A program made the translations under genes and the position numbers. Below, one piece after another: positions 1 to 64,000 of a stretch of DNA of 64,000 nucleotides. Origin of the DNA: Caproicibacterium sp. BJN0003 (lineage in GTDB: Bacteria; Bacillota; Clostridia; Oscillospirales; Acutalibacteraceae). The stretch covers positions 1,426,001-1,490,000 of the forward strand of contig NZ_CP111108.1 of the NCBI RefSeq assembly GCF_026314295.1, given 5' to 3'. Position 1 is the stretch's first letter; the number at the start of each line of letters is the position of its first letter. The notes below the pieces were generated by a model. It worked only from the letters and a program-made list of their open reading frames with translations. It was not told the DNA's origin and ran no database searches.

Positions 1-175
1 AAAGAAGATGCTCACCTGTAATATGTGCTTCTTTTAAACCGTTAAGCTTGTCCAACCACGCTCCTCGAAGATCACGCGTCTCGTTGATGCTTTGACAATG
101 AAATACCGTCTTATAGAAATCTACCAGCTTGCTTGCATTCTTTGCAATAATATTGGTATGAACGTATCTAAACAT
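1..175 (-). CDS. VOC (glyoxalase/bleomycin-resistance fold) protein, N-terminal fragment
   Basis: The gene runs off the left edge, so only the first 58 codons are present. Translation from the ATG at 175 begins MFRYVHTNIIAKNASKLVDF and continues with a segment ending in a TGEH-like stretch, the usual first beta-alpha unit of a vicinal-oxygen-chelate protein. A good ribosome site (AAAGGAGC) lies just upstream on the minus strand. Family members include glyoxalase I and small-molecule resistance or isomerase proteins; the substrate cannot be inferred from this fragment. Confidence 0.6.
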   Translation of the reverse strand, partial: MFRYVHTNIIAKNASKLVDFYKTVFHCQSINETRDLRGAWLDKLNGLKEAHITGEHLL

Positions 176-404
176 TTTTAATAGCTCCTTTCCTCTCTGC
201 CAATTAAGTTAATTTCAATTCAAGTATAACATAAAAGACATAAAAATAAAGCAAAGACTCCATATGCAGCTTTAAGCCTTAACTTATGAAATCCTTGCCG
301 ATATGAATGTTCTTGCGGCATTTATTTGATAAAATTAGTAATATCAAAATTTATAGGAAACTAAGAAAAGCAGTATTTATATCGGTTCTCCTAAAAATGG
401 GCAT

Positions 405-440
405 AAAAACACCCGGCACTTAATTTTCGGCCGGGCGTTT
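405..440 (-). terminator. Rho-independent terminator of the DUF3862-like gene
   Basis: An 11-bp stem (407-417 with 430-440, one G-U pair on the minus-strand RNA) is followed on the minus strand by a short T run. It lies about 60 bases past the stop of the DUF3862-like gene. The remaining bases between 176 and 405 are AT-rich and show no gene. Confidence 0.75.
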
Positions 441-502
441 GTATTGTTTCGTTTATGTCTAGTATCTCCGTCTGTTAGTACTACAGTACCGACAGGTGAA
501 TA

Positions 503-1198
503 TTATTTCAGGCTAATTTGGGTTTTAGAAACGAGTTTATCGTCGCTAAACGTTAACGTTGCATTGCTGACTCCATCAGCTCCACGCCAAATATATCCGT
601 ATGATGTATTGCCAAGAAGTTGGGCTTCGGTATCCTTTTCTCCGTCTCCACCAAAAATTTGTTTAACCTGATCATATGACATCCCAGTATCGACCTGATC
701 ATATTTTGCAAGATCAATTGTTGGGTATTTGCTTTTATCATAAAGTCCAACTTCTGTCTTATCCGTAACTTTCCCGGATTGATATGTAATAACTGCAGAT
801 GACATCACGCCTGATCCAGTATAATTTACAGCTTCTGTTTTTACTCCGTTTATCTCATTACTTGCACCTTCTGTGCCTTTTCCTAAGATTGCTTCTACCT
901 CATCTTTGCTAGCACCAAGTGCTACTTTTTCATAAAGCTCCGAAGTTATTTTCCCTTCAGTTTTCGAACTACTCGCCGCAGATGAAGTGGCTGAGGAAAC
1001 AGATGCTTGTGTTTGAGTTGCCCCGTCTTTATTTTTTCCAGCCATATTAGTAGCTACTCCAATCACTACAAAGACAGCAATTACGATCAGAACCCATTTT
1101 CCAACTTTAGATTTCTTTTTCGGAGGCTTCTGAGAAGGCTCCGAAAACTAATTTGAATCATTACTCTCTTGTGTTACTGCTTCCTTTGTGTGTTTCAT
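503..1198 (-). pseudogene. Membrane-anchored DUF3862/BLIP-like two-repeat protein interrupted by an in-frame TAG
   Basis: The best start is the ATG at 1198, preceded by AAAGGAGAG. It gives 16 codons, then a TAG at 1148-1150, then the same frame continues without interruption to the stop at 503. Past the TAG come a Lys/Pro-rich stretch (KPPKKKSK), one hydrophobic helix (WVLIVIAVFVVIGVA), a Ser/Thr-rich linker and two tandem BLIP/SmpA-like units of about 70 residues, each with the GMS/GAS-hydrophobic-DQV/DEV-I-G pattern. That is the layout of DUF3862-type surface or envelope proteins of Firmicutes. A GTG at 1066 would give a 187-residue product, but it starts inside the membrane helix and has no ribosome site. 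The gene is either inactivated, read through at TAG, or contains a sequencing error. Function of the family is unknown. Confidence 0.7.
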
Positions 1199-1384
1199 AA
1201 GAATCTCTCCTTTTAAATTATATGTTTACAATATATGGTGGAATTCAATACATTAATTATAATTATTGGATTGATTTGTTATTAATCTTATATTTTTGAA
1301 GTATAAAGTTTAAAAAACATTTTATGAAATTTTTCTGTTAATTCGTTCAAAATGCAAGAATCTTGATTACTACCAAATCTTACT

Positions 1385-1413
1385 TTGACAAATAAGATTT
1401 GGTATGGTATAAT
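1385..1413 (+). promoter_or_regulatory. Near-consensus sigma-A promoter of the 1420-1600 RNA
   Basis: TTGACA at 1385-1390 and TATAAT at 1408-1413 are separated by exactly 17 bases. No open reading frame follows before the terminator at 1573-1600, so this promoter appears to serve an RNA gene. Confidence 0.85.
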
Positions 1414-1419
1414 AATTTA

Positions 1420-1600
1420 GTTGGAAATATTCAACAAGCCTATCTTTTCATGCCAAACCGAAGGCTTTAATTTCGGCGTTGAAGGTCATTTATGAACTGT
1501 TCGAAATATCAATCAACAAAAGCAGGTATAGCAGTCGATAACCCGGGCGTAACACGGGACCAAATACTATTGGGCATTCACTTCGGTGGATGCCTTTTTT
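1420..1600 (+). ncRNA. Putative structured small RNA, about 180 nt, family not identified
   Basis: A perfect promoter precedes, and a textbook terminator (UUCG tetraloop hairpin plus six T) ends, a stretch of about 180 bases with no credible reading frame. Visible internal helices include CCGAA/TTCGG around 1460-1475, CCCG/CGGG near 1542-1558 and CCAA/TTGG near 1559-1572. The size and the promoter-terminator layout resemble 6S RNA (ssrS) or other housekeeping RNAs of Clostridia such as the raiA motif. I cannot match the conserved core of either with confidence, so the family stays open. Confidence 0.6.
1573..1600 (+). terminator. Terminator of the small RNA
   Basis: A 9-bp stem closed by a TTCG loop (1573-1581 with 1586-1594) is followed by TTTTTT at 1595-1600. 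Confidence 0.9.
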
Positions 1601-1689
1601 ATACTCAAAACTCAATTCTTATTTTTAAATGACCATCCTTGAATTTTATCTATATAATGGTTATCATGTAGAAAAGGGTGAGGCTAAAA

Positions 1690-2124
1690 ATGTCAGATTA
1701 CTTTTCTTATTTTAATTTCATAATGAGTATTATTACTGGAGTAATTTCAGGACTTATTGCTACCGAAATCTATTATTTATTGGGTAGAAAAAATAGATTT
1801 ATTGATGACAAGCAAACTTATGTACATTATGTTTTATTGGTAAAAGAAGCCCTTACAGAAGCTTATTTAGAAAAAAATATATCTGTACTCCAAATAATTC
1901 TTGAGGACCAACCAATACTTAAAAATATTTATAAAAGGAGTCTGAAAAGAAAGTTTGGTAAGCATGAAAATAATGACGCCAAAAGCATTCTATCAGATAT
2001 AGAAGATTGCTTAAGCGAACTCCGCAACGATGTACTGGAAAATACTTTATTTAAGAAAAATGAAATTCAGTATCAAAGGGAATTAAGTGTACCTATGAAA
2101 AAATTATTAAGTTTAAAATATTGA
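1690..2124 (+). CDS. Hypothetical protein with one N-terminal membrane helix
   Basis: The chosen start is the ATG at 1690, which has GGGTGAGG (1676-1683) at proper spacing; a GTG four codons upstream is part of that ribosome site. The 144-residue product opens with a hydrophobic segment (about residues 8-30: FNFIMSIITGVISGLIATEI), followed by a charged, mostly helical cytoplasmic part rich in Leu, Lys and Glu. I do not recognise a family. A TATAAT at 1653-1658 may be its -10 element. Base composition is AT-richer than the housekeeping genes further along, in keeping with the accessory character of this end of the window. Confidence 0.6.
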   Translation: MSDYFSYFNFIMSIITGVISGLIATEIYYLLGRKNRFIDDKQTYVHYVLLVKEALTEAYLEKNISVLQIILEDQPILKNIYKRSLKRKFGKHENNDAKSILSDIEDCLSELRNDVLENTLFKKNEIQYQRELSVPMKKLLSLKY

Positions 2125-2245
2125 TTTTTTAGTTTTGAACGACTCTTTGGTCACCCTTTTTATACTTTAAAAGTGACAATCGCACTTTAGCGTACAGAGC
2201 ACCCTGGTTGTTCATATCTCTATCCCAATATAATAAATCAATGCT

Positions 2246-2306
2246 TAAAACGATCCCCCAGCTATCTTTTTTAAGATAACTGAGGGACTTTTATTGTCAA
2301 TGCACC
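2246..2306 (+). repeat. Dispersed hairpin repeat, copy A
   Basis: The unit reads TAAAACGATCCCCCAG, a 15-nt arm, a short loop, the complementary arm ending in CTGAGGGA, then CTTTTATTGTCAATG. Closely related units lie at 4881-4945 and 40690-40750, sharing the left flank (TAAAAC-AT), the CCCCAG/CTGGGG stem and the right flank (TTGTCAATG-CCTA). It could act as a terminator, but it is flanked by about 120 and 240 bases without genes. The rest of 2125-2546 shows no gene. Confidence 0.6.
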
Positions 2307-2546
2307 TATTCATTGGGATTAATATAAGAGTACTCTCCAAAAACCAGAAATTTGGCTATTCTATCGCCTAATGTTCACCAAATCTCTATTTGAATTTCAC
2401 TCAGTTCTCACATGAATTAGGTAACCTATTTTTATAAAAAGCAAAACCTTTTAACCACAAAACTCAGGATATACTCAGGCAATGATAAAACGACGGATCC
2501 GCCTTTTCAAAAAAAGTCCCTATATTAAACTTAGGAGTAAGGATAA

Positions 2547-4763
2547 ATGATGACAAATAAAAAGTGCGATGTTCTATCCAAAGTTGCTCTTGCGTCGATC
2601 CTGCTGTTGGCTGGATTCCTATCGATATTCAACATCTGGAACGAAGGCTACAGCAATGAATTTTACGCAGCCAGCGTAAAAAGCATGCTGACAAGCTGGA
2701 AAAACTTCTTTTTTGTCTCGCTCGACCCAGGCGGATGGGTAACAGTAGATAAACCACCGGTCTCGTTGTGGGTGCAAGCGGCATTCGCAAAAGTATTCGG
2801 ATTTTACGGTTGGAGCATTCTGCTGCCGGAATGTCTTGCCGCGGTGGCAACAGTTGCCATTATCTATCATATTGTCAAGCGGCATTTCGGCAACCTGACA
2901 GGACTCGTCTCTGCACTAGTTCTGGCTCTTTCGCCGATCTTTATTGTGGTCAGCAAAACGAACAATACAGATTCCGTCCTAATTTTCTTCATGACACTCG
3001 CAGCGTGGGCCATGATGGTTGCTGCCGATAAAGGGCAATTACGCTGGCTGCTTTTATCCGCAGTGTTTCTGGGGATTGCCTACAACGCTAAAACGCTGGA
3101 GGCGTTCCTGATTCTCCCTGCTCTCTATGCCGTCTATTTCTTTGCCTCAACTCGGAAATGGAAGACCCGTATTTGGCATCTTGCGGTGGCGACTCTCGTT
3201 CTCGTGGTGGTATCCCTTTCATGGTCGGTCATTGTGGATCTCACTCCAGCCAGTGAGCGGCCATATGTCGACAACAGCACCACAAATTCAGAGCTGGAAC
3301 TAGCTTTAGGCTATAACGGGATTCAGCGCATCATTGGTCAATCCATGAACGGCGGACCACAAGAGAGCAGGTCGGACTTTACCGCCCAGTCTGGAAACAC
3401 GGCAGATTTCGAAGCACCAAACCCTGATTCAGCCGATGTACCTAGTGCGGATGGTTCCAATCCTCCGCAGATGCCGGGGGATGATCAGACGGTCGGTAAC
3501 TCGGGCGACACTACCACCAGTACCACTCAACAACCCACATCCGATGAAGGAGACGGAAGCTTCCGTGACGGCAGAGACGGCAGCAATATAGATGACGGTG
3601 ACACCAAAGACAACATGTTAGACCACAGAGCCGACGGTAATATGGGTGGCAACACCGGAAACAACATGTTTAACGGTGGAGGCAGCGCAAGTGTCCTACG
3701 CATGTTCAACACTACCCTTGGTGGGCAAGACAGCTGGCTTCTCCCATTCGGTCTTTTCTCTGTTTTCGCACTTCTTTTAGGAATGCGAAAATCAACGGAA
3801 ATAGATTCTGAAATACGAAGGAAACGGCGCGCCAATGTTTTGCTCTGGGGCGGCTCAGTAATCACAATGTTTACGTACTTCAGTATTGCGCAGTTTTTCC
3901 ATCCATATTATATTTCCGTGATGGCACCGTTCTTGGCGGCTCTTGTAGGAATCGGGCTGACAGAGATGTGGAAGCTGTACAAAACGAAGGGCTTTGTTGG
4001 CTTTCTTCTTCCCCTGGCGTTGGCTGCCACGGGGGCTGTGCAAATTCTCATGCTCCAATCCTATCCATCCTATTCCGGAGTTTTAATCCCGATCGTTGCC
4101 ATTGTTACGGGTATTCCAGCCTTACTTCTGCTTGTTTGGAAACTCCTGCACAGAAATACGACTGGGAAGCTGGCAACAGCCTGCGTCGTCCTCGGCATTA
4201 CGGGACTACTGATTGCCCCCACTGTGTGGACAGGATACTCGGTCTTTTCTGGCAACATCAACTCTTCTATTCCCACCGCAGGTCCTTCAGTAGAGAAAAG
4301 CGGATCGTTCAGTCAGGCTGGCGGACAGCAATTTGGAGGGGGAAAATCCTGGGTTGATGGTTCTTCTAGTTCTGAAACAGCACTCATTGATTTCCTTGAA
4401 AAGAACAACACGGGTGAGAAATTTCTGGTTGCCGTGCCAAGTGCCTCCGAGGCGGAACCAATCATTCTTGCCACTGGAAAACCCGTTATGGCAATCGGCG
4501 GCTTCAGTGGGAACGACAACACTCTGACCGTAGCAAAGTTGCAGCAGATGGTGGAACAAGGAGAATTGAAATACTTCCTGGTTGGCGGAAAAGGCGGCAT
4601 GGGCAATTCTTCCAATGAGGTAACCAAATGGGTGGAAGAAAACGGCACGGCAGTGGATTCAAGTGAATGGAGTGATTCTTCCAGTTCCAGTGCAGACAAA
4701 ATAATGGGAAGATCCGATACATCTGGAACTCTTTATGATCTTTCTGCCTATAAGGATCAATGA
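2547..4763 (+). CDS. Glycosyltransferase family 39 (ArnT/PMT-like) polytopic membrane protein, YkcB type
   Basis: This 738-residue protein should transfer a sugar from a polyprenyl-phosphate donor outside the membrane. The N-terminal half has the family hallmarks: a first extracytoplasmic loop with NEFYAASVKSM, a DPGGWVTVDKPP motif near residue 57, and then a series of membrane helices. Residues about 265-380 form a low-complexity Asp/Asn/Gly/Ser insertion, then five or six further helices, then a soluble Ser/Gly-rich C-terminal domain (about residues 590-738) typical of the YkcB-like branch. Two adjacent ATG codons follow AGGAG at 2533-2537; I start at the first. No companion GT2 polyprenyl-sugar synthase is adjacent, so donor supply must be encoded elsewhere. 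The acceptor is unknown. Confidence 0.85.
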   Translation: MMTNKKCDVLSKVALASILLLAGFLSIFNIWNEGYSNEFYAASVKSMLTSWKNFFFVSLDPGGWVTVDKPPVSLWVQAAFAKVFGFYGWSILLPECLAAVATVAIIYHIVKRHFGNLTGLVSALVLALSPIFIVVSKTNNTDSVLIFFMTLAAWAMMVAADKGQLRWLLLSAVFLGIAYNAKTLEAFLILPALYAVYFFASTRKWKTRIWHLAVATLVLVVVSLSWSVIVDLTPASERPYVDNSTTNSELELALGYNGIQRIIGQSMNGGPQESRSDFTAQSGNTADFEAPNPDSADVPSADGSNPPQMPGDDQTVGNSGDTTTSTTQQPTSDEGDGSFRDGRDGSNIDDGDTKDNMLDHRADGNMGGNTGNNMFNGGGSASVLRMFNTTLGGQDSWLLPFGLFSVFALLLGMRKSTEIDSEIRRKRRANVLLWGGSVITMFTYFSIAQFFHPYYISVMAPFLAALVGIGLTEMWKLYKTKGFVGFLLPLALAATGAVQILMLQSYPSYSGVLIPIVAIVTGIPALLLLVWKLLHRNTTGKLATACVVLGITGLLIAPTVWTGYSVFSGNINSSIPTAGPSVEKSGSFSQAGGQQFGGGKSWVDGSSSSETALIDFLEKNNTGEKFLVAVPSASEAEPIILATGKPVMAIGGFSGNDNTLTVAKLQQMVEQGELKYFLVGGKGGMGNSSNEVTKWVEENGTAVDSSEWSDSSSSSADKIMGRSDTSGTLYDLSAYKDQ

Positions 4764-4880
4764 TCTCTGTTTGATGCTGATCACATCCTTGTGGCTATCT
4801 GACTGATTTATATTTTAGTCTCAATTTTAAAGGGCAAAGCTGACGATCAGACCCCGAATAACATCAGCGATTAAAAGCAA

Positions 4881-4945
4881 TATATAAAACAATTCCCCAG
4901 TTGTCCTTATTAAGGAAAGCTGGGGAATTGTTGTTGTTAACACGT
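4881..4945 (+). repeat. Dispersed hairpin repeat, copy B
   Basis: This is the second copy of the family described at 2246. The stem is a perfect 11 bp (CAATTCCCCAG at 4890-4900 with its complement at 4920-4930) and the right flank TTGTTGTTAACACGTCTAA is a degenerate form of TTGTCAATG-CCTAA. It lies about 120 bases after the glycosyltransferase gene. Nothing else is evident in 4764-5154. Confidence 0.6.
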
Positions 4946-5154
4946 CTAATGATACATTACTATTATATTGAATATTTACAAACTTCAGCTCAAATCATTT
5001 CATTTTATAGAATTTGGGGGTATTATTAACGTAATAACGAAAGGAAACCAAACTATTTACATTAAAATCAGTCCAACATTCATGAATTTTCCAACTCCAC
5101 TCGTCAAACGCTCGGAAACTTAGAATCTGAATTTCAGAAAGGATTTTATATAAG

Positions 5155-5502
5155 ATGGACCATGTAATTTTTCATATTGATGAATTTCAAAAGTGGAAAC
5201 TGCTTTTAAACAATGTTAAAAATCTACTGCTTTCATATGACAATGAATCTTCAAACATATCTGTGGAAGTGTTGGCTAATTCAGAGGCCGTCAAAGGATA
5301 TATAGACATCAGCGACTCGGTCGATAAAAACTCGCTGGAAGTTTTATCTCAAAAAGGGGTTACATTTGCGGCATGCAACAACGCATTGCTCGCGATGGAT
5401 CTTTCTAAAGAAGAGATTTTCTCTTTCGTAAAAATCGTTCCAGTCGGAGTTAGGGAACTCATTAACAAACAACAAGAAGGGTATGCATATATAAAGCCTT
5501 GA
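5155..5502 (+). CDS. DsrE/DsrF-like family protein
   Basis: The 115-residue product has the DsrE-like pattern: an N-terminal beta strand (HVIFHID), helix LLNNVKNLLLSY, strand ISVEVLANSEAVKGY, a central segment with a FAACNNAL motif in which the Cys occupies the place of the sulfur-carrying cysteine in DsrE/TusD relatives, and a C-terminal strand VKIVPVGVREL followed by QEGYAYIKP. Such proteins handle persulfide sulfur or are of unknown role. AAAGGA lies 14-19 bases before the ATG. The next gene starts 74 bases later, so the two may be co-transcribed. Function is inferred from fold only. Confidence 0.7.
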   Translation: MDHVIFHIDEFQKWKLLLNNVKNLLLSYDNESSNISVEVLANSEAVKGYIDISDSVDKNSLEVLSQKGVTFAACNNALLAMDLSKEEIFSFVKIVPVGVRELINKQQEGYAYIKP

Positions 5503-5576
5503 GGAAATCATTACAAGGCCAAATTGTTTATATAATTAAAAGGATGAATCTGTGAGAATCTAGAAAGAGTGGTCGT

Positions 5577-6455
5577 ATGAAAGAATACGAAGTGCATGAG
5601 AAAATCTGGGATGGAGTCATGTATCCAGTTTCCAAAGAAAAAAATAAAGTTGTAATCGTCATGTCTGGCAGCGAAGGCGGACTGAATCATACAGAAAAGC
5701 TCGCACATTTTCTGCAAGATCACAATATTCCGGCGCTAGCACTTGGCTTATTCAAAACGAAGAACTCCCAACGGAATCTTGACAGAATTCCGCTTGAAAG
5801 AATTTATGACGCTATCATTTGGCTTCAGAGAAACAACTATAAAAACATTGCAGTTGAGGGGGTCTCAAAAGGTGCGGAATATGCACTGGCAGCTGCTATT
5901 GCATATCCGGAACTGTCTTGCGTGATCGTTAAAACGCCGTCTTGGTTTTACAGTGAAGGAATCATTTCGAATAGACCTTCCGGCACATCCTGTTGGAGTT
6001 ATCTAGGAAAAGAACTCCCATTTACTCCATATAAAAAGAGAAAGTTCGGCATGGGAAAAACACTGTGGAAAACCAAAGAGTTTAATCTTCTCGAAGTGAA
6101 TACCGGCAAAGCTGTTGTTCCGGAATCAATCATTCCGGTTGAGAAAATCAAAGCACCGATTTTGATGTTTTCGACTTCTGTTGATACGATCTGGCCATCT
6201 AAAGAAAGCTGCGAAAAGTTGGAAGACAGATTGAATAAAAAGAACTTTTCATATCCACACCGGCACGTTTGTTTTGATCACATGAGCCACATGATGATGG
6301 AATATTGTGATCCTCAAATAAGATGGTTTATGAAGTCCGAAAGACAATTTCCTGAGGAATGTGCGAAGGAACGAAAAAAAATGGGAAATATCTGCGTGGA
6401 TTGGATCAAAAACATTTGGAACCCGGCAGATAAAAAAAGAACAGCCAATCAATAA
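5577..6455 (+). CDS. Alpha/beta hydrolase of the acyl-CoA thioester hydrolase/BAAT C-terminal family
   Basis: The 292-residue protein carries VVIVMSGSEGGLN (oxyanion-hole region, about residue 25-37), the nucleophile elbow GVSKGAE with Ser97, an acid-loop segment APILMFSTSVDTIWPS near residue 200, and a catalytic-His region DHMSHMMMEY near residue 240. The order and spacing match BAAT_C-type thioesterases and acyltransferases, which in bacteria are poorly characterised and sometimes linked to antibiotic tailoring. There is no N-terminal BAAT domain. The start at 5577 follows AGAAAGAG. The substrate is not known. Confidence 0.8.
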   Translation: MKEYEVHEKIWDGVMYPVSKEKNKVVIVMSGSEGGLNHTEKLAHFLQDHNIPALALGLFKTKNSQRNLDRIPLERIYDAIIWLQRNNYKNIAVEGVSKGAEYALAAAIAYPELSCVIVKTPSWFYSEGIISNRPSGTSCWSYLGKELPFTPYKKRKFGMGKTLWKTKEFNLLEVNTGKAVVPESIIPVEKIKAPILMFSTSVDTIWPSKESCEKLEDRLNKKNFSYPHRHVCFDHMSHMMMEYCDPQIRWFMKSERQFPEECAKERKKMGNICVDWIKNIWNPADKKRTANQ

Positions 6456-6565
6456 ATTCGAGAGCAGTTTTGCTTAATGACTGCACAAGAAACACAATGT
6501 GCCGTCTTCCCTTTCCATTTGCACTGTACATTATGTTTTCTAAATTTAGTATGGAGATAGATATT

Positions 6566-7012
6566 ATGGATATAAAAATGAGCAAAAAAAGGCCATGGCA
6601 TTTTTGGCTGACTGCATTGTTTCTTCTGTTTATGTATTCGATGGGGATATACGATCTATTTATGATGCTAAGCCATAATGAGGGCTATTACATATCTCAT
6701 GGATATGGGGATCAAGTGATCAAATATTTTACAAATTACCCTATCCACTTTTTGGCCTTATGGATAACGAATTTAATATGTGGGTTCCTAGCACCCATAT
6801 TGCTGATCTTTAGAAATAAGGCCGCAAAATCTTTTGCATTGGTCTCAGCTGTCGCTGACTTGTTGCTGATAACCTTTACTTCTATATTTAGAAACAGATT
6901 TTATGTATTGGGCAAAGGGGTGGCATCCTTTGATATCTTTATATTACTGATTACCTTTGGTCTGTATTTTTACTGCAAATACACCGACCATCATTATCGA
7001 ATGGAGAAATAA
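6566..7012 (+). CDS. Small polytopic membrane protein, unknown function
   Basis: I start at the ATG at 6566 (MDIKMSKKRPWHFWL), which has GGAGATAG just upstream; upstream in-frame starts lack a ribosome site and add an unconvincing Cys/Phe-rich leader. The 148 residues form four predicted membrane helices: about 12-30, 58-80, 86-106 and 118-138, with short basic loops. The pattern recalls small DUF membrane proteins of Firmicutes that accompany hydrolases, but no family motif is recognisable. Confidence 0.65.
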   Translation: MDIKMSKKRPWHFWLTALFLLFMYSMGIYDLFMMLSHNEGYYISHGYGDQVIKYFTNYPIHFLALWITNLICGFLAPILLIFRNKAAKSFALVSAVADLLLITFTSIFRNRFYVLGKGVASFDIFILLITFGLYFYCKYTDHHYRMEK

Positions 7013-7091
7013 TATTACGAACTTCGCATGATATATTCTCCACATTAAAAGTTAAGTGAAATAATTTATGTTATTGAAAGAAGAAGCAGAT

Positions 7092-7598
7092 ATGGAATGC
7101 AAAATAAGGCATTGGAAAGCGGGAGATGCCCCCCAACTAGCAAAAGCACTAAATAATAGGAACATACAAAATAATCTTCGAGACGGATTGCCCTACCCTT
7201 ATACTGAAAACGATGCGAAAGATTTTATAAAAGCAATGTTAGATGCCGACAAAGACAAAACTTTTGCATTTGCTATTACTCTCAATGATACAGTTGTTGG
7301 GAGTATTGGTGTATTCCGCAAAGATAACATTCATTTTCGCACGGCTGAAATGGGATATTACATAGCCGAACCTCTTTGGGGCAAAGGCTTAGGTACCAGT
7401 GCAATCACGCAAATATGCCACTATATCTTTGACCACACGAATATTATTCGCATTTTTGCTGAACCATTTGCCTATAATACCGCATCATGCCGAATCTTAG
7501 AAAAAAACGGATTCAAATATGAGGGAACACTTAGAAGTAACGCGGAGAAAAGCGGAAATATTTTAGATATGAAAATGTATTCCCTTATTAAGGAATAA
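7092..7598 (+). CDS. GNAT family N-acetyltransferase (RimJ/RimL type)
   Basis: About 168 residues. Motif A, which binds acetyl-CoA pyrophosphate, is visible as PLWGKGLGTSAI; it is preceded by the strand AEMGYYI and followed by IFAEPFAYNTASCRILEKNGF, a strong match to the RimJ/RimL branch that acetylates protein N-termini or small molecules. I prefer the ATG at 7092 (MECKIRHW). An ATG at 7068 would add eight residues and cannot be excluded; neither has a strong ribosome site. It is the last plus-strand gene of this accessory stretch; the terminator at 7677-7723 lies about 80 bases beyond. Confidence 0.85.
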   Translation: MECKIRHWKAGDAPQLAKALNNRNIQNNLRDGLPYPYTENDAKDFIKAMLDADKDKTFAFAITLNDTVVGSIGVFRKDNIHFRTAEMGYYIAEPLWGKGLGTSAITQICHYIFDHTNIIRIFAEPFAYNTASCRILEKNGFKYEGTLRSNAEKSGNILDMKMYSLIKE

Positions 7599-7676
7599 TA
7601 AAGCCTATAAGCAAATGAAGTCACTCAGAATCTTCCTAGTCTTCGCATTGTGCTTAATACTTATCTTCAACTAAAA

Positions 7677-7723
7677 AGAAGCATCACCTACCGTCCGGCA
7701 AAAGGATAGTGGATGATGCTTTT
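7677..7723. terminator. Imperfect hairpin terminator after the GNAT gene
   Basis: AGCATCACCTACCGTCC pairs imperfectly with GGATAGTGGATGATGCT and is followed on the plus strand by TTTTTG. It could act in both directions between the acetyltransferase gene and the minus-strand tRNA-Leu unit. Confidence 0.65.
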
Positions 7724-7847
7724 TGATGTGTGAAATTCTTTCACATTTGTTATTCAAAATAATGTTCATCGACTAAAAATCCGTGTTGCATTTTTGCCCT
7801 TTTTCGGAAGAATTTAGTCTCAATAATAAGATATATAAACATAAAGA

Positions 7848-7890
7848 AAACCCGCATGAATACTGACTTTTCAGCAAACATACGGGTTTT
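7848..7890 (-). terminator. Terminator of tRNA-Leu
   Basis: AAAACCCGTATG pairs with CATGCGGGTTTT, followed on the minus strand by CTTTATG, directly downstream of the tRNA. Confidence 0.7.
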
Positions 7891-7895
7891 CGGCT

Positions 7896-7982
7896 TGGTG
7901 CCGGTGGTGGGAGTCGAACCCACACGGTATCGCTACCACGGGATTTTGAGTCCCGCACGTCTGCCAATTCCATCACACCGGC
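7896..7982 (-). tRNA. tRNA-Leu (anticodon CAA)
   Basis: The 87-nt minus-strand sequence folds as a class II tRNA: acceptor GCCGGTG/CACCGGC with discriminator A and encoded CCA, a D arm with AATTGGCAGAC, an anticodon loop CTCAAAA (CAA, reading UUG), a long variable arm and T loop GTTCGACTCC. A promoter with TTGAAA (8023-8028 complement), 17-base spacer and TATAAT (8000-8005 complement) lies just upstream. Confidence 0.95.
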
Positions 7983-8049
7983 ACAAAAGGCACTTTGATA
8001 TTATATCGTGAATGCCTTTAAATTTCAAGCCCTATTCGTAATATTTTTA

Positions 8050-9906
8050 CTATTTTTCTCTTTTTCCTGCAGAAAGCGCTCTTGAAGCATTCAAAATAGC
8101 CAAAATTGAAACTCCAACATCCGCAAAAACCGCAGCCTGCATATTTGCAAGCCCCAAAGCACTCAAAATCAATACTGCTATTTTTACGCCAATCGCAAAA
8201 ATAATATTCTGCCGAACAATCTGCAGCGTTTTTCTTGAAATTGAAATTGCTGTTGCAATCTTAGAGGGCTGATCATCCATTAAAACAATATCTGCTGCCT
8301 CAATCGCAGCATCACTGCCCAAAGCTCCCATCGCAATTCCAATATCCGCTCTCGCAAGCACCGGCGCGTCATTCATTCCATCCCCAACAAATACTAATTG
8401 GCCCTTTGGAGATTTCTCTTTTAAAAGTCTCTCGACCTGCTCTACTTTATCTGCCGGCAGCAACTCGGTATGATATTCGTCGAGCCCTAACTCTTTTGCA
8501 ACAGCTGCCCCGACCGCTTCGGAATCTCCAGTCAGCATGACCGTTCTGCGAATGCCACTTTTTTTCAACTCCGAAATTGCCTTGGCAGAATCCGGCTTAA
8601 TTTGATCTGAAATAATAATATGCCCTGCATAAATACCATCTACTGCTACATGCACAACGGTTCCTGTCAAATGACAGGCATGCCATGGAATGTTCTCTTT
8701 TTCCATCAACTTGCTGTTTCCAGCATAAACAGTCCTGCCATCTACTTTTGCACAGACGCCATGCCCAGGGATTTCTTCTACATCCGTTACCCGACTGCTG
8801 TCCAAAGTATTGGTATATGCATTTTTTAAAGACAGAGAAATCGGATGATCTGAATAGCTCTCTGCTAAAGCAGCTATTTCCAAAAGCTGCTTTTCACTGA
8901 TTTTATCTGGATGAACAGCCGTTACCTGAAAGGTCCCTTCGGTCAAAGTCCCGGTCTTATCAAAAACAACTGTTTCTGCTTTAGAAAGAGCCTCCAGATA
9001 ATTTCCGCCTTTAACCAAAATTCCACATTTGGAAGCTCCTCCAATCCCTCCAAAAAAGCTCAAGGGAATCGAAATCACCAACGCACAAGGACAAGAAACC
9101 ACCAAAAAAGTTAATGCACGTTCCAGCCAGACAAGCCACTGCCCACCCGTAATTAGCGGAGGCAAAAGGAAAAGTGCCAATGCCGAAAAGACGACTGCCG
9201 GTGTATAGTAATGAGAAAATTTCGTAATAAAATTCTCGGCAGGGGCTTTTTTACTGCTAGAATTTTCGACAAGATCGAGGATCTTTGTCACGGTAGATTC
9301 CGAAAACACTTTTGTAACCTGCACCCGCAGAAGGCCACTCTGATTAATGCACCCACTAATAATCGCATCCCCGACTTTAACAGTTCTTGGAACTGATTCT
9401 CCGGTAAGCGCCTTCGTATCAAGCGATGAATCTCCTTCTAAAACAATCCCATCCAGAGGAACCCTCTCACCAGCTTTAATTAAAATCACATCACCGACGG
9501 CCACTTCTTCCGGACTAACAGAAGTAACGGCTCCGTCCTTTTCCAGATTTGCCGAATCAGGTCGGATATCCATAAGAGATGAAATCGAACGACGGGATCG
9601 ATCCACTGCAAAATCTTCAAAAAATTCGCCGACCTGAAAGAAAAGCATAACCTCTACGGCTTCATCATATTTTCCGATTCCTAATGCACCAATGGTCGCA
9701 AGTGCCATTAAGAAATTTTCATCAAACACTTTTCCGTGAATTAAATTTTTGATTGCTTCCCATAAAATATCCCACCCAATGACAACATAAGAAATCAAAC
9801 AAAAAATAAATTTTCCACCTTCATCTAATGGCAGAAAAAAAGAGGCTGCAAATAAAATACCGCTAACGATAATTCTGACTAATTGTTTCTTTTGTTCTCT
9901 CTCCAT
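8050..9906 (-). CDS. cadA: Heavy-metal translocating P1B-type ATPase (Zn/Cd export)
   Basis: The 618-residue protein exports soft divalent metals using ATP. Visible motifs are the actuator TGES (about 168-171), the membrane metal site SCPCALVIS with C272-P-C274, phosphorylation motif DKTGTLT with D316, an SDHPIS nucleotide-domain HP motif, and GDGMNDAPVLARADIGIAMG. The CPC motif and the neighbouring SmtB/CadC-type repressor point to the Zn/Cd/Pb subclass rather than copper. Unlike many CadA proteins it has no N-terminal heavy-metal-associated domain or CXXC; it starts almost directly with membrane helices. The gene begins 64 bases after the repressor gene and is surely co-transcribed with it. 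No clear terminator is visible before the tRNA-Leu promoter. Confidence 0.93.
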   Translation of the reverse strand: MEREQKKQLVRIIVSGILFAASFFLPLDEGGKFIFCLISYVVIGWDILWEAIKNLIHGKVFDENFLMALATIGALGIGKYDEAVEVMLFFQVGEFFEDFAVDRSRRSISSLMDIRPDSANLEKDGAVTSVSPEEVAVGDVILIKAGERVPLDGIVLEGDSSLDTKALTGESVPRTVKVGDAIISGCINQSGLLRVQVTKVFSESTVTKILDLVENSSSKKAPAENFITKFSHYYTPAVVFSALALFLLPPLITGGQWLVWLERALTFLVVSCPCALVISIPLSFFGGIGGASKCGILVKGGNYLEALSKAETVVFDKTGTLTEGTFQVTAVHPDKISEKQLLEIAALAESYSDHPISLSLKNAYTNTLDSSRVTDVEEIPGHGVCAKVDGRTVYAGNSKLMEKENIPWHACHLTGTVVHVAVDGIYAGHIIISDQIKPDSAKAISELKKSGIRRTVMLTGDSEAVGAAVAKELGLDEYHTELLPADKVEQVERLLKEKSPKGQLVFVGDGMNDAPVLARADIGIAMGALGSDAAIEAADIVLMDDQPSKIATAISISRKTLQIVRQNIIFAIGVKIAVLILSALGLANMQAAVFADVGVSILAILNASRALSAGKREK

Positions 9907-9970
9907 AAAATCATCCGCTTTCGTTAGATTTTGAATTTGGATTTTTAAGTATTAATCGCTTAGAAACTTT

Positions 9971-10351
9971 TTATTCGGATACATGTTCCATGCCCTGATC
10001 AAGGATCGTGCGGACATGTGAATCTGCCAGAGCATAAAATACAGTTTTCCCCTCTCTGCGGGAAGAAACCAACTTACTTTGCTTCAATGCACGAAGCTGA
10101 TGAGAAATCGCAGACTGAGTCATCTGGAGAAGTTGTGCAATATCACAAACACACATCTCCGACTCAAACAGCACATACAAGATTTTGATACGCGTGGAAT
10201 CCCCAAATATTTTAAATAATTCCGAAAGATCATAAAGGGTATCCTCATCCGGCATTACCCGATTCACTCTGTCAACAATATCCTGATGTACATGAATAAA
10301 TTCGCAGCATTCTGCTTCTTGATTCTTCTTCAAGCTTTCACATTCTTTCAT
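9971..10351 (-). CDS. ArsR/SmtB-family metal-sensing repressor
   Basis: This 126-residue winged-helix repressor should release DNA on binding Zn, Cd or Pb. The recognition region is QMTQSAISHQLRALKQSKLV. Two known metal-site patterns are both present: MCVCD (C67, C69) in the helix used by CadC, and the SmtB-type alpha-5 set D110, H112, H123, E126. Cys15 and Cys16 near the N-terminus could complete a CadC-like thiolate site. It is the first gene of the operon with the efflux ATPase, and a palindrome overlaps its promoter, so it probably represses its own operon. Confidence 0.9.
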   Translation of the reverse strand: MKECESLKKNQEAECCEFIHVHQDIVDRVNRVMPDEDTLYDLSELFKIFGDSTRIKILYVLFESEMCVCDIAQLLQMTQSAISHQLRALKQSKLVSSRREGKTVFYALADSHVRTILDQGMEHVSE

Positions 10352-10358
10352 ATGAGAT

Positions 10359-10401
10359 AATGTTCATATATTCATTATATGCAGACTTTTTAAAAAGTCA
10401 A
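10359..10401 (-). promoter_or_regulatory. Promoter and probable operator of the metal-efflux operon
   Basis: On the minus strand TTGACT (10396-10401) and TATAAT (10374-10379) are 16 bases apart. The imperfect palindrome AATGAATATATGAACATT (10359-10376) overlaps the -10 and the start site, as expected for an ArsR/SmtB operator. The binding assignment is inference. Confidence 0.65.
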
Positions 10402-10414
10402 CAAAAACGAGAAA

Positions 10415-10446
10415 AAAATCCCATGCTAAAATCAGCATGGGATTTT
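10415..10446 (-). terminator. Terminator of the nitroreductase gene
   Basis: A perfect 12-bp stem (AAAATCCCATGC with GCATGGGATTTT) is followed on the minus strand by a T run, 33 bases beyond the nitroreductase stop codon. Confidence 0.85.
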
Positions 10447-10478
10447 CTAAAAAGGATAACAACCTCAACCTATTCTTA

Positions 10479-11018
10479 TCATTCAACAAACCGGGCGATT
10501 TCTTCCATTGGTTTTCGAATTTTGCGCGGCATTTTTTGTTCATTGGGATAACCAAGTGCTACCATCATACGCAGCTTCTGCCCTTTTGGAATATCGAGCA
10601 GCTCTTTTACCTTATCTTCATCAAAGACACCGATAATGCAGCTGCCCAATCCCTGACTAGCAGCCTCCAGCGTTAAATATGCGGTAGAGAGCCCCAAATC
10701 TCCGTGCGCATAAACATGGTTTCCAAACATCTCTTGAATCTTGGGGAGCAGGCGCGGCTCCTCCTCTTCACACACGGTAATCAATACCGGAGCATGTTCT
10801 GTAAAGTGATTGACTCCGCAAAGTTGGGTCAACTTTGAAAGTTTCTGCAGCATTTCAGGATTCGTAACAACCACAAATCTCCATGGCTGACTATTGCAGC
10901 CCGAAGGTGCCATTCTGGCAGCTTCCAGGCATTTTAAGATTTTCTCTTTTTCTACCGTCTTTTCTTCATAGGTCCTGCAGCTATGACGCTCAGAAGCCAA
11001 CTGATAAAAATCCGTCAT
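10479..11018 (-). CDS. Nitroreductase family protein (FMN-dependent)
   Basis: The 179-residue protein has the small-nitroreductase layout: SERHSCRTY near residue 9-17 for FMN phosphate binding, the APSGCNSQPWRFVVV segment around 37-51, AHGDLGLSTAYLTLEAASQGLGSCIIG in the middle and the C-terminal LRMMVALGYPNE motif. Family members reduce nitro groups, quinones or other electrophiles with NAD(P)H as homodimers. The ATG follows AGGAGG. It stands alone, in the same orientation as, but separately terminated from, the metal-efflux operon. Confidence 0.9.
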   Translation of the reverse strand: MTDFYQLASERHSCRTYEEKTVEKEKILKCLEAARMAPSGCNSQPWRFVVVTNPEMLQKLSKLTQLCGVNHFTEHAPVLITVCEEEEPRLLPKIQEMFGNHVYAHGDLGLSTAYLTLEAASQGLGSCIIGVFDEDKVKELLDIPKGQKLRMMVALGYPNEQKMPRKIRKPMEEIARFVE

Positions 11019-11188
11019 ATTTACCTCCTAAATAATATTTGAGTTTATTATAGCATAAGAGAATTTATCTGTGCTACCATTTTGAGAATTAATATTTCGT
11101 CCCTCAAATGTTTTCGCGTTTTGGATTGTTTCTTATTCTCGAGCATGATAAAATAGATCTGAAAAATAGAAAAGAGGATAAAAATAAA

Positions 11189-11683
11189 ATGTCCGAGTTT
11201 TTTTATATTGCACCCGGCGCACATATAATCGGAGACGTTACGCTTGGTAAAAACACCTCCGTTTGGTATAGTTCTGTTTTACGCGGAGATAAATCCTACA
11301 TTCGAATCGGTGAAAATGTGAATATTCAGGATGCAAGTGTTCTTCATGTTGATGCAGATTACCCCATTCATCTTGCCAACGGCGTCAGCATTGGTCACGG
11401 TGCTATGCTGCACGGGTGTTCGGTCGGAGAGAATAGTCTTATTGGGATCGGTGCCATCCTCCTCAACGGCGCCAAAATTGGGCGTGATTCGATCGTCGCC
11501 GCCGGAGCGCTTGTTACGATGCATAAGACTTTTCCGGACGGCATGCTGATTTTAGGGTCTCCTGCCCGTGCTGTCCGTCCATTGACTCCGGAAGAAATCG
11601 AATCCAACCGCAAAAATGCCAAAGTCTATCTGGAGCTTTCTAAAAAAGAGCTTTCTCCTGTTGCATGCTCGCCGTCAAAGTAA
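11189..11683 (+). CDS. Gamma-class carbonic anhydrase-like protein (left-handed beta helix)
   Basis: I start at ATG 11189 (MSEFFYIAPGAH), 10 bases after AGAGGA; upstream in-frame codons include the promoter region. The 164 residues consist of hexapeptide repeats (VTLGKNTSVW, IRIGENVNIQ, VSIGHGAML and so on), with the three metal-ligand histidines of the YrdA/CaiE/PaaY group in SVLHVD and GHGAMLHG. Proteins of this group are Zn- or Fe-dependent gamma-carbonic anhydrases, although many have no proven activity. The next gene starts 28 bases downstream, so it is probably in the same transcript as the YcsI-like gene. Confidence 0.85.
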   Translation: MSEFFYIAPGAHIIGDVTLGKNTSVWYSSVLRGDKSYIRIGENVNIQDASVLHVDADYPIHLANGVSIGHGAMLHGCSVGENSLIGIGAILLNGAKIGRDSIVAAGALVTMHKTFPDGMLILGSPARAVRPLTPEEIESNRKNAKVYLELSKKELSPVACSPSK

Positions 11684-11711
11684 GATGGCTGATTATAAAG
11701 GAGGATTTTTC

Positions 11712-12497
11712 ATGGACTTTTATCATCAGGATCCAAAAACGGTTCGCCAAATGATTCGCGAAGGAAAGATTACTTCTCCCACTTCCGGCATGTGTGCCGG
11801 GTATGCTCAAGGGAATCTTGTTGTTCTCCCCAAAGAATATGCTTACGATTTTTTGCTTTTTACACAGCGAAATCCAAAGCCTTGCCCTGTGCTGGAAGTC
11901 AGTGACGTCGGTTCCAGAGAGTTTCCGCTGACTGCAAAAGGCAGCGATATCGCTCGGGATATTCCCCGCTACCGCATTTATGAACATGGAGAACTAAAAG
12001 GCGAATATACTGATGTCTCTAAGTTTTGGCGAGAGGATCTTGTAAGCTTTCTTCTGGGCTGCAGCTTCAGTTTTGAAGCGCCAATGATCGAAGAAGGGAT
12101 TGAAGTCCGCCATATCACACTTGGCTGCAATGTACCCATGTTCATTACGAACATTCAATGCAAACCAGCCGGTATTTTCCACGGCCCGATGGTTGTCAGC
12201 ATGCGGCCGATTCCATACGAAAAAGTAGTTAAAGCTGTTACGGTAACAGAGCGCTTGCCACAGGTACATGGAACCCCAATCCATATTGGCGATCCTGCTC
12301 ATATCGGAATCAAAGATCTGCAAAAGCCGGATTTTGGAGACCCTGTCCCGATTCATGAGGGAGAAGTTCCTGTTTTCTGGGCCTGCGGCGTTACTCCACA
12401 GGCAGTTGCTATGCAGGTAAAGCCCAGTTTTCTAATTACGCACTCCCCTGGCCATATGTTTATTACCGATGTGAAAAACTCTCAGCTGGGCGGCTAA
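11712..12497 (+). CDS. Putative hydro-lyase, DUF1445/YcsI family
   Basis: The start at 11712 is fixed by AAAGGAGG at 11697-11704. The 261 residues match the YcsI/DUF1445 family throughout: the N-terminal TSGMCAGYAQGNLVVLP, central VSFLLGCSFSFEAPM, TLGCNVPMF and GPMVVSMRPI, and the C-terminal FWACGVTPQAVAM with ITHSPGHMFITD. In Bacillus subtilis the homologue lies in the kip operon beside the 5-oxoprolinase genes, as here, which argues for a role in pyroglutamate or related amino-acid degradation. A relative, D-glutamate cyclase, interconverts D-glutamate and 5-oxo-D-proline. The exact reaction of this protein is not established. Confidence 0.88.
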   Translation: MDFYHQDPKTVRQMIREGKITSPTSGMCAGYAQGNLVVLPKEYAYDFLLFTQRNPKPCPVLEVSDVGSREFPLTAKGSDIARDIPRYRIYEHGELKGEYTDVSKFWREDLVSFLLGCSFSFEAPMIEEGIEVRHITLGCNVPMFITNIQCKPAGIFHGPMVVSMRPIPYEKVVKAVTVTERLPQVHGTPIHIGDPAHIGIKDLQKPDFGDPVPIHEGEVPVFWACGVTPQAVAMQVKPSFLITHSPGHMFITDVKNSQLGG

Positions 12498-12517
12498 TCA
12501 GCTTTTTTGAAATAAAA

Positions 12518-12562
12518 CAAATCCCTGTGCAGTTCATTTTAAAACTACACAGGGATATTTTT
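12518..12562. terminator. Bidirectional terminator between the YcsI-like gene and pxpC
   Basis: AAATCCCTGTGCAGTT pairs with AACTACACAGGGATATT; T runs flank on the plus strand and A runs provide T on the minus strand. It separates the converging transcripts. Confidence 0.8.
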
Positions 12563-12576
12563 ATACGTTAAAAAAA

Positions 12577-13539
12577 TTAACCTGGAAGATTCAGCATACA
12601 GATTTTAAAAATTTTGATCTTATCCGCATATTCTTTAAGCACCTGCTGTGCTTCTTCAACCGTTACTTTTTGGAACCGAATAAAACTTCCCGGCCGCATC
12701 TGTCCAACCAAAGGAAGATCTGCCGTAATCACCGTAGCAATTTTAGTATAGCCGCCGGTAGTCTGACGGTCTGCCATTAAAATAATCGGCTTGCCGTTTC
12801 CGGGAACCTGAACTGCACCGATCACAATTCCATCGGAAATGATATCTCCGCCTTTTTTGTGCTCAATTACAGCGCCCTCCAATCGATAACCCATCCGATC
12901 AGAGTCACTGGTAACCTGATAAGGCGTTCCAAAGAAAGTATTAATCCCCGCTTTTGTAAAGCAGTCGTCCTGCGGTCCAAGAACCGCACGCAACGTTACT
13001 TCAGGATAGTAGGAAGGAATCATGCGCGGAGAAGCCTCTTTCAAAACTATTTTTGAAAGGGCTTCCTCTGACGCGCTAAGCTGCAGTTCATCCCCGGTTT
13101 TAAGATTGCGCCCTTCAAAGCCGCCGACTTTTGCCTTCATGTAAGTCGACTTGCTTCCCATAACCTCCGGAACATCAATCCCGCCTGCAAATGCAATATA
13201 AAGTCTCGTGCCGGAAGTCGTCATGCCAAACGAAACCGTATCGCCAGCCTTTATGCGAATCGCTCTCCACATAAAAGAGGGCTGTCCGTTCACTTTAACT
13301 TGTGCAGTTCCTCCGGTTACCGCAAAAACTGCATCTCCGGTAAACTCCATTGTCGGCCCCAAAAGGGTGCATTCTAAAACCCCTTCGGTCTCCGAATTTC
13401 CTACTAAAAGATTCGCCGCACGAAACGAATAATCATCCATCACGCCGGAAACAGACATTCCCGACTGCTGATATTCAATTCGGCCCTCATCCTGAATCGT
13501 TGTTAAAGGCCCCGCCATTTTAATTTTCACACTGCTCAT
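12577..13539 (-). CDS. pxpC: 5-oxoprolinase subunit PxpC (biotin-dependent carboxyltransferase-like, KipA)
   Basis: The 320-residue protein is the larger cyclophilin-like-fold subunit of bacterial 5-oxoprolinase, which with PxpA and PxpB hydrolyses 5-oxo-L-proline to L-glutamate using ATP. Diagnostic stretches are GPLTTIQDEGR near the N-terminus, GVMDDYSFRAANLLVGN, VLECTLLGPTMEF, YIAFAGGIDVPEVMGS and the late segment IVIGAVQVPGNGKPIILMADRQTTGGY. Its ATG overlaps the pxpB stop codon by four bases, indicating translational coupling. Bacillus KipA was first described as a partner of the histidine-kinase inhibitor KipI; the enzymatic role is the better supported one. Confidence 0.92.
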   Translation of the reverse strand: MSSVKIKMAGPLTTIQDEGRIEYQQSGMSVSGVMDDYSFRAANLLVGNSETEGVLECTLLGPTMEFTGDAVFAVTGGTAQVKVNGQPSFMWRAIRIKAGDTVSFGMTTSGTRLYIAFAGGIDVPEVMGSKSTYMKAKVGGFEGRNLKTGDELQLSASEEALSKIVLKEASPRMIPSYYPEVTLRAVLGPQDDCFTKAGINTFFGTPYQVTSDSDRMGYRLEGAVIEHKKGGDIISDGIVIGAVQVPGNGKPIILMADRQTTGGYTKIATVITADLPLVGQMRPGSFIRFQKVTVEEAQQVLKEYADKIKIFKICMLNLPG

Positions 13540-14279
13540 TTTACGGTGCCTCCTTCCTTCGGAAAATAGCGATACTCATAGGTGCCGTTCTTCACAGCTT
13601 CTTCAATCGACTGATATTCTTTTTGATCAATTGGGACAAACCGAATATAATCACCCGCATGATGCAAAATTGGTGGTTGGCGTTGTGGGTCATAGAGCAA
13701 AATCGGCGTCTTTCCGATCAGCTGCCAGCCCCCAGGACTATCGATCGAATAAATTCCGGTCTGAGAACCCGCAATGCCAACGGAGCCCCCTGGAATCTTT
13801 GTCCGCGGCGTTTTAAGACGAGGAGTCGCGATTTTTTGGTCCATCCCTCCAAGATAAGAAAATCCGGGAGTAAAACCTAACATATAGACCAGATAATCTC
13901 TTCCGGAATGAATTTTTATGACCTCTTCTTCTGTAAGACCGCTATGTTCACATACAAATCCAAGATCCGGTCCAAGTTCTCCGCCATAAAGCGTTGGTAT
14001 TTCCAAAATATTCGGACTTGGAAGATCCATATTCTGAAGATTTTCTTCCAATCCTTGTAAGGTTCCTAAGATCTCCTCATAAGAGCACTGCAGCGGATCA
14101 TACTGCACCAACAGAGACCGATAAGTCGGATTCATTGCCTTAATAAACGGGAACTTCTTTTGCTCGATTGCCAAATACATTCCGCGTACTTTCGCACTGA
14201 TTTCTTCAGAAATTTCATTTCCGAATTCGACGACAATACTGGAATCCCCTGCAATCAAATAACGCGCTTTTTCATTCAT
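13536..14279 (-). CDS. pxpB: 5-oxoprolinase subunit PxpB (KipI family)
   Basis: The 247-residue protein is the allophanate-hydrolase-subunit-1-like partner of PxpC. Recognisable segments are GDSSIVVEFGNEI at the start, PTYRSLLVQYDP, LEIPTLYGGELGPDL, YMLGFTPGFSYLGGMD with ATPRLKTPRTKIPGGSVGIAGSQTGIY, and the conserved SPGGWQLIGKTP. The end overlaps pxpC by 4 bases and the gene starts 21 bases after the Nramp-like gene, so the operon order is pxpA, transporter, pxpB, pxpC. Homologues include the sporulation kinase inhibitor KipI. Confidence 0.93.
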   Translation of the reverse strand: MNEKARYLIAGDSSIVVEFGNEISEEISAKVRGMYLAIEQKKFPFIKAMNPTYRSLLVQYDPLQCSYEEILGTLQGLEENLQNMDLPSPNILEIPTLYGGELGPDLGFVCEHSGLTEEEVIKIHSGRDYLVYMLGFTPGFSYLGGMDQKIATPRLKTPRTKIPGGSVGIAGSQTGIYSIDSPGGWQLIGKTPILLYDPQRQPPILHHAGDYIRFVPIDQKEYQSIEEAVKNGTYEYRYFPKEGGTVK

Positions 14280-14300
14280 GATTTTTTATTTTCTCCTCTC

Positions 14301-15494
14301 CTATGCAAAGAGCTTACCCAGAGAAGTTATTCCCAGATAAGCGGAAAGAATCACAACAACAATACCAAGAACCAAAAGGACTTTCGGATGATGATAGCTT
14401 TCTCCCATAATTTCCGGTTTCTGCGAAGCGACCAGACAAATTCCCAAAGTCAACGGAAGGATCAATCCATTGAGTGCACCTGCCAAAACCAGAAGTTGTG
14501 CTGGCTGGCCAATCACCTCCATTACAAGAGTGGAGAGTACAATAAATCCGACTATAAACCATTTCTCGTGTTTTGCAACTGTTTTGCTCAGTGTTTTCAG
14601 AAAAGAAACGGAAGTATAGGCTGCACCCACAACAGCAGTAATTGACGCAGAAATCAGAACCAGTCCAAAGAAGCGATAACCAAGTTCCCCGGCGCCCTGC
14701 TTAAATGCATCTGCAGCAGGATTAGAAGGATCCAATGAAACCCCTTTTACTACTACGCCAAAAATTGCTAGGAACAGAAGAATACGAACAAGCGTTGCAA
14801 CGCAGATTCCCATAACGGAACTCTGTTTTATCTGCCCAAGATGTTCTTGTTTGGTGATTCCGGCATCAATCAAACGATGCGCGCCGGAAAACGTAATATA
14901 TCCGCCGACGGTGCCGCCCAGAAGGGTCAGAATCGCAGGGAATAATGTAGTATAACCAACAGAAGGAACAAAGGTTTCTTTTACGGCCGTTCCCACCGGA
15001 GGCTGGACAATAAAGATAACGATCAGGATAATAGCAATCATTATGCCGCCCAGGACTTTGGTAAGCATATCCATGGCTTTTCCAGCATTTTTAAACAGAA
15101 AAATTAGAACGCCGAGAGCACAGGTAATGATATAGCCCCATTTTAAATCAACACCCAAAAGGGCATTAAAGCCCAGTGCACCGCCCCCGACATTTCCAAT
15201 ATTAAAGACCAGCCCACCAAGAACAATTAGTGCGGCAATGACATAGCCCATGCCTGGCAGCACTTTATTGGCAACATCCTGTCCACGCAAACCGGAAACA
15301 CACAAAACTCTCCAGACATTAAGTTGTACAATAACTGCAAGAATCATCGAAATCAAAATGACAAAGCCAAATCCACCATGATAATCATTGACAAATTTTG
15401 CTGTCTGCGTTAAAAATCCAGGTCCGCTTGAAGAAATTGCCATAATAAAAGCTGCACCTAAAAGCACTCCCAAATTTGATTTCTTTTTCTCCAT
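14301..15494 (-). CDS. Nramp-fold membrane transporter (YcsG-like) of the 5-oxoprolinase operon
   Basis: The 397-residue, roughly 11-helix protein belongs to the Nramp superfamily by overall layout (SGPGFLTQTAKFVND in helix 1, INVWRVLCVSG-type loop, late helices). Helix 1 has GPGF where metal-transporting Nramps have DPGN, and the helix-6 region (GGYITFSGAHRLIDAG) lacks the MPH metal motif. It sits between pxpA and pxpB. The most economical inference is import of 5-oxoproline or another operon substrate rather than Mn or Fe. The ATG follows AAGGGGGG. Confidence 0.85.
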   Translation of the reverse strand: MEKKKSNLGVLLGAAFIMAISSSGPGFLTQTAKFVNDYHGGFGFVILISMILAVIVQLNVWRVLCVSGLRGQDVANKVLPGMGYVIAALIVLGGLVFNIGNVGGGALGFNALLGVDLKWGYIITCALGVLIFLFKNAGKAMDMLTKVLGGIMIAIILIVIFIVQPPVGTAVKETFVPSVGYTTLFPAILTLLGGTVGGYITFSGAHRLIDAGITKQEHLGQIKQSSVMGICVATLVRILLFLAIFGVVVKGVSLDPSNPAADAFKQGAGELGYRFFGLVLISASITAVVGAAYTSVSFLKTLSKTVAKHEKWFIVGFIVLSTLVMEVIGQPAQLLVLAGALNGLILPLTLGICLVASQKPEIMGESYHHPKVLLVLGIVVVILSAYLGITSLGKLFA

Positions 15495-15524
15495 CTGGGT
15501 CCCCCCTTTCTTATTCCTGAAAAT

Positions 15525-16295
15525 TCAGCGAAGACCTTCGGCTAAATTACAGAGTTTGATTCCCTCTTTTTGCAGGCTTTTACGAATATTTTTCACGAAT
15601 TCCACCGCTTCCGGTGTATCTCCATGAACACAAATCGACTGTGGACAAAGCTGCACAGTTTCCCCTGTAATCGCGATCACCTGATGCTCCTTGACCATTC
15701 CAATAATTCTCTTGATACACTCGTCTACATCATGAATCACTGCTCCCGGAGTTCCGCGTGGAACAAGGCTGCCATCCGCCTGATAAGCACGGTCTGCAAA
15801 GACTTCACTTGCTGCACGCAACCCAATATCAGAAGCTGCACGAATCATCTGACTGCCGGAAAGAGCCATCAGAATCAATTTAGGATCAACTTCATAAATT
15901 CCCTCGGCAATTCCACGCGCAAGGTTATAATCTTTTCCTGCCATATTATAAAGAGCGCCGTGTGGCTTTACATGCTGCAAATTGACTCCGCTTGCATCAC
16001 AAAATGCGCGCAGTGCACCAAGTTGATATTTCACATAAGCTTTTGCCTCAGCAGGAGTAACTGTCATTTTGCGGCGTCCAAATCCCATTAAATCCGGAAA
16101 ACCTGGATGTGCGCCTACCGCTACCTGATTTTTTTTGCACAATTTTACTGTTTCGTCCATTACGCAGGGGTCTCCCGCATGAAAACCACAACCAACGTTT
16201 GCGGAAGTAATAAATGGAATGATCTCTTGATCTCTCCCGATTTTGTAAGCGCCAAAGCTTTCCCCTAAATCACAATTCAAATCGATCCAACTCAT
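15525..16295 (-). CDS. pxpA: 5-oxoprolinase subunit PxpA (LamB/YcsF family)
   Basis: I start at the ATG at 16295 ([15 protein letters not shown]), preceded by AAAGGAG; an in-frame GTG upstream overlaps that site. The 256-residue TIM-barrel-like protein shows the family signature [51 protein letters not shown] and [19 protein letters not shown]. It supplies the hydrolase part of 5-oxoprolinase with PxpB and PxpC. It is the first gene of the operon, and the roughly 250-base stretch upstream to the terminator at 16546 holds its promoter region. Confidence 0.94.
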
Positions 16296-16508
16296 ATACA
16301 ACACTCCTTTAAAAAATAAAGTATAATAGGGCCCAACACTTTTTATATTACCATAACAACTTATAAAAAATCAAATAATAACTGTCGATTCTTATGTAGA
16401 ACTTACAATCTGTTTTTTAGCTAAAATTGATATTTCCTTGTCATTTACTTCTGATTTAGCAATTTGGTGCTTTCCTCAAGTATAAACAAGACAAAATTTA
16501 TACCGAAC

Positions 16509-16546
16509 AAAAAGGCTCTGGAATATTACTTTTCCAGAGCCTTTTT
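16509..16546 (-). terminator. Terminator of the glutamine synthetase-ANTAR operon
   Basis: A perfect 15-bp stem (AAAAAGGCTCTGGAA with its complement) ends in T runs on both strands, 12 bases after the ANTAR gene. Confidence 0.9.
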
Positions 16547-16557
16547 ATAAAAATATT

Positions 16558-17127
16558 TCATCCTTCGTAAGTTCTCAGGATATCTTCTGCAATGTCTAAG
16601 ACAGAAAGCCGCTGATCCATCGCCTGTTTTTCAATAAAGTGATGGGCCTCCTGTTCCGTCAAATGACGATACTGTACCAAAGCACATTTTGCTCTGCCAA
16701 CTTCTCTCAGCTCACTGACTTTTTTCTGCAGACGACTGTTCTCTTTTTGCAAAATTGCAAGGCGCTTATTGGCAATCAAAGACAGACGCAAAGACTGATA
16801 AAAGATTGTTCTGTTAATTGGCTTCGAAACAACGATAACGCCTTCATCTTCCACACGAAGCGATACAGAATCTGCCAGCTCACTTTTAACGACCATCAAA
16901 ACACCAGCAGAAGTCGTGTTACTCAAATCGATCGCCAATTCGTGCCCGAATTCATCTCTTAAAGGGGCATTGATTACAACTAAATCATATGGCATTTCCA
17001 AGAGGATTCTACGGGCTTCTCCGCCGGAAGCTGCAATTCCAATACGGTTAAATTCATGTGCATTCAAAAAATCCGAGAAATATTTTTGTCCTTTACTCGT
17101 ACTGGACACAATCAATACGCTATCCAC
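16558..17127 (-). CDS. ANTAR-domain RNA-binding antitermination regulator with degenerate receiver
   Basis: The 189-residue protein starts at GTG 17127 behind AAGGGGATGAAGG. Residues 1-115 resemble a receiver domain, but the usual phospho-acceptor aspartate is replaced by Asn53 (YDLVVINAPL) and the acidic pocket at the N-terminus is missing, so classical phosphorylation is unlikely. A coiled-coil segment (about 118-145) leads to a C-terminal ANTAR domain with RAKCALVQYRHLTEQEAHHFIEKQAMDQRLSVLDIAEDIL. ANTAR proteins bind paired hexaloop hairpins and prevent premature termination. It follows a glutamine synthetase gene by 43 bases, like the NitR-type regulators of Clostridia, so control of nitrogen genes is expected. 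Confidence 0.88.
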   Translation of the reverse strand: MDSVLIVSSTSKGQKYFSDFLNAHEFNRIGIAASGGEARRILLEMPYDLVVINAPLRDEFGHELAIDLSNTTSAGVLMVVKSELADSVSLRVEDEGVIVVSKPINRTIFYQSLRLSLIANKRLAILQKENSRLQKKVSELREVGRAKCALVQYRHLTEQEAHHFIEKQAMDQRLSVLDIAEDILRTYEG

Positions 17128-17170
17128 CCTTCATCCCCTTTTCCTTTGATTTTTTATTAAAAAATCTTTT

Positions 17171-18493
17171 TTACATGCGCAAAAAATAAGTTTCCATCTC
17201 GTATTTTCTAGTATCACCACAGGTTAGATATTTTTCCCATTCCTTACGTTTTTCTGTAAGATAACAGTTCAAAAGGGGACTCGGAACATAGCGATGAACA
17301 AATTCGCTCTTTTCTGCAAGATCCAATGCTTCTTCCAGACTTTCCGGAAGCATCTCTAAATGCTGCAATTCTTTCTGAGAGGCGGTAAAGAGGTTTCGAT
17401 TCTCCGGCTCACAGAGAGGCAGCTTCTCTCGAATTCCTTCCATGCCGGCATAAAGGAGCAGCGCAAAGCTTAGATAAGGGCTGCAGCCCGGATCTGGACT
17501 TCTCAGTTCCATACGAGCATAAGAGCCCCAAGAAGCTGGAATTCGTACCAGCTGCGAACGATTCTGATGAGACCAGCTCACATATTTTGGCGCTTCAAAA
17601 TTTCCAAACCTTGCATAAGAATTTGGAACCGGATTCAAAAAGCAGGTAATCTCGCGAATTCGGCGCAGAATGCCCGCCAAAAAGCTCTCTGCAATGGGGT
17701 TATGCTCACCAGGGTCGAGTTTAAAAAGGTTTTCTCCATCGCAGTAAAGAGAAAGATTGATATGAAGCCCACTCCCGCTTTCATTCTCCAGCGGTTTTGG
17801 CATAAAGGTTGCATAGAGCCCTCCTGCAGCAGCAATCGATTTAACAGCCGCTTTAAAAGCAACCAAGCGGTCGGCAGCTGTTAAAATATCACTATATTTA
17901 AAATCAATCTCATTTTGCCCTGGTCCAAGCTCATGGCGGCTGCTTTCGGGGCGCATTCCCATCTCTTCAAGACTGAGACAAATTTGCCGTCTGACATTCT
18001 CCCCTTTATCATTTGGTGCTACATCACAATAGGTTCCATGATCCTGAGGAATCAAAGTCGGATTTCCATCTTCATTTGTCTGAAAAAGATAAAATTCGCA
18101 TTCAGTTCCCGCTTTGCAGACCAATCCAAATTCATCGAGGATCTGGGCACGGGCGCTCCGCAGTAAGGTTCTGCAGTCTCCTACAAAAGGAGAACCATCT
18201 GGCGTACGAATATCACAGAAAAGGCGCACGACCTGCCCCTCAGAGGGGCGCCATGGCATAGGGGTCAACGTATTGGCATCCGGAACCAAAAACAGATCGG
18301 ATTCGTTGGCATTCAGAAATCCACGAACCATACTGGCATCAAATGAAATTCCTAAATCAAACGCGCGAATCAATTCCGAAGGCATTACAGAAACATTTCT
18401 TTGGTTGCCAAAAATATCACAGAACGAAATCCGAATAAATTTCACGTCATTCTCTTCTACATATTGCAACACTTCATCACGGGTATAGTTCAT
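17171..18493 (-). CDS. glnA: Type I glutamine synthetase family protein
   Basis: The 440-residue protein has the GS-I domain order: N-terminal beta-grasp (about 15-100, with FIRISFCDIFGN) and catalytic domain with AGTECEFYLF, RHELGPGQNEIDFKY, GSGLHINLSL, NPVPNSYARFG, SWSHQNRSQLVRIPA and RMELRSPDPGCSPYLSFALLLYAG. The length matches the short GS-I-alpha group, without the adenylylation-site region of GS-I-beta enzymes. It makes glutamine from glutamate, ammonium and ATP, but divergent members act on other amines, so glnA is a family-level call. A second, type III enzyme is encoded at 32377. The ATG follows TAGGAGGAAG. Confidence 0.85.
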   Translation of the reverse strand: MNYTRDEVLQYVEENDVKFIRISFCDIFGNQRNVSVMPSELIRAFDLGISFDASMVRGFLNANESDLFLVPDANTLTPMPWRPSEGQVVRLFCDIRTPDGSPFVGDCRTLLRSARAQILDEFGLVCKAGTECEFYLFQTNEDGNPTLIPQDHGTYCDVAPNDKGENVRRQICLSLEEMGMRPESSRHELGPGQNEIDFKYSDILTAADRLVAFKAAVKSIAAAGGLYATFMPKPLENESGSGLHINLSLYCDGENLFKLDPGEHNPIAESFLAGILRRIREITCFLNPVPNSYARFGNFEAPKYVSWSHQNRSQLVRIPASWGSYARMELRSPDPGCSPYLSFALLLYAGMEGIREKLPLCEPENRNLFTASQKELQHLEMLPESLEEALDLAEKSEFVHRYVPSPLLNCYLTEKRKEWEKYLTCGDTRKYEMETYFLRM

Positions 18494-18671
18494 AAGAGCT
18501 TCCTCCTAAACCATTTTGATACTTCTCTGCAACAGAATATTTTTATTATACGGGAAAACAAACGAAATTTGAATGCAAATAAAGAAAAAAGATTCGTTTT
18601 AAAATGATTTTTTGCAGAGTTTTTATAATTTTTGCTTTATTTAAATCAATAATCAATCCCTAATGGTTACT

Positions 18672-19586
18672 CTATATTCTATTAATTTCACTTTGATTCA
18701 TAACAACAGAAGACGGAAGTCCTGTAATAACCTCCAAATAAACCGGCAGTGGCGGATGATGTTTTAAGAATGCCTGCCGAAGACGTTTTTCAACTTGCTT
18801 ACTGTCTTTTGACTTTTTTACCGGCAACATCAATACAAACTGATTCCGACTATAGCGACTGAACACATCTCCTTTTCGCATAGTTGTCTCAATGACTTTC
18901 TTTAGCATCGCCATCGTTTTATTGAATTGATCTTTAGAAAAATCCGTACCATTTTCCAATGACAAAGTAAGCAGCATTAAAATAACACAGTTATTTTCCC
19001 GATCAGCGCTTCTCACAATCATATGAAAAATATGTTTAAAGACTTCATAGGAACAAAAATAAGCGCCATTAATTGGCCGTTCATTGCGAATTGTTTCTTC
19101 CAAATCCTGTTCAATCTGATAGATATCCTTAATCGTATGATAAGTGCTGTTGGAAGCCCATTGATAAATATTTCGCACAATCTGAGGCATCTGTTCTCCC
19201 ATCTCATCAAAATAGGTCTGAGAAACAACTGGATAATAATTTAAAATTTCCTGTTTCATATCTAACTGCTGCATGGTTCTAAATAAAAGAATATACAGCT
19301 TTTCATTAAAAGGGTCTGTTAAAAGTGCCCGATTACAAATAGAAAGCAATTCATTCCAATAGTCCCGACTTCCTTTTGAAAAAAGCAAATCACTAATTAT
19401 TTCAATGGCATCCATATATAAACGGCGGTAATAAATCGACTGCTGAATTACCCACTGATGTTCAGATAATCCCGGCAAAAAGTCGCCGGTATATAACTGA
19501 ATTGCTCTACGGCAAAGCTGCAATTTTTCCTCTTCAAAAAGATCGTTATACTTTACTTTTAATACAATATCTTCAAAATCCCACAA
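18672..19586 (-). CDS. SARP-type regulator, C-terminal part: BTAD domain plus degenerate GGDEF-like region
   Basis: This reading frame carries the body of a BTAD-containing regulator. CRRAIQLYTGDFLPGLSEHQWV and YYRRLYMDAIEIISDLL start the helical BTAD repeat domain, followed by TPR-like helices. The last ~100 residues (MLKKVIETTMRKGDVFSRYSRNQFVLML) look like a GGDEF domain without an active-site GGDEF. The frame is open upstream to about 19664 and continues the winged-helix domain of the neighbouring frame (TEGKQYVWNPEIPVQVDLWDF), so the MWDFED start at 19586 is an artefact of the break. Together the two parts make a protein of about 412 residues. It precedes glnA and follows the giant surface-protein gene on the same strand. 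Confidence 0.8.
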   Translation of the reverse strand: MWDFEDIVLKVKYNDLFEEEKLQLCRRAIQLYTGDFLPGLSEHQWVIQQSIYYRRLYMDAIEIISDLLFSKGSRDYWNELLSICNRALLTDPFNEKLYILLFRTMQQLDMKQEILNYYPVVSQTYFDEMGEQMPQIVRNIYQWASNSTYHTIKDIYQIEQDLEETIRNERPINGAYFCSYEVFKHIFHMIVRSADRENNCVILMLLTLSLENGTDFSKDQFNKTMAMLKKVIETTMRKGDVFSRYSRNQFVLMLPVKKSKDSKQVEKRLRQAFLKHHPPLPVYLEVITGLPSSVVMNQSEINRI

Positions 19587-19588
19587 AT

Positions 19589-19909
19589 CTACTTGAACCG
19601 GAATTTCCGGATTCCAAACATACTGTTTCCCCTCTGTAAAAATAAAATTCGTCTCAGGGTCTGCTTTTTTAATAGTTTGCGCAACAAATAAACAGCCGAT
19701 TTTAATGCTCCGGCAGGATTATCCGCTTTACTGTCTTCATTCCATAGGCGGTTCATTAATTCTTCATTAGAAATTCTCAGATCGCGCTTTTGAAAAAGCA
19801 AAATCAACACCTCAAAAGGTTTATTAAGGCGCGTACCTGCTTCTACAATCCAATGGTTTTTCCAGCAAACGCTAAATTCACCAAACATCGTAACCTTAAA
19901 TGGTTCCAC
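19589..19909 (-). CDS. SARP-type regulator, N-terminal winged-helix part (frame-shifted from 18672-19586)
   Basis: A GTG start at 19909 with GGGAG upstream opens an OmpR/SARP-like DNA-binding domain: FKVTMFGEFSVCW, LNKPFEVLILLFQKRDLRISNEELMNRLW, and GALKSAVYLLRKLLKK. After Lys82 the frame becomes nonsense and stops at 19589, while the -1 frame continues the expected domain. The shift occurs at AAAAAAG (19664-19670), read here as A|AAA|AAG. It is either a programmed -1 site, a mutation in a run of seven A, or a sequencing error. Confidence 0.8.
   Translation of the reverse strand: MEPFKVTMFGEFSVCWKNHWIVEAGTRLNKPFEVLILLFQKRDLRISNEELMNRLWNEDSKADNPAGALKSAVYLLRKLLKKQTLRRILFLQRGNSMFGIRKFRFK
19664..19670 (-). 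other. A_AAA_AAG slippery heptamer at the frame transition of the SARP-type regulator
   Basis: The zero-frame codons are AAA and AAG. Slipping back one base makes the next codon GCA at 19664, which is exactly the first in-frame codon of the downstream part. This is the heptamer used by Escherichia coli dnaX. No convincing stimulatory stem-loop is visible immediately downstream. Confidence 0.55.
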
Positions 19910-20048
19910 TCTGCTCCCACCTTTCCATCCTGAAAATAGATTTGGTTACTTTTGGAATATTTTGTAAATTATTTTCTTTTTTCATTATATAAAATTTATT
20001 TTAAATATGCAAGAAGACAAGTTTATTTTAAAATATATAAAAAAAGAA

Positions 20049-20079
20049 AGCAGCCGCTTCAGGATTCAAAGCGGCTGCT
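20049..20079 (-). terminator. Terminator of the giant surface-protein gene
   Basis: An 11-bp stem AGCAGCCGCTT / AAGCGGCTGCT is followed on the minus strand by TTCTTTTTTTA. Confidence 0.9.
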
Positions 20080-20119
20080 CTTCATTTTTACAAAGAATGA
20101 TTTTTTGTTTTAATTGGAA

Positions 20120-23100
20120 TTACGCATTCGCATTTCTTTTTTGGTCGTTGTCATGATCTTCTTTGTCGTATCTTTTCTTAGAAAGGATCATAATTGCGAC
20201 TTGAATCACAGCAATAACTGCCATCATTACTGTCCACTGATCAAAAATAGCCATTGGATTGCTCATATTTTCTGTAAGAACAAATGCAATGATAGAACCA
20301 ACTGACGGAATCAAGCTGATAAAGCGCCATACTCCATGACGTTTCACTTGGTCTTTGTTTTCCTGATCATTCTGTGTGCTTGAGGCGATATATTGGTTTT
20401 GTTCTTTCTTTCTGCTTTCTTCCTCTTTTTTCTTACGGAAGAAGAAAGTAAGCAGAAGTGCTACACTGCCAAGTACTGTCAGAATACAAAAAATCAAATT
20501 CAGAAGTGCCCAATTCTCTGTTGGTGCTGCCTTTGGAGCAGGAGAATCCTGAAGTTGTACTTTCTCCGCTTTTTGGGCAGCGGGAGGATTCTGATCAGGC
20601 ACTGTTGTCGTTCCCTCTGTTACAATTTCTGGAGCCGGGGCAGGAGCTGGAGCTACCGGAGTCGCACCATTCGGCGTCGTTCCTGTCGGTATATGGTTAT
20701 TGATCGTAGGTGTTGTTGGAGGAACCGTTGGTGGGGTTACGGGCGGGACTACCGGCGGAATTACCGGAGCCGCAGTAATAGTAATTGCTCCATCCGTTAC
20801 TGAAAGCCGATAGTTATTGCGATAATAACTGGTCATTACCGCCCCTGTGATTGGGTCATTTTCTTTTTCATTGGTGCTGTTAGAAGCAACATTGTAGATA
20901 TCATATGTCATACTGTCTGTGAGCCCCATCTGGGTTGTTCCCACATCTGTGCGTTTCACAGAAAGTGTATCCGGATTAACGGTGAATCTGTATCCTTCCA
21001 AAATTCCTGTAACATCTGCACCACTGACTGTTTGCTCTGTTCCATTATAAACGAAGCTATTCGAATGGCCAATGATTGTAATTTTTGTAGGAGTGATCTT
21101 TGCAGGTGCCTTCAAGGTAAGCGTTTCCGGCAACTGATAATTTTTCGCTGCAGCTCCACTGAGGTTAAGGTGAGTCGCTTCTACCTCTTTCGCAGCATCA
21201 ACATTTGCACTGTTAAACAAAACATCTCCAGCAGCCGCAGTCAGCTGATCCTGATTTGGCAGGTCTTTTACCGTAATTGTATATTGGGGAGCTGTTCTGT
21301 TTCCATCATAAACTTTATCCGAAGCTTTGAACTTAAAATTTTCTTCAGTGATCTGATAAGGATAAATTGTTAAAGTGCTGTCCTGTGTACTGATTTGATA
21401 GTTTCCGGGGACTGCAGAACTGCCGGTAAGGGCTACATGAATTCCATAAGTCTGCGCGTCTTCTCCCGGATCACGGCTGAGAGAATATTCCAGTGTCTCA
21501 CCAGGAATCGTTCCGGTGACAGTCGCTGTTAATTCCGGATCGGAATCTCCGTAAGTCTTTGTTTTGGAATCTGCACTTACTGCAGCCTTAGCTGGAGTGA
21601 TCTTTGCTTTTGCTGTAATGTTATCAATTGACAGCTGATAATTAGAAGAAGCATCCCCTATCAATTTTAGCCCTGCTGCTGTTACATCTTTATCTACAAC
21701 ATTACCGCCATCATAAGAAACGTCTTTGTCAGAAAACTTCACACTTTGGGCTTCGACCTGAACTTTTTCCCCATCAACCGTCTTAACGGTTAATGTATAC
21801 TTCGGTTCCTCATCACTGCCATCATAAATCTTATTTTCTGCCTGCAAACTGATATCTGCAGCAGTAAGCAATTTTGCTTCGATTGAAAGGGTTCCAGGAA
21901 CATATTCGATCGAATAATTTTCGGTTACATCTGTCCCGTTTTCTGTAATTTTGGTGTTTTCATTCTGGAATGTTCCCTTATAAACACCCTTATCTGTTCC
22001 CTTTGCAGAATAGGAATACCCGCTCAGGGTCTGACCGGAAACAAGCGGTGTTTCATCAGAAATTTTTGCAGTCGTAATGGACTGTTCACTTCCAGAATAA
22101 ACTTTGCTCTCCGTCTCTCCAACAATCGTAGCCGAACGTTTGCTGATTACAACGGGATTTTTTATCACCGTCAGCGTATAGTTTTCGCTTTGCGCTCCCG
22201 TCAAAGTCGGATTGGATGCAAACGAAACTTCTTTTGCAGTTTCAGACGCATCTGCTGCAACGTTCCCTGTAATCGGTACATTGCTTAACGCTACATCATC
22301 ATTTCCGATTTTAACCTCATCCAGATTATGAGAGGCAGTGACTTCCACTACATTAGTACCATCATAGGGACGATCAATTGGAGTCAACGTCAATGTGACT
22401 TCCAGTTTTGTAATGATTCCTTTTGCAGCAACTGGATTTAAAATATAATTTCCAAGCTCATTCTTTTTAAGGGTAATCACTGCATTTGCATCTTTATCGG
22501 TGCCGGCATTCGGATCCACAAAAGTAAGAGAATCAAGTGACGCTGTTACTTCATTATCAAGGATTCCGTCGACGCTTACGATTTTGCCATCTGCATCAGT
22601 GGTGCCATCATATGGTTTTGAATCCACATTCACCGTTATGGTGACCGGACGCGGATTAATTGTCGCTGTAATCGATGCTTTATTCAGTGGATTTCCATTT
22701 TCGTCCAGAAGTTCATAATTGCCTGCCGAAGAACCACCCAGCTTGATATTGGTAACATTGACTGTTTTATCTGTGCCCTGGTTTTTATCCGCAAAAGCGA
22801 AATCTGCTGTCACCGAAATTTTTGAGATGTCAGCCATTCCACCGGCCTTATCGGAATCAAGAAGGTTCATTGTATTAAAAGCTATGACTCCGTCAGCATT
22901 TACCGTGCTGTCATAAATCTTATCTTTCGCGGACAAAACGACATCCGTTCCAAGTTTTAAAGCACGTTTTGTAATGCTGGCTTCTGTTGTTTCAACAGTT
23001 GGCTGATAATTTTTAGCATCACTGCCTATTAATCCAACTCCATGGGCGGTCACCGTTTTGTTTGTTCCCACCTGCTCATCGTCAAAAGTGGCCGTTGCTT

Positions 23101-26100
23101 TCTCCCAGCTGACTTCTACCTGATCATTTTGGATCAAACCATCGCACGAAGCTCCGGTAAGAGTCGCCGTTTGATTTCCATCGTATGGTTTATCAGCAGC
23201 TGTAATTGCAATAGTTACCGGTTTCGCAGTGATATTTGCGGTTGTGGTATCCTCTGCAGAAATCAGTGCAAAATCCCCTTTTGCATTATTGGCAAGAGCA
23301 ATTCCTGTTACCGCAACCATCTTTCCTTCTCCGACATTTTTATCAGAGAAATTCGCTTCTGCATTCTCTGTATTAATGGTAACTCCCGCTTCATTAAGTA
23401 GCTGCTTTACTCGATCAGAAGCACTAAATTCACTGGACTCAATCGCTGCATTCGTATTTCCGTCATATTCCTTATCACTTACTTTGATATTGGCCGTTAC
23501 CAAGAGAGGAGTAATATTTGCTTTTGTTGAAAGCACTTCAGGCATTACATAATTTCCAGCATCTTTTCCATCAAGAGTAATTCCTGAAATTGTAACTTCT
23601 TTATCGGTTCCAACATCAGCCGTATCAAATTGGAAACTGAGTTTTGAAAAATTAAATGCAGCATCGTCTTCTCCTATAATTCTATCCAAAACTGTGACAG
23701 CCCCAGTTGCATGCGTTGTACCATCATAAGATTTATTGTCGGCAGAAACTATTAAAGCCAGTTCTTTTGCAGTAATATTTGCCGTAGCAGACGCTGTGCC
23801 TTTAATAAAATAATTGCCGCAATCGTTTCCGGAAAGTGTAATCCCGTTCACGGCAACAGTTTTATCTGTTCCAACATTCTTATCCTCAAATTGGAAATTC
23901 CCACCGCTTACCGTAACCTGATCATTTCCGATGATCCCTTGAAGACTTCCAAAAGTCCCTTTGGCATTGGTACTTCCGTCATAAACTTTATCTTCTGCGT
24001 AGGCGCTGACCGAAAGCTCCTTTGGATCAATCACACCAGTTCCACTTACAGAAAGTGTATAATTTTTGGCGCTATCTCCGCTCAGCTCCACTCCTTCGAT
24101 GGTCAAAGCTTTATTGGAACCAGCATTCTGATTATCGAATACTGCTGTAACATGGTCGGTGTTATACTGAATCTCATCTCCACTAACCGCTCCGGTCACG
24201 ATCATCTTGCTCAAAAAGTCTTTTGCTTCTGCGGTTCCGTCATAAGTCTTTCTTGCCGTAAAGGTTCCTGTCAAAGGCTTTGGATTAATCGTCACAGCCG
24301 CACTGCCAATCACAGGTGCGTAATTTGGATCACTGCTCTTAGCTTCCACATAAACGGTTACAGAACCAACGTCTTTCTGCACAATTGGATCAGACTGCCA
24401 TGTTGTTCCGTCCGTACTATAGAAAATCTCATCAGTAGCTCCGGAAACAGGTGTGATTTCATAAGTGACACCATGCTCATTTCCGTCATACGTGAAGGTT
24501 CCTCCGGTAACTGTTAGGTTGCGCTGTGCCTGATCGACCGTAAGGGTTCCGCTTTCATACTGGAAATTATAATCATTTGCTTTTCCACCAGAAGGCATCA
24601 ATGTATGTGATCCAGACACTGTTGGTTTTATAACGGTCGGTGCAGTGTATTCCAATGCTGTAGAAGCCGTTTCATGATTAACGAATCCAGAAACCACAAC
24701 ATCCGTCTGCGGATCATAACTTTCGAGATCAGCATAGTTGATCGTTTTTCCATGGTAAGCTGCAGTCAAAACAGCCGGATTGATGGTTACAGTTGCAGAG
24801 CCATAATAAGCTGTGTAATGGTCTTTAGTCACCTGATAACTGACCGCATAAGATTCCACACCCTCTGCGGAATTTCTTTTTACGTGAGTAAAAGAGGGGC
24901 TCTGCGTGAGTGTGTAGTTCCCGTTTTCGTCCATATACCGAACATCGGCGCCCTCAGCATCTCCGGAAAGCGCCACTGCGATTCCATAAGCGTGACCATC
25001 ATAAGTTTTTACTACATTAGGAGCACTTACTCCGGCATTCATATTTCCATTATGGGAAAACACTGCATAATAAGTAGTATTGCCGGTTACTTTTGCGCTC
25101 GTCATTTCATCGACGGTCACCTTTTGACCGTTCTGATTCTGCCATTCTACAAAATAACATTCATTGTTGGGCAGCGTAGTCGGAATATCATCAGATTTAA
25201 GTGAATTCTGATAATCAACGGTTGCACTTGACTTATCAAGGCTTCCATAAGTTTCGCTTCCCGATTTTACTGCAAAATTCACGGTATACTGGTCAATTGC
25301 TCTACTGCAGTAGACATCGACATTATTAGAGGGCATCGTAACAACCATTCCAAACCAACCGCTGAAATGATATCCTTCTTCTGCCGGCATCGGCTCCGCT
25401 GTAACAGACTGCCCGACCTTATAACTGTCGGTCTTATAAATTTCACCGTCAACGCTATTATAGTGATAAGTAATGGTATAGCTTCTAAGATCGAATTTTA
25501 CGTACTGTACTCCTCCTGAAATAGTCTGCGGATTGTTGGCATTTGGAGTATACTCTTTTTCGTCATATGCAACTGTTGGAATCTTTTCTGGGGCAGATTG
25601 AAGCTGGTTTCCAATCAGCGTTTTAAACGTTGTATAGCTGCCGTCCAGATTTTCCATCTGATAGTAAACGGAATAGAGTTCCATTTTGTCATAGACAAAC
25701 GTATATTCATGATTTTCTTTTGTAAGGACTGCAGAAGTATCCTGAACCTGATACCCCCCAATTGCCTGATAAAAAACGACCATAGAAGCAGCACTAGAAG
25801 TACCGGTGGTATCTGCTGCGATCTGAGTCCCCGAAGTATCCTTATAATGAATCGTATAGCTCCAGTTATCCAGCTTTTTATAGGCTAGTTTAATTTCAAT
25901 CTGATCACGATTCAAAACCACGCTGGTACTCGTAACGACAGGCTGATATCCATCAATTGCTTTTGCAGAAACCGTAACCGTGCTGTTCGGCTGACCGCTG
26001 CCGGTATCGGAAGGAGCGATCTCTTTTGTAGGGTCGTCTGCATCTACATATTTAATAGTATAGGTATCAGTCGTATTGGTGCTGTAATTTGCCCGAAGCG

Positions 26101-28119
26101 TTGTATCTTCTATAATCTGAGTTGAAAAGCTAAAAGGTACTCCATTTCTGGTCCAGCCTTTAAACGTATCCGTTCCGCGAATTGGATCTTCCGGTTTTTG
26201 GGCTGTTCCGCCGGCTGTAAAAGTTTGAGAATCAATTTGGGTTCCGCCCAGGGTGTCAAAAGTAACCGTTACTTGTTTAGGCACCCATTTTGCATATAAA
26301 AGCAAATCTTTTGCCGGCATGGTTTTTCCTTCAAATGTATAAGCATCTCCGGCTAAGGCTTCATTGTCATACCAGCCTGCAAAGTACAGAGTCCTCCCAT
26401 TTTCTGTTTTCGTGGTTATTCCAACCTGGTAATTTTGAGGTGCCTGATTGGAGATATCCTGCTCATATGGGATACTGGTTACATCACCGACCGCTGGCCC
26501 TCCATTGGTAATAAACTCAAGGTCATAAGAATTGCGCGTGTAGTAAATATAGTAGTCATCCGAATCCCCATAACGATTAGAGTTATAAGTAAAGCCCGGA
26601 AGATCAATAAAGTCTTCATTTGTAAAATTCCAATCGCTATCTCTTTTCACTTCAAAAGGATCATGAATTTGATGATCCGTTCCATACTCATAATAATAAA
26701 TAGTGCTCGAGCCATCCGATTTTTGCCCATATACCGTCAAACCGCCTTCCGGCATTGTGGGGGCTGCTGTATAAAAAGTATCTCCATGTTTGGAAGTATA
26801 CCAAAGATAATCACTATTTTGGGCACTCGCTTCATCCCACCATTTTTGAAGGGACTGCTGATATTTGATATCGGTATGGGTATAAACAGCCTGCCAGCTA
26901 CCACTCCACCAACTGTTCTTATAAATTTCAAAAGTGAGTGTATAGGTCTTGCGCTGATAATAAACATTCCGGATCGTCGTTCCTTCGCCTGAAACAGTCA
27001 CTGCGCTCTCATCTGTTTTTTCCTGATTTAATTCGAACCCAGGTTCATTAAGAGCATCATAATCCGCATCCGTTCCTGTTAAGCCGCTGCGTTCTACCTT
27101 ACTGTCATAAGAATATCCGTCGTCATCGGCATTTTCTTTCCAATAAACTACCGTATACTTAACTTCGGTAGCTTTCCATTTACTGGTCAAGGTAATATCC
27201 TGCGCCGGCATCGTCGAATAGGATTCATTCCATCCATCGAACTCATAACCGGTCTTTGTAGGATTTTGAGGTTGAGCAATCGCCTGTCCGTAACGGTAAA
27301 TAACCGGATCAATATAACTGCCGCCATCCGTATCATAGCTTAAAGTATATTGATTACGATCATAGAAAATTTCAACAATTGTACTTCCGTCCGGAGCAAT
27401 CGAAGTCTGCGTTACAGACTGAGGGGTAAATCCTTCGACTGTTTTCGCTTTCGCATCAGTCTGATTGCCAGCCTCTCCCGAAAGCGTTTGCGTCAAGCTG
27501 TCATTCACAATATAATCTGTTCCTTCTTCATTCTGAAACAGATGCTTTACAGTATAAGTCTGCATCCCTGACGTATAGGTGACTTTTTCTGTTACATTTG
27601 CTGCAATGCTGCTCACATTCAAACTAACAGCAGCTCTGTCCGGCGTAAATCCGGTAATAGCAGGAGATTTTACATTTGCAGTAAAATCCTTTCCCTGTTC
27701 AACTTCCGCCACATAAGAGGGAGAGGCCATTGTACCATCGCCAAAAACATAATTAATGGTAACTTTATATTTAGCGAGTACACGATATTGTGCATGAATT
27801 TTCAAATTTTCAGTGATATTGGAAAAAGATTGATCCCAACCGGTAAAGCAATAGCCATCTTTTCCAGATACCCGCGGCTCTAGTGCAGTTCCTCCTTTTT
27901 CAATCTGCTGAGAGGAAATCAACTGACTCTCAGCTTCATCTGCATAAAACTCCACCGTATAATATGTTGGGTCTTTTGCTTTTCTGAAGAAGTTGCAGAC
28001 GAGGATGCCGATTGTGCAGTATCCTGTGCAAAAGCGGTCATCGGTGCCATCGTAGCGATCATGCCCACCGTCAGCGCAAGACTTACGATACGGTTCCATA
28101 AATTTCTGCCTTTTTTCAT
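20120..28119 (-). CDS. Giant repetitive surface protein (InlB-like, YDG and MBG repeats), frameshifted just after the signal peptide
   Basis: The intended start is the ATG at 28119 (AGGAGGT upstream), giving a signal peptide MKKGRNLWNRIVSLALTVGM...TAFA and a Ser-rich linker. At the A4 run 27980-27983 the frame must move by -1 to join DPTYYTVEFYADE and the remaining ~2,600 residues. Order in the mature part: several Listeria-Bacteroides (InlB B-type) units with FTGWDQSF/FDGWNESY motifs (about 27.9-26.1 kb), MucBP-like units (about 26.1-25.4 kb), more InlB-like and linker units, then about ten YDG repeats (DKVYDGSTNA, NKSYDGTTHA, DKEYDGNTNA and so on) mixed with MBG-type units (TYGDSDPEL, VYNGTEQT) from about 24.9 to 20.9 kb. 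A Pro-rich stretch follows, and a C-terminal region with about three membrane helices. There is no LPXTG. A role in adhesion or matrix is inferred. Confidence 0.82.
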
Positions 28120-28292
28120 TGAATATGTACCTCCTACTCCCATCTTTGTCAGAATATGAAAGATATTTAAAAAGGATTCTACAAATTTAATTTTTTGTAA
28201 TATTGTTTGTACAATCTCCCAAATTATAGCAAAACTTGTTTTAATTCTCCAAATATTTAAAATACAGTATTTTACTACTAATTTTGAGATTT

Positions 28293-28328
28293 AGTATAAT
28301 TCTGTTTGGTCACAAAACGGTCACAAAA
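28293..28328 (-). promoter_or_regulatory. Promoter of the giant surface gene with an 11-bp direct repeat
   Basis: GGTCACAAAA occurs twice, at 28308-28317 and 28319-28328, with an 11-base period. On the minus strand the repeats lie nine bases upstream of a TATACT -10 element (28293-28298). This is the architecture of SARP activator sites, and a SARP-type regulator gene lies downstream of the controlled gene. A second possible promoter (TTGGAG, 18-base spacer, TATAAT) lies nearer the gene, around 28220-28250. Confidence 0.55.
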
Positions 28329-28426
28329 TAAAGATTTAAATAGTTTAGATATCAAGAAAAATACAATTGAAGATTACTTTTACAGAGACTGTAAATTACG
28401 TTCTTAAAATTTCTCTCTAAAAAGCA

Positions 28427-28496
28427 AAAGCCCCTTTAGAGCTGCTGTTTAGTTAACGAAACTGCTAACTTAACATCAACCACTAAAGGGGTTTTA
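28427..28496. repeat. Long inverted repeat with a 45-base loop
   Basis: AAAGCCCCTTTAG pairs with CTAAAGGGGTTTT (one mismatch) around an AT-rich loop containing GTTTAGTTAACGAAAC. On the minus strand it lies beyond the glutamate synthase genes but upstream of nothing else; on that strand it could terminate read-through from the glt operon only in the opposite sense, so it may simply be a bidirectional terminator. Confidence 0.4.
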
Positions 28497-28526
28497 TGAT
28501 TTATCTATTGATTGAACCCGTTGTAA

Positions 28527-29255
28527 TTAATTATTTTGTGTATAAAGCGCTTTATAAGGGTTTGCGGTATTTGGCGTCAAAACATAGAAATTGGCATCCA
28601 AAATTCCTTTGAGATCCGCCTTAAATAAGTTACAATACTCCTCCAAAAGGGGTTTTACTTCTTTTAGATCCTGCTCATTAGCCTTTTTGCTGCACACCTG
28701 CGGGGGCAGGTCAAAGGGAAGTTCATCCATACGGAGAAACATTTTTCCTCCATGCATGCCGGTCCCGCAAAACCTGCCAACTAATGGATAATGGTACGGA
28801 TTATGGATTCCAAGGACCACAATCACACCGCCGGCCTGATATTCTCCAAGAAAGCTCCCTGCACAGCCACCGACCACCAGCTTTGGAATTTTATCCTGAT
28901 ATGCTTTCATATGAATGCCGGCACGGTAACCGATACTGCTTTCCACAAAAATCTTTCCGCCGCGCATAGCATAACCGGTAGCATCTCCGGCGCTGCCATG
29001 AATCACAACTTCGCCATCATTCATCGTATCTCCGGTAGCATCCTGCGCATTGCCGTCTACCACGATCGTCGCACCATTTAAATAAGCGGCCAGTGCATTT
29101 CCGGGAGTTCCATGGAGCACCACATGCTTTGCAGAAAGCCCCGCTCCAACATAACGCTGCCCCAAACAATGATTAACCTCTACATCGGGATCCGCCGCAG
29201 AACGAATCAATTCATTCAGTGTCCGAAAATGCATTTGTTTTGCTTCTAACTTCAT
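28527..29255 (-). CDS. Glutamate synthase GXGXG-domain subunit (GlxC/GltB C-terminal type)
   Basis: The ATG at 29255 is preceded by AAGGAGGAG. The 242 residues form the right-handed beta-helix that in full-size GltB is the C-terminal domain: repeated G-x-hydrophobic-x-G units such as GNALAAYLNGATIVVDGNAQDATGDTMNDGEVVIHG, GGKIFVESSIGYRAG and FLGEYQAGGVIVVLG. In the three-gene form it completes an enzyme with the FMN subunit upstream (18 bases) and the amidotransferase subunit. It has no catalytic centre of its own and probably shapes the ammonia tunnel. Confidence 0.88.
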   Translation of the reverse strand: MKLEAKQMHFRTLNELIRSAADPDVEVNHCLGQRYVGAGLSAKHVVLHGTPGNALAAYLNGATIVVDGNAQDATGDTMNDGEVVIHGSAGDATGYAMRGGKIFVESSIGYRAGIHMKAYQDKIPKLVVGGCAGSFLGEYQAGGVIVVLGIHNPYHYPLVGRFCGTGMHGGKMFLRMDELPFDLPPQVCSKKANEQDLKEVKPLLEEYCNLFKADLKGILDANFYVLTPNTANPYKALYTQNN

Positions 29256-29272
29256 CAATGCTTTTCTCCTCC

Positions 29273-30778
29273 TTATTCACCGGCATGCTTAACGCCTAAG
29301 ATTTCCAGTTCCTTTTCATTAAGACCGATTCCTCGAAGCATCAATCGATTGCCGCGAAGCGCTTCTACAGAATTAATGCCCATGCCGCCCATCATTTCCA
29401 TCAGCTCATGATTCCAACCGTTTACAAGATTTACAAGCCGTCTGCTGGCTTCATCCGGGTCCAGACGCTTTACCAAATCCGGCCGCTGGGTCGCAATCCC
29501 CCAATTACATTTGCCGATCTGGCAAGTACGGCAGAGGTGGCAGCCCATCGCCAAAAGTGCCGCTGTTGCAATATAAACAGCATCCGCTCCAAGAGCAATG
29601 GCTTTCACAACATCTGCAGAGCTGTGAATAGACCCGGAAACGATTAGAGAAATGTTGCCGCGGATTCCTTCCTCCCTTAGGCGACGATCGACCGCCGCAA
29701 GCGCAAGTTCAATTGGAATCCCCACGTTATCACGAATTCTGGTAGGCGCCGCACCGGTCCCGGCACGAAAACCATCGATTGCAATAATATCCGCTCCACT
29801 TCTTGCAATTCCGCTGGCGATTGCCGCAACATTATGTACTGCCGCAATCTTTACAATGATCGGCTTTTTATATTCGGTCGCTTCTTTTAAAGAGTAAACT
29901 AGCTGCCGCAAATCCTCAATCGAATAAATATCGTGATGCGGAGCGGGAGAAATCGCATCGGTCCCCATTGGAATCATCCTAGTACGGGAGACATCTTCTA
30001 CAATTTTACTGCCGGTCAAATGTCCGCCGATTCCAGGTTTTGCGCCCTGCCCCATCTTAATTTCAATTGCTGCGCCGGCTTTCAAATAATCCGGGTGAAC
30101 TCCAAACCGTGCAGATGCCACCTGAACAATTGTATTGGCACCATACTGATAAAGATCCTCATGAAGTCCTCCTTCTCCTGTATTATAGAAGGTTCCGAGC
30201 TCCTGCGCAGCCTTCGCCAGCGCCTCATGTGCATTGTAACTGATCGCACCATAACTCATGGCACCAAAAAGAATCGGCATATTTAATTTTAGCTGCGGGG
30301 TGGTCTCCGTGCAGATAGAGCCATTTTTATTGCGAACAATTTTCGATGCTTTTTTACCCAAATAGGTCCGCGTTTCCATCGGCTCTCTGAGCGGATCAAT
30401 CGAAGGATTCGTTACCTGAGAAGCATTGATAAGCAGCTTATCCCAATAATTCGGATAATCATTTGGAGTCCCCATTCCGGAAAGCAACATACCGCCACTT
30501 TCGGCCTGACGATAGATTTCTGTCATCGCTCTCTGAGACCAGTTATGATTCTCTTTAAATGCCGCATCGTTTTTAATAATTTTTAGGGCTCTGGTCGGAC
30601 AAACTGCCACACATCTCTGGCAGTTAACACATTTCATTTCATCACTCATCATCAAATGATGCTCTTGATCAAAAGAATGCACTTCATTCGCACACTGCTC
30701 CTCGCAAAGACGACATCCAATACAGCGCGCTTCATTTCGCACAATTTCATAAGCTGGAAGCTCATAATTGATATTCAT
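29273..30778 (-). CDS. Glutamate synthase FMN-binding subunit with N-terminal 2[4Fe-4S] ferredoxin domain
   Basis: The start is the ATG at 30778, which overlaps the stop of the preceding gene as TGATG. Of the 501 residues, about 1-70 form a bacterial ferredoxin domain (CIGCRLCEEQC and CVNCQRCVAVCP). About 100-490 form the glutamate synthase TIM barrel with KASKIVRNKNGS-like entry, FNTGEGGLHEDL, GQGAKPGIGGHL, ISPAPHHDIYSIEDL, KIAAVHNVAAIASG and DGFRAGTGAAPTRIRDNVG, and an iron-sulfur CHLCRTCQIGKCNWGIATQ near 415-435. It turns 2-oxoglutarate and ammonia into glutamate. No NADPH-dependent small subunit is nearby, so ferredoxin or a shared reductase is the likely electron donor. Confidence 0.92.
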   Translation of the reverse strand: MNINYELPAYEIVRNEARCIGCRLCEEQCANEVHSFDQEHHLMMSDEMKCVNCQRCVAVCPTRALKIIKNDAAFKENHNWSQRAMTEIYRQAESGGMLLSGMGTPNDYPNYWDKLLINASQVTNPSIDPLREPMETRTYLGKKASKIVRNKNGSICTETTPQLKLNMPILFGAMSYGAISYNAHEALAKAAQELGTFYNTGEGGLHEDLYQYGANTIVQVASARFGVHPDYLKAGAAIEIKMGQGAKPGIGGHLTGSKIVEDVSRTRMIPMGTDAISPAPHHDIYSIEDLRQLVYSLKEATEYKKPIIVKIAAVHNVAAIASGIARSGADIIAIDGFRAGTGAAPTRIRDNVGIPIELALAAVDRRLREEGIRGNISLIVSGSIHSSADVVKAIALGADAVYIATAALLAMGCHLCRTCQIGKCNWGIATQRPDLVKRLDPDEASRRLVNLVNGWNHELMEMMGGMGINSVEALRGNRLMLRGIGLNEKELEILGVKHAGE

Positions 30779-31872
30779 CAGCACTCTACCCCCTCATTCA
30801 AATGGAAAATCAGTGGTTCACCACCGCGGGGTGCCCAAATCCGATCAAGGTTCGGTTGAATCTTGCGGATTGCACTTTCCTCGCTGGCAATATAGACGGT
30901 CTCATCTTTTTCTGCTGCTACAAGCGACCGCAGCTTTAACCGATCATTGAGCGCCATCAATCCGCCGGAAAAGCCTACAAGAATTGAAAAGGGTCCTGTA
31001 ATCAAAAGGCTTGCAAAGGTATTTCGCAAATAAGCGAGCTGACTTCTCTCAGGCTCCGGCCGATGTTCGATTGTTCCCCAAAACGGTGCTGCAATCACAC
31101 TGGCAACTTCCTGCATTGTAAGTCCCTGTCTGCGGTTAAGGTAATCAATGATATAGGTGATGACCTCCGTATCAGTGAGAAGATTACATTTATAGCCATA
31201 CATTTCAATATAGCGTCGATTCGCATCGTAGGAAGAAATTTCCCCATTATGAACAATACTGTAGTCGAGCAGTGCAAACGGATGCGCTCCTCCCCACCAG
31301 CCAGGCGTATTGGTCGGATAACGTCCGTGTGCCGTCCAGCAATATCCGGAATATTCATCCAAGCGATAAAACTCGCCTACGTCTTCCGGATATCCAACCG
31401 CTTTGAAAACGCCCATATTTTTTCCGGAAGAAAAAACATATTCTCCGGGGATCTGGGTATTAATCCTCATGACACAACGCATTACATATTCGCGTTCATC
31501 CAACTGGCTTTCCCTTAAACGAGTTGGCAGAGGATTTACAAAATATCGCCAGATCAGCGGCTCATTCGTAATTCTTGGATGACGTCGAATCGGAATCTTT
31601 GACAAATTCACCAAATCAAAGTGATGGTCTAAAAAGTGCTCACATTCTTCTTTGGCCTTTTGGCTGTCGTAAAACACGTGGAATGCGTAACTATCCTTAT
31701 TTTCCGGATAAATTCCATATCCTGCAAATCCACCGCCTAATCCATTGCTCCGGTCATGCATTAAAGCAATCGAATCAATCATCTTTCCTCCGCTGATTCT
31801 ACGCCCATCTTTACAAAAGATTCCAGAAATCGCACAACCGGCCGGGATCCGCACCTGACCTTCTTTTTCCAT
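30778..31872 (-). CDS. Glutamate synthase class II glutamine amidotransferase subunit (GlxB type)
   Basis: The 364-residue protein is the glutaminase part of a split glutamate synthase. After a 12-residue leader the sequence GCAISGIFCKDG gives an N-terminal nucleophile Cys13 once the propeptide is removed. Further class II landmarks are HDRSNGLGGGFAGYGIY, HGRYPTNTPGWWGGAHPF and IVHNGEISSYDANRRYIEMYGYKCNLLTDTEVITYIID. The gene is first in the three-gene operon, preceded by GGAGG and a mapped promoter. It overlaps the FMN-subunit gene by one base. Confidence 0.9.
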   Translation of the reverse strand: MEKEGQVRIPAGCAISGIFCKDGRRISGGKMIDSIALMHDRSNGLGGGFAGYGIYPENKDSYAFHVFYDSQKAKEECEHFLDHHFDLVNLSKIPIRRHPRITNEPLIWRYFVNPLPTRLRESQLDEREYVMRCVMRINTQIPGEYVFSSGKNMGVFKAVGYPEDVGEFYRLDEYSGYCWTAHGRYPTNTPGWWGGAHPFALLDYSIVHNGEISSYDANRRYIEMYGYKCNLLTDTEVITYIIDYLNRRQGLTMQEVASVIAAPFWGTIEHRPEPERSQLAYLRNTFASLLITGPFSILVGFSGGLMALNDRLKLRSLVAAEKDETVYIASEESAIRKIQPNLDRIWAPRGGEPLIFHLNEGVEC

Positions 31873-31886
31873 GTTGTTTCCTCCTC

Positions 31887-31923
31887 GACCGTTACAATTT
31901 TAAGTTTTCAAAAGCAAACGGTC
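31887..31923 (-). promoter_or_regulatory. Stem-loop in the glutamate synthase 5' leader
   Basis: GACCGTT (minus strand, 31917-31923) pairs with AACGGTC (31887-31893) around a 23-base AT-rich loop, ending just before the ribosome site of the amidotransferase gene. There is no T run, so it looks more like a translation- or stability-affecting hairpin than a terminator. Confidence 0.4.
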
Positions 31924-32010
31924 TTTATTTTTTCTCTTGAATAAGAAAATTTTGAAATGACGTTCTAAAATAAAGTTTTTATGCAAAACGCCTTGTTTGT
32001 TGTAGTTGCT

Positions 32011-32040
32011 ATTATAGAGCGCTTCGTTTTAAAAGGTCAA
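32011..32040 (-). promoter_or_regulatory. Promoter of the glutamate synthase operon
   Basis: On the minus strand TTGACC (32035-32040) and TATAAT (32011-32016) are 18 bases apart; the start site would be about 130 bases upstream of the first gene. It diverges from the glnN promoter about 150 bases away. Confidence 0.75.
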
Positions 32041-32193
32041 GGCCTTTTTTAGAAAATTTGAATTTTTATATTTTAAACTTGCATTAAAAAGTTAAAATGT
32101 TTATATTTGATGTGTCAAAGCACACAAACTTGAATTTATTAAGCAAATATATTTCATTGATTTCACTTATTTTTAGATTTTCGCAAAAAAGCA

Positions 32194-32222
32194 TTGACAT
32201 CTGAGCCCCCCTGGTTTATAAT
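32194..32222 (+). promoter_or_regulatory. Promoter of the glnN leader
   Basis: TTGACA (32194-32199) and TATAAT (32217-32222) with a 17-base spacer. Transcription should begin near 32229, only about 12 bases before the terminator hairpin. Confidence 0.85.
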
Positions 32223-32240
32223 TCAAAGCATAACAGCAAA

Positions 32241-32274
32241 GGCGCTGCGGGTTTTTCCCGCAGCGCCTTTTTTT
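32241..32274 (+). terminator. Strong intrinsic terminator in the glnN leader (possible attenuator)
   Basis: A perfect 11-bp GC-rich stem (GGCGCTGCGGG / CCCGCAGCGCC) with a T5 loop and T7 tail lies between the promoter at 32194-32222 and glnN at 32377. No coding sequence lies between promoter and hairpin. Transcripts must read through it to reach glnN unless a second promoter exists. Confidence 0.85.
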
Positions 32275-32376
32275 ATGTTTATCTCCGCTGTTTAAGTGCA
32301 AGATCATAAGTTTTATCTTGCTATCCTTTTAATTTGTCAAACCGTTTCTTATGATTAAAATCAGGAGGTAAGAACG

Positions 32377-34476
32377 ATGTCAACAAAATGTATTCCCGAA
32401 TTATTTGGAAAATTGGTGTTCAACGATACCATTATGAAAGCACGTTTGCCCCATACCACTTATAAGGCACTGCGGAAAACGATTGAAGACGGCAAGCCAT
32501 TGGATATCTCCATTGCTGACCCGGTTGCCAATGCAATGAAAGACTGGGCGGTAGAAAACGGTTGTACCCATTTTACCCATTGGTTCCAGCCGATGACCGG
32601 CATCACTGCCGAAAAGCACGATAGCTTTATCAGCCCAGAGGCAAACGGAAAAGTCGTCATGGAATTCTCCGGAAAAGAGTTGGTCCGTGGCGAGCCGGAT
32701 GCAAGTTCCTTCCCTTCCGGCGGTCTGCGCGCAACTTTTGAAGCTCGCGGCTACACTGCATGGGATCCTACCAGCTGTGCCTTTATCAAAGGCAATACCC
32801 TCTGCATTCCTACCATTTTCTGCAGCTATACAGGAGAAGCACTGGATAAGAAAACCCCTCTGCTGCGTTCCACCGAAGCTCTCAACAAACAAGCAATGCG
32901 TATTTTGAAGCTCTTTGGAAACGAAGATGTCACAAGCACTAAAACGACTGTCGGCCCCGAGCAGGAGTATTTTCTGGTCGATCGTGACATGTATAACCAG
33001 CGGGAAGATATGGTCTTAACCGGACGTACCCTTTTTGGTGCAATGCCTCCCCGTGGCCAGGAGATGGAAGATCACTATTTCGGCGCAATCAAACCTCGAG
33101 TCGCTGATTTTATGAACGATTTAAACGAAGAGCTGTGGAAACTCGGCATTCTCGCGAAAACGGAACATAATGAAGTAGCCCCTTCACAGCACGAGATGGC
33201 TCCTATTTTCACAGATACCAATACAGCAACGGATCACAATCAGCTGACAATGGAAATCATGAAAAAAGTTGCAGAAAAGCATAATCTTTATTGCCTGCTT
33301 CATGAAAAGCCATTCGATGGCGTGAACGGTTCCGGTAAACACAATAACTGGTCTATGTCCACCAATACCGGTGTCAACCTTTTGGAGCCCGGCGACTCTC
33401 CTATGGAAAATGCACAGTTTTTGCTCTTCCTTGCCGCAGTCATCAAAGCGGTAGACGAATATCAGGATCTTCTGAGAATCTCCGTTGCAACTCCTGGGAA
33501 TGATCACCGTTTAGGAGCAAACGAAGCACCACCGGCTGTTGTGTCCATGTTCCTGGGCGATGAACTGACAGAAATTCTGGAAAGTATTGAATCCGGCAAA
33601 CCGTACAATCCTAAAAATAAAGAAAGCATGGAAGTCGGCGTTACCGTTCTTCCGCATTTCCCCAAAGACTCTACCGACCGGAACCGTACTTCTCCCTTTG
33701 CTTTCACCGGCAATAAATTTGAATTCCGTATGCTTGGTTCTTCCCTATCTGTCTCTGGTCCAAACGTTGTTCTGAACACCGCAGTTGCTGAAGAGCTGGA
33801 AGAATTTGCAGATGTTTTGGAAAAAGCCTCTGACTTCAAAAAATCCTTGCACAAACTGATTAAAACCGTCATTAAAGAGCATAAACGCATTATCTTTAAC
33901 GGAGACGGTTATAACGATGCTTGGCTGGAAGAAGCCAAAAAACGTGGCCTGCTGAATCTGCCTACAACAATGGATGCGCTTCCGTATTTTGTTGCCGATA
34001 AAAACATCAAGCTCTTTACAAAACATAAAGTCTTAACTGAAACAGAAATTCATTCTCGTTATGAAATTCTGGTCGAAAACTATAGCAAAACGCTCAATAT
34101 TGAAGCTCTAACAATGATGGATATGACTTCTAAACAGATCCTTCCTGCTGTTTCCGCCTATGCAGACAGCATCAGCCTTTCCGCTATGCACAAAAAAGCG
34201 GTTAACAGCGCGCTTAAATGCACCATGGAAAGCTCTCTGTTGGAAAAGTTGTCCGATTTGACTGACAAAACTTATGAAGAATTGTCCGCTTTGGGCAACG
34301 CCGTTGAAAAGGCAAGCTCTAAAAAAACAAATAAAGCAACTTCTGACGCTTACTGCAAAGAGGTTCTGCCTGCTATGACATCTTTACGTGAGAGTGTTGA
34401 CAAATTAGAAACCCTCACTTCGAAAAAATACTGGCCGTTCCCGACTTACAGCGATCTGCTGTTCTACCCGGACTAA
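32377..34476 (+). CDS. glnN: Glutamine synthetase type III
   Basis: At 699 residues the protein has the GS-III size and signatures: N-terminal [74 protein letters not shown] (metal-binding Glu), [36 protein letters not shown] (metal His and substrate loop), [20 protein letters not shown] and [21 protein letters not shown]. It is a dodecameric ATP-dependent ammonium-assimilating enzyme common in Clostridia and Bacteroidetes. CAGGAGGT precedes the ATG. It shares a direction with the amt gene 120 bases downstream, with a terminator between, and diverges from glutamate synthase. That it needs release from the leader terminator is inference. Confidence 0.96.
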
Positions 34477-34502
34477 TAATCCATTAAAACTTAATGCGCA
34501 CA

Positions 34503-34556
34503 AAGGGGTGTGTCTGATCGAAATTGCGGATTCGGTCAGGCGCACCTCCTTTTTAT
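34503..34556 (+). terminator. Terminator between glnN and the Amt gene
   Basis: AAGGGGTGTGTCTGATCG pairs with CGGTCAGGCGCACCTCCTTT (some G-U pairs) and is followed by CTTTTTATATT. It ends about 40 bases before the Amt start codon, so the Amt gene depends on read-through or on a promoter I cannot see. Confidence 0.75.
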
Positions 34557-34596
34557 ATTCCCCTTTCGCACACTTAAATAGAGGAGGTAAAATTTT

Positions 34597-36369
34597 ATGG
34601 ATGGTAATACAACTGCAATTTTTTCTGCTGTAAACACCACCTGGGTACTTGTCGGAGCAGCACTGGTCTTCTTTATGCAGGCTGGGTTTGCAATGGTTGA
34701 AACCGGCTTTACCCGCGCAAAAAACGCCGGCAACATCATTATGAAAAACATGATGGATTTTTGTATCGGCACCCCCATTTATTGGCTCTTAGGTTTTGGC
34801 GTTATGTTTGGCGGAATTGCCGCCAGCGGAGATGTCAATCCAATTCTGGGATGGTTTGATCCCATGATCGCATCAAATTCCTATTCTCTACCCGCTGGAG
34901 TGGACAAATGGTCTTATGTAATCTTTCAGACCGTATTTTGTGCTACTTCTGCAACAATCGTTTCCGGTGCTATGGCAGAACGAACAAAATTTATTTCGTA
35001 CTGCATTTACTCTGCCTGTATCAGTGCTTTCATCTATCCCATTTCAGGGCACTGGATTTGGGGCGGCGGCTGGCTGGCCCAGCTCGGATTTCATGATTTT
35101 GCCGGTTCCACTGCTGTTCACATGGTCGGTGGCATCTGTGCTCTGATCGGCGCAAAAATTCTCGGACCCCGTATCGGCAAATACGACAAAGATGGAAAAC
35201 CAAAAGCAATTCTTGGTCACAGTCTGACCCTTGGCGCTCTTGGCTGCTTTATTCTTTGGTTCTGCTGGTTCGGATTTAACGGTGCTTCCACAGTAGGAAT
35301 GCTCAGTGCTGACGGCAATATACTTTCTGCTGACCCGGCAGTTTCTGCTGGTCATATCTTCATGACAACAAATTTGGCTGCCGCTGTGGCTACCTGCACT
35401 GTCATGATCATTACCTGGGTTCGTTATAAAAAACCTGATATTTCGATGACACTGAACGGCTGCCTAGCCGGTTTAGTTGCAATCACCGCAGGCTGTGATT
35501 TAGTCGATCCTTTTGGCGCTGCTATGATCGGTCTGATTGCCGGATTTGTCGTGGTTTTTGGCATTGAATTTATTGACAAAAATCTAAAGATTGATGATCC
35601 GGTCGGCGCAGTTGGCGTCCATTGTCTGTGCGGTGCAAGCGGTACTATCCTCACTGGCCTTTTCGCAACGAAAAAAGGACTGCTCTATGGCGGCGGCGCA
35701 GAATTTCTTGGCATCCAGCTCCTCGGCGTAATTTCTGTAGCAATTTTTGTTTCTATCATGATTACCATTGTGTTCCAAATTCTCAACCATACCATTGGAC
35801 TGCGCTGCAGTAAAGAAGAAGAGCTCCGTGGTCTCGATATCACCGAGCACGGCATTGCTTCTTCCTATGCAGACTTTATGCCGATTGCTCCAACCGTTCT
35901 GGATGGAATCAGCAATGGTGACTTTTCTGTTGATACCGCGTTTAACTCTTCTGTCGAACATGCCTTCTCTGTAGTGCACATGCCTGCTCCCAAAATTTCC
36001 AGCAGACCGGGAGCTAAAATGACAAAAGTCACAATCATTTTTAATGAAGAAAAAGTAGAAGACATGAAAAATGCCATGAACTGTCTTGGCGTGATGGGCA
36101 TGACCTTCACAAAAGTTATGGGATGCGGTACACAAAAAGGCCATGCAGAATTTTACCGCGGTGTAAGAATTGAGGATGTCGCTCTCCATCCAAAGGTACA
36201 GCTTGATATCATCGTCTCCGCCGTTCCGGTAGACACGGTGATCGAAACTGCCAAAAAGACACTCTATACAGGCCACATCGGTGACGGCAAGATCTTCGTT
36301 TACAACGTTGAAAATGTCGTAAAGGTTCGTACCGGCGAAACCGGATATGACGCTCTGCAGGGCGACTAA
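34597..36369 (+). CDS. amt: Ammonium transporter Amt fused to a C-terminal PII signalling domain
   Basis: The 590-residue protein joins an Amt channel (about 1-430, 11 helices) to a GlnB/GlnK-like domain (about 470-590). Amt marks are LVFFMQAGFAMVETGFTRAKNAGNIIMKN, GAMAERTKF, DFAGSTAVHMVGG, LGALGCFILWFCWFGFNGAS, GCLAGLVAITAGCDLVDPFGA and GAVGVHCLCGASGTILTGLF. PII marks are KVTIIFNEEKVEDMKNAM, MGCGTQKGHAEFYRG and YTGHIGDGKIFVYNVENVVKVRTGE. The T-loop reads YRGVRIEDV, with Ile where uridylylated PII proteins have Tyr51, so control by UTP transfer is unlikely; direct ATP/ADP and 2-oxoglutarate gating in cis is the reasonable expectation. GAGGAGGT precedes the ATG. Confidence 0.95.
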   Translation: MDGNTTAIFSAVNTTWVLVGAALVFFMQAGFAMVETGFTRAKNAGNIIMKNMMDFCIGTPIYWLLGFGVMFGGIAASGDVNPILGWFDPMIASNSYSLPAGVDKWSYVIFQTVFCATSATIVSGAMAERTKFISYCIYSACISAFIYPISGHWIWGGGWLAQLGFHDFAGSTAVHMVGGICALIGAKILGPRIGKYDKDGKPKAILGHSLTLGALGCFILWFCWFGFNGASTVGMLSADGNILSADPAVSAGHIFMTTNLAAAVATCTVMIITWVRYKKPDISMTLNGCLAGLVAITAGCDLVDPFGAAMIGLIAGFVVVFGIEFIDKNLKIDDPVGAVGVHCLCGASGTILTGLFATKKGLLYGGGAEFLGIQLLGVISVAIFVSIMITIVFQILNHTIGLRCSKEEELRGLDITEHGIASSYADFMPIAPTVLDGISNGDFSVDTAFNSSVEHAFSVVHMPAPKISSRPGAKMTKVTIIFNEEKVEDMKNAMNCLGVMGMTFTKVMGCGTQKGHAEFYRGVRIEDVALHPKVQLDIIVSAVPVDTVIETAKKTLYTGHIGDGKIFVYNVENVVKVRTGETGYDALQGD

Positions 36370-36416
36370 ACATAATTATAAGAGAAAATCTTTTGAATCA
36401 ATCTCCTCCTGATAAA

Positions 36417-36451
36417 GGAAAGGCCCAGGTGAATTCCACCTGGGCCTTTCC
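36417..36451. terminator. Bidirectional terminator between amt and lepB
   Basis: A perfect 14-bp stem (GGAAAGGCCCAGGT / ACCTGGGCCTTTCC) lies between converging genes. T tails are short on both strands. Confidence 0.8.
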
Positions 36452-36474
36452 CTATCTTTACAGATACTATTTAA

Positions 36475-37002
36475 TTATGAAACTGAGCCAAATCGATCAA
36501 ACGGGAAAAACCGAAATACAGCTTTTCCAATAATTGCTGAAGTGTCTAAAGGTCCGATCATGCGGCTGTCAGCTGAATTATTTCGATTATCGCCCATCAA
36601 AAAGATCTTACCTTCAGGAACGGTCATTTGGACATTATATCCGCTCCATACCGCTTCTTTGACATAGGGTTCATTAAGCTGTTCCCCGTTGACCGTAACT
36701 GTACCGTTTCGAACGGTAATCTGATCCCCCGGAAGTGCAATCACTCTCTTAATGAGGTTCTCATTGAGCGGGTTTTTGTTGTTGCACACGATAACATCTC
36801 CACGCTGTGGTTTATAATTGAGCTCCCAAAGAATGACCATATCATTATTATAAAAAGTATTTTCCATACTTCTTCCATCTACTCTGCTTGGTCTTGCTAT
36901 AAATTGGCAAAATAATAATGTAATAACAACCGTCAGCACAATCGTGCGCAACCAGCTGAAAAATTCCTTTTTAAGCCCATCATTTTTTTCTTGTTGTTCC
37001 AT
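36475..37002 (-). CDS. lepB: Signal peptidase I
   Basis: The 175-residue protein has one N-terminal membrane anchor (about 18-36, IVLTVVITLLFCQFIA) and an external catalytic domain. The nucleophile Ser45 lies in VDGRSMENTF and the general base Lys85 in NLIKRVIALPGD. Boxes D (GDNRNNSADSR) and E (GPLDTSAIIGKAVFRFFPFDR) follow. Size and single anchor match Gram-positive SipS-type enzymes. It releases exported proteins, for which the giant surface protein is one local candidate. The ATG follows AGAAGGGGGA. Confidence 0.95.
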   Translation of the reverse strand: MEQQEKNDGLKKEFFSWLRTIVLTVVITLLFCQFIARPSRVDGRSMENTFYNNDMVILWELNYKPQRGDVIVCNNKNPLNENLIKRVIALPGDQITVRNGTVTVNGEQLNEPYVKEAVWSGYNVQMTVPEGKIFLMGDNRNNSADSRMIGPLDTSAIIGKAVFRFFPFDRFGSVS

Positions 37003-37195
37003 CTAATTCCCCCTTCTTCATTTAGGGATAAGAATTATTATACCATGATTTAAAAGCTTCTTCAAGAAGTGCATCATTTTAATTCTGGTGGTTTATAACT
37101 GAATTTTTTTGAAATAAAGCGGTAACATCGCCTATCGTGCTTTAAGGGAAAAAACGAATTACCATAACATTTATAAAATAAAAGCAGCTATTTTT

Positions 37196-38101
37196 TTACC
37201 ACTGACAAATCACACTTGGTTTTGCAAAAATTTCGTCAAGTCTTTTTAGAAATGGAATAATAGAATTAAAATCAACTGCTCTATGGTCAAATACTAAACA
37301 CATCGGAAGTATCTTTCTGATGCCAATTCCTTTGTTTCCATCTTTTTGTATATACACGCCCGGCCGTTCCTGAATCGATCCAATTTCAACCGCAAAAACC
37401 TGTGGGGGTACAATTTCCAACAGTGCAAAAGCACCTTTTTGCTCTTTATATAGCGGTCCTATATTCGACACCGTTACGGTACCGGACATGATATCTTTTT
37501 CTGTTAAACGTTCCTTTTCCGGTATCTTATAATAATCTTCTTTTTCCTTACCCTTCAGTCCTTTTACCCTATGTCTGGTAATTTGAGTCGCAATGATTCT
37601 TCTTATGATCGTCAAATGAAATTTCTTTAATTCATTCACTGTATCAGCAAATGCAGCTCTATACAGCATCTCATCCATATTGGTTTTTTCTACTCTTTTT
37701 GATAGATTTAACATATACTCAGCAATTTCATTGAGTGACAGCTTGCCAACATTAGGGATCGCTGGGGGAATCATTTTACCGTCAGATAAAAGCCATGGTA
37801 TTGAAATATTGATTTCATCAAGAATATGTGTTGAGCCTTCGGTTTTCTTGTAATGATATTCTATATAGGAATTTAATTCTGGTGATGCCAATAACCCCTC
37901 GGCAACCACTTTCAGCATCATTGTATTAAACGTAATTTTATATCCAAGCCCTTTTCGTTCCTCGGCAAGTTTTAAAAAGTCATTATAAAAGTCAGTGATA
38001 TCAGGCTCATATACATACGACACATGCGGTACGTTCTTCCATGAAAGTGAAGTCATGTGTGCAACTGTTCTTCTTTGCAGGTTAAATATCTCAGAATCCA
38101 T
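37196..38101 (-). CDS. Free-standing 2-oxoacid dehydrogenase E2/CAT-superfamily acyltransferase
   Basis: The ATG at 38101 follows AAGGGGGG. The 301 residues correspond to the E2 catalytic domain alone: no lipoyl or subunit-binding domain and no E1/E3 genes nearby. Near the C-terminus FDHRAVDFNSIIPFLKRL matches the catalytic DHR-x-x-D motif of E2 and chloramphenicol acetyltransferase, with TVTVSNIGP and RKILPMCLVFDHRAV in the usual order. It lies 58 bases after a condensation-like acyltransferase gene and shares its TetR-controlled promoter, so it probably acyl-transfers to a small molecule or lipid. The substrate is unknown. Confidence 0.78.
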   Translation of the reverse strand: MDSEIFNLQRRTVAHMTSLSWKNVPHVSYVYEPDITDFYNDFLKLAEERKGLGYKITFNTMMLKVVAEGLLASPELNSYIEYHYKKTEGSTHILDEINISIPWLLSDGKMIPPAIPNVGKLSLNEIAEYMLNLSKRVEKTNMDEMLYRAAFADTVNELKKFHLTIIRRIIATQITRHRVKGLKGKEKEDYYKIPEKERLTEKDIMSGTVTVSNIGPLYKEQKGAFALLEIVPPQVFAVEIGSIQERPGVYIQKDGNKGIGIRKILPMCLVFDHRAVDFNSIIPFLKRLDEIFAKPSVICQW

Positions 38102-38159
38102 GAAAATCCCCCCCTTAGATAAACCAAATTTGAGCTGCAATCTTTCTTGGCGGTTTCCC

Positions 38160-39416
38160 TCAATTTATGCTTTGTAATTCTCGCATGAAATCGTCCAGGA
38201 AGTCAATGATTATTTTTTGATCGTCCTGTGTTCCATATAGATTCACGCATAATGTTGCTTGATCATCAAATGTGGTAAGTGAAACTTGAAAGTTTGGAAT
38301 GTATTTGATAGAACCCGTCATATAAGCATCCATCATTTTAGAACTGCCGAAAACAAGGCGATCTTTATTTAGAATTCCAATATTCGTAAAAGCAATTGGA
38401 GGATTCGAAAAATATTTTTTTAAAAGATCATAAGCCATTTTATAAGGAAGCACCGTAAAAAGTTTTTCTAAGAGGGCAATATTTTTGATACATCCCAGAT
38501 TGTTTTTTTGTGCATCCATTTCTTTTTTAACTTTGAAAAGCGTACTTTCAAAGCTGTCTCCCAAATCCGGACCAACATAGCAACTGAGGTTTGACATTAA
38601 ATTGCAAACCCCTCCCGCTTTATGCTCTGGAAGAAATCTTCTTAAATCAATGGCACAGGGCAATGGGGCGATATCCCCGAAGAAGCGGAAAAGCACCCGC
38701 AAAAGAGCTGTCATCATGATGTCATTGATGCTGGCGTGATGGTTTTTGGCATAGCTTTTCAAAAGCAAAAACTGTTGGCGCGGAATTTTTCTGATTTCAA
38801 TAAAAGGATTGGAAAGGTCCCCTTCAAAATGAAATTCTTGATCTCCATGAGGGTTTAACTGAGCTTTGGAACAATAGATTTTCATTCGGTCTCTCAGGGA
38901 ATGCGCCTTCAGAATTTGTCGAACGCTTCGATCCTCAATCATAGACCTAATACGAACTTGTTTTTGATCTTTCAAACAGGTATAAGTTGCCGCAAGCTTA
39001 TAAAGAATCTCTTTAAAACCGGCAGCATCGCACAGCATATGGTTCATTAAAACGCAAATAGTATCCGTCTTTCCTTTTCTTATCACGCCGATTTTCATCT
39101 GGGGGCCTTTTTCCAAATCAAGCTCTTGACAAAGGAATTTTTGAGCCGTAAAACTAGAGTCTTTTGTCTCAATAAGAGATACCATCTGATCCGACGTATA
39201 GCCATAATCCACCCACACAGGACGATGTGGATAGGTATCTTTAAAACCACAGCGAATAAAAGGAAAAGCATCTGCCAAAAGATTAACGGCCTGCTTTACC
39301 CATGTACAATTGAGTTCATCTGAAAACTCTGCGGTAAAATGAAGAACATGATTGTTGATCTGTTTTACTTCAAACAAATTTTGGAGAATATCCCACGCTT
39401 CCACATGATATTCCAT
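38160..39416 (-). CDS. Condensation-domain-like (BAHD/PapA/wax ester synthase type) acyltransferase
   Basis: The 418-residue protein has the two-lobe CAT-fold layout. Near residue 133 sits MNHMLCDAAGF, a fit to the HxxxD catalytic motif (H-M-L-C-D). Later segments NDIMMTALLRVLF, CAIDLRRFLP, SNLSCYVG and FTNIGILNKDRLVFG match the second lobe of alcohol-acyltransferase and WES-like families. It starts 34 bases from the first operator and is the first gene of the TetR-controlled unit. Together with the next gene it suggests acylation of a lipid, sugar or secondary metabolite. No acyl-carrier or polyketide genes are nearby. Confidence 0.72.
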   Translation of the reverse strand: MEYHVEAWDILQNLFEVKQINNHVLHFTAEFSDELNCTWVKQAVNLLADAFPFIRCGFKDTYPHRPVWVDYGYTSDQMVSLIETKDSSFTAQKFLCQELDLEKGPQMKIGVIRKGKTDTICVLMNHMLCDAAGFKEILYKLAATYTCLKDQKQVRIRSMIEDRSVRQILKAHSLRDRMKIYCSKAQLNPHGDQEFHFEGDLSNPFIEIRKIPRQQFLLLKSYAKNHHASINDIMMTALLRVLFRFFGDIAPLPCAIDLRRFLPEHKAGGVCNLMSNLSCYVGPDLGDSFESTLFKVKKEMDAQKNNLGCIKNIALLEKLFTVLPYKMAYDLLKKYFSNPPIAFTNIGILNKDRLVFGSSKMMDAYMTGSIKYIPNFQVSLTTFDDQATLCVNLYGTQDDQKIIIDFLDDFMRELQSIN

Positions 39417-39450
39417 TCTGGTTTTTCCCCCTCTGTAAAATGACCAGTTA

Positions 39451-39482
39451 ATATAAATTCGAATTACTATTCGAATTTATAT
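39451..39482. promoter_or_regulatory. Operator 1: 14-bp perfect inverted repeat
   Basis: ATATAAATTCGAAT - TACT - ATTCGAATTTATAT. It abuts the -10 element of the acyltransferase promoter, so a bound repressor would block open-complex formation. Confidence 0.8.
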
Positions 39483-39508
39483 TATAGCTCATCTACATAA
39501 AGTGTCAA
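39481..39508 (-). promoter_or_regulatory. Promoter of the acyltransferase operon
   Basis: Minus-strand TTGACA (39503-39508) and TATAAT (39481-39486), 16 bases apart, placed between the two operators. Confidence 0.8.
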
Positions 39509-39512
39509 TGTT

Positions 39513-39532
39513 TTTCGAATAATCATTCGAAA
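39513..39532. promoter_or_regulatory. Operator 2: TTTCGAAT-N4-ATTCGAAA
   Basis: A perfect 8-bp inverted repeat with the same TTCGAAT-N4-ATTCGAA core as operator 1, lying between the two divergent -35 elements. Confidence 0.78.
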
Positions 39533-39535
39533 TAA

Positions 39536-39564
39536 TTGACAGGCATACTGCTGCATTGTAAAAT
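39536..39564 (+). promoter_or_regulatory. Promoter of the tetR gene
   Basis: TTGACA (39536-39541), 17-base spacer, TAAAAT (39559-39564). Operator 2 ends four bases upstream of the -35, which suits autoregulation. Confidence 0.75.
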
Positions 39565-39589
39565 GAGCTTAGATAGGAGAAATCGTACG

Positions 39590-40216
39590 ATGGACAAAAA
39601 AAGAATTACCAGTAAATTTAAGCAGACCCGCAGCGCCAACACCAGGCAAGCCATAGTGGAAGCGGCTGAATCATGCTTTTGTCAAAAAGGATATTTTGAA
39701 ACATCTATGAAAGAGCTGGCAGCTGCTGCAAAGGTATCGGTTGGAAGTTTTTATTTTTATTTTAAAGACAAAGATGAACTTTTAATGGAAGTTTATCGAA
39801 ATCAGAATGAGCGGTTCATTCAAACAATCAGCAATTCGCTCCATAAAACCGCACAATATAAAGCAGATAGAAAAGCTTGGCTTCATGAGTTTATTTTGGA
39901 CTTGCTCCAAACTTATGGAAAATCGGCAAAAATGAGATCTGAGCTGAGGGTCCTCAATTATGAGAATTCTAAAATTTCCCGGCAAAAAGGATTAATTTCT
40001 GAGCAAGCATTAAGCCATATTATGAAGTCTATTGAAAATTCGCCTATGATTAACGACTTAAAAGTGAAAAATTCACGGATTGCGATTTTGATGGTTACCG
40101 ATATCGTAAATTTCACCTATGATCGTATTGCCGACGAAAACGAATACCAAGAAGACAATAAAAATGATATTATCGAAGAATGCTTTGACATCGTTTATAA
40201 GTATCTATTTTTATAA
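39590..40216 (+). CDS. TetR/AcrR family transcriptional regulator
   Basis: The ATG at 39590 follows TAGGAGA. Residues about 15-62 form the helix-turn-helix: RQAIVEAAESCFCQKGYFETSMKELAAAAKVSVGSFYFYFKDKDELL, a clear TetR signature. The remaining ~145 residues are the helical ligand domain. It is divergent from the acyltransferase operon, and the shared intergenic stretch holds two copies of TTCGAAT-N4-ATTCGAA placed over both promoters, so it very likely represses both units and is released by an unknown, possibly lipidic, ligand. Confidence 0.92.
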   Translation: MDKKRITSKFKQTRSANTRQAIVEAAESCFCQKGYFETSMKELAAAAKVSVGSFYFYFKDKDELLMEVYRNQNERFIQTISNSLHKTAQYKADRKAWLHEFILDLLQTYGKSAKMRSELRVLNYENSKISRQKGLISEQALSHIMKSIENSPMINDLKVKNSRIAILMVTDIVNFTYDRIADENEYQEDNKNDIIEECFDIVYKYLFL

Positions 40217-40289
40217 TGTGAACATTTTTCACATGAAGCTTTATCATTAGAGCTGCTTTTTAGCTGTATTTTTTGTATTTTAATATTAT

Positions 40290-40502
40290 TTTGCATCTTG
40301 GTTCTGCGAACTTGCCGTACCAATATTGGTATTGGTCATTTGTAACCTGATCGACTATGTTACCGGCTTAGATGCAGCATCAAAGCACGGTCAAAAAATC
40401 AGTAGCTGCCAAAGTATTTAGGGCATTGCAAAAAAGGTTTGCATGTAGCTTTTAGCAGCAGTCGGCGCTGTTATTCGATTAGCCGCTTTGCTATGCAGGT
40501 GA
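40290..40502 (+). pseudogene. Decayed phage holin (toxin-secretion/phage-lysis holin family)
   Basis: Reading the frame of GAA at 40308 gives ELAVPILVLVICNLIDYVTG, then LDAASKHGQKISS, then GIAKKVCM and LLAAVGAVIRLAALL, interrupted by two stop codons. The order of segments, D-Y-x-T-G after a hydrophobic helix, a GQKISS linker, GIAKKV and a second helix, is that of phage holin family 4-type proteins. There is no start codon with a ribosome site. No other phage genes are visible in 40217-40924. Confidence 0.6.
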
Positions 40503-40689
40503 CAATTTCGGAATAACAATGCTAATCACGTCACACATAGCCGTTTGGCTTATTTAATGGATTAATCAGTATTCTCGGAAACTTAGAGTACCTCCCCCGA
40601 TTCCTTAGGGTGTCTAGTTTCGATGCTTGAAAACAAGGTCAATTCTCAGGTACCAGACAATTCCAACAATCAAAAGTATTTATGGATAT

Positions 40690-40750
40690 ATAAAACCATC
40701 CCCCAGTTATCCTTTCAAGGACGGCTGGGGGACTTTTTGTTGTCAATGGC
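40690..40750 (+). repeat. Dispersed hairpin repeat, copy C
   Basis: This is the third copy of the family at 2246 and 4881: TAAAACCATCCCCCAG, arm, loop, CTGGGGGA, then CTTTTTGTTGTCAATGGCCTAA. It lies about 190 bases past the holin remnant. It ends in a T run on the plus strand and could serve as a terminator. Confidence 0.6.
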
Positions 40751-40924
40751 CTAAATTTCATATCTACAGAATGCAAATAACTAGAATTTTCTTTGTCTTT
40801 AGACAGTATTGGAAGCTTTGTATAATAAACAATATTTTTTCTTTTCATGCTTCATGCCATAAATGCACAAAAAAATCACCCCGCAAGGGGGTGATAAAAG
40901 CAGTGTGTTTTTAAAAAAAGCGAT

Positions 40925-41884
40925 TCATTTTTCCTGCGTATTAGCAGAATCGGAAATCTTCCTCATATGATTTGCCATCAAATTTGCGACGATCGAACCG
41001 GAAAAATTGTGCCAAACACTAAAGATTGCGCCCGGAATTGCGGCGGCCGGTGAAAAGTGCGCAGTGGCAAGGGTAACAGCCAGACCGGAATTCTGCATGC
41101 CAACTTCAATCGCAACGGCGTTGCGCTTTGCTTCATCCATCCCAAGCAGTTTTGCACCGAGAAAGCCAAGACCGTAACCGCACATATTATGAAGAACAAC
41201 CACTACACAGATCAAAAGGCCGCTTGTCATGATCTTTGCTGCATTCCCACCGACAACGGCACCGATAATCAGCACAATAGCGGTTACAGAAATCAACGGC
41301 AGCACATCGCTGAATGCCGTAACTTTATCCCCAAACAGCTTGTGAACAATTAGTCCAAGCGCAATTGGAAGCAAAACGACCTGACAGATGGAAAGAAACA
41401 TTCCCCAGAAAGATACCGACACCCATGTCCCGGCAAGCCACCAAGTCAGCAACGGCGTCATTAACGGCGCTGCGAGAGTGGAAACCATCGTCATGCTAAC
41501 AGAAAGAGCCACGTCACCCTTTGCCAGATAAGTCATAACGTTGGAAGACGTTCCGCCCGGGCAAGTGCCAACCAGGATTACACCTACCGCCAATTCCGCC
41601 GGCAACTGGAAAATTTTTGCCAATGCGAATGCGAGGAGCGGCATAACTGTAAACTGAAACAGGAAACCCGCAAAAACATCCTTCGGTCTGCGAAAGACCT
41701 CTCTAAAGTCAGAAAGTTTCAACGTCAGGCCCATGCCAAACATCACGATTCCCAACAGGAGCGTAACATGGGGAGCAGCCCAGGTAAAGGCATGTGGAGA
41801 AATCAGTGCAACAACAGCGACGGCCAGCGAGAGAACTGCCATATATTTTCCGGCAAGATCACTCAGTTTTTTTAAAGCATTCAT
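40925..41884 (-). CDS. Bile acid:sodium symporter (BASS) family transporter under T-box control
   Basis: I start at the ATG at 41884 (MNALKKLSDLAGKYM), preceded by GGAGGGG. The in-frame region further upstream is the T-box terminator, not protein. The 319-residue product has about nine or ten helices with family features MFGMGLTLKLSDF, GTCPGGTSSNVMTYLAKGDVALSVSMT and AIEVGMQNSGLAVTLATAHFSP. BASS proteins import organic acids with sodium; members transport bile acids, pantothenate or 2-keto acids. Control by an aminoacyl-tRNA-sensing leader with a probable isoleucine specifier points to a branched-chain keto acid or precursor. That substrate is inference. Confidence 0.85.
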   Translation of the reverse strand: MNALKKLSDLAGKYMAVLSLAVAVVALISPHAFTWAAPHVTLLLGIVMFGMGLTLKLSDFREVFRRPKDVFAGFLFQFTVMPLLAFALAKIFQLPAELAVGVILVGTCPGGTSSNVMTYLAKGDVALSVSMTMVSTLAAPLMTPLLTWWLAGTWVSVSFWGMFLSICQVVLLPIALGLIVHKLFGDKVTAFSDVLPLISVTAIVLIIGAVVGGNAAKIMTSGLLICVVVVLHNMCGYGLGFLGAKLLGMDEAKRNAVAIEVGMQNSGLAVTLATAHFSPAAAIPGAIFSVWHNFSGSIVANLMANHMRKISDSANTQEK

Positions 41885-41959
41885 AATTTTCCCCTCCAAA
41901 ACATTTGAACACATCGAGACAACCACGCATGATCTGCAGAATTTTCCATACAGACGCCA

Positions 41960-42241
41960 AAAGGGCTTTTGCCTCCAAAGAGGCAAAAGCCCTGAAAAGC
42001 TTCTGCGGTACCACTCTTTTTGCCATCCTTTAGGACAGCCGCTCGTAGGCATCATCTTTGAATGCCCGGCAATATAACGGTTGCCAGCCGTTCGCTCCTA
42101 CGCAGACCAAAAGGCCCTTCAGATGAATGCTTATGGGTGATATTTTACGTGAACCCCACCATGCCTCGCACCAACCGGCAATTCTCTTTCGCGGGGAAAG
42201 CACGCTACTTTTCCCAATCATCGCATTTGTCTATTTGTGTT
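41960..42241 (-). promoter_or_regulatory. T-box riboswitch, specifier probably AUC (isoleucine)
   Basis: On the minus strand the leader begins near 42241. It has a stem I base ATGC/GCAT with GAAAAGTAG, an AGAGAATTGCCGGTTGGTGCGAGGC-type region, a specifier-loop segment AATATCACCC (AUC followed by ACC), the T-box AGAGTGGTACCGCAGAA (complement of 42001-42017), and a terminator hairpin (41962-41993, AGGGCTTTTGCCTC and its complement). Uncharged tRNA binding would favour the antiterminator and expression of the transporter gene. The specifier register is my alignment by eye. Confidence 0.88.
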
Positions 42242-42247
42242 TTCCTT

Positions 42248-42276
42248 ACTATAACCGACCACTTCAGATTTGTCAA
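42248..42276 (-). promoter_or_regulatory. Promoter of the T-box leader
   Basis: Minus-strand TTGACA (42271-42276), 17-base spacer, TATAGT (42248-42253). Confidence 0.8.
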
Positions 42277-42547
42277 GATGTTTTTAGAAAAAATCGATAA
42301 AAACTCCCGTATGTCACACTTTAATATTTTCATATTGCGAATAAAACAATTTAGCGAACTTTTTGACTTTGTACTGAGTATCTTCCAATTAAAAAGAATC
42401 TCTATCGACTGCCTCCTTCTAGATGGTTAGTGGTACTTTTTATATGTGAATATATTTCACGTTCCTATTCAAAAATTTAGCTGTATAATACAGCTACTAA
42501 TCTAATATTTCGATGCTCTTCGATATCAAAACGATTTCAAAAATCAA

Positions 42548-42597
42548 AAATAAAATCCCCGGGAAGCCGCATAAATACTGGCTTTCCGAGGATTTTT
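42548..42597 (-). terminator. Terminator after tRNA-CAU
   Basis: AAAATCCTCGGAAAGCC pairs with GGCTTCCCGGGGATTTT on the minus strand, followed by ATTTTTG. Confidence 0.8.
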
Positions 42598-42600
42598 GTT

Positions 42601-42677
42601 TGGTGGGCCATCTAGGACTCGAACCCAGCACCAACCGGTTATGAGCCGGTAGCTCTAACCAACTGAGCTAATGGCCC
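42601..42677 (-). tRNA. tRNA with CAU anticodon (Met elongator or Ile2)
   Basis: 77 nt, acceptor GGGCCAT/ATGGCCC with discriminator A and encoded CCA, D arm AGCTCAGTTGGTTAGAGC, anticodon loop CTCATAA, T loop GTTCGAGTCC. CAU is used by initiator and elongator tRNA-Met and by lysidine-modified tRNA-Ile2. The sequence is not an initiator type (no C1 mismatch or GGG/CCC anticodon stem), but Met and Ile2 cannot be separated by eye. Confidence 0.92.
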
Positions 42678-42718
42678 GTGTTTTGCAGAAAACATGTAGT
42701 TTCTGCAAAGAAATAAAA

Positions 42719-42750
42719 AGAATCCGGACGTAAAAGCAACGTCCGGATTC
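42719..42750 (-). terminator. Terminator between tRNA-Asn and tRNA-CAU
   Basis: A perfect 12-bp stem GAATCCGGACGT / ACGTCCGGATTC followed on the minus strand by CTTTTTA ends the tRNA-Glu/5S/tRNA-Asn transcript. Confidence 0.85.
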
Positions 42751-42755
42751 AGCCT

Positions 42756-42831
42756 TGGCTCCCCAAGTTGGACTCGAACCAACGACCCTGCGATTAACAG
42801 TCGCATGCTCTACCGGCTGAGCTATTGAGGA
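42756..42831 (-). tRNA. tRNA-Asn (anticodon GUU)
   Basis: 76 nt with acceptor TCCTCAA/TTGGGGA, discriminator G, encoded CCA, anticodon loop CTGTTAA and T loop GTTCGAGTCC. It lies 8 bases after the 5S rRNA. Confidence 0.95.
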
Positions 42832-42839
42832 ATATCTAT

Positions 42840-42955
<116 letters not shown>

Positions 42956-43007
42956 TGATCGAATGTCTTTCGGCAATGATCGTGCTTCTCTATGGGATTT
43001 ATTCATT

Positions 43008-43082
43008 TGGTGACCCGTGCGGGATTCGAACCCACGTTAACGGCGTGAGAGGCCGCTGTCTTAGCCACTTGACCAACGGGCC
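43008..43082 (-). tRNA. tRNA-Glu (anticodon CUC)
   Basis: 75 nt with acceptor GGCCCGT/ACGGGTC (one G-U pair), discriminator A, encoded CCA, anticodon stem GCGGC/GCCGT and loop CTCTCAC giving CUC. It is the first gene of the transcript that continues into the 5S rRNA. Confidence 0.93.
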
Positions 43083-43114
43083 GAATTCAGCGCTGCTTCA
43101 TAGGAAGCTTTTTA

Positions 43115-43143
43115 ATTATACAAAAACACATTGCTTCTGTCAA
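43115..43143 (-). promoter_or_regulatory. Promoter of the tRNA-Glu / 5S rRNA / tRNA-Asn unit
   Basis: Minus-strand TTGACA (43138-43143), 17-base spacer, TATAAT (43115-43120), about 30 bases upstream of tRNA-Glu. It shows that the 5S gene is transcribed with tRNAs, not from a full rRNA operon. The rest of 43144-43400 contains no gene. Confidence 0.88.
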
Positions 43144-43408
43144 GGCCTTTTTTTCATTAATTCTTTATTTTCCGTTATTTTATAAAAATATCATCAGAAT
43201 TATGGCTTTTATTTTCTTTTTTACACTTAAAAAATAAAACCATCCTTTTCATTTTATCTCTTTTTTTAACATTTAAAACGAAATCCTTTTAGAGAAGCAA
43301 TTGCACCACTAAAGAATTGTGTTATAATAAAAGTGATATTTGTGGCAAGTCTGCTCGGTAAATAGATTTGCTCAAACCCACAATTTAAGATAAAAGGAGG
43401 GGCTTTTC

Positions 43409-45070
43409 ATGCCCAATACCGATGTCCGCCGTAAGGTGAATGTGATCGGTCACCAACATCCTGATACAGATTCCATCTGTTCTGCGATTGCATATGCTTA
43501 TTTAAAGAAAAAACTTGGGATCAACGCTGAAGCACGCCGCGCTGGTCTTTTAAATCGAGAAACTGAATTTGTTTTGAAATATTTTGGTGTCAAATCCCCT
43601 AGGCTTTGCACTGATGTCAGCCCTCAGGTAAAAGATATTGACATTCGCTGTCAGCCCGGAGTAGATGGAAACATGTCGCTAAAGTCTGCATGGATGCTGA
43701 TGCGCAGTGTAGAGATTGATACACTCTGCATTACAAATTCCCAAAAAGAACTTCTTGGTATTATTACCATTCGGGATATTGCAACTGCCAATATGGATTT
43801 ATTAGATACTGCCGTCCTTTCCAAAGCGCATACCCCCTATAGAAATGTTGTACAAACCCTGGAAGGTAAAATGATTCTCGGTGATGAAGATGCCGTGATC
43901 GACAAGGGCAACATCTTTATTGGAGCCGCTACACCAGACGCCATGGAAGAATATGTTGAAGAAGGCGATATGGTCATCCTTTCCAACCGTTACGAAAGTC
44001 AACTTTGCGCCATTGAATGCGGTGCTGGATGTATTATCATCTGTGGTGGTCTCGCCGCTCCAAAAACCATTATTGCACGCGCAACAGAAAAAGGATGCAG
44101 AATTATTACGACTCCTCATCCTATTTACGACGTTGCAAAACTAATCAGTCAGGCTGCTCCCATCAGTCATTATATGACAAAAGATAATATCAGTAAATTC
44201 AATTTGAACACACCAGTTGAAGATGCTCACAAAGTAATGGCCAGTGTTCGGTTCCGCTATTTCCCCGTTTTAAATGATAATGGCCTTTATTGTGGTGTTA
44301 TCAGCAGACGAAACTTACTGAATGTTCACCGCAAACAGATTATTTTGGTTGACCACAATGAAAAGACGCAAGCTGTAGATGGCCTTGACCAAGCAGAGAT
44401 TCTTGAAATCATCGACCATCATCGTCTGAAGGCTGTAGAAACCATGAATCCCGTTTATTTCCGCAATGTCCCAATGGGATGCACTTGTACGATTGTCTAT
44501 CAAATGTTTCATGAAAACAATGTGGAAATTCCAAAAGAGATTGCCGGTCTGCTGCTCTCCGCAATCCTTTCGGATACTCTGATGTTCCGCAGCCCAACCT
44601 GCACCCCTGTTGACAAAGCAGTAGCCGAAGAACTCGCTAAAACTGCCAACATCAACATTCCTCAATATGCCGAGCAAATGTTTGAAGCTGGTGCAGATCT
44701 AACCGGAAAAAATGCAGAAGAAGTTTTTCTATCAGACTTCAAGATTTTCAGTCGTGGAGATGTCCGTTTCGGTGTCGGTCAAGGAACCTATATGACTAAA
44801 AAGTCAAAAATTGCCGCTAAAAAGCTAGTTGGTCCTTATTTATCAGAAGCGGCTGCATATCAGGGAATTCCGATGATTTTTTACATGTTTACCGACGTGC
44901 CCGGAGAATCAACCGATTTGATGTTCACCGGACCTCACGCTGCTGCGATTATCGAAAAAGCATTTCACGTAAAGACTCAAGGAGACTGTGCTGTTTTGCC
45001 GGGCTTAATGAGCCGCAAAAAGCAATTGATTCCACCTTTAATGGCAGCAATTCAAGAAGAAATGCAATAA
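43409..45070 (+). CDS. ppaC: Manganese-dependent inorganic pyrophosphatase with CBS-DRTGG-CBS insert
   Basis: The 553-residue family II enzyme hydrolyses pyrophosphate. The DHH domain opens with IGHQHPDTDSICSAIAYAY. After about residue 70, two CBS motifs flank a DRTGG domain (about 75-300; CITNSQKELLGIITIRDI and FPVLNDNGLYCGVISRRNL), the nucleotide-sensing insert of clostridial enzymes that adenine nucleotides inhibit or activate. The core resumes with VDHNEK, IIDHHRLKAVET, CTCTIVYQMF, LLSAILSDTLMFRSPT and the C-terminal DHHA2 domain ending near SRKKQLIPPL. AAAGGAGG precedes the ATG. Confidence 0.95.
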   Translation: MPNTDVRRKVNVIGHQHPDTDSICSAIAYAYLKKKLGINAEARRAGLLNRETEFVLKYFGVKSPRLCTDVSPQVKDIDIRCQPGVDGNMSLKSAWMLMRSVEIDTLCITNSQKELLGIITIRDIATANMDLLDTAVLSKAHTPYRNVVQTLEGKMILGDEDAVIDKGNIFIGAATPDAMEEYVEEGDMVILSNRYESQLCAIECGAGCIIICGGLAAPKTIIARATEKGCRIITTPHPIYDVAKLISQAAPISHYMTKDNISKFNLNTPVEDAHKVMASVRFRYFPVLNDNGLYCGVISRRNLLNVHRKQIILVDHNEKTQAVDGLDQAEILEIIDHHRLKAVETMNPVYFRNVPMGCTCTIVYQMFHENNVEIPKEIAGLLLSAILSDTLMFRSPTCTPVDKAVAEELAKTANINIPQYAEQMFEAGADLTGKNAEEVFLSDFKIFSRGDVRFGVGQGTYMTKKSKIAAKKLVGPYLSEAAAYQGIPMIFYMFTDVPGESTDLMFTGPHAAAIIEKAFHVKTQGDCAVLPGLMSRKKQLIPPLMAAIQEEMQ

Positions 45071-45083
45071 AAGCATTTAAAAT

Positions 45084-45114
45084 AAGCGCTTCGGAATTTT
45101 CCGGAGCGCTTTTT
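45084..45114. terminator. Bidirectional terminator after ppaC
   Basis: AAGCGCTTCGGAA / TTCCGGAGCGCTTTTT, between converging genes. Confidence 0.85.
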
Positions 45115-45125
45115 ATATGATCTTT

Positions 45126-45926
45126 CTAATTTTTGAGCGAAAGTGTTTTTTCAGAATGCTCTTCGTTAAAATTCTCTCCCTGTTCCTGTAATTCTGTCAA
45201 GTGGCTCCAATATCTCTTAGGCATATGATTCATTCGGCACTTTGGATTTAACCGCCCTTCAATTGCAATGGTATCATAAAAGCACTTCCAAAGTGCTCTG
45301 AAATTTTTTTCTTCCTCATCAGCCGGAAAAGCCTGAAAATTCTCCAATGGAATCAGAATTGATTCATAAGGCTGATAAACGACTGCCTCTCGATGTGTTT
45401 CATCATAAATCAGGAAATGTTCTTCGGGATAGCGCCTGCAAAAATGTGGTGCTAAAAGCGGCAATACTCGATTTTTAGGAGAAATTACAGCACAAAGTGT
45501 ATGATTCTGTTCTGAGAAGCGCACAAATCCACATAAAAGGTGAGTTTCATTTTTTAAAAATTTAACAGCGCGGTAAAGCTTTCCGACTGAATCATCTGTA
45601 AGATTATTTAAAACATTCGCGCCATCCCGAAAAGCTCTGCGGATCGTTTCTAAAATCAATTTTTCTTTTTCCGGTTCACAGGACAAAAATCCTTCTTCTA
45701 TAAACCGAACTACCTTGGGAGATACCTTTTCATAAAGTGCATTTAAAACACGTTTCGCATGAGAAAAGTCCGTTTGCACTTCGTGCGTTGGAAATAAAGT
45801 AACCTGTCTTTCCTCTTTAGAAAGGATTTTTATTGGATTTTCTCTGCGGTAAAACGCATCAAATACACAGCAAATGCAACCGTCAAAGCTTCCATCATAG
45901 TGATAAATAATGTTCGTTTCCTGCAT
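45126..45926 (-). CDS. TIGR03915-family putative DNA repair protein (DUF4130)
   Basis: The 266-residue protein starts YHYDGSFDGCICCVFDAFYRRENP, the family's hallmark opening, and continues with FLSCEPEKEKLILETIRRAF, HLLCGFVRF, PLLAPHFCRRYPEEHFLIYD and WKCFYDTIAIEGRLNPKCRMNHMPKRYWSHLTEL. The family is found almost only next to a radical SAM partner with a helix-hairpin-helix end, here immediately upstream, and is proposed to act in DNA modification or repair. The reaction is unknown. It follows its partner by 11 bases. Confidence 0.88.
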   Translation of the reverse strand: MQETNIIYHYDGSFDGCICCVFDAFYRRENPIKILSKEERQVTLFPTHEVQTDFSHAKRVLNALYEKVSPKVVRFIEEGFLSCEPEKEKLILETIRRAFRDGANVLNNLTDDSVGKLYRAVKFLKNETHLLCGFVRFSEQNHTLCAVISPKNRVLPLLAPHFCRRYPEEHFLIYDETHREAVVYQPYESILIPLENFQAFPADEEEKNFRALWKCFYDTIAIEGRLNPKCRMNHMPKRYWSHLTELQEQGENFNEEHSEKTLSLKN

Positions 45927-45937
45927 GATTGTCCTCT

Positions 45938-47251
45938 CTACCCTCTGATTCTAATCGGCATTAACTGCCTAATTTGCTCAAAGGATTCTGTGGGCGAAAA
46001 AAAGCTTAACTGCTCAGGTGGTTCTTCTGTCTTCAACAATTCGATCCCCTGCTGACTAATCAGATTTCGCAGAACAATATCGGGAGTAACCCGCAGTCCA
46101 TCGATCATACGCCCTCCACAGGTTAAAAAATACTGTGCCCTCTTTAATACCACTCCCAACTTTTTTAGGCCGGTAAAGTCCAGCGTAGCAGCACGGCGCG
46201 CCTGCAAAATTGCCTTAGCTGATTTTGGTCCAATTCCAGGCACACGCAGCAAGGTATGATAATCCGCACAATTCACCTCTACAGGGAAAAAGTCCATATG
46301 CTGCAAAGCCCAATTGCATTTGGGATCAATCACCGCATTAAACTGCGGATGCTCTTGATCCAAAAGTTCACGCGCTTCAAATCCATAATAGCGCAAAAGC
46401 CAATCCGCCTGATAAAGCCGATGTTCTCTTAAAAGAGGCGGTTTCGTCTGTAAAGGCGGCAAAAGTGCATTTTCTGCTACCGGTACATAAGCCGAAAAGA
46501 AAACCCGTTTTAGCTGATATTTGTGATATAGACTCTCTGCGAGATTTAAAATTTGATAATCGGTATCTTTGGTCGCACCGATAATCATCTGGGTGCTCTG
46601 CCCTGCCGGTACAAACTTTGGTGCATAGCGATACTGTGCCAACTCTTTCGTATGAACCTGAATCCCACTCGAAATCAATCCCATCGGATGAAAAATTGCC
46701 TTTCGGTTTTTATCGGGACAAAGCTTGTTCAAGCTCTCTTCTGAAGGCAGTTCGATATTAACACTCATTCTATCCGCAAGCATCCCGAGTCTTTTTAAAA
46801 GTTGGTCATCTGCCCCGGGAATCGCTTTTACATGAATATATCCCCTAAAATGATATTCCTCCCGCAATAATTCCAGCACTTTCAGCATTTGCTCGCAGGT
46901 GTAATCTGGATTTTTAATAATTCCACTGCTTAAAAATAATCCCTCAATATAATTTCTTTTATAAAAGCCAATCGTAAGTTCCGCCAACTCCCGCGGTGTA
47001 AAAGAAGCCCTTTTCACATCATTGGAACGGCGATTGACGCAATATTTACAATCACAAATACAAGAATTGGTATAGAGAACTTTCAACAGAGAAATACATC
47101 TGCCATCTGCTGCAAAGCTGTGGCAGATTCCGCTGAACTGTGTCGAACCAAGGCCGCCTTTTTTTCCGGAACGATCAACCCCACTCGAAGTACAGGCAAC
47201 ATCATACTTTGCCGCATCCGTCAGAATTTTCAGTTTTTCCATTGTCGTCAT
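45938..47251 (-). CDS. Putative DNA modification/repair radical SAM protein (TIGR03916)
   Basis: The 437-residue protein has a radical SAM cluster motif of the CxxxCxxC type within SCICDCKYCVNRR (about 61-68), preceded by the family-specific ICHSFAADGRCISLLKVLYTN, then a TIM-barrel core (LFLSSGIIKNPDYTCEQML, AFIP-like GADDQLLKRLG, MSVNIELPSE). The C-terminal part contains a helix-hairpin-helix DNA-binding element LLRVPGIGPKSAKAILQARR (about 335-354). It is the constant partner of the TIGR03915 protein. Radical chemistry on DNA is plausible, but no substrate has been shown to my knowledge. Confidence 0.9.
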   Translation of the reverse strand: MTTMEKLKILTDAAKYDVACTSSGVDRSGKKGGLGSTQFSGICHSFAADGRCISLLKVLYTNSCICDCKYCVNRRSNDVKRASFTPRELAELTIGFYKRNYIEGLFLSSGIIKNPDYTCEQMLKVLELLREEYHFRGYIHVKAIPGADDQLLKRLGMLADRMSVNIELPSEESLNKLCPDKNRKAIFHPMGLISSGIQVHTKELAQYRYAPKFVPAGQSTQMIIGATKDTDYQILNLAESLYHKYQLKRVFFSAYVPVAENALLPPLQTKPPLLREHRLYQADWLLRYYGFEARELLDQEHPQFNAVIDPKCNWALQHMDFFPVEVNCADYHTLLRVPGIGPKSAKAILQARRAATLDFTGLKKLGVVLKRAQYFLTCGGRMIDGLRVTPDIVLRNLISQQGIELLKTEEPPEQLSFFSPTESFEQIRQLMPIRIRG

Positions 47252-47357
47252 TGCTCTATCCTTCTTAATATCCTCAATTTGAACATATGTTCTATTAGTA
47301 TCATAACAGCATTTGCGAAAAAAGTCAATGAAAAAAATAAAATCCTTTGCATTTTAA

Positions 47358-47392
47358 AAAAAGAACAGCATCGCCTTTTATCACGATGCTGC
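47358..47392 (-). terminator. Terminator of the AmmeMemoRadiSam operon
   Basis: GAGCAGCATCG / CGATGCTGTTC followed on the minus strand by TTTTTTT, 8 bases past the stop of the radical SAM gene. Confidence 0.88.
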
Positions 47393-47399
47393 TCCCTTT

Positions 47400-48227
47400 T
47401 TAGCAATTGCCGGGATAAACATACTCTAAAAACTCTCGTGCTGTTTCACAAAGCCGATGAATCGTTTCGACCGGCGTCGGCGGATAATTTTTAAACTGAT
47501 AACGTGGGAAAAAACGCGTGATATGCAGCGGGATATCACGCCGCACAGACGAAAGCCAAGAAGACAACTCTTTCATTTCTTCTATACTGTCGTTTTCTCC
47601 TGGAATCACCAGGGTTGTCACCTCCAGATGACAATGATCCGCCATTATTCGGATCGTCTCTTTTACCACTTCCAAATTTCCGGCGATCTTCTGATAAAAC
47701 TGCGGTGTAAACGCTTTTAAATCCACATTGGCGGCATCAATCAGCGGCAAAAGTTCCTGCAGCGGTTCTTTACAAATCGTTCCGTTTGTCACCAGCACAT
47801 TTTTGAGATTTCCCTCATGAATCTTTTTAGCGCAGTTTCGAACAAATTCATAGCCGACTAAAGGCTCATTATAGGTATAGGCAAGTCCAATATTTCCTTT
47901 TGGAACCAACTCCTGCGCTTTTTTGAAAAGCTGTGTCGGCGTACAGAAAATCTGTCCGCACTGTGTCTCTTGTGCCATGGAAATCTCATAATTCTGGCAG
48001 AAAGGACACCGAAGATTACAGCCGAAACTGCCGATCGAAAGGATTTTCTTTCCCGGATAGAATTGTCTCAGCGGTTTCTTCTCGATTGGGTCGAGAGAAA
48101 TAGAGGTGATTTTTCCATAATTAATTGGAATTATCTTCCCATTCTGATTTTTTCGTGCCCGACAAAATCCAATTTCTTCATTCTCTAAGGCACAATGATG
48201 AAAACAGATTTCACAAATTTCTTTCAA
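47400..48227 (-). CDS. amrS: AmmeMemoRadiSam system radical SAM enzyme
   Basis: This 275-residue enzyme is shorter than typical AmrS proteins of about 330 residues. It keeps an N-terminal cysteine-rich segment (CEICFHHCALENEEIGFCRAR), the cluster motif CNLRCPFCQN with CxxxCxxC near residue 69, and later LAYTYNEPLVGYEF, VLVTNGTICKEPL, AANVDLKAFTPQFYQKI and TTLVIPGENDS. The start is a TTG overlapping the TGA of the preceding gene, with GAGGTGGTGAG upstream. Its partner gene encodes the AMMECR1 and MEMO parts. The biochemical role of the system is not known. Confidence 0.88.
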   Translation of the reverse strand: MKEICEICFHHCALENEEIGFCRARKNQNGKIIPINYGKITSISLDPIEKKPLRQFYPGKKILSIGSFGCNLRCPFCQNYEISMAQETQCGQIFCTPTQLFKKAQELVPKGNIGLAYTYNEPLVGYEFVRNCAKKIHEGNLKNVLVTNGTICKEPLQELLPLIDAANVDLKAFTPQFYQKIAGNLEVVKETIRIMADHCHLEVTTLVIPGENDSIEEMKELSSWLSSVRRDIPLHITRFFPRYQFKNYPPTPVETIHRLCETAREFLEYVYPGNC

Positions 48228-49618
48228 AAATGTCTCACCACCTCAAACCGCTCCAACGAATAGGTCTGGTTTTTTCCGATGCCTGCTTTTTCCCGCGCAA
48301 TCTTTATCTGCTGTTTGACGGAAGTCACTCCCTCTAGGTTCGGAAGCAGAAGTCCTCTCCTTTCTCCATCAGAAACAATGACCCCATATTTTTTCACATC
48401 CAACTCTTCGGGCGACAAAATCTTTTCCGGCTTTTCCAGCACATCCACACTGTACTCCAAGCTTGGCAGTTCTTCTTTTCTGACCGGCGAAAATCTTGGA
48501 TCAGCAGTTCCTGCCGAAACAGCATTGTGGATAATTTCCTCTGCCAGACAAGGAAAAATCGGTTCAATGGTCCCGATGCAGCCGCGCAGTCTTCCTTCCT
48601 GATGAATCGAGACAAATGCACCGGCTTTCTTTTTCCGCAGTCCTTCCGGCAGCTGCGTTAAAAGATTCTGCAAAGACAAACTTTTTCCTGTCTCGACAAA
48701 AGTCTCCAAACTTTTTCTTGCCAAACGCACATAAGAATCTTCCTTCTGCCTTTTCTGCATAATCCTTTTGGTTTCCTGCTCATCATAAAAGCAATCAAAA
48801 TGACGGGAATCATCTTTCCCTGTTACTGCAAAACTCGCTACAGCATAACCTACTCCAAAAGTTCCTTCATAAGAAAGCAACTCTGGAGAAACCGACAATC
48901 CATCCAATCCTCCCGCCATAATCTGAAAAGAACGCAGTCCGCATTCTGCCGCCGATTCGCAAAAAGGTTCTGAAAACTCCAGGAATTTTAAAAAGTCTCC
49001 CGTCCTCATTGCCTCTGTCACCTGCTGATCAAAACGTGGGCCATCTTCAGAGAATCCGTAAGGACCGCTCTCCAAAAGCTTATGAGAGAGATCACCACTT
49101 GCGACAAATACAATTTTACGCTGCAACACTTCCGCTGTCTCAGAAATACATTTTCCGAGGCGATAATGAGTCAGCGCCGATAATCCAGAAAGGCCAACTC
49201 GAATCACTTTACAAGAGACTCCCGCTTCCTGCAAAAAGCGCAGCGGAATCATTGTTGCGTGGTCAAGTTCCGGCTCTTGCTCTCCGAAAGTTCCAGCCGG
49301 CAGATGTGCCTTTCTAGCCCTTTTCATTAGTTCTTCTACAAACAGCTGATCATAATCCGCTGTGATCCTTACATTCGGTGCTCCAAATGAAAGAAAATCC
49401 CCCTCTGCTTTTTTTCCGGGAGAAATATGAAAGTAATCCGCATACAACACCGTATGCGGTGAAGTAATCACCACAGTATCCGGATTCCAACCTGCCACCA
49501 TTCGGGCAACTTTTCGATATGCTTCGATTGTTTTACCGATTTTCTTTTCTTCACCTTTGCCGATCTCCGGCAGAATAATCGGTGGATGCGGAACGATCAC
49601 TGCCCCTAATACTGACAT
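48224..49618 (-). CDS. Fused AmmeMemoRadiSam proteins B (MEMO1) and A (AMMECR1)
   Basis: I start at the ATG at 49618 (MSVLGAVIVPHPP), with AAAGGAAG upstream. Residues about 1-265 are the MEMO/LigB-like domain (VIVPHPPIILPEIGKGEE, VVITSPHTVLYADYFHI, VFVASGDLSHKL). Residues about 285-464 are the AMMECR1 domain (LARKSLETFVETGKSL, GAFVSIHQEGRLRGCIGTIEP, EYSVDVLEKPEKI and RRGLLLPNLEGVTSVKQQI). In many organisms these are separate genes; here they are one polypeptide coupled to the radical SAM gene, which argues that all three act together. Confidence 0.92.
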   Translation of the reverse strand: MSVLGAVIVPHPPIILPEIGKGEEKKIGKTIEAYRKVARMVAGWNPDTVVITSPHTVLYADYFHISPGKKAEGDFLSFGAPNVRITADYDQLFVEELMKRARKAHLPAGTFGEQEPELDHATMIPLRFLQEAGVSCKVIRVGLSGLSALTHYRLGKCISETAEVLQRKIVFVASGDLSHKLLESGPYGFSEDGPRFDQQVTEAMRTGDFLKFLEFSEPFCESAAECGLRSFQIMAGGLDGLSVSPELLSYEGTFGVGYAVASFAVTGKDDSRHFDCFYDEQETKRIMQKRQKEDSYVRLARKSLETFVETGKSLSLQNLLTQLPEGLRKKKAGAFVSIHQEGRLRGCIGTIEPIFPCLAEEIIHNAVSAGTADPRFSPVRKEELPSLEYSVDVLEKPEKILSPEELDVKKYGVIVSDGERRGLLLPNLEGVTSVKQQIKIAREKAGIGKNQTYSLERFEVVRHF

Positions 49619-49766
49619 CTGCAAACGACTTCCTTTCCTCTTTAACTGCTTCCATTATAGGACGGTTTTCTAAGAAAACAAGAAAATTCTTGATCAAGAA
49701 TCGCTGCTGGTATTTTGCCATACTTTATGTTAAAATAACCACAGATATTGACGGGAGATTTTCTTT

Positions 49767-50144
49767 ATGACGAGTAATGAGTTATGTAAACTATGCCTTG
49801 GATTTTCCGGTGCTGTAGCCGACTGTCCTTTTGAAAACGGGGATGCTATCGCTCTGCGCCATAAAGAGAATAAAAAGTGGTTTGGGCTGATTACCCAGCA
49901 GAAAAAGGGGCTTTGTATTAATTTAAAATGCGAACCGTCAAAAGCAGATTTTTGGCGCAGTGTTTATCCAGACTCCGTTACCGCTGGATGGCACATGAAT
50001 AAACGTCACTGGATCTCCGCATATCCAAATCTTGCGCTTCCACTATGTGATCTGCAGGAAATGATCTGTGACAGTTTTCATTTAACTTCTACCATTTCCC
50101 CCCACAAAAAATCGAAGACGAAAGGCAGGAAGAATTCACCATGA
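49767..50144 (+). CDS. MmcQ/YjbR family protein
   Basis: The 125-residue protein resembles the double-wing MmcQ/YjbR fold: CLGFSGAVADCPFENGDAIALRHKENKKWFGLI, INLKCEPSKADFWRSVYPDSVTAGWHMNKRHWISAYPN, and a helical end DLQEMICDSFHLT. The family is often called DNA-binding on structural grounds. The basic tail (HKKSKTKGRKNSP) would suit nucleic-acid contact. Its stop overlaps the start of the DUF362 gene by four bases, so the two are translationally coupled. Confidence 0.85.
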   Translation: MTSNELCKLCLGFSGAVADCPFENGDAIALRHKENKKWFGLITQQKKGLCINLKCEPSKADFWRSVYPDSVTAGWHMNKRHWISAYPNLALPLCDLQEMICDSFHLTSTISPHKKSKTKGRKNSP

Positions 50145-51250
50145 ACTCATCTAATGTTTATTTTACAAATATGCGCGTAAAGCCAGGTGACAGCCTACAA
50201 AAGAAGCTTACTCGGCTGATCACAGCTGCCGGCATGGGAAAAATTCATTTTGAGGATCAATTTGCCGCAATCAAGATGCATTTTGGAGAGCTTGGGAATC
50301 TTGCTTTTCTGCGCCATCAATACGCAAAAACGATTGCCGACTTTGTAAAAAGTCAAGGTGGAAAACCATTTTTAACAGACGCCAATACGCTTTATGTAGG
50401 CGGCAGAAAGAATGCATTGGAGCACCTTGATACCGCTTATCTCAACGGGTTTTCTCCGCTTCAAACCGGCTGTCAGATTTTGATCGCCGACGGTCTCAAA
50501 GGAACAGATGAAGTGCTGGTTCCGGTAAAAGGCGGCGAATATGTAAAAGAAGCAAAAGTTGCTCGTGCGCTGATGGATGCAGACATCATCATTTCTCTGA
50601 CCCATTTTAAAGTTCACGAGGCAACTGGAATTGGCGGCACACTGAAAAATATTGGTATGGGAGGCGGTTCCCGTGCTGGCAAAATGGAAATGCACAGTGC
50701 CGGAAAGCCTCTGACCGATTCGGAAAAATGTATCGGCTGCGGACGGTGTACCAAAGTTTGTGCGCATCATGCCATCACGGTTACCAACAAAAAAGCTGCA
50801 ATCGATCATGAAAAATGTGTAGGCTGCGGCAGATGTATCGGGGTTTGCCCCAAAGACGCAATCTGCGCTGCTAATGACGAAGTAGAAGAAATTCTCAATA
50901 AAAAGATCGTCGAATACAGTTGGGCTATTCTGCATAATCGTCCACAGTTTCATATCAGTCTAGTTGTGAGCGTTTCTCCCTATTGTGACTGTCATGAGGA
51001 AAATGATACGCCGGTCGTACCGGATGTAGGCATGTTTGCTTCTTTCGATCCGATTGCATTGGATCAGGCTTGTGCCGATGCGGTAAATCAGCAAATTATT
51101 TTACCCGGTTCCGAATTGGACGGAAAAGCAAAGCAAGGCGACGACTATTTTACAGCGCTTTTCCCCAACTGTTCCTGGAGAACACAGATCGCTCATGGAG
51201 AAGAAATGGGGCTTGGCACAAAAGAGTATCAGCTAATTACCGTAAAATAA
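50141..51250 (+). CDS. DUF362 domain protein with two [4Fe-4S] ferredoxin motifs
   Basis: The 369-residue protein has an N-terminal DUF362 region (VYFTNMRVKPGDSL, VAIKMHFGELGNLAFLR, GGKPFLTDANTLYVGGRKNALEHL, ISLTHFKVHEATGIGGTLKNIGMG) split by a ferredoxin insert (about 195-250) with CIGCGRCTKVCAHH and CVGCGRCIGVCPKD. DUF362 resumes with SPYCDCHEENDTPVVPDVGMFASFDPIALDQACADAV. It is a widespread anaerobe protein, probably redox-active, with no assigned substrate. Confidence 0.9.
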   Translation: MNSSNVYFTNMRVKPGDSLQKKLTRLITAAGMGKIHFEDQFAAIKMHFGELGNLAFLRHQYAKTIADFVKSQGGKPFLTDANTLYVGGRKNALEHLDTAYLNGFSPLQTGCQILIADGLKGTDEVLVPVKGGEYVKEAKVARALMDADIIISLTHFKVHEATGIGGTLKNIGMGGGSRAGKMEMHSAGKPLTDSEKCIGCGRCTKVCAHHAITVTNKKAAIDHEKCVGCGRCIGVCPKDAICAANDEVEEILNKKIVEYSWAILHNRPQFHISLVVSVSPYCDCHEENDTPVVPDVGMFASFDPIALDQACADAVNQQIILPGSELDGKAKQGDDYFTALFPNCSWRTQIAHGEEMGLGTKEYQLITVK

Positions 51251-51296
51251 AAAACAGCTGTCCGGCAGTAAACGCTTTACCGGGCAGCTGTTTTTT
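51249..51296. terminator. Bidirectional terminator between the DUF362 gene and metY
   Basis: AAAAACAGCTGTCCGG.. / ..CCGGGCAGCTGTTTTTT, ending in T runs on both strands. Confidence 0.88.
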
Positions 51297-51313
51297 ATTC
51301 TATCAAATCAAAC

Positions 51314-52588
51314 TCAGACCTGTTTCAAAGCCTGTTCCAAATCTTCCAAAATATCATTCGGATTTTCGATTCCGACGGAAAAGCGGATCAGATCCGGTTT
51401 TACACCGGCTTCTAAAAGCTCCTGATCACTCATCTGACGATGCGTTGTGCTTGCAGGATGCAATACACAAGTACGCAGATCCGCTACATGAGTTACGATG
51501 GAAGCGAGCTTTAAGCCAGACATAAATTTACTGGCAGCCTCTCTTCCTCCCTTCACGCCAAATGACACCACACCGCTGCTTCCATTTGGCAGGTACTTTT
51601 GTGCAAGCTGATAATATGGGCTGCTTGCAAGTCCTGGATAGTTAATCCAGGACACTTTCGGGTGCTTCTCCAAAAATTCTGCGACCTTCTGTGCATTGGA
51701 GCAGTGGCGTTCCATCCGCAGAGCCAGCGTCTCTAGACCAAGGTTTAGAAGAAATGCATTCATCGGAGCTGCCTGCGCACCCAGATCGCGCATCATATGC
51801 ACTCTGGCTTTTGTAATATAAGCTGCCTTTCCAAACTGCTTTGTATAGGTGATTCCATGATAGGATTCATCCGGCTCTGTTAACGCCGGATATTTCCCGT
51901 TTGTCCAGTCAAAATTTCCGCTGTCTACAATAACGCCACCCAACTGTACTGCATGACCATCCATGTATTTCGTGGTAGAATGAACAACAATATCCGCCCC
52001 AAATTCAAATGGGCGGCAGTTAATTGGAGTTGGGAATGTGTTATCGACAATTAGAGGAACCCCATGCTCATGAGCAACCTGTGCAAAGAGTTCCAGATCT
52101 GTTACGACCAAAGACGGGTTGGAAAGAGTCTCGCAGAAAACCGCACGGGTATTTTCCTGAAAAGCCGCTTCCAATTCTTCTTTTGTCGCCGACGGATGCA
52201 CAAAAGTAGTCTCTATCCCCATCTCGCGCATTGTTTTATTAAATAAATTAAAAGTACCGCCATAAACCGCATTACTCGAAACGATATGGCTCCCCGTTGG
52301 GCAAATATTAAAGGTTGCCATAAAAGATGCTGCCATTCCGGAAGAAGTCAGCATTGCGCCTACGCCGCCTTCTAATGCAGCAATCTTCTTTTCCACTGCA
52401 TCCAAAGTGGGGTTTGCAATCCGTGTGTAGAAAAATCCATCTTCCTCCAGGTCAAACAGCTTTCCCATCTGTTCTCCTGTCTCATACCGATAAGTAGTAC
52501 TTTGAACAATCGGAAGTACACGCGGTTCTCCATTTTTCGGCGTATAGCCTGCGTGGATACATACGGTATCCGGACGATACTGCTGCAT
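51314..52588 (-). CDS. metY: O-acetylhomoserine sulfhydrylase (aminocarboxypropyltransferase)
   Basis: I start at the ATG at 52588 (MQQYRPDTVCIHAGY), preceded by AAAGGAGTG. The 424-residue PLP enzyme joins O-acetylhomoserine with sulfide or methanethiol to make homocysteine or methionine. Marks of the Cys/Met metabolism PLP family are YRYETGEQMGKLFDLEEDGFFYTRIANPTLDAVEKKIAALEGG, VDNTFPTPINCRPFEFGADIVVHSTTKYMDGH with the PLP lysine in STTKY, and LASIVTHVADLRTCVLHPASTTHRQM. Length and the HAGY opening favour MetY over MetB/MetC. A promoter lies at 52645-52673. Confidence 0.93.
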   Translation of the reverse strand: MQQYRPDTVCIHAGYTPKNGEPRVLPIVQSTTYRYETGEQMGKLFDLEEDGFFYTRIANPTLDAVEKKIAALEGGVGAMLTSSGMAASFMATFNICPTGSHIVSSNAVYGGTFNLFNKTMREMGIETTFVHPSATKEELEAAFQENTRAVFCETLSNPSLVVTDLELFAQVAHEHGVPLIVDNTFPTPINCRPFEFGADIVVHSTTKYMDGHAVQLGGVIVDSGNFDWTNGKYPALTEPDESYHGITYTKQFGKAAYITKARVHMMRDLGAQAAPMNAFLLNLGLETLALRMERHCSNAQKVAEFLEKHPKVSWINYPGLASSPYYQLAQKYLPNGSSGVVSFGVKGGREAASKFMSGLKLASIVTHVADLRTCVLHPASTTHRQMSDQELLEAGVKPDLIRFSVGIENPNDILEDLEQALKQV

Positions 52589-52644
52589 AGCAAACACTCC
52601 TTTGTCTTTTGCATAATCCATTATTTTTCTTTCTTTTGCTTTTT

Positions 52645-52673
52645 ATAATAGCATGAATTTGCCTTTGATACAA
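52645..52673 (-). promoter_or_regulatory. Promoter of metY
   Basis: Minus-strand TTGTAT (52668-52673), 17-base spacer, TATTAT (52645-52650), immediately after the end of dpaB. Confidence 0.55.
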
Positions 52674-52675
52674 TC

Positions 52676-53266
52676 TCAAAATGAATCATTACTGCCTAAA
52701 AGAAGCGGCTGCAGTTGTTTGCCTTCTAAAGCTTTTAATGCTGCCGGCAAAATCATAGAAAAATCTGCTACCACAGAGGTCGCTTTTGTTTCCGGTGCAT
52801 CTTGCCGGAATGGAGTAAAGAAAATATGCTTGGTATTGAGCAAGCGTCCAATATTTTGGGCAGAAGCTGCCAAAGCATCGTTTGTTGCTAACGTAATCAG
52901 CACCGGTAATCCAATACGCAAACAGGACTTTACCGCCATTGTAACTGCTGTATCCGTAATTCCATGCGCAAGCTTCGCCAGCGTATTTCCAGTACAGGGC
53001 GCAACGATCATCAGATCCACCAAATGCCGCGGACCGATTGGTTCCGCTTTTACAATGCTGTCAATAACCGGGTGACCGCAAAGCATCTCCGCCCGAACTT
53101 TAAAATCTTCTGCATTTCCGAATCTGGTATTGGTGCTGCTCGCTGTTTCGCTCATAATCGGAATAATTTGATATTTGTCCTGCACCAAAGATTCCATTTG
53201 CTCAAAGGCTTTTGAAAACGTGCAGAATGATCCACACATAGCAAATCCAAAGGTAAGCTGTTTCAT
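52676..53266 (-). CDS. dpaB: Dipicolinate synthase subunit B (flavoprotein)
   Basis: The 196-residue protein is SpoVFB-like: LTFGFAMCGSFCTFSKAFEQ at the start, PIMSETASSTNTRFG, PIGPRHLVDLMIVAPCTGNTLAKLAHGITDTAVTMAVKS, and a C-terminal NTKHIFFTPFRQDAP. It has the flavoprotein fold and completes dipicolinate synthase with DpaA, oxidising dihydrodipicolinate-derived precursor to dipicolinic acid in the mother cell. It lies 4 bases after dpaA. Its presence shows the organism can form endospores. Confidence 0.94.
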   Translation of the reverse strand: MKQLTFGFAMCGSFCTFSKAFEQMESLVQDKYQIIPIMSETASSTNTRFGNAEDFKVRAEMLCGHPVIDSIVKAEPIGPRHLVDLMIVAPCTGNTLAKLAHGITDTAVTMAVKSCLRIGLPVLITLATNDALAASAQNIGRLLNTKHIFFTPFRQDAPETKATSVVADFSMILPAALKALEGKQLQPLLLGSNDSF

Positions 53267-53270
53267 CCTT

Positions 53271-54134
53271 TCACTCCCTCATCATCATATAAATCGTTTG
53301 CTGAATCACTTTTCCTGCTGCTTTTGGAGCTATCTTTGCCGGCAGCGAAAGTGCCTGCACAACATTGATTTCCAGCTCCTTTGCCGCTTCCAAATCGACC
53401 CCACCAGGGGAAGATGATAAATCAATTAAAATAATTGTATTTGGAAATTGCTGCAGAACCATACGGTTAAATAAAACTACCGGCACTGTATTAAAAATCA
53501 AATCAAAAGAAACTTTTTCCCCGATTTTTGCTGTTAGAATCGGCTCCATCCCAAGTGATTCAATCATCGCATAATCTTTTTCTTTTCTTGCGCAAACAGA
53601 AACATTTGCCCCCATCGCTTTTAGCCTTAAAGAAAGCTGTTTCCCGATTCTTCCAAAGCCAACGACTAGGCATCTGCTGTGATAAAGAACATCTGGATAT
53701 TCTCCTATTGCAATTCCAATCGCTCCCTCTGCAGTAATGGCCGCGTTGCGAACCGCAAATTCCTCCTGCGCATTATAATCCCGCACATCTACGTTTTCCC
53801 AAAGCGGACTGCTCCTTAGCAATCGCTCTTTCATCCCCACATATACTCGATGTCCTCCGCATTCCTTTGCAAAATGATCGTCTAAAGGAATCGGCTCATC
53901 TGCATAAATTGCCTTCAAATTCTTTCCGTCAGTACTTACTGGAAGCGGCAGAATTAGATCCCGGCAATCATCCATTGTGGTTTTTAAATCCACTTTTTGA
54001 ATGGATGAATGAACAAAATTAATATGGGGAAATCCATAAACGAAAACCTCATAGCCATCTGACGCCAGCAGTTCTGCCAAAAACAATTGACGTTTGTCTC
54101 CCCCTAAAATTCCAAATGAATGACGAAAAGGCAC
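53271..54134 (-). CDS. dpaA: Dipicolinate synthase subunit A
   Basis: The 287-residue protein starts at a GTG (54134) behind GGAGGG. SpoVFA marks include FGILGGDKRQLFLAELLASDGYEVFVYGF, LILPLPVSTDGKNLKAIY, AAITAEGAIGIAIGEYP with the Rossmann segment CLVVGFGRIGKQLSLRLKAMGANVSVCARK, and IIDLSSSPGGVDLEAAKEL-type end. It is the NAD(P)-binding subunit, co-transcribed with dpaB. The genes should be expressed late in sporulation; I see no certain sigma-K promoter by eye. Confidence 0.94.
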   Translation of the reverse strand: MPFRHSFGILGGDKRQLFLAELLASDGYEVFVYGFPHINFVHSSIQKVDLKTTMDDCRDLILPLPVSTDGKNLKAIYADEPIPLDDHFAKECGGHRVYVGMKERLLRSSPLWENVDVRDYNAQEEFAVRNAAITAEGAIGIAIGEYPDVLYHSRCLVVGFGRIGKQLSLRLKAMGANVSVCARKEKDYAMIESLGMEPILTAKIGEKVSFDLIFNTVPVVLFNRMVLQQFPNTIILIDLSSSPGGVDLEAAKELEINVVQALSLPAKIAPKAAGKVIQQTIYMMMRE

Positions 54135-54311
54135 AGCAATCCCTCCTTAGCCTCTTTAAGCCATATTATGGAGTATTTTTCTTTCCTGTGCGCATACCGA
54201 AAAAGATTTTGTTTTTCGGTCCTTTCCAAAGAAAACTATTTATTTTATCCTGAAAAAGTATTATAATATAAAAACGTATCTTGTTATGATTGGAAGAGGT
54301 GTCTTGCCTTT

Positions 54312-55685
54312 ATGGATGATATTTTATCACGTGTTAAAAAAATCCACTTTATCGGAATCGGCGGTTCCGGCATGTGCCCTATCGCTGAAATTCTAATTCA
54401 TCGTGGATATCAAATTTCCGGTTCCGACAACAGTGAATCCGATACACTCGCCAGAGTGCGCACTTATGGAATTCCGGTTTATATGGGACAAAAAGCCGAA
54501 AATCTGCATGATGCAGAGCTAGTCGTCTATTCGGCCGCTATTAAAGAAGATAATCCGGAACGCGTTGCCGCAAGGGAACGTAAAATTCCAGAAATTGAAC
54601 GCAGCGTCATGCTGGGAATGGTGGTTCGCCGGTATCCGGACAGTATCTGTGTTTCCGGGACCCATGGAAAGACGACAACGACCGGATTGATCACCACAAT
54701 CTTAATGGACGCTGGGCGTGATCCCTCTGCTGTAATCGGTGGGAAGCTGCCCTCTATCGGCACAAACGGACGTGCCGGACATTCCGGCACTATTGTCTGT
54801 GAAGCTTGCGAGTATGTTGATACTTTCTTGCAGTTGTATCCTGCAGTTTCTGTGATTCTGAATGTAGATGCAGACCACCTCGACTATTTTAAAAATCTAT
54901 CCAACATTATTAAGTCTTTTCATCAGTTTGCAACACAGACTTCTCGTGCAGTCGTTGTAAACGGAGATGATTTAAACTCTCAAAAAGCACTTGAGGGCAT
55001 TGATAATCTGGAAATTATTACGTTTGGACTTGATCCTAAAAATCGCTATTATGCGACAAATATTGCCCCGACCAAAGGTGCAAAAGAAAATTTTGATATC
55101 GTAAAAGATGGAACTCCTCTTTGCAACGTAACGTTGGGAATTCCGGGCAAACACAACATTTACAATGCGCTTGCAGCATTTGCAGTAGCAGACTACTTTG
55201 GTGTTCCAGTAGAATCCATCAAAAAGAGTCTCCATACTTTTACCGGCGTTCACCGCCGTTTCGAAATTCTGGGGCACTTCGACGGCATCACAGTTGCCGA
55301 TGATTTTGCACATCATCCTACCGAGCTTACTGCAACTCTAAGCGCTGCCATGCATATGGGATTCCATGAGGTCTGGGCAATCTTTCAGCCCCATACCTTC
55401 AGTCGTACAGCTATGCTGCTTGATGATTTTGCAAAAGCGCTAACGATTCCTGACCATGTGATTGTCTCCGAAATTCTGCCGGTACGTGAAACGAACACGT
55501 ATCACATCTACGCCGAAGATTTGGTCAAAAAAGTCCCCAGTGCTGTTTATCGAAAAACATTCCCTGAAATCACCGACTATGTTATAGAAAAGGCAAAGCC
55601 CGGAGATTTGATTCTCACCCTTGGCGGTGGAGATGTCTATAAATGTGCGAACCAAATCGTCAAACGATACCAGGAAAAAGCATAG
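54312..55685 (+). CDS. murC: UDP-N-acetylmuramate-L-alanine ligase
   Basis: The 457-residue cytoplasmic ligase adds the first amino acid to the peptidoglycan peptide. Order: N-terminal UDP-MurNAc domain (HFIGIGGSGMCPIAEIL), the central ATP domain with P-loop GTHGKTTTTGLIT at 116-128 and NVDADHLDYF, then the C-terminal domain starting with GVHRRFEILG and DDFAHHPTELTATL. The gene is monocistronic: its own TATAAT-type promoter just upstream and a terminator downstream. Confidence 0.96.
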   Translation: MDDILSRVKKIHFIGIGGSGMCPIAEILIHRGYQISGSDNSESDTLARVRTYGIPVYMGQKAENLHDAELVVYSAAIKEDNPERVAARERKIPEIERSVMLGMVVRRYPDSICVSGTHGKTTTTGLITTILMDAGRDPSAVIGGKLPSIGTNGRAGHSGTIVCEACEYVDTFLQLYPAVSVILNVDADHLDYFKNLSNIIKSFHQFATQTSRAVVVNGDDLNSQKALEGIDNLEIITFGLDPKNRYYATNIAPTKGAKENFDIVKDGTPLCNVTLGIPGKHNIYNALAAFAVADYFGVPVESIKKSLHTFTGVHRRFEILGHFDGITVADDFAHHPTELTATLSAAMHMGFHEVWAIFQPHTFSRTAMLLDDFAKALTIPDHVIVSEILPVRETNTYHIYAEDLVKKVPSAVYRKTFPEITDYVIEKAKPGDLILTLGGGDVYKCANQIVKRYQEKA

Positions 55686-55687
55686 TC

Positions 55688-55732
55688 ACGAAAAAACGCC
55701 GCCTCATGATAAATGAGCGACGTTTTTTAAGA
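55688..55732 (+). terminator. Terminator of murC
   Basis: AAAAAACG-CCGCCTCAT / ATGAGCGACGTTTTTT with one bulge, followed by a T run. Confidence 0.75.
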
Positions 55733-55769
55733 TTTCTCTATTTACTTCAAAGAAAGGCTGTGAAATGAT

Positions 55770-56636
55770 ATGCGATATGAAGGCATTGTTTATCGTCCGC
55801 CGAGTGAAGCCAGAAGCTTGATTATTCAGCTTACCATTGGATGTGCCAGAAACACCTGTACCTTCTGTACAATGTATAAAGAAAAGAACTTTCGAATTCG
55901 TAAGCTGGAAGATGTTGTCCGGGATTTAAAAGAATCACGGAATACTTATTCGTATGTACGCCGAATTTTTTTGGCAGATGGAGATGCTTTAATTGTAAAG
56001 ACTCCCGATTTGCTTTACATTCTCAGCGAAATTCGCCGTCTTTTCCCAGAATGTGAACGAGTGACTTCTTATGGTGCTCCAGCAGATGTTCTTCTGAAAA
56101 CGCCGGAGGAATTGCTGCAGCTGCGCAAAGCTGGCCTCGAAATGGTTTATATTGGTGCTGAAAGCGGCGACAATGAAGTCCTGAAAAACATTCGAAAAGG
56201 CGTTACGGCAGAGGAAACAGTTGAAGCCTGTCTAAAACTCAAAAAAGCAGGAATTAAAGTCTCTATGATGCTGATTTCCGGCATGGGCAGCCGCGTCCGC
56301 TCCAAAGAACACGCACTTGCAAGTGCCAAGATCACCTCTTTAATTAAGCCCGAATATGTCAGCTTTTTGACTTTGCGAGTTTATCCTGGAACCCCTCTTT
56401 ACGATCAAGTAAAGAATGGTGAATTTCAGCGAATGTCCCCTATGGAACTGCTCGATGAGCTTAAACTCTTTCTCAAAAATGTAGACAGCGAAGGTTCCGT
56501 TTTCCGTTCTAATCACGCTTCCAACTATGTGGATTTAGGAGGAGACCTAAATCGAGATATTCCAAGAATGCTTGCACAAATTGAAGAAGCACAATCTGAT
56601 CACGATTTTAAGCCGGACTTTATGCGTGGTTTATAA
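55770..56636 (+). CDS. Radical SAM protein (CX4CX2C type)
   Basis: The 288-residue protein has IQLTIGCARNTCTFCTMYKEK near residue 25-42. The cysteine spacing is four then two, the pattern of the B12-independent radical SAM group that reads GC-x4-CTFC-xMY. Further landmarks are IFLADGDALIV, RVTSYGAPADVLLKTPEEL, GLEMVYIGAESGDNEVL, VSMMLISGMGSR and FLTLRVYPGTPLYDQV, shared with Elp3/coproporphyrinogen-oxidase-like folds. Function is unassigned. GAAAGGCTGTGAA precedes the ATG. Confidence 0.88.
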   Translation: MRYEGIVYRPPSEARSLIIQLTIGCARNTCTFCTMYKEKNFRIRKLEDVVRDLKESRNTYSYVRRIFLADGDALIVKTPDLLYILSEIRRLFPECERVTSYGAPADVLLKTPEELLQLRKAGLEMVYIGAESGDNEVLKNIRKGVTAEETVEACLKLKKAGIKVSMMLISGMGSRVRSKEHALASAKITSLIKPEYVSFLTLRVYPGTPLYDQVKNGEFQRMSPMELLDELKLFLKNVDSEGSVFRSNHASNYVDLGGDLNRDIPRMLAQIEEAQSDHDFKPDFMRGL

Positions 56637-56654
56637 ATTTTAATAAGAGCTTAC

Positions 56655-56700
56655 AAAAAGGATCCGCAGACGGAAAGTTCTTCCATCTGCGGATCCTTTT
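56655..56700. terminator. Bidirectional terminator between the radical SAM gene and mreB
   Basis: AAAAAGGATCCGCAGA / TCTGCGGATCCTTTT, between converging genes. Confidence 0.88.
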
Positions 56701-56708
56701 ACTTAATT

Positions 56709-57737
56709 TTAATAAGCAGCACTCAAAGGGTTGATAATTCCCTCGCGCTTCTTTTCCAAATCTTCAATAAATGGAATTGCTTGACCCGCACCTAATGCGA
56801 CACACAGTTCCGGATTCTCTGCGACTCTCACAGGCATCCCAACGTGCTTAGAAAGGAGATCTGCAAACCCATAAATTTTTGCAGAACCACCAGTCAAAAT
56901 AATGCCATCTGAAAAAACATCCCCTAAAAGTTCGGGGTCCGTTTCTTCCATCAATTTCTGAACCGCATGAACAATATCCATCGCCGGTTCCGTCATTGCT
57001 TCCAAAACTTCTTCGCTGGTAACCTCTGCCCACGCCGGAAGTCCATTCTCTGTATCTTTTCCTTTGGCCGTGAACGTCGTTACAAAATCTGTTCTGGGCA
57101 AAACCCCGCCGATCGCAATTTTGCAGGCTTCAGCCATTCGCTCTCCAATCTGCAAATGATATTTATTACGAATGAAACGGGCAATGGCTTCATCAAACTT
57201 TTGCCCCGCAATTTTAACAATTTTGGAATTGGAAACCCCGCGCAAAGACAAAACTGCCATATCCGTCGTTCCACAGCCAATATCGACTACTAAAACACCA
57301 TGTGGAGAACTAATATCGACTCCAGCCCCCATCGCCGCTGCGATTGGTTCCTGAATCAAACAAATCTTTCGTACTCCCGCTGCGCTGATCGAATCCACAA
57401 CTGCACGTTTTTCCACTTCGGTAATATTGCATGGAACACTCACGACCACCCGCGGCATCACCATCTTTTTTGCGCCCAGTTCATGAATATAGTGGCTGAC
57501 AAGATACTGCGCCAAATCGAAATTGGAAATTACTCCATTTTGCAGCGGACGCTCCACACGAAGTCTATTTCCGGTACGCCCAAGCATTTCATAAGCTTTT
57601 TTTCCGACCGCCGTTACCTGATTCTTTTCCGTATCGATCGTAACAACCGACGGCTCATGAACGGTAACGCCCTGTCCATTTACAAAAAGTTTGATCGCAT
57701 AAGTGCCTAGATCAATGGCAATATCGGTACCGAGCAA
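56709..57737 (-). CDS. mreB: Rod shape-determining protein, MreB/Mbl family
   Basis: The 342-residue actin-like ATPase shows phosphate-1 IAIDLGTYAIKLFV, VVSVPCNITEVEKRAVVDSISAAG, PIAAAMGAGV, phosphate-2 VVDIGCGTTDMAVLSL and adenosine-binding SDGIILTGGSAKIYGF. It organises cell-wall synthesis along the cylinder. The start must be the TTG at 57737: an in-frame TGA lies three codons upstream and no ATG fits. It has no mreC/mreD neighbours, so it may be an Mbl or MreBH paralogue. Confidence 0.93.
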   Translation of the reverse strand: MLGTDIAIDLGTYAIKLFVNGQGVTVHEPSVVTIDTEKNQVTAVGKKAYEMLGRTGNRLRVERPLQNGVISNFDLAQYLVSHYIHELGAKKMVMPRVVVSVPCNITEVEKRAVVDSISAAGVRKICLIQEPIAAAMGAGVDISSPHGVLVVDIGCGTTDMAVLSLRGVSNSKIVKIAGQKFDEAIARFIRNKYHLQIGERMAEACKIAIGGVLPRTDFVTTFTAKGKDTENGLPAWAEVTSEEVLEAMTEPAMDIVHAVQKLMEETDPELLGDVFSDGIILTGGSAKIYGFADLLSKHVGMPVRVAENPELCVALGAGQAIPFIEDLEKKREGIINPLSAAY

Positions 57738-57794
57738 ATCAAATCACATCCATTCTTTATAGTTCTTTTATTATAATACAGATAAAAGTGCTTT

Positions 57795-58454
57795 TCAACG
57801 GGAAACAGGAGTTGTTGCTACTGCAATTCCAAAAACATCTTTCGCTCCTGCACAAAATAAAGTCTGCCCAGCAGAACACATTGTCGCTCCCGTTGTCAAA
57901 ATATCGTCTACTAAAAGGATCTTTTTCCCAAGAATCTCTTCGTCATTTTTGGTGCAGTAAACATCTTTCACATTTTCTAGACGATCCTGTTCTGATAATT
58001 CATGCTGCGGAACATTATCCCGCACTTTAGAAAGCAGTTCTTGATAGGGAACTTTTATATCTTTAGAAATTTCCCTTGCGAGAAGCTCACTTTGATTATA
58101 GCCGCGCTGTCTTTTTCTCTTTTTGGAAATCGGAACCGACGTAACCATGTCCGGCCGAAAAGGAATTTCCTTCATCCGCTCCGAAAGCTTTTCTCCAAAA
58201 TATTCTTTTAAAATCGTTTCATCCTGAAATTTAAACCGAATCAAGGCACTTCGTACTTCGCTTGTATAATCATAAAGTGCTGTACAAGAAAAAGGATACT
58301 TTGACAAGAGCAAAAAATCCCTCTGCCAAAAAGTTTCCGAAACCGTCTCGGAACAATGCTTACAGATGATCTGACCACTCGACAAAACACAATCACAAAA
58401 GACACAGTGCGGCGGAAAAAAGCATTCAAGCATCTTAGTCAGAATCTGGTTCAT
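57795..58454 (-). CDS. comF: ComF family phosphoribosyltransferase-like protein
   Basis: The 219-residue protein has an N-terminal four-cysteine zinc motif (CVFCDCVL and CKHCSETV), then DYTSEVRSALIRFKFQ, VTSVPISKKRKRQRGYNQSELLAREI and the PRPP-binding ILLVDDILTTGATM. ComF proteins work in DNA uptake and recombination at the cytoplasmic face. Its start overlaps the end of recD2 by 20 bases, tying two DNA-processing genes together. Confidence 0.93.
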   Translation of the reverse strand: MNQILTKMLECFFPPHCVFCDCVLSSGQIICKHCSETVSETFWQRDFLLLSKYPFSCTALYDYTSEVRSALIRFKFQDETILKEYFGEKLSERMKEIPFRPDMVTSVPISKKRKRQRGYNQSELLAREISKDIKVPYQELLSKVRDNVPQHELSEQDRLENVKDVYCTKNDEEILGKKILLVDDILTTGATMCSAGQTLFCAGAKDVFGIAVATTPVSR

Positions 58455-60663
58455 GATTTTCTTCTCCTGTTAAAAAGGCACAAAGTCCTGAAAAGCGCTT
58501 CATTTTCTTATCGTTTTCTACCATAGTACGAATCGTTTGCTGTGTTCCAACCAAAATCAGTAAATTTTTCGCTCTTGTAATCGCCGTATAAAGTAAATTC
58601 CGATATAAGAGCTGCGGAGGACCCGGATAAACAGGCATTACAACCGCATCGAATTCACTGCCTTGACTTTTATGAATGGTCATCGCATAGGCAAGCTCCA
58701 ACTCTTTTGCCATGCCCAATTCATAGGTAATCAAACGACCATCCATTTCGACTTGTAGTATGGAAGCTCGACGGTCAATTTTTTGCAGAATTCCCATATC
58801 CCCGTTAAAAACGCCTTCCCCCTGAGATCCGTCTTGCTCTTCCCATGCAATATGATAATTATTTTTAATCTGCATCACTTTATCGCCTTCGCGAAACAAA
58901 AATGGACCCACCCGAATCTCGGCTTTTGTGCGGTCAGCTGGGTTTAAAACCGCCTGAAGCCGACGATTCAGCTCAATCGTTCCCAAATCGCCTTTTCGTG
59001 CCATTGACAAAACCTGAAGATCTGTCATCCCCGAATAGCCGTAGGATTCCGGTAAACGACGCTTCACCAGATCAATAACTGTCTTCGAAATCTTCTCGGG
59101 CTCACTGCACGGCAAAAAGAAGAAATCCCGGCTGTGGTCATTGAGGATTGGCATTTTCCCTTCTAAAATTGCATGTGCGTTGGTGATAATCAGGCTTTCC
59201 ATCGCCTGCCTGAAAATATGTTTCAATGCAACAACAGGAAGCTTTCCCGAATCAATCAAGTCCCCCAATACGTTGCCTGCCCCGACAGACGGAAGCTGAT
59301 TTCGATCCCCTACAAGAATCAGCCGACATCCCATCGGCAAAGCTTTTAAAAGAGACTCAAAAAGTTTTGCATCCATCATTGACAGCTCGTCCACAATCAG
59401 TGCATCACATTCCAAACGATTTTTTTCATTACAGGAAAAAACCGGCTGATCATTTTCTCCCCATTCCACCTGTAAAAGGCGGTGGATTGTTTTCGCTTCT
59501 TCCCCTGTCATCTGGCTCATTCGTTTTGCCGCTCGCCCAGTTGGAGCCGCTAGAAAAACTTTTTCTCCATTTTGTTTTAACAAGTGAATGATAGCATGCA
59601 ACGTCGTAGTTTTTCCAGTACCCGGACCTCCTGTGAGTACCAGAATCCCACCGGTAACGGCTGCACGAATTGCTTCTCTCTGCTCCGGCGCATAATTTAA
59701 TCCCGTGGAACTTTGGAAGTAATCGATTTTTTCCTCTACATTCTGAATTGGCTGAGAGGGAAATTCCAACATCATTTTGAGACGATCTGCAGCATAATTT
59801 TCCGCCTCATAATAATCCGGCAAGAAGCAGCAAACTCTTGAATGAATCTCACATGAATCAAGCGTTCCGTCCGAAAGCAGTTCCTCCATTACAGAATCCG
59901 TCTGCTCTACTGAAACCCCCAGCATTCCCGCCGCCGCAGGAACTAATTTATCTTTTGGAAGATAAGTATGCCCATTTTGCAGATTATGGCGTAAAACAAA
60001 AATAAGTCCCGCACGAATACGGCAGTCATCATCCGCCGGACGTTCCATCGATGCAGCAATTTCATCTACGCGGTGAAACCCAATCGAAATTCCCTCTTGG
60101 CACAAGCGATATGGATTTTCCCGTACAATATCCGGCGTCTCTGAACCAAAAGTCTGATATGCGCGCACCGACTCCTGCGGGGTGATTCCATACTGAGAAA
60201 GATAAAGAATCACTTCACGGATCGAGGTCACTTGACAAAAATATTCGTTAATCTTTTTTGCTTTATTCAGCGTAATTCCCTGAATAGAAGTCAATCGGTC
60301 CGGCTCTTTTTCGATAACCTCCAAAGTGTTCTCTCCGAATGCTTCCACCAATCTCTGAGCAGTCCGAGGACCAATCCCCTTGACCGCCCCCGAAGAAAGA
60401 TACTGTAAAATTGCTTCGCTGGAATGCGGTCGAAGCCGCTCAAAAGCCTGCACCTGAAACTGTCTTCCAAAAGTTGGATGCTCTCCCCAAATACCAACAA
60501 GGTGCAGTTCTTCTCCTGGGGCAGCACCAGGAATCGTCCCTACCGCGGTCACTAATTCTTCCCCATTATTAATCTCCAAAATTGCATATCCATTTTTATC
60601 ATTTTGAAAAACGACCCGTTCGATGGAACCGGTCATCTCTAAAAGCTTCTCTTCCTCTGCCAT
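58435..60663 (-). CDS. recD2: ATP-dependent RecD2 family helicase
   Basis: The 742-residue protein has the RecD2 arrangement: an N-terminal OB-like and helix-hairpin-helix region (YLSSGAVKGIGPRTAQRLVEAFG, DRLTSIQGITLNKAKKI), then the SF1 core with Walker A LVLTGGPGTGKTTTLHAI near 340, LAAPTGRAAKRMSQMTG, DELSMMDAKLFESLL, LILVGDRNQLPSVGAGNVLGDLI, and late motifs ELAYAMTIHKSQGSEFDAVV and NLLYTAITRAKNLLILVG. RecD2 acts in replication fork and mismatch repair in the absence of RecBC. Confidence 0.95.
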   Translation of the reverse strand: MAEEEKLLEMTGSIERVVFQNDKNGYAILEINNGEELVTAVGTIPGAAPGEELHLVGIWGEHPTFGRQFQVQAFERLRPHSSEAILQYLSSGAVKGIGPRTAQRLVEAFGENTLEVIEKEPDRLTSIQGITLNKAKKINEYFCQVTSIREVILYLSQYGITPQESVRAYQTFGSETPDIVRENPYRLCQEGISIGFHRVDEIAASMERPADDDCRIRAGLIFVLRHNLQNGHTYLPKDKLVPAAAGMLGVSVEQTDSVMEELLSDGTLDSCEIHSRVCCFLPDYYEAENYAADRLKMMLEFPSQPIQNVEEKIDYFQSSTGLNYAPEQREAIRAAVTGGILVLTGGPGTGKTTTLHAIIHLLKQNGEKVFLAAPTGRAAKRMSQMTGEEAKTIHRLLQVEWGENDQPVFSCNEKNRLECDALIVDELSMMDAKLFESLLKALPMGCRLILVGDRNQLPSVGAGNVLGDLIDSGKLPVVALKHIFRQAMESLIITNAHAILEGKMPILNDHSRDFFFLPCSEPEKISKTVIDLVKRRLPESYGYSGMTDLQVLSMARKGDLGTIELNRRLQAVLNPADRTKAEIRVGPFLFREGDKVMQIKNNYHIAWEEQDGSQGEGVFNGDMGILQKIDRRASILQVEMDGRLITYELGMAKELELAYAMTIHKSQGSEFDAVVMPVYPGPPQLLYRNLLYTAITRAKNLLILVGTQQTIRTMVENDKKMKRFSGLCAFLTGEENHEPDSD

Positions 60664-60707
60664 ACTGCACCTTCTGTCTTTCCAATCAATTTAAGTATAG
60701 CACGGAT

Positions 60708-61046
60708 CTACCGCATTTTGCAAACCTCTGCAGGAGCATCTTTTTCGCTGCAAATTATTGCCTGCGGCTGTCCCTGCAGCAGAATTTCACAAACATTTCT
60801 GGTCTCTTGGTCCATCCCATCATCAATTACTAAAAGACGTTTTTGAGAAACGCCTTTCGCTGCCTTTAGTTTCTGTAAAGCACCGCGCATCAAATACTCA
60901 GCGTCTTCCCTGTGACCAGAAAGATGCAATGTCAATATGATTTCTCCTTCTTTTCGATCATTATAAATCCAAAAAACCACTGACCGAAAAAGGTCGCATA
61001 AGCCGACAATCGCTAACAGTCCAAAAAGTACCTCCCCCACAGACAT
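60708..61046 (-). CDS. Hypothetical protein with one membrane helix
   Basis: The 112-residue product has a helix at about residues 4-26 (GEVLFGLLAIVGLCDLFRSVVFWIY) followed by a small alpha/beta segment GEIILTLHLSGHREDAEYLMRGAL and RLLVIDDGMDQETRNVCEIL. I do not recognise a named family. The ATG lies directly after the metK terminator and its ribosome site is part of that hairpin. Confidence 0.6.
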   Translation of the reverse strand: MSVGEVLFGLLAIVGLCDLFRSVVFWIYNDRKEGEIILTLHLSGHREDAEYLMRGALQKLKAAKGVSQKRLLVIDDGMDQETRNVCEILLQGQPQAIICSEKDAPAEVCKMR

Positions 61047-61088
61047 AAAAAATCACCTCATTGCAGCGTATGCAAAAAGGTGATTTTT
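61047..61088 (-). terminator. Terminator of metK
   Basis: AAAAATCACCT / AGGTGATTTTT with a 20-base loop and a T run, just past the metK stop and ending at the start codon of the next gene. Confidence 0.8.
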
Positions 61089-61114
61089 GGTTCTTCTAAA
61101 GATTATTAACGAAC

Positions 61115-62290
61115 TTACTGCAAAGCAGCTTTCAGTTCATTTACGCGGTTTTCTTCTTCCCAAGGCATTCCATTGCGACCCATCTGGCCATAATTGGAAA
61201 TTGCGCGATAAATCGGGCGACGCAGATCCAATGTCTTAATAATAGACGCTGGACGCAGGTCAAATACTTTCTTGACTGCATTAGCAAGCTTTTCATCATC
61301 ATATGCAGAAGTTCCAAAAGAATCCACACGAATGGAAACCGGGTTCGCAACGCCGATTGCATAGGCAAGCTGGACTTCGCACTTCTTGGCAAGTCCGGCC
61401 GCAACCAGATTGCGTGCTACCCAACGTGCAGCATATGCCGCGGAACGATCTACCTTTGTTGGATCTTTTCCGGAGAATGCGCCGCCGCCATGACGGCCAT
61501 ATCCACCGTATGTATCCACAATAATCTTCCGTCCGGTAAGTCCGCTATCACCTACTGGACCGCCAATTACAAAACGTCCAGTTGGATTTACATAATACTT
61601 TGTATTTTCATCGAGCCACTTTTCCGGAATCACATTCTGAATCACTTCTTTTAAAAGGTCACACCGAATCTGACTGAGCGGAATCTCCGGATCATGCTGT
61701 GCCGAAACAACAACCGCCTCTACACGAATAGGGGTATCATCGTCATATTCTACTGTTACCTGAGTTTTTCCATCGGGCCGCAGATAAGGCAAAGTTCCAT
61801 CCTTACGCACCTGTGCAAGGCGATAACTCAGCTTATGTGCCAAAGAAATCGCCAACGGCATTTTTTCGGAAGTTTCATCACAGGCATAGCCAAACATCAT
61901 GCCCTGATCTCCGGCGCCTATGGTATCCGCTTCGTCTGTTGCGCCATTTTTCTTTTCATAGGATTCATTAACGCCCATTGCAATATCCGGAGACTGCATA
62001 TCAATGGAAGTCAGAACGCCGCAAGTATTCCCGTCAAACCCGCAAGCAGGATTATCATATCCAACGGAATTAACGACCTCACGCACAACTGCCGGGATAT
62101 CGACATAGCACTCAGTAGAAATTTCTCCCATCACATGGATCACACCGGTACATGCCGTTACCTCACAGGCAACATGTGCCTGCGGGTCTTTTTCGATGAT
62201 TTTATCCAGAATTGCATCCGCAATTTGATCGCACAATTTATCGGGATGCCCCTCTGTTACTGATTCTGATGTAAAAAAGTGTTTTGCCAT
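61115..62290 (-). CDS. metK: S-adenosylmethionine synthetase
   Basis: The 391-residue enzyme makes S-adenosylmethionine from methionine and ATP. Signatures are [110 protein letters not shown]. The N-terminal, central and C-terminal domains are complete. A SAM-I riboswitch precedes it and ends transcription when SAM is plentiful. Confidence 0.97.
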
Positions 62291-62311
62291 AAAAATCGTC
62301 CTCCTGTAATT

Positions 62312-62465
62312 AAAAGCGCTGTCCGGTGAAAAACCGAACAGCGCTTATTAAAAGCAGCCTCATCTTTCGGTCTCACCGCAGGAATTAGCACCTTACCGGA
62401 TTTTTTCACCGGTAGGTTGTCGGGCATCATAGGGCCTGGTCCCTCCGCCACTCTTGATAAGGGGA
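62312..62465 (-). promoter_or_regulatory. SAM-I (S-box) riboswitch with terminator
   Basis: The minus-strand leader contains the S-box core: CTTATCAAGAGTGGCGGAGGGAC, GGCCCTATGATGCCCGACAACC, GGTGCTAATTCCTGC and GAAAGATGAG. The terminator hairpin (62312-62346, AAGCGCTGTTCGG and complement, then TTTT) lies between the aptamer and metK. The aptamer covers about 62361-62465. Confidence 0.96.
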
Positions 62466-62491
62466 AAATATTAAATTCTTGAATTGTGTAC

Positions 62492-62520
62492 AGTATAGCA
62501 TAGAGCTTATAGGCTGTAAA
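62492..62520 (-). promoter_or_regulatory. Promoter of the SAM-I/metK unit
   Basis: Minus-strand TTTACA (62515-62520), 17-base spacer, TATACT (62492-62497). Confidence 0.7.
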
Positions 62521-62576
62521 GGGACAAATATCATTGTCTGTCCAATTATCGGGGATTTCAGACAGAAACTGATTTT

Positions 62577-63209
62577 TTAGACTCTTCCATGAATCAAAGG
62601 ACTAACCCGTTTATAAAGTAAAAGCGTCAAAATTGATGCCAAAACACCTTTGATCAGATTCAGCGGAGTCGTTGCAAAGAGCACCAAAGTCGGAACATCA
62701 ATGATTGCATGGTTTACACTGGTACCCATTCCAACAATCGCTTCCATCGGCATATGGAATGCTGCAGCATAAGCCGGAAGTAAAAGAAAAGCATTTAAAA
62801 GTCCACCGACAACGGCCATCACTAAAATGCCAACTGTCATACCAACGACTGCATTTTTGCGGCTCTTATGGCATTTATAAATCATTGAAGCGGGGACGAC
62901 AAGCCCGCATCCAATGATAAAATTCGCAAAATCACCAATTCCTGCGGTAGGAGTTCCCTTAATAACCAAATGCAAAATGACCTTTACTGCTTCAATAATT
63001 GCTGCAGCAACCGGCCCCATTGCAAATCCGCCAATCAGCACTGGAACTTCACTAAAGTCAATTTTATAAAAGGACGGCAAAAACGGAAGCGGCACTTCAA
63101 AATACATGATAATAAAGGCTAATGCAGAAAGCATTCCGATCATCGCAATTCTGCGAATATCCGTACTCTTACTCTTGTTGATCGTCGTTTCATTTGTAAA
63201 ATTTGGCAT
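62577..63209 (-). CDS. ribU: ECF transporter riboflavin-binding S component
   Basis: I start at the ATG at 63209 (MPNFTNETTINKS), preceded by AGAGGAG; the stretch before it is riboswitch leader. The 210-residue membrane protein has six helices with the S-component pattern AMIGMLSALAFIIMYFEVPLP, YKIDFSEVPVLIGGFAMGP and NHAIIDVPTLVLFA. An FMN riboswitch upstream supports riboflavin as ligand. It needs EcfA/A'/T modules encoded elsewhere. Confidence 0.92.
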   Translation of the reverse strand: MPNFTNETTINKSKSTDIRRIAMIGMLSALAFIIMYFEVPLPFLPSFYKIDFSEVPVLIGGFAMGPVAAAIIEAVKVILHLVIKGTPTAGIGDFANFIIGCGLVVPASMIYKCHKSRKNAVVGMTVGILVMAVVGGLLNAFLLLPAYAAAFHMPMEAIVGMGTSVNHAIIDVPTLVLFATTPLNLIKGVLASILTLLLYKRVSPLIHGRV

Positions 63210-63251
63210 AATTCTTTCTCTCCTCTGGAGATATGGAGGTTTTAAATTAAA

Positions 63252-63287
63252 AGAAGCCCACGAATACACAAAGGTACTCGGGGCTTA
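63252..63287 (-). terminator. FMN-riboswitch expression-platform terminator
   Basis: AAGCCCCGAGTAC / GTATTCGTGGGCTT followed on the minus strand by CTTTTAATTT. Confidence 0.8.
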
Positions 63288-63300
63288 GCTTTCTTTCCAT

Positions 63301-63432
63301 ATCTTCTTCCATCCGGACTATACCGTCGGCTCTGGGCTCTCACCAGAATCCTGCGACTGACAAATCGCTCGCGGGCTTATCGGCACAAAGGCCGCATAAC
63401 CGCCGGTGGGGAATCACACCCCGCCCCGAAGA
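63301..63432 (-). promoter_or_regulatory. FMN riboswitch (RFN element)
   Basis: The minus-strand sequence has the RFN core TTCGGGGCGGGGTGTGATTCCCCACCGGCGGT, GCCCGCGAGCG, GATTCTGGTGAGAGCCAGAGCCGACGGT and ATAGTCCGGATGGAAGAAG. FMN binding should stop transcription before ribU. Confidence 0.97.
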
Positions 63433-63530
63433 ATTCACGTGATTATTTTAACATACTATTCTATTGCTGTCAAGTCTGATTTTGACACTCTTTGGGAATA
63501 CAGTAATCAACCTGTCATTTTGCGTATGAA

Positions 63531-64000
63531 TCAGGTATTATCTTGATATTCCTTTGGAATAGACTGGTTGACAATTTTTTTAATAAAGTCCAATGAGAAT
63601 CCTGACATAAACTGATTCACTCCATGCTTCTCTGCTAACTGCTCTGTATATTCACTCAGCGGATAGATACAAAGATTTTCTCGATCTCCCTCGTAATGTG
63701 TAACAATTGGTTTAAACTTCAGATCTGTCACGGTCGTTTTTGCTGTTGACAAATCTTTCGTGACAGTCACCGTTAAAAGACCACTGATTAATTCATTGAT
63801 GTCTTCCTGTCCGGAAAGGAAATTACCGAACGCATACATGACCGGACATTGTGCTCCATCACTCTTTCTAGTCAGCACTTTAAGTTCCTGCAAGACATGC
63901 ACATGGTTTCCAAAGATGATATCGGCACCCCAATCAACCATCTCCTGAGAAAGTGTTTTTTCATTATCGGAAAGCTTATAATCGTCTTCATTTCCCCAAT
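63531..64000 (-). CDS. CapA family (poly-gamma-glutamate synthesis-type phosphoesterase) protein, C-terminal part
   Basis: The gene enters from the right edge. The visible 156 residues include WGNEDDYKLSDNEKTLSQEMVDWGADIIFGNHVHVLQE, the metal-binding WGNE and GxHxH part of CapA/PGA_cap metallophosphoesterase-like proteins, then VMYAFGNFLSGQEDINELISGLLTV. The frame is open to base 64000, so the ATG at 63941 is internal. It probably acts at the cell surface on capsule or wall material; the substrate is not certain. Confidence 0.85.
   Translation of the reverse strand, partial: WGNEDDYKLSDNEKTLSQEMVDWGADIIFGNHVHVLQELKVLTRKSDGAQCPVMYAFGNFLSGQEDINELISGLLTVTVTKDLSTAKTTVTDLKFKPIVTHYEGDRENLCIYPLSEYTEQLAEKHGVNQFMSGFSLDFIKKIVNQSIPKEYQDNT

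Follow-up and report, generated by a model that had tools for sequence, protein, structure and literature searches.

The window analyzed here, a 64,000-nucleotide stretch of the Caproicibacterium sp. BJN0003 genome, carries on its minus strand a giant gene (20120–28119) encoding a surface protein with a signal peptide and InlB-type, YDG, and MBG repeats. The gene begins at the ATG at 28119, with a signal peptide, and not at 28099. The C-terminal membrane-anchor domain (FILTED, NF052597; 20156–20512, minus strand) scored 129.9 bits (E = 4.9e-38) against a family cutoff of 40. A presumed 5' untranslated region with an AGGAGG ribosome-binding site precedes the gene (28120–28286, minus strand, from a putative start point); this leader of approximately 165 nt is highly conserved in congeners and includes AACAATATTACAAAAAATTAAATTTGTAGAATCC, and control at the RNA level is possible. 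Downstream of the surface gene, past an intrinsic terminator with a 15-pair stem and a T tract in the interval between the two genes (20047–20081, minus strand), lies a regulator gene (18672–19909, minus strand) whose product combines a Trans_reg_C winged helix, a BTAD domain, and a degenerate GGDEF domain.

Both genes are interrupted in the window assembly by one-base deletions. The surface gene lacks one base of a C run roughly 50 codons from its start, as judged from intact copies in genomes G009 and G006, and the signal peptide is therefore out of frame with the rest of the giant protein; compared with the intact orthologue in G009, the regulator gene is one base short in an A run. These frameshifts may reflect a real loss of the system, but an assembly error is as likely, because both are one-base homopolymer deletions and the relatives are intact.

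Read in the direction of the giant gene (minus strand, 28328 to 28293), the promoter region is TTT TGTGACC GTTT TGTGACC AAACAGAAT TATACT, with the plus strand at 28308–28328 reading GGTCACAAAACGGTCACAAAA. On the minus strand, the upstream TGTGACC half-site (28319–28325) and its downstream copy (28308–28314) lie 11 bp apart, are identical in G009 and G006, and are followed by a 9-nt gap (28299–28307), constant in length and variable in sequence across genera, and by the -10 element TATACT (28293–28298). The preliminary description had singled out exactly this arrangement, and the sequence bears it out: the operator is the sole exact repeat of at least 10 nt at offset 11 in the 64 kb, while control offsets of 13 to 299 gave a mean of 0.18 such repeats, or 0.02 when a -10-like box was required after the repeat. 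Its remark that no good -35 is present also held, since no hexamer 16 to 18 nt from TATACT matched more than one of the six bases of TTGACA. In pattern searches of the 2.46-Mb genome, the exact window repeat occurred once, and sites with up to three mismatches remained at the control level (13 versus 12). Upstream of the promoter, a terminator-like hairpin (28429–28443, minus strand) divides it from glutamate-synthase-like genes. A second promoter-like site of the extended -10 type (28251–28223) was discarded for lack of conservation, its TATAAT being TGTAAT or TGCAAT in congeners.

The FILTED gene and a close regulator orthologue co-occurred in 4 of 11 genomes of the genus and were always adjacent. 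Two congeners with an intact gene pair and a readable promoter keep the half-sites, the 9-nt gap, and the -10 element. Across these two genomes and the window, 31 of the 33 columns spanning operator, gap, and -10 were invariant, including all 14 half-site columns, with 81 and 84 invariant columns per 100 in the flanks, the figure of 84 applying downstream of the -10. Loss of the repeats from relatives retaining both genes, named beforehand as the finding that would speak against the proposal, was looked for and not seen in these two congeners. Four congeners that lack FILTED (L034, L035, L036, and L037) encode a distant relative of the regulator (approximately 26 to 28% identity), mostly beside a gene for a hexapeptide-repeat (gamma-carbonic-anhydrase-like) protein.

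The regulator itself resembles Streptomyces antibiotic regulatory proteins (SARPs) in both sequence and predicted fold. Its N-terminal OmpR-type winged helix (PF00486) scored 28 bits against a cutoff of 26.2, the BTAD domain that follows (PF03704) scored 38.7 to 40.9 bits against a cutoff of 22.1, and a sequence match to AfsR spanned both (E = 1e-16). In a structure model of the intact orthologue from L084 (mean pLDDT, 83.6), residues 1 to 258 matched EmbR (Z, 17.4; rmsd, 4.8; 249 aligned) and AfsR (Z, 16.7; rmsd, 4.1; 242 aligned), and residues 285 to 416 matched GGDEF domains. The preliminary description took the gene for the only SARP-type gene in view, which is correct for the window; the genome, however, holds a second BTAD protein. 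The GG(D/E)EF signature of an active diguanylate cyclase was found in none of 42 regulators, yet the RxxD motif of the c-di-GMP inhibitory site, five residues before the GGDEF position, was kept in 41 of 42 and aligned in register with its counterpart in SadC. Because the catalytic signature is lost and the RxxD motif is kept, the degenerate domain probably reads c-di-GMP, retention of RxxD being only suggestive since ordinary GGDEF proteins carry it too. An ordinary GGEEF protein is encoded in congener G009, so c-di-GMP is probably made in the genus.

Searching 84,980 species genomes for the FILTED domain yielded 78 loci. In 1.42 Mb of mostly FILTED loci, seven perfect TGTRACC pairs occurred at offset 11, all directly upstream of FILTED genes and exactly 9 nt from TATNNT, and every other offset from 8 to 31 gave at most one. 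A grid of spacer against gap lengths showed signal at a gap of 9 with a spacer of 4 (10 regions) or 5 (5 regions). An initial scan, confined to the nearest 350 bp, missed promoters with 12-bp spacing and those separated from the FILTED gene by a small leading gene; a wider scan recovered promoters absent from the first, giving 20 FILTED promoters with an operator. The 11-bp period (spacer 4) was found in the window and its congeners, Gemmiger, UBA1433, an Oscillospiraceae genome, Anaerovorax, G1090, and others, and the 12-bp period (spacer 5) in Bittarella, Neobittarella, Christensenella hongkongensis, G898, and RUI358. Seven genes had NTGACGN half-sites with a 12-bp period and a gap of 9, and MH27-2 (L056, handle G144) had TCATAGC-N4-TCATAGC-N9-TAAAAT. 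Recurrence of this architecture before FILTED genes in other families supports the proposal of a regulator-target system outside Actinobacteria. An operator was recognized in about one-third of the FILTED upstream regions examined, using motif definitions that had been refined on the same promoters later counted. Among the remaining two-thirds, some regions are truncated or mis-started, and others may carry half-sites of an unrecognized type.

More independent in this respect is an unbiased search of 316 genomes for the exact operator, which returned four sites against one for the reversed-pattern control. Three of the four precede genes for secreted surface proteins in genomes that carry the regulator: the window's own site and two in G041, one before the gene for a tip-pilin-like protein with a VWA domain and the other before that for a small protein bearing a signal peptide and a membrane anchor. 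The fourth lies in G479, where the regulator was not detected. Anaerovorax has two more surface genes with near-perfect sites and the 9-nt gap, one of them encoding VWA and Cna_B domains. In L073, L074, L075, and L076, neither the regulator genes nor the pilus operons had an offset-11 repeat upstream.

Several further features accompany FILTED loci. A small gene (approximately 115 to 150 amino acids), sometimes with the operator in front, sits beside FILTED genes (L056, 14660–15013; L073, 8888–9304) and also precedes them in L072, L104, and L158. Its product ends in a sequence like WQGxxxWxxxxxxxFRSxLELLxxxD, and the two copies scanned matched no Pfam or NCBIfam family. Outside the window's genus, the FILTED gene and the regulator lie beside a type IV pilus cluster with PilT and PilC-type proteins (L073, 15674–19957; L056, 16727–19001; L076, 3594–8384), a neighborhood that suggests a shared surface function. 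In L119 and L153, whose regulators include another subfamily, an inverted repeat (TTGGAC-N5-GTCCAA) stands upstream of FILTED in place of the direct repeats. Tandem or divergent TGTAACC pairs with no -10 at 9 nt were also seen in Bittarella and Candidatus Colimonas (L196, 7393–7432; L198, 5258 and 5353; L199, 1736 and 1824) and are possibly further sites of the same regulators.

The form of the half-sites raises the question of whether another regulator might read them. OmpR-family two-component response regulators also bind 11-bp direct repeats, and WalR, the most likely of them, controls cell-envelope genes in Firmicutes; its box is TGTWAH-N5-TGTWAH, a consensus that the TGTAACC variants of other genomes fit (PMC9210968). 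The window sequence TGTGAC, however, breaks TGTWAH at position 4 in both halves, its repeat is a single occurrence in the genome, and neither the 12-bp spacing nor the TGACG and TCATAGC half-sites suit WalR. Furthermore, FILTED genes co-occur with the BTAD regulator, and the type of operator follows the BTAD-regulator tree, as detailed below. We therefore regard a WalR-type explanation as very unlikely, and the neighboring SARP-like regulator as the protein for which the window repeats are very probably the docking site.

Across genomes, this regulator is closely associated with FILTED. Of the 27 genomes with FILTED that were examined, 26 had a full-length regulator; in the window's genome it is split into two frame-shifted pieces, and G050 has FILTED proteins and no regulator. 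Among 391 genomes sampled across the class, the regulator occurred in 36: all 5 with FILTED above the cutoff versus 31 of the other 386 (Fisher p = 5e-6). In a tree of 41 regulators, genomes with the 12-bp operator had regulators in one clade and those with the 11-bp operator in the other. The one exception was G1149, whose operator has 12-bp spacing but whose regulator, on a long branch, falls on the 11-bp side. G1132 has regulators in both clades and was excluded from the counts. The TGACG operators mapped to a single subclade. Spacing changed twice on the tree and operator type four times, values reached by none of 1,000 label shuffles, in a test that counts related genomes and whose shuffles keep that relatedness in. 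Taxonomy does not explain the operator types, because both spacings occur within Oscillospiraceae and within Anaerovoracaceae.

Such parallel trees could arise from linked inheritance, as the regulator lies within 10 kb of a FILTED gene in 28 of 90 loci, and the regulator and surface genes might simply be inherited together while some other co-travelling protein reads the repeats. Yet the association persists in G1128, G1131, G1133, G898, and G041, where regulator and operator lie on separate contigs or tens of kilobases apart, which speaks against simple inheritance of the locus as a unit, and the targets include unrelated surface proteins such as those of the VWA/Cna_B pilin-like type. We consider shared inheritance alone a very unlikely account. 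Recognition of the repeats by the SARP-like regulator is the reading favored by the SARP fold, the recurrent operator, its covariation with regulator clades, and the co-occurrence with FILTED, all of which uphold the SARP-type interpretation originally given to this pair. The pair is nonetheless less exclusive than that description implied: regulator and target are indeed associated, but "dedicated" is too narrow, as one regulator can serve several surface genes. In several genomes the same operator precedes two or three surface genes; the regulator gene, moreover, often lies elsewhere.

Our best explanation, which we hold with considerable confidence, is that 28293–28328 is an activator-dependent promoter served by the regulator encoded downstream. 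Two regulator monomers would bind side by side on the TGTGACC half-sites, one helical turn apart, occupy the usual place of the -35, and bring RNA polymerase to the TATACT -10, so activating expression of the giant membrane-anchored FILTED protein; the degenerate GGDEF domain would couple that expression to c-di-GMP. The mechanism proposed here is the one seen in structures of AfsR, whose binding site comprises two direct repeats of 11 bp that overlap the -35 (PMC10936776). Alternatively, the regulator may bind the repeats and repress, with c-di-GMP or another signal relieving the block, as the operator sits where RNA polymerase binds. The repeats, however, cover no usable -35, as expected of a promoter that depends on an activator. 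Activation is also in keeping with the AfsR structures (PMC10936776) and with the distance of 9 nt to the -10, which stays the same from genus to genus. We judge repression very unlikely, and we infer that the regulator binds the site and acts as an activator.

Collectively, the regulator-and-repeat arrangement recurs before surface-protein genes in many gut Clostridia and appears to be undescribed; in the literature that we searched on FILTED and on clostridial or other Firmicutes proteins of the SARP/BTAD type, neither this system nor the regulation of the FILTED family was described. More broadly, and tentatively, with confidence just short of even, we propose an undescribed, widespread group of c-di-GMP-reading SARP-type activators in Clostridia that switch on surface proteins (FILTED giants and pilin-like proteins of the VWA/Cna_B type). 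They would do so via a portable promoter built on direct repeats, in which both the half-site and the spacing of 11 or 12 bp evolved together with the activator. The activation mechanism of actinobacterial antibiotic clusters would then, with a new sensory domain, govern the surface of gut Clostridia. The pattern TGTNACC-N4/5-TGTNACC-N9-TATNNT is simple enough for sequence-based regulon prediction, the regulator-operator series, with three half-site types and two spacings, offers a natural experiment on the evolution of DNA-binding specificity, and the link between c-di-GMP and giant surface proteins is testable.

Among known systems, the closest are the SARPs (AfsR, EmbR, ActII-ORF4, DnrI, and PimR), which by sequence and model share the N-terminal OmpR-type winged helix and BTAD domain and whose operators likewise consist of directly repeated heptamers with an 11-bp period, immediately before the -10 and replacing the -35. 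The distance to the -10 is 8 bp for SARP sites (PMC10936776) and 9 nt, counted from the heptamer end, for the window operator, which has the same 11-bp period. A review describes SARPs as exclusive to actinobacteria (PMC10972967). We classify the regulator as SARP-like rather than as a classical SARP because its members are found in Clostridia and its predicted targets are surface proteins, not antibiotic clusters; it also differs in its C-terminal degenerate GGDEF domain, in place of NOD/TPR, FHA, or LAL regions, and, in one clade, in its 12-bp spacing. WalR/VicR and PhoB/PhoP share the type of DNA-binding domain and direct-repeat operators near the -35, but they have a receiver domain and no BTAD, and the window site misses TGTWAH. 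As a surface protein, the giant gene product belongs with the NCBIfam FILTED proteins (NF052597), scoring far above the family cutoff. PelD-type c-di-GMP receptors have a GGDEF fold that has lost the catalytic motif and retains the RxxD I-site. The regulator shows the same loss and the same retention, and it differs from PelD in that the GGDEF-like domain, a putative c-di-GMP reader, is fused to a SARP-type DNA-binding module.
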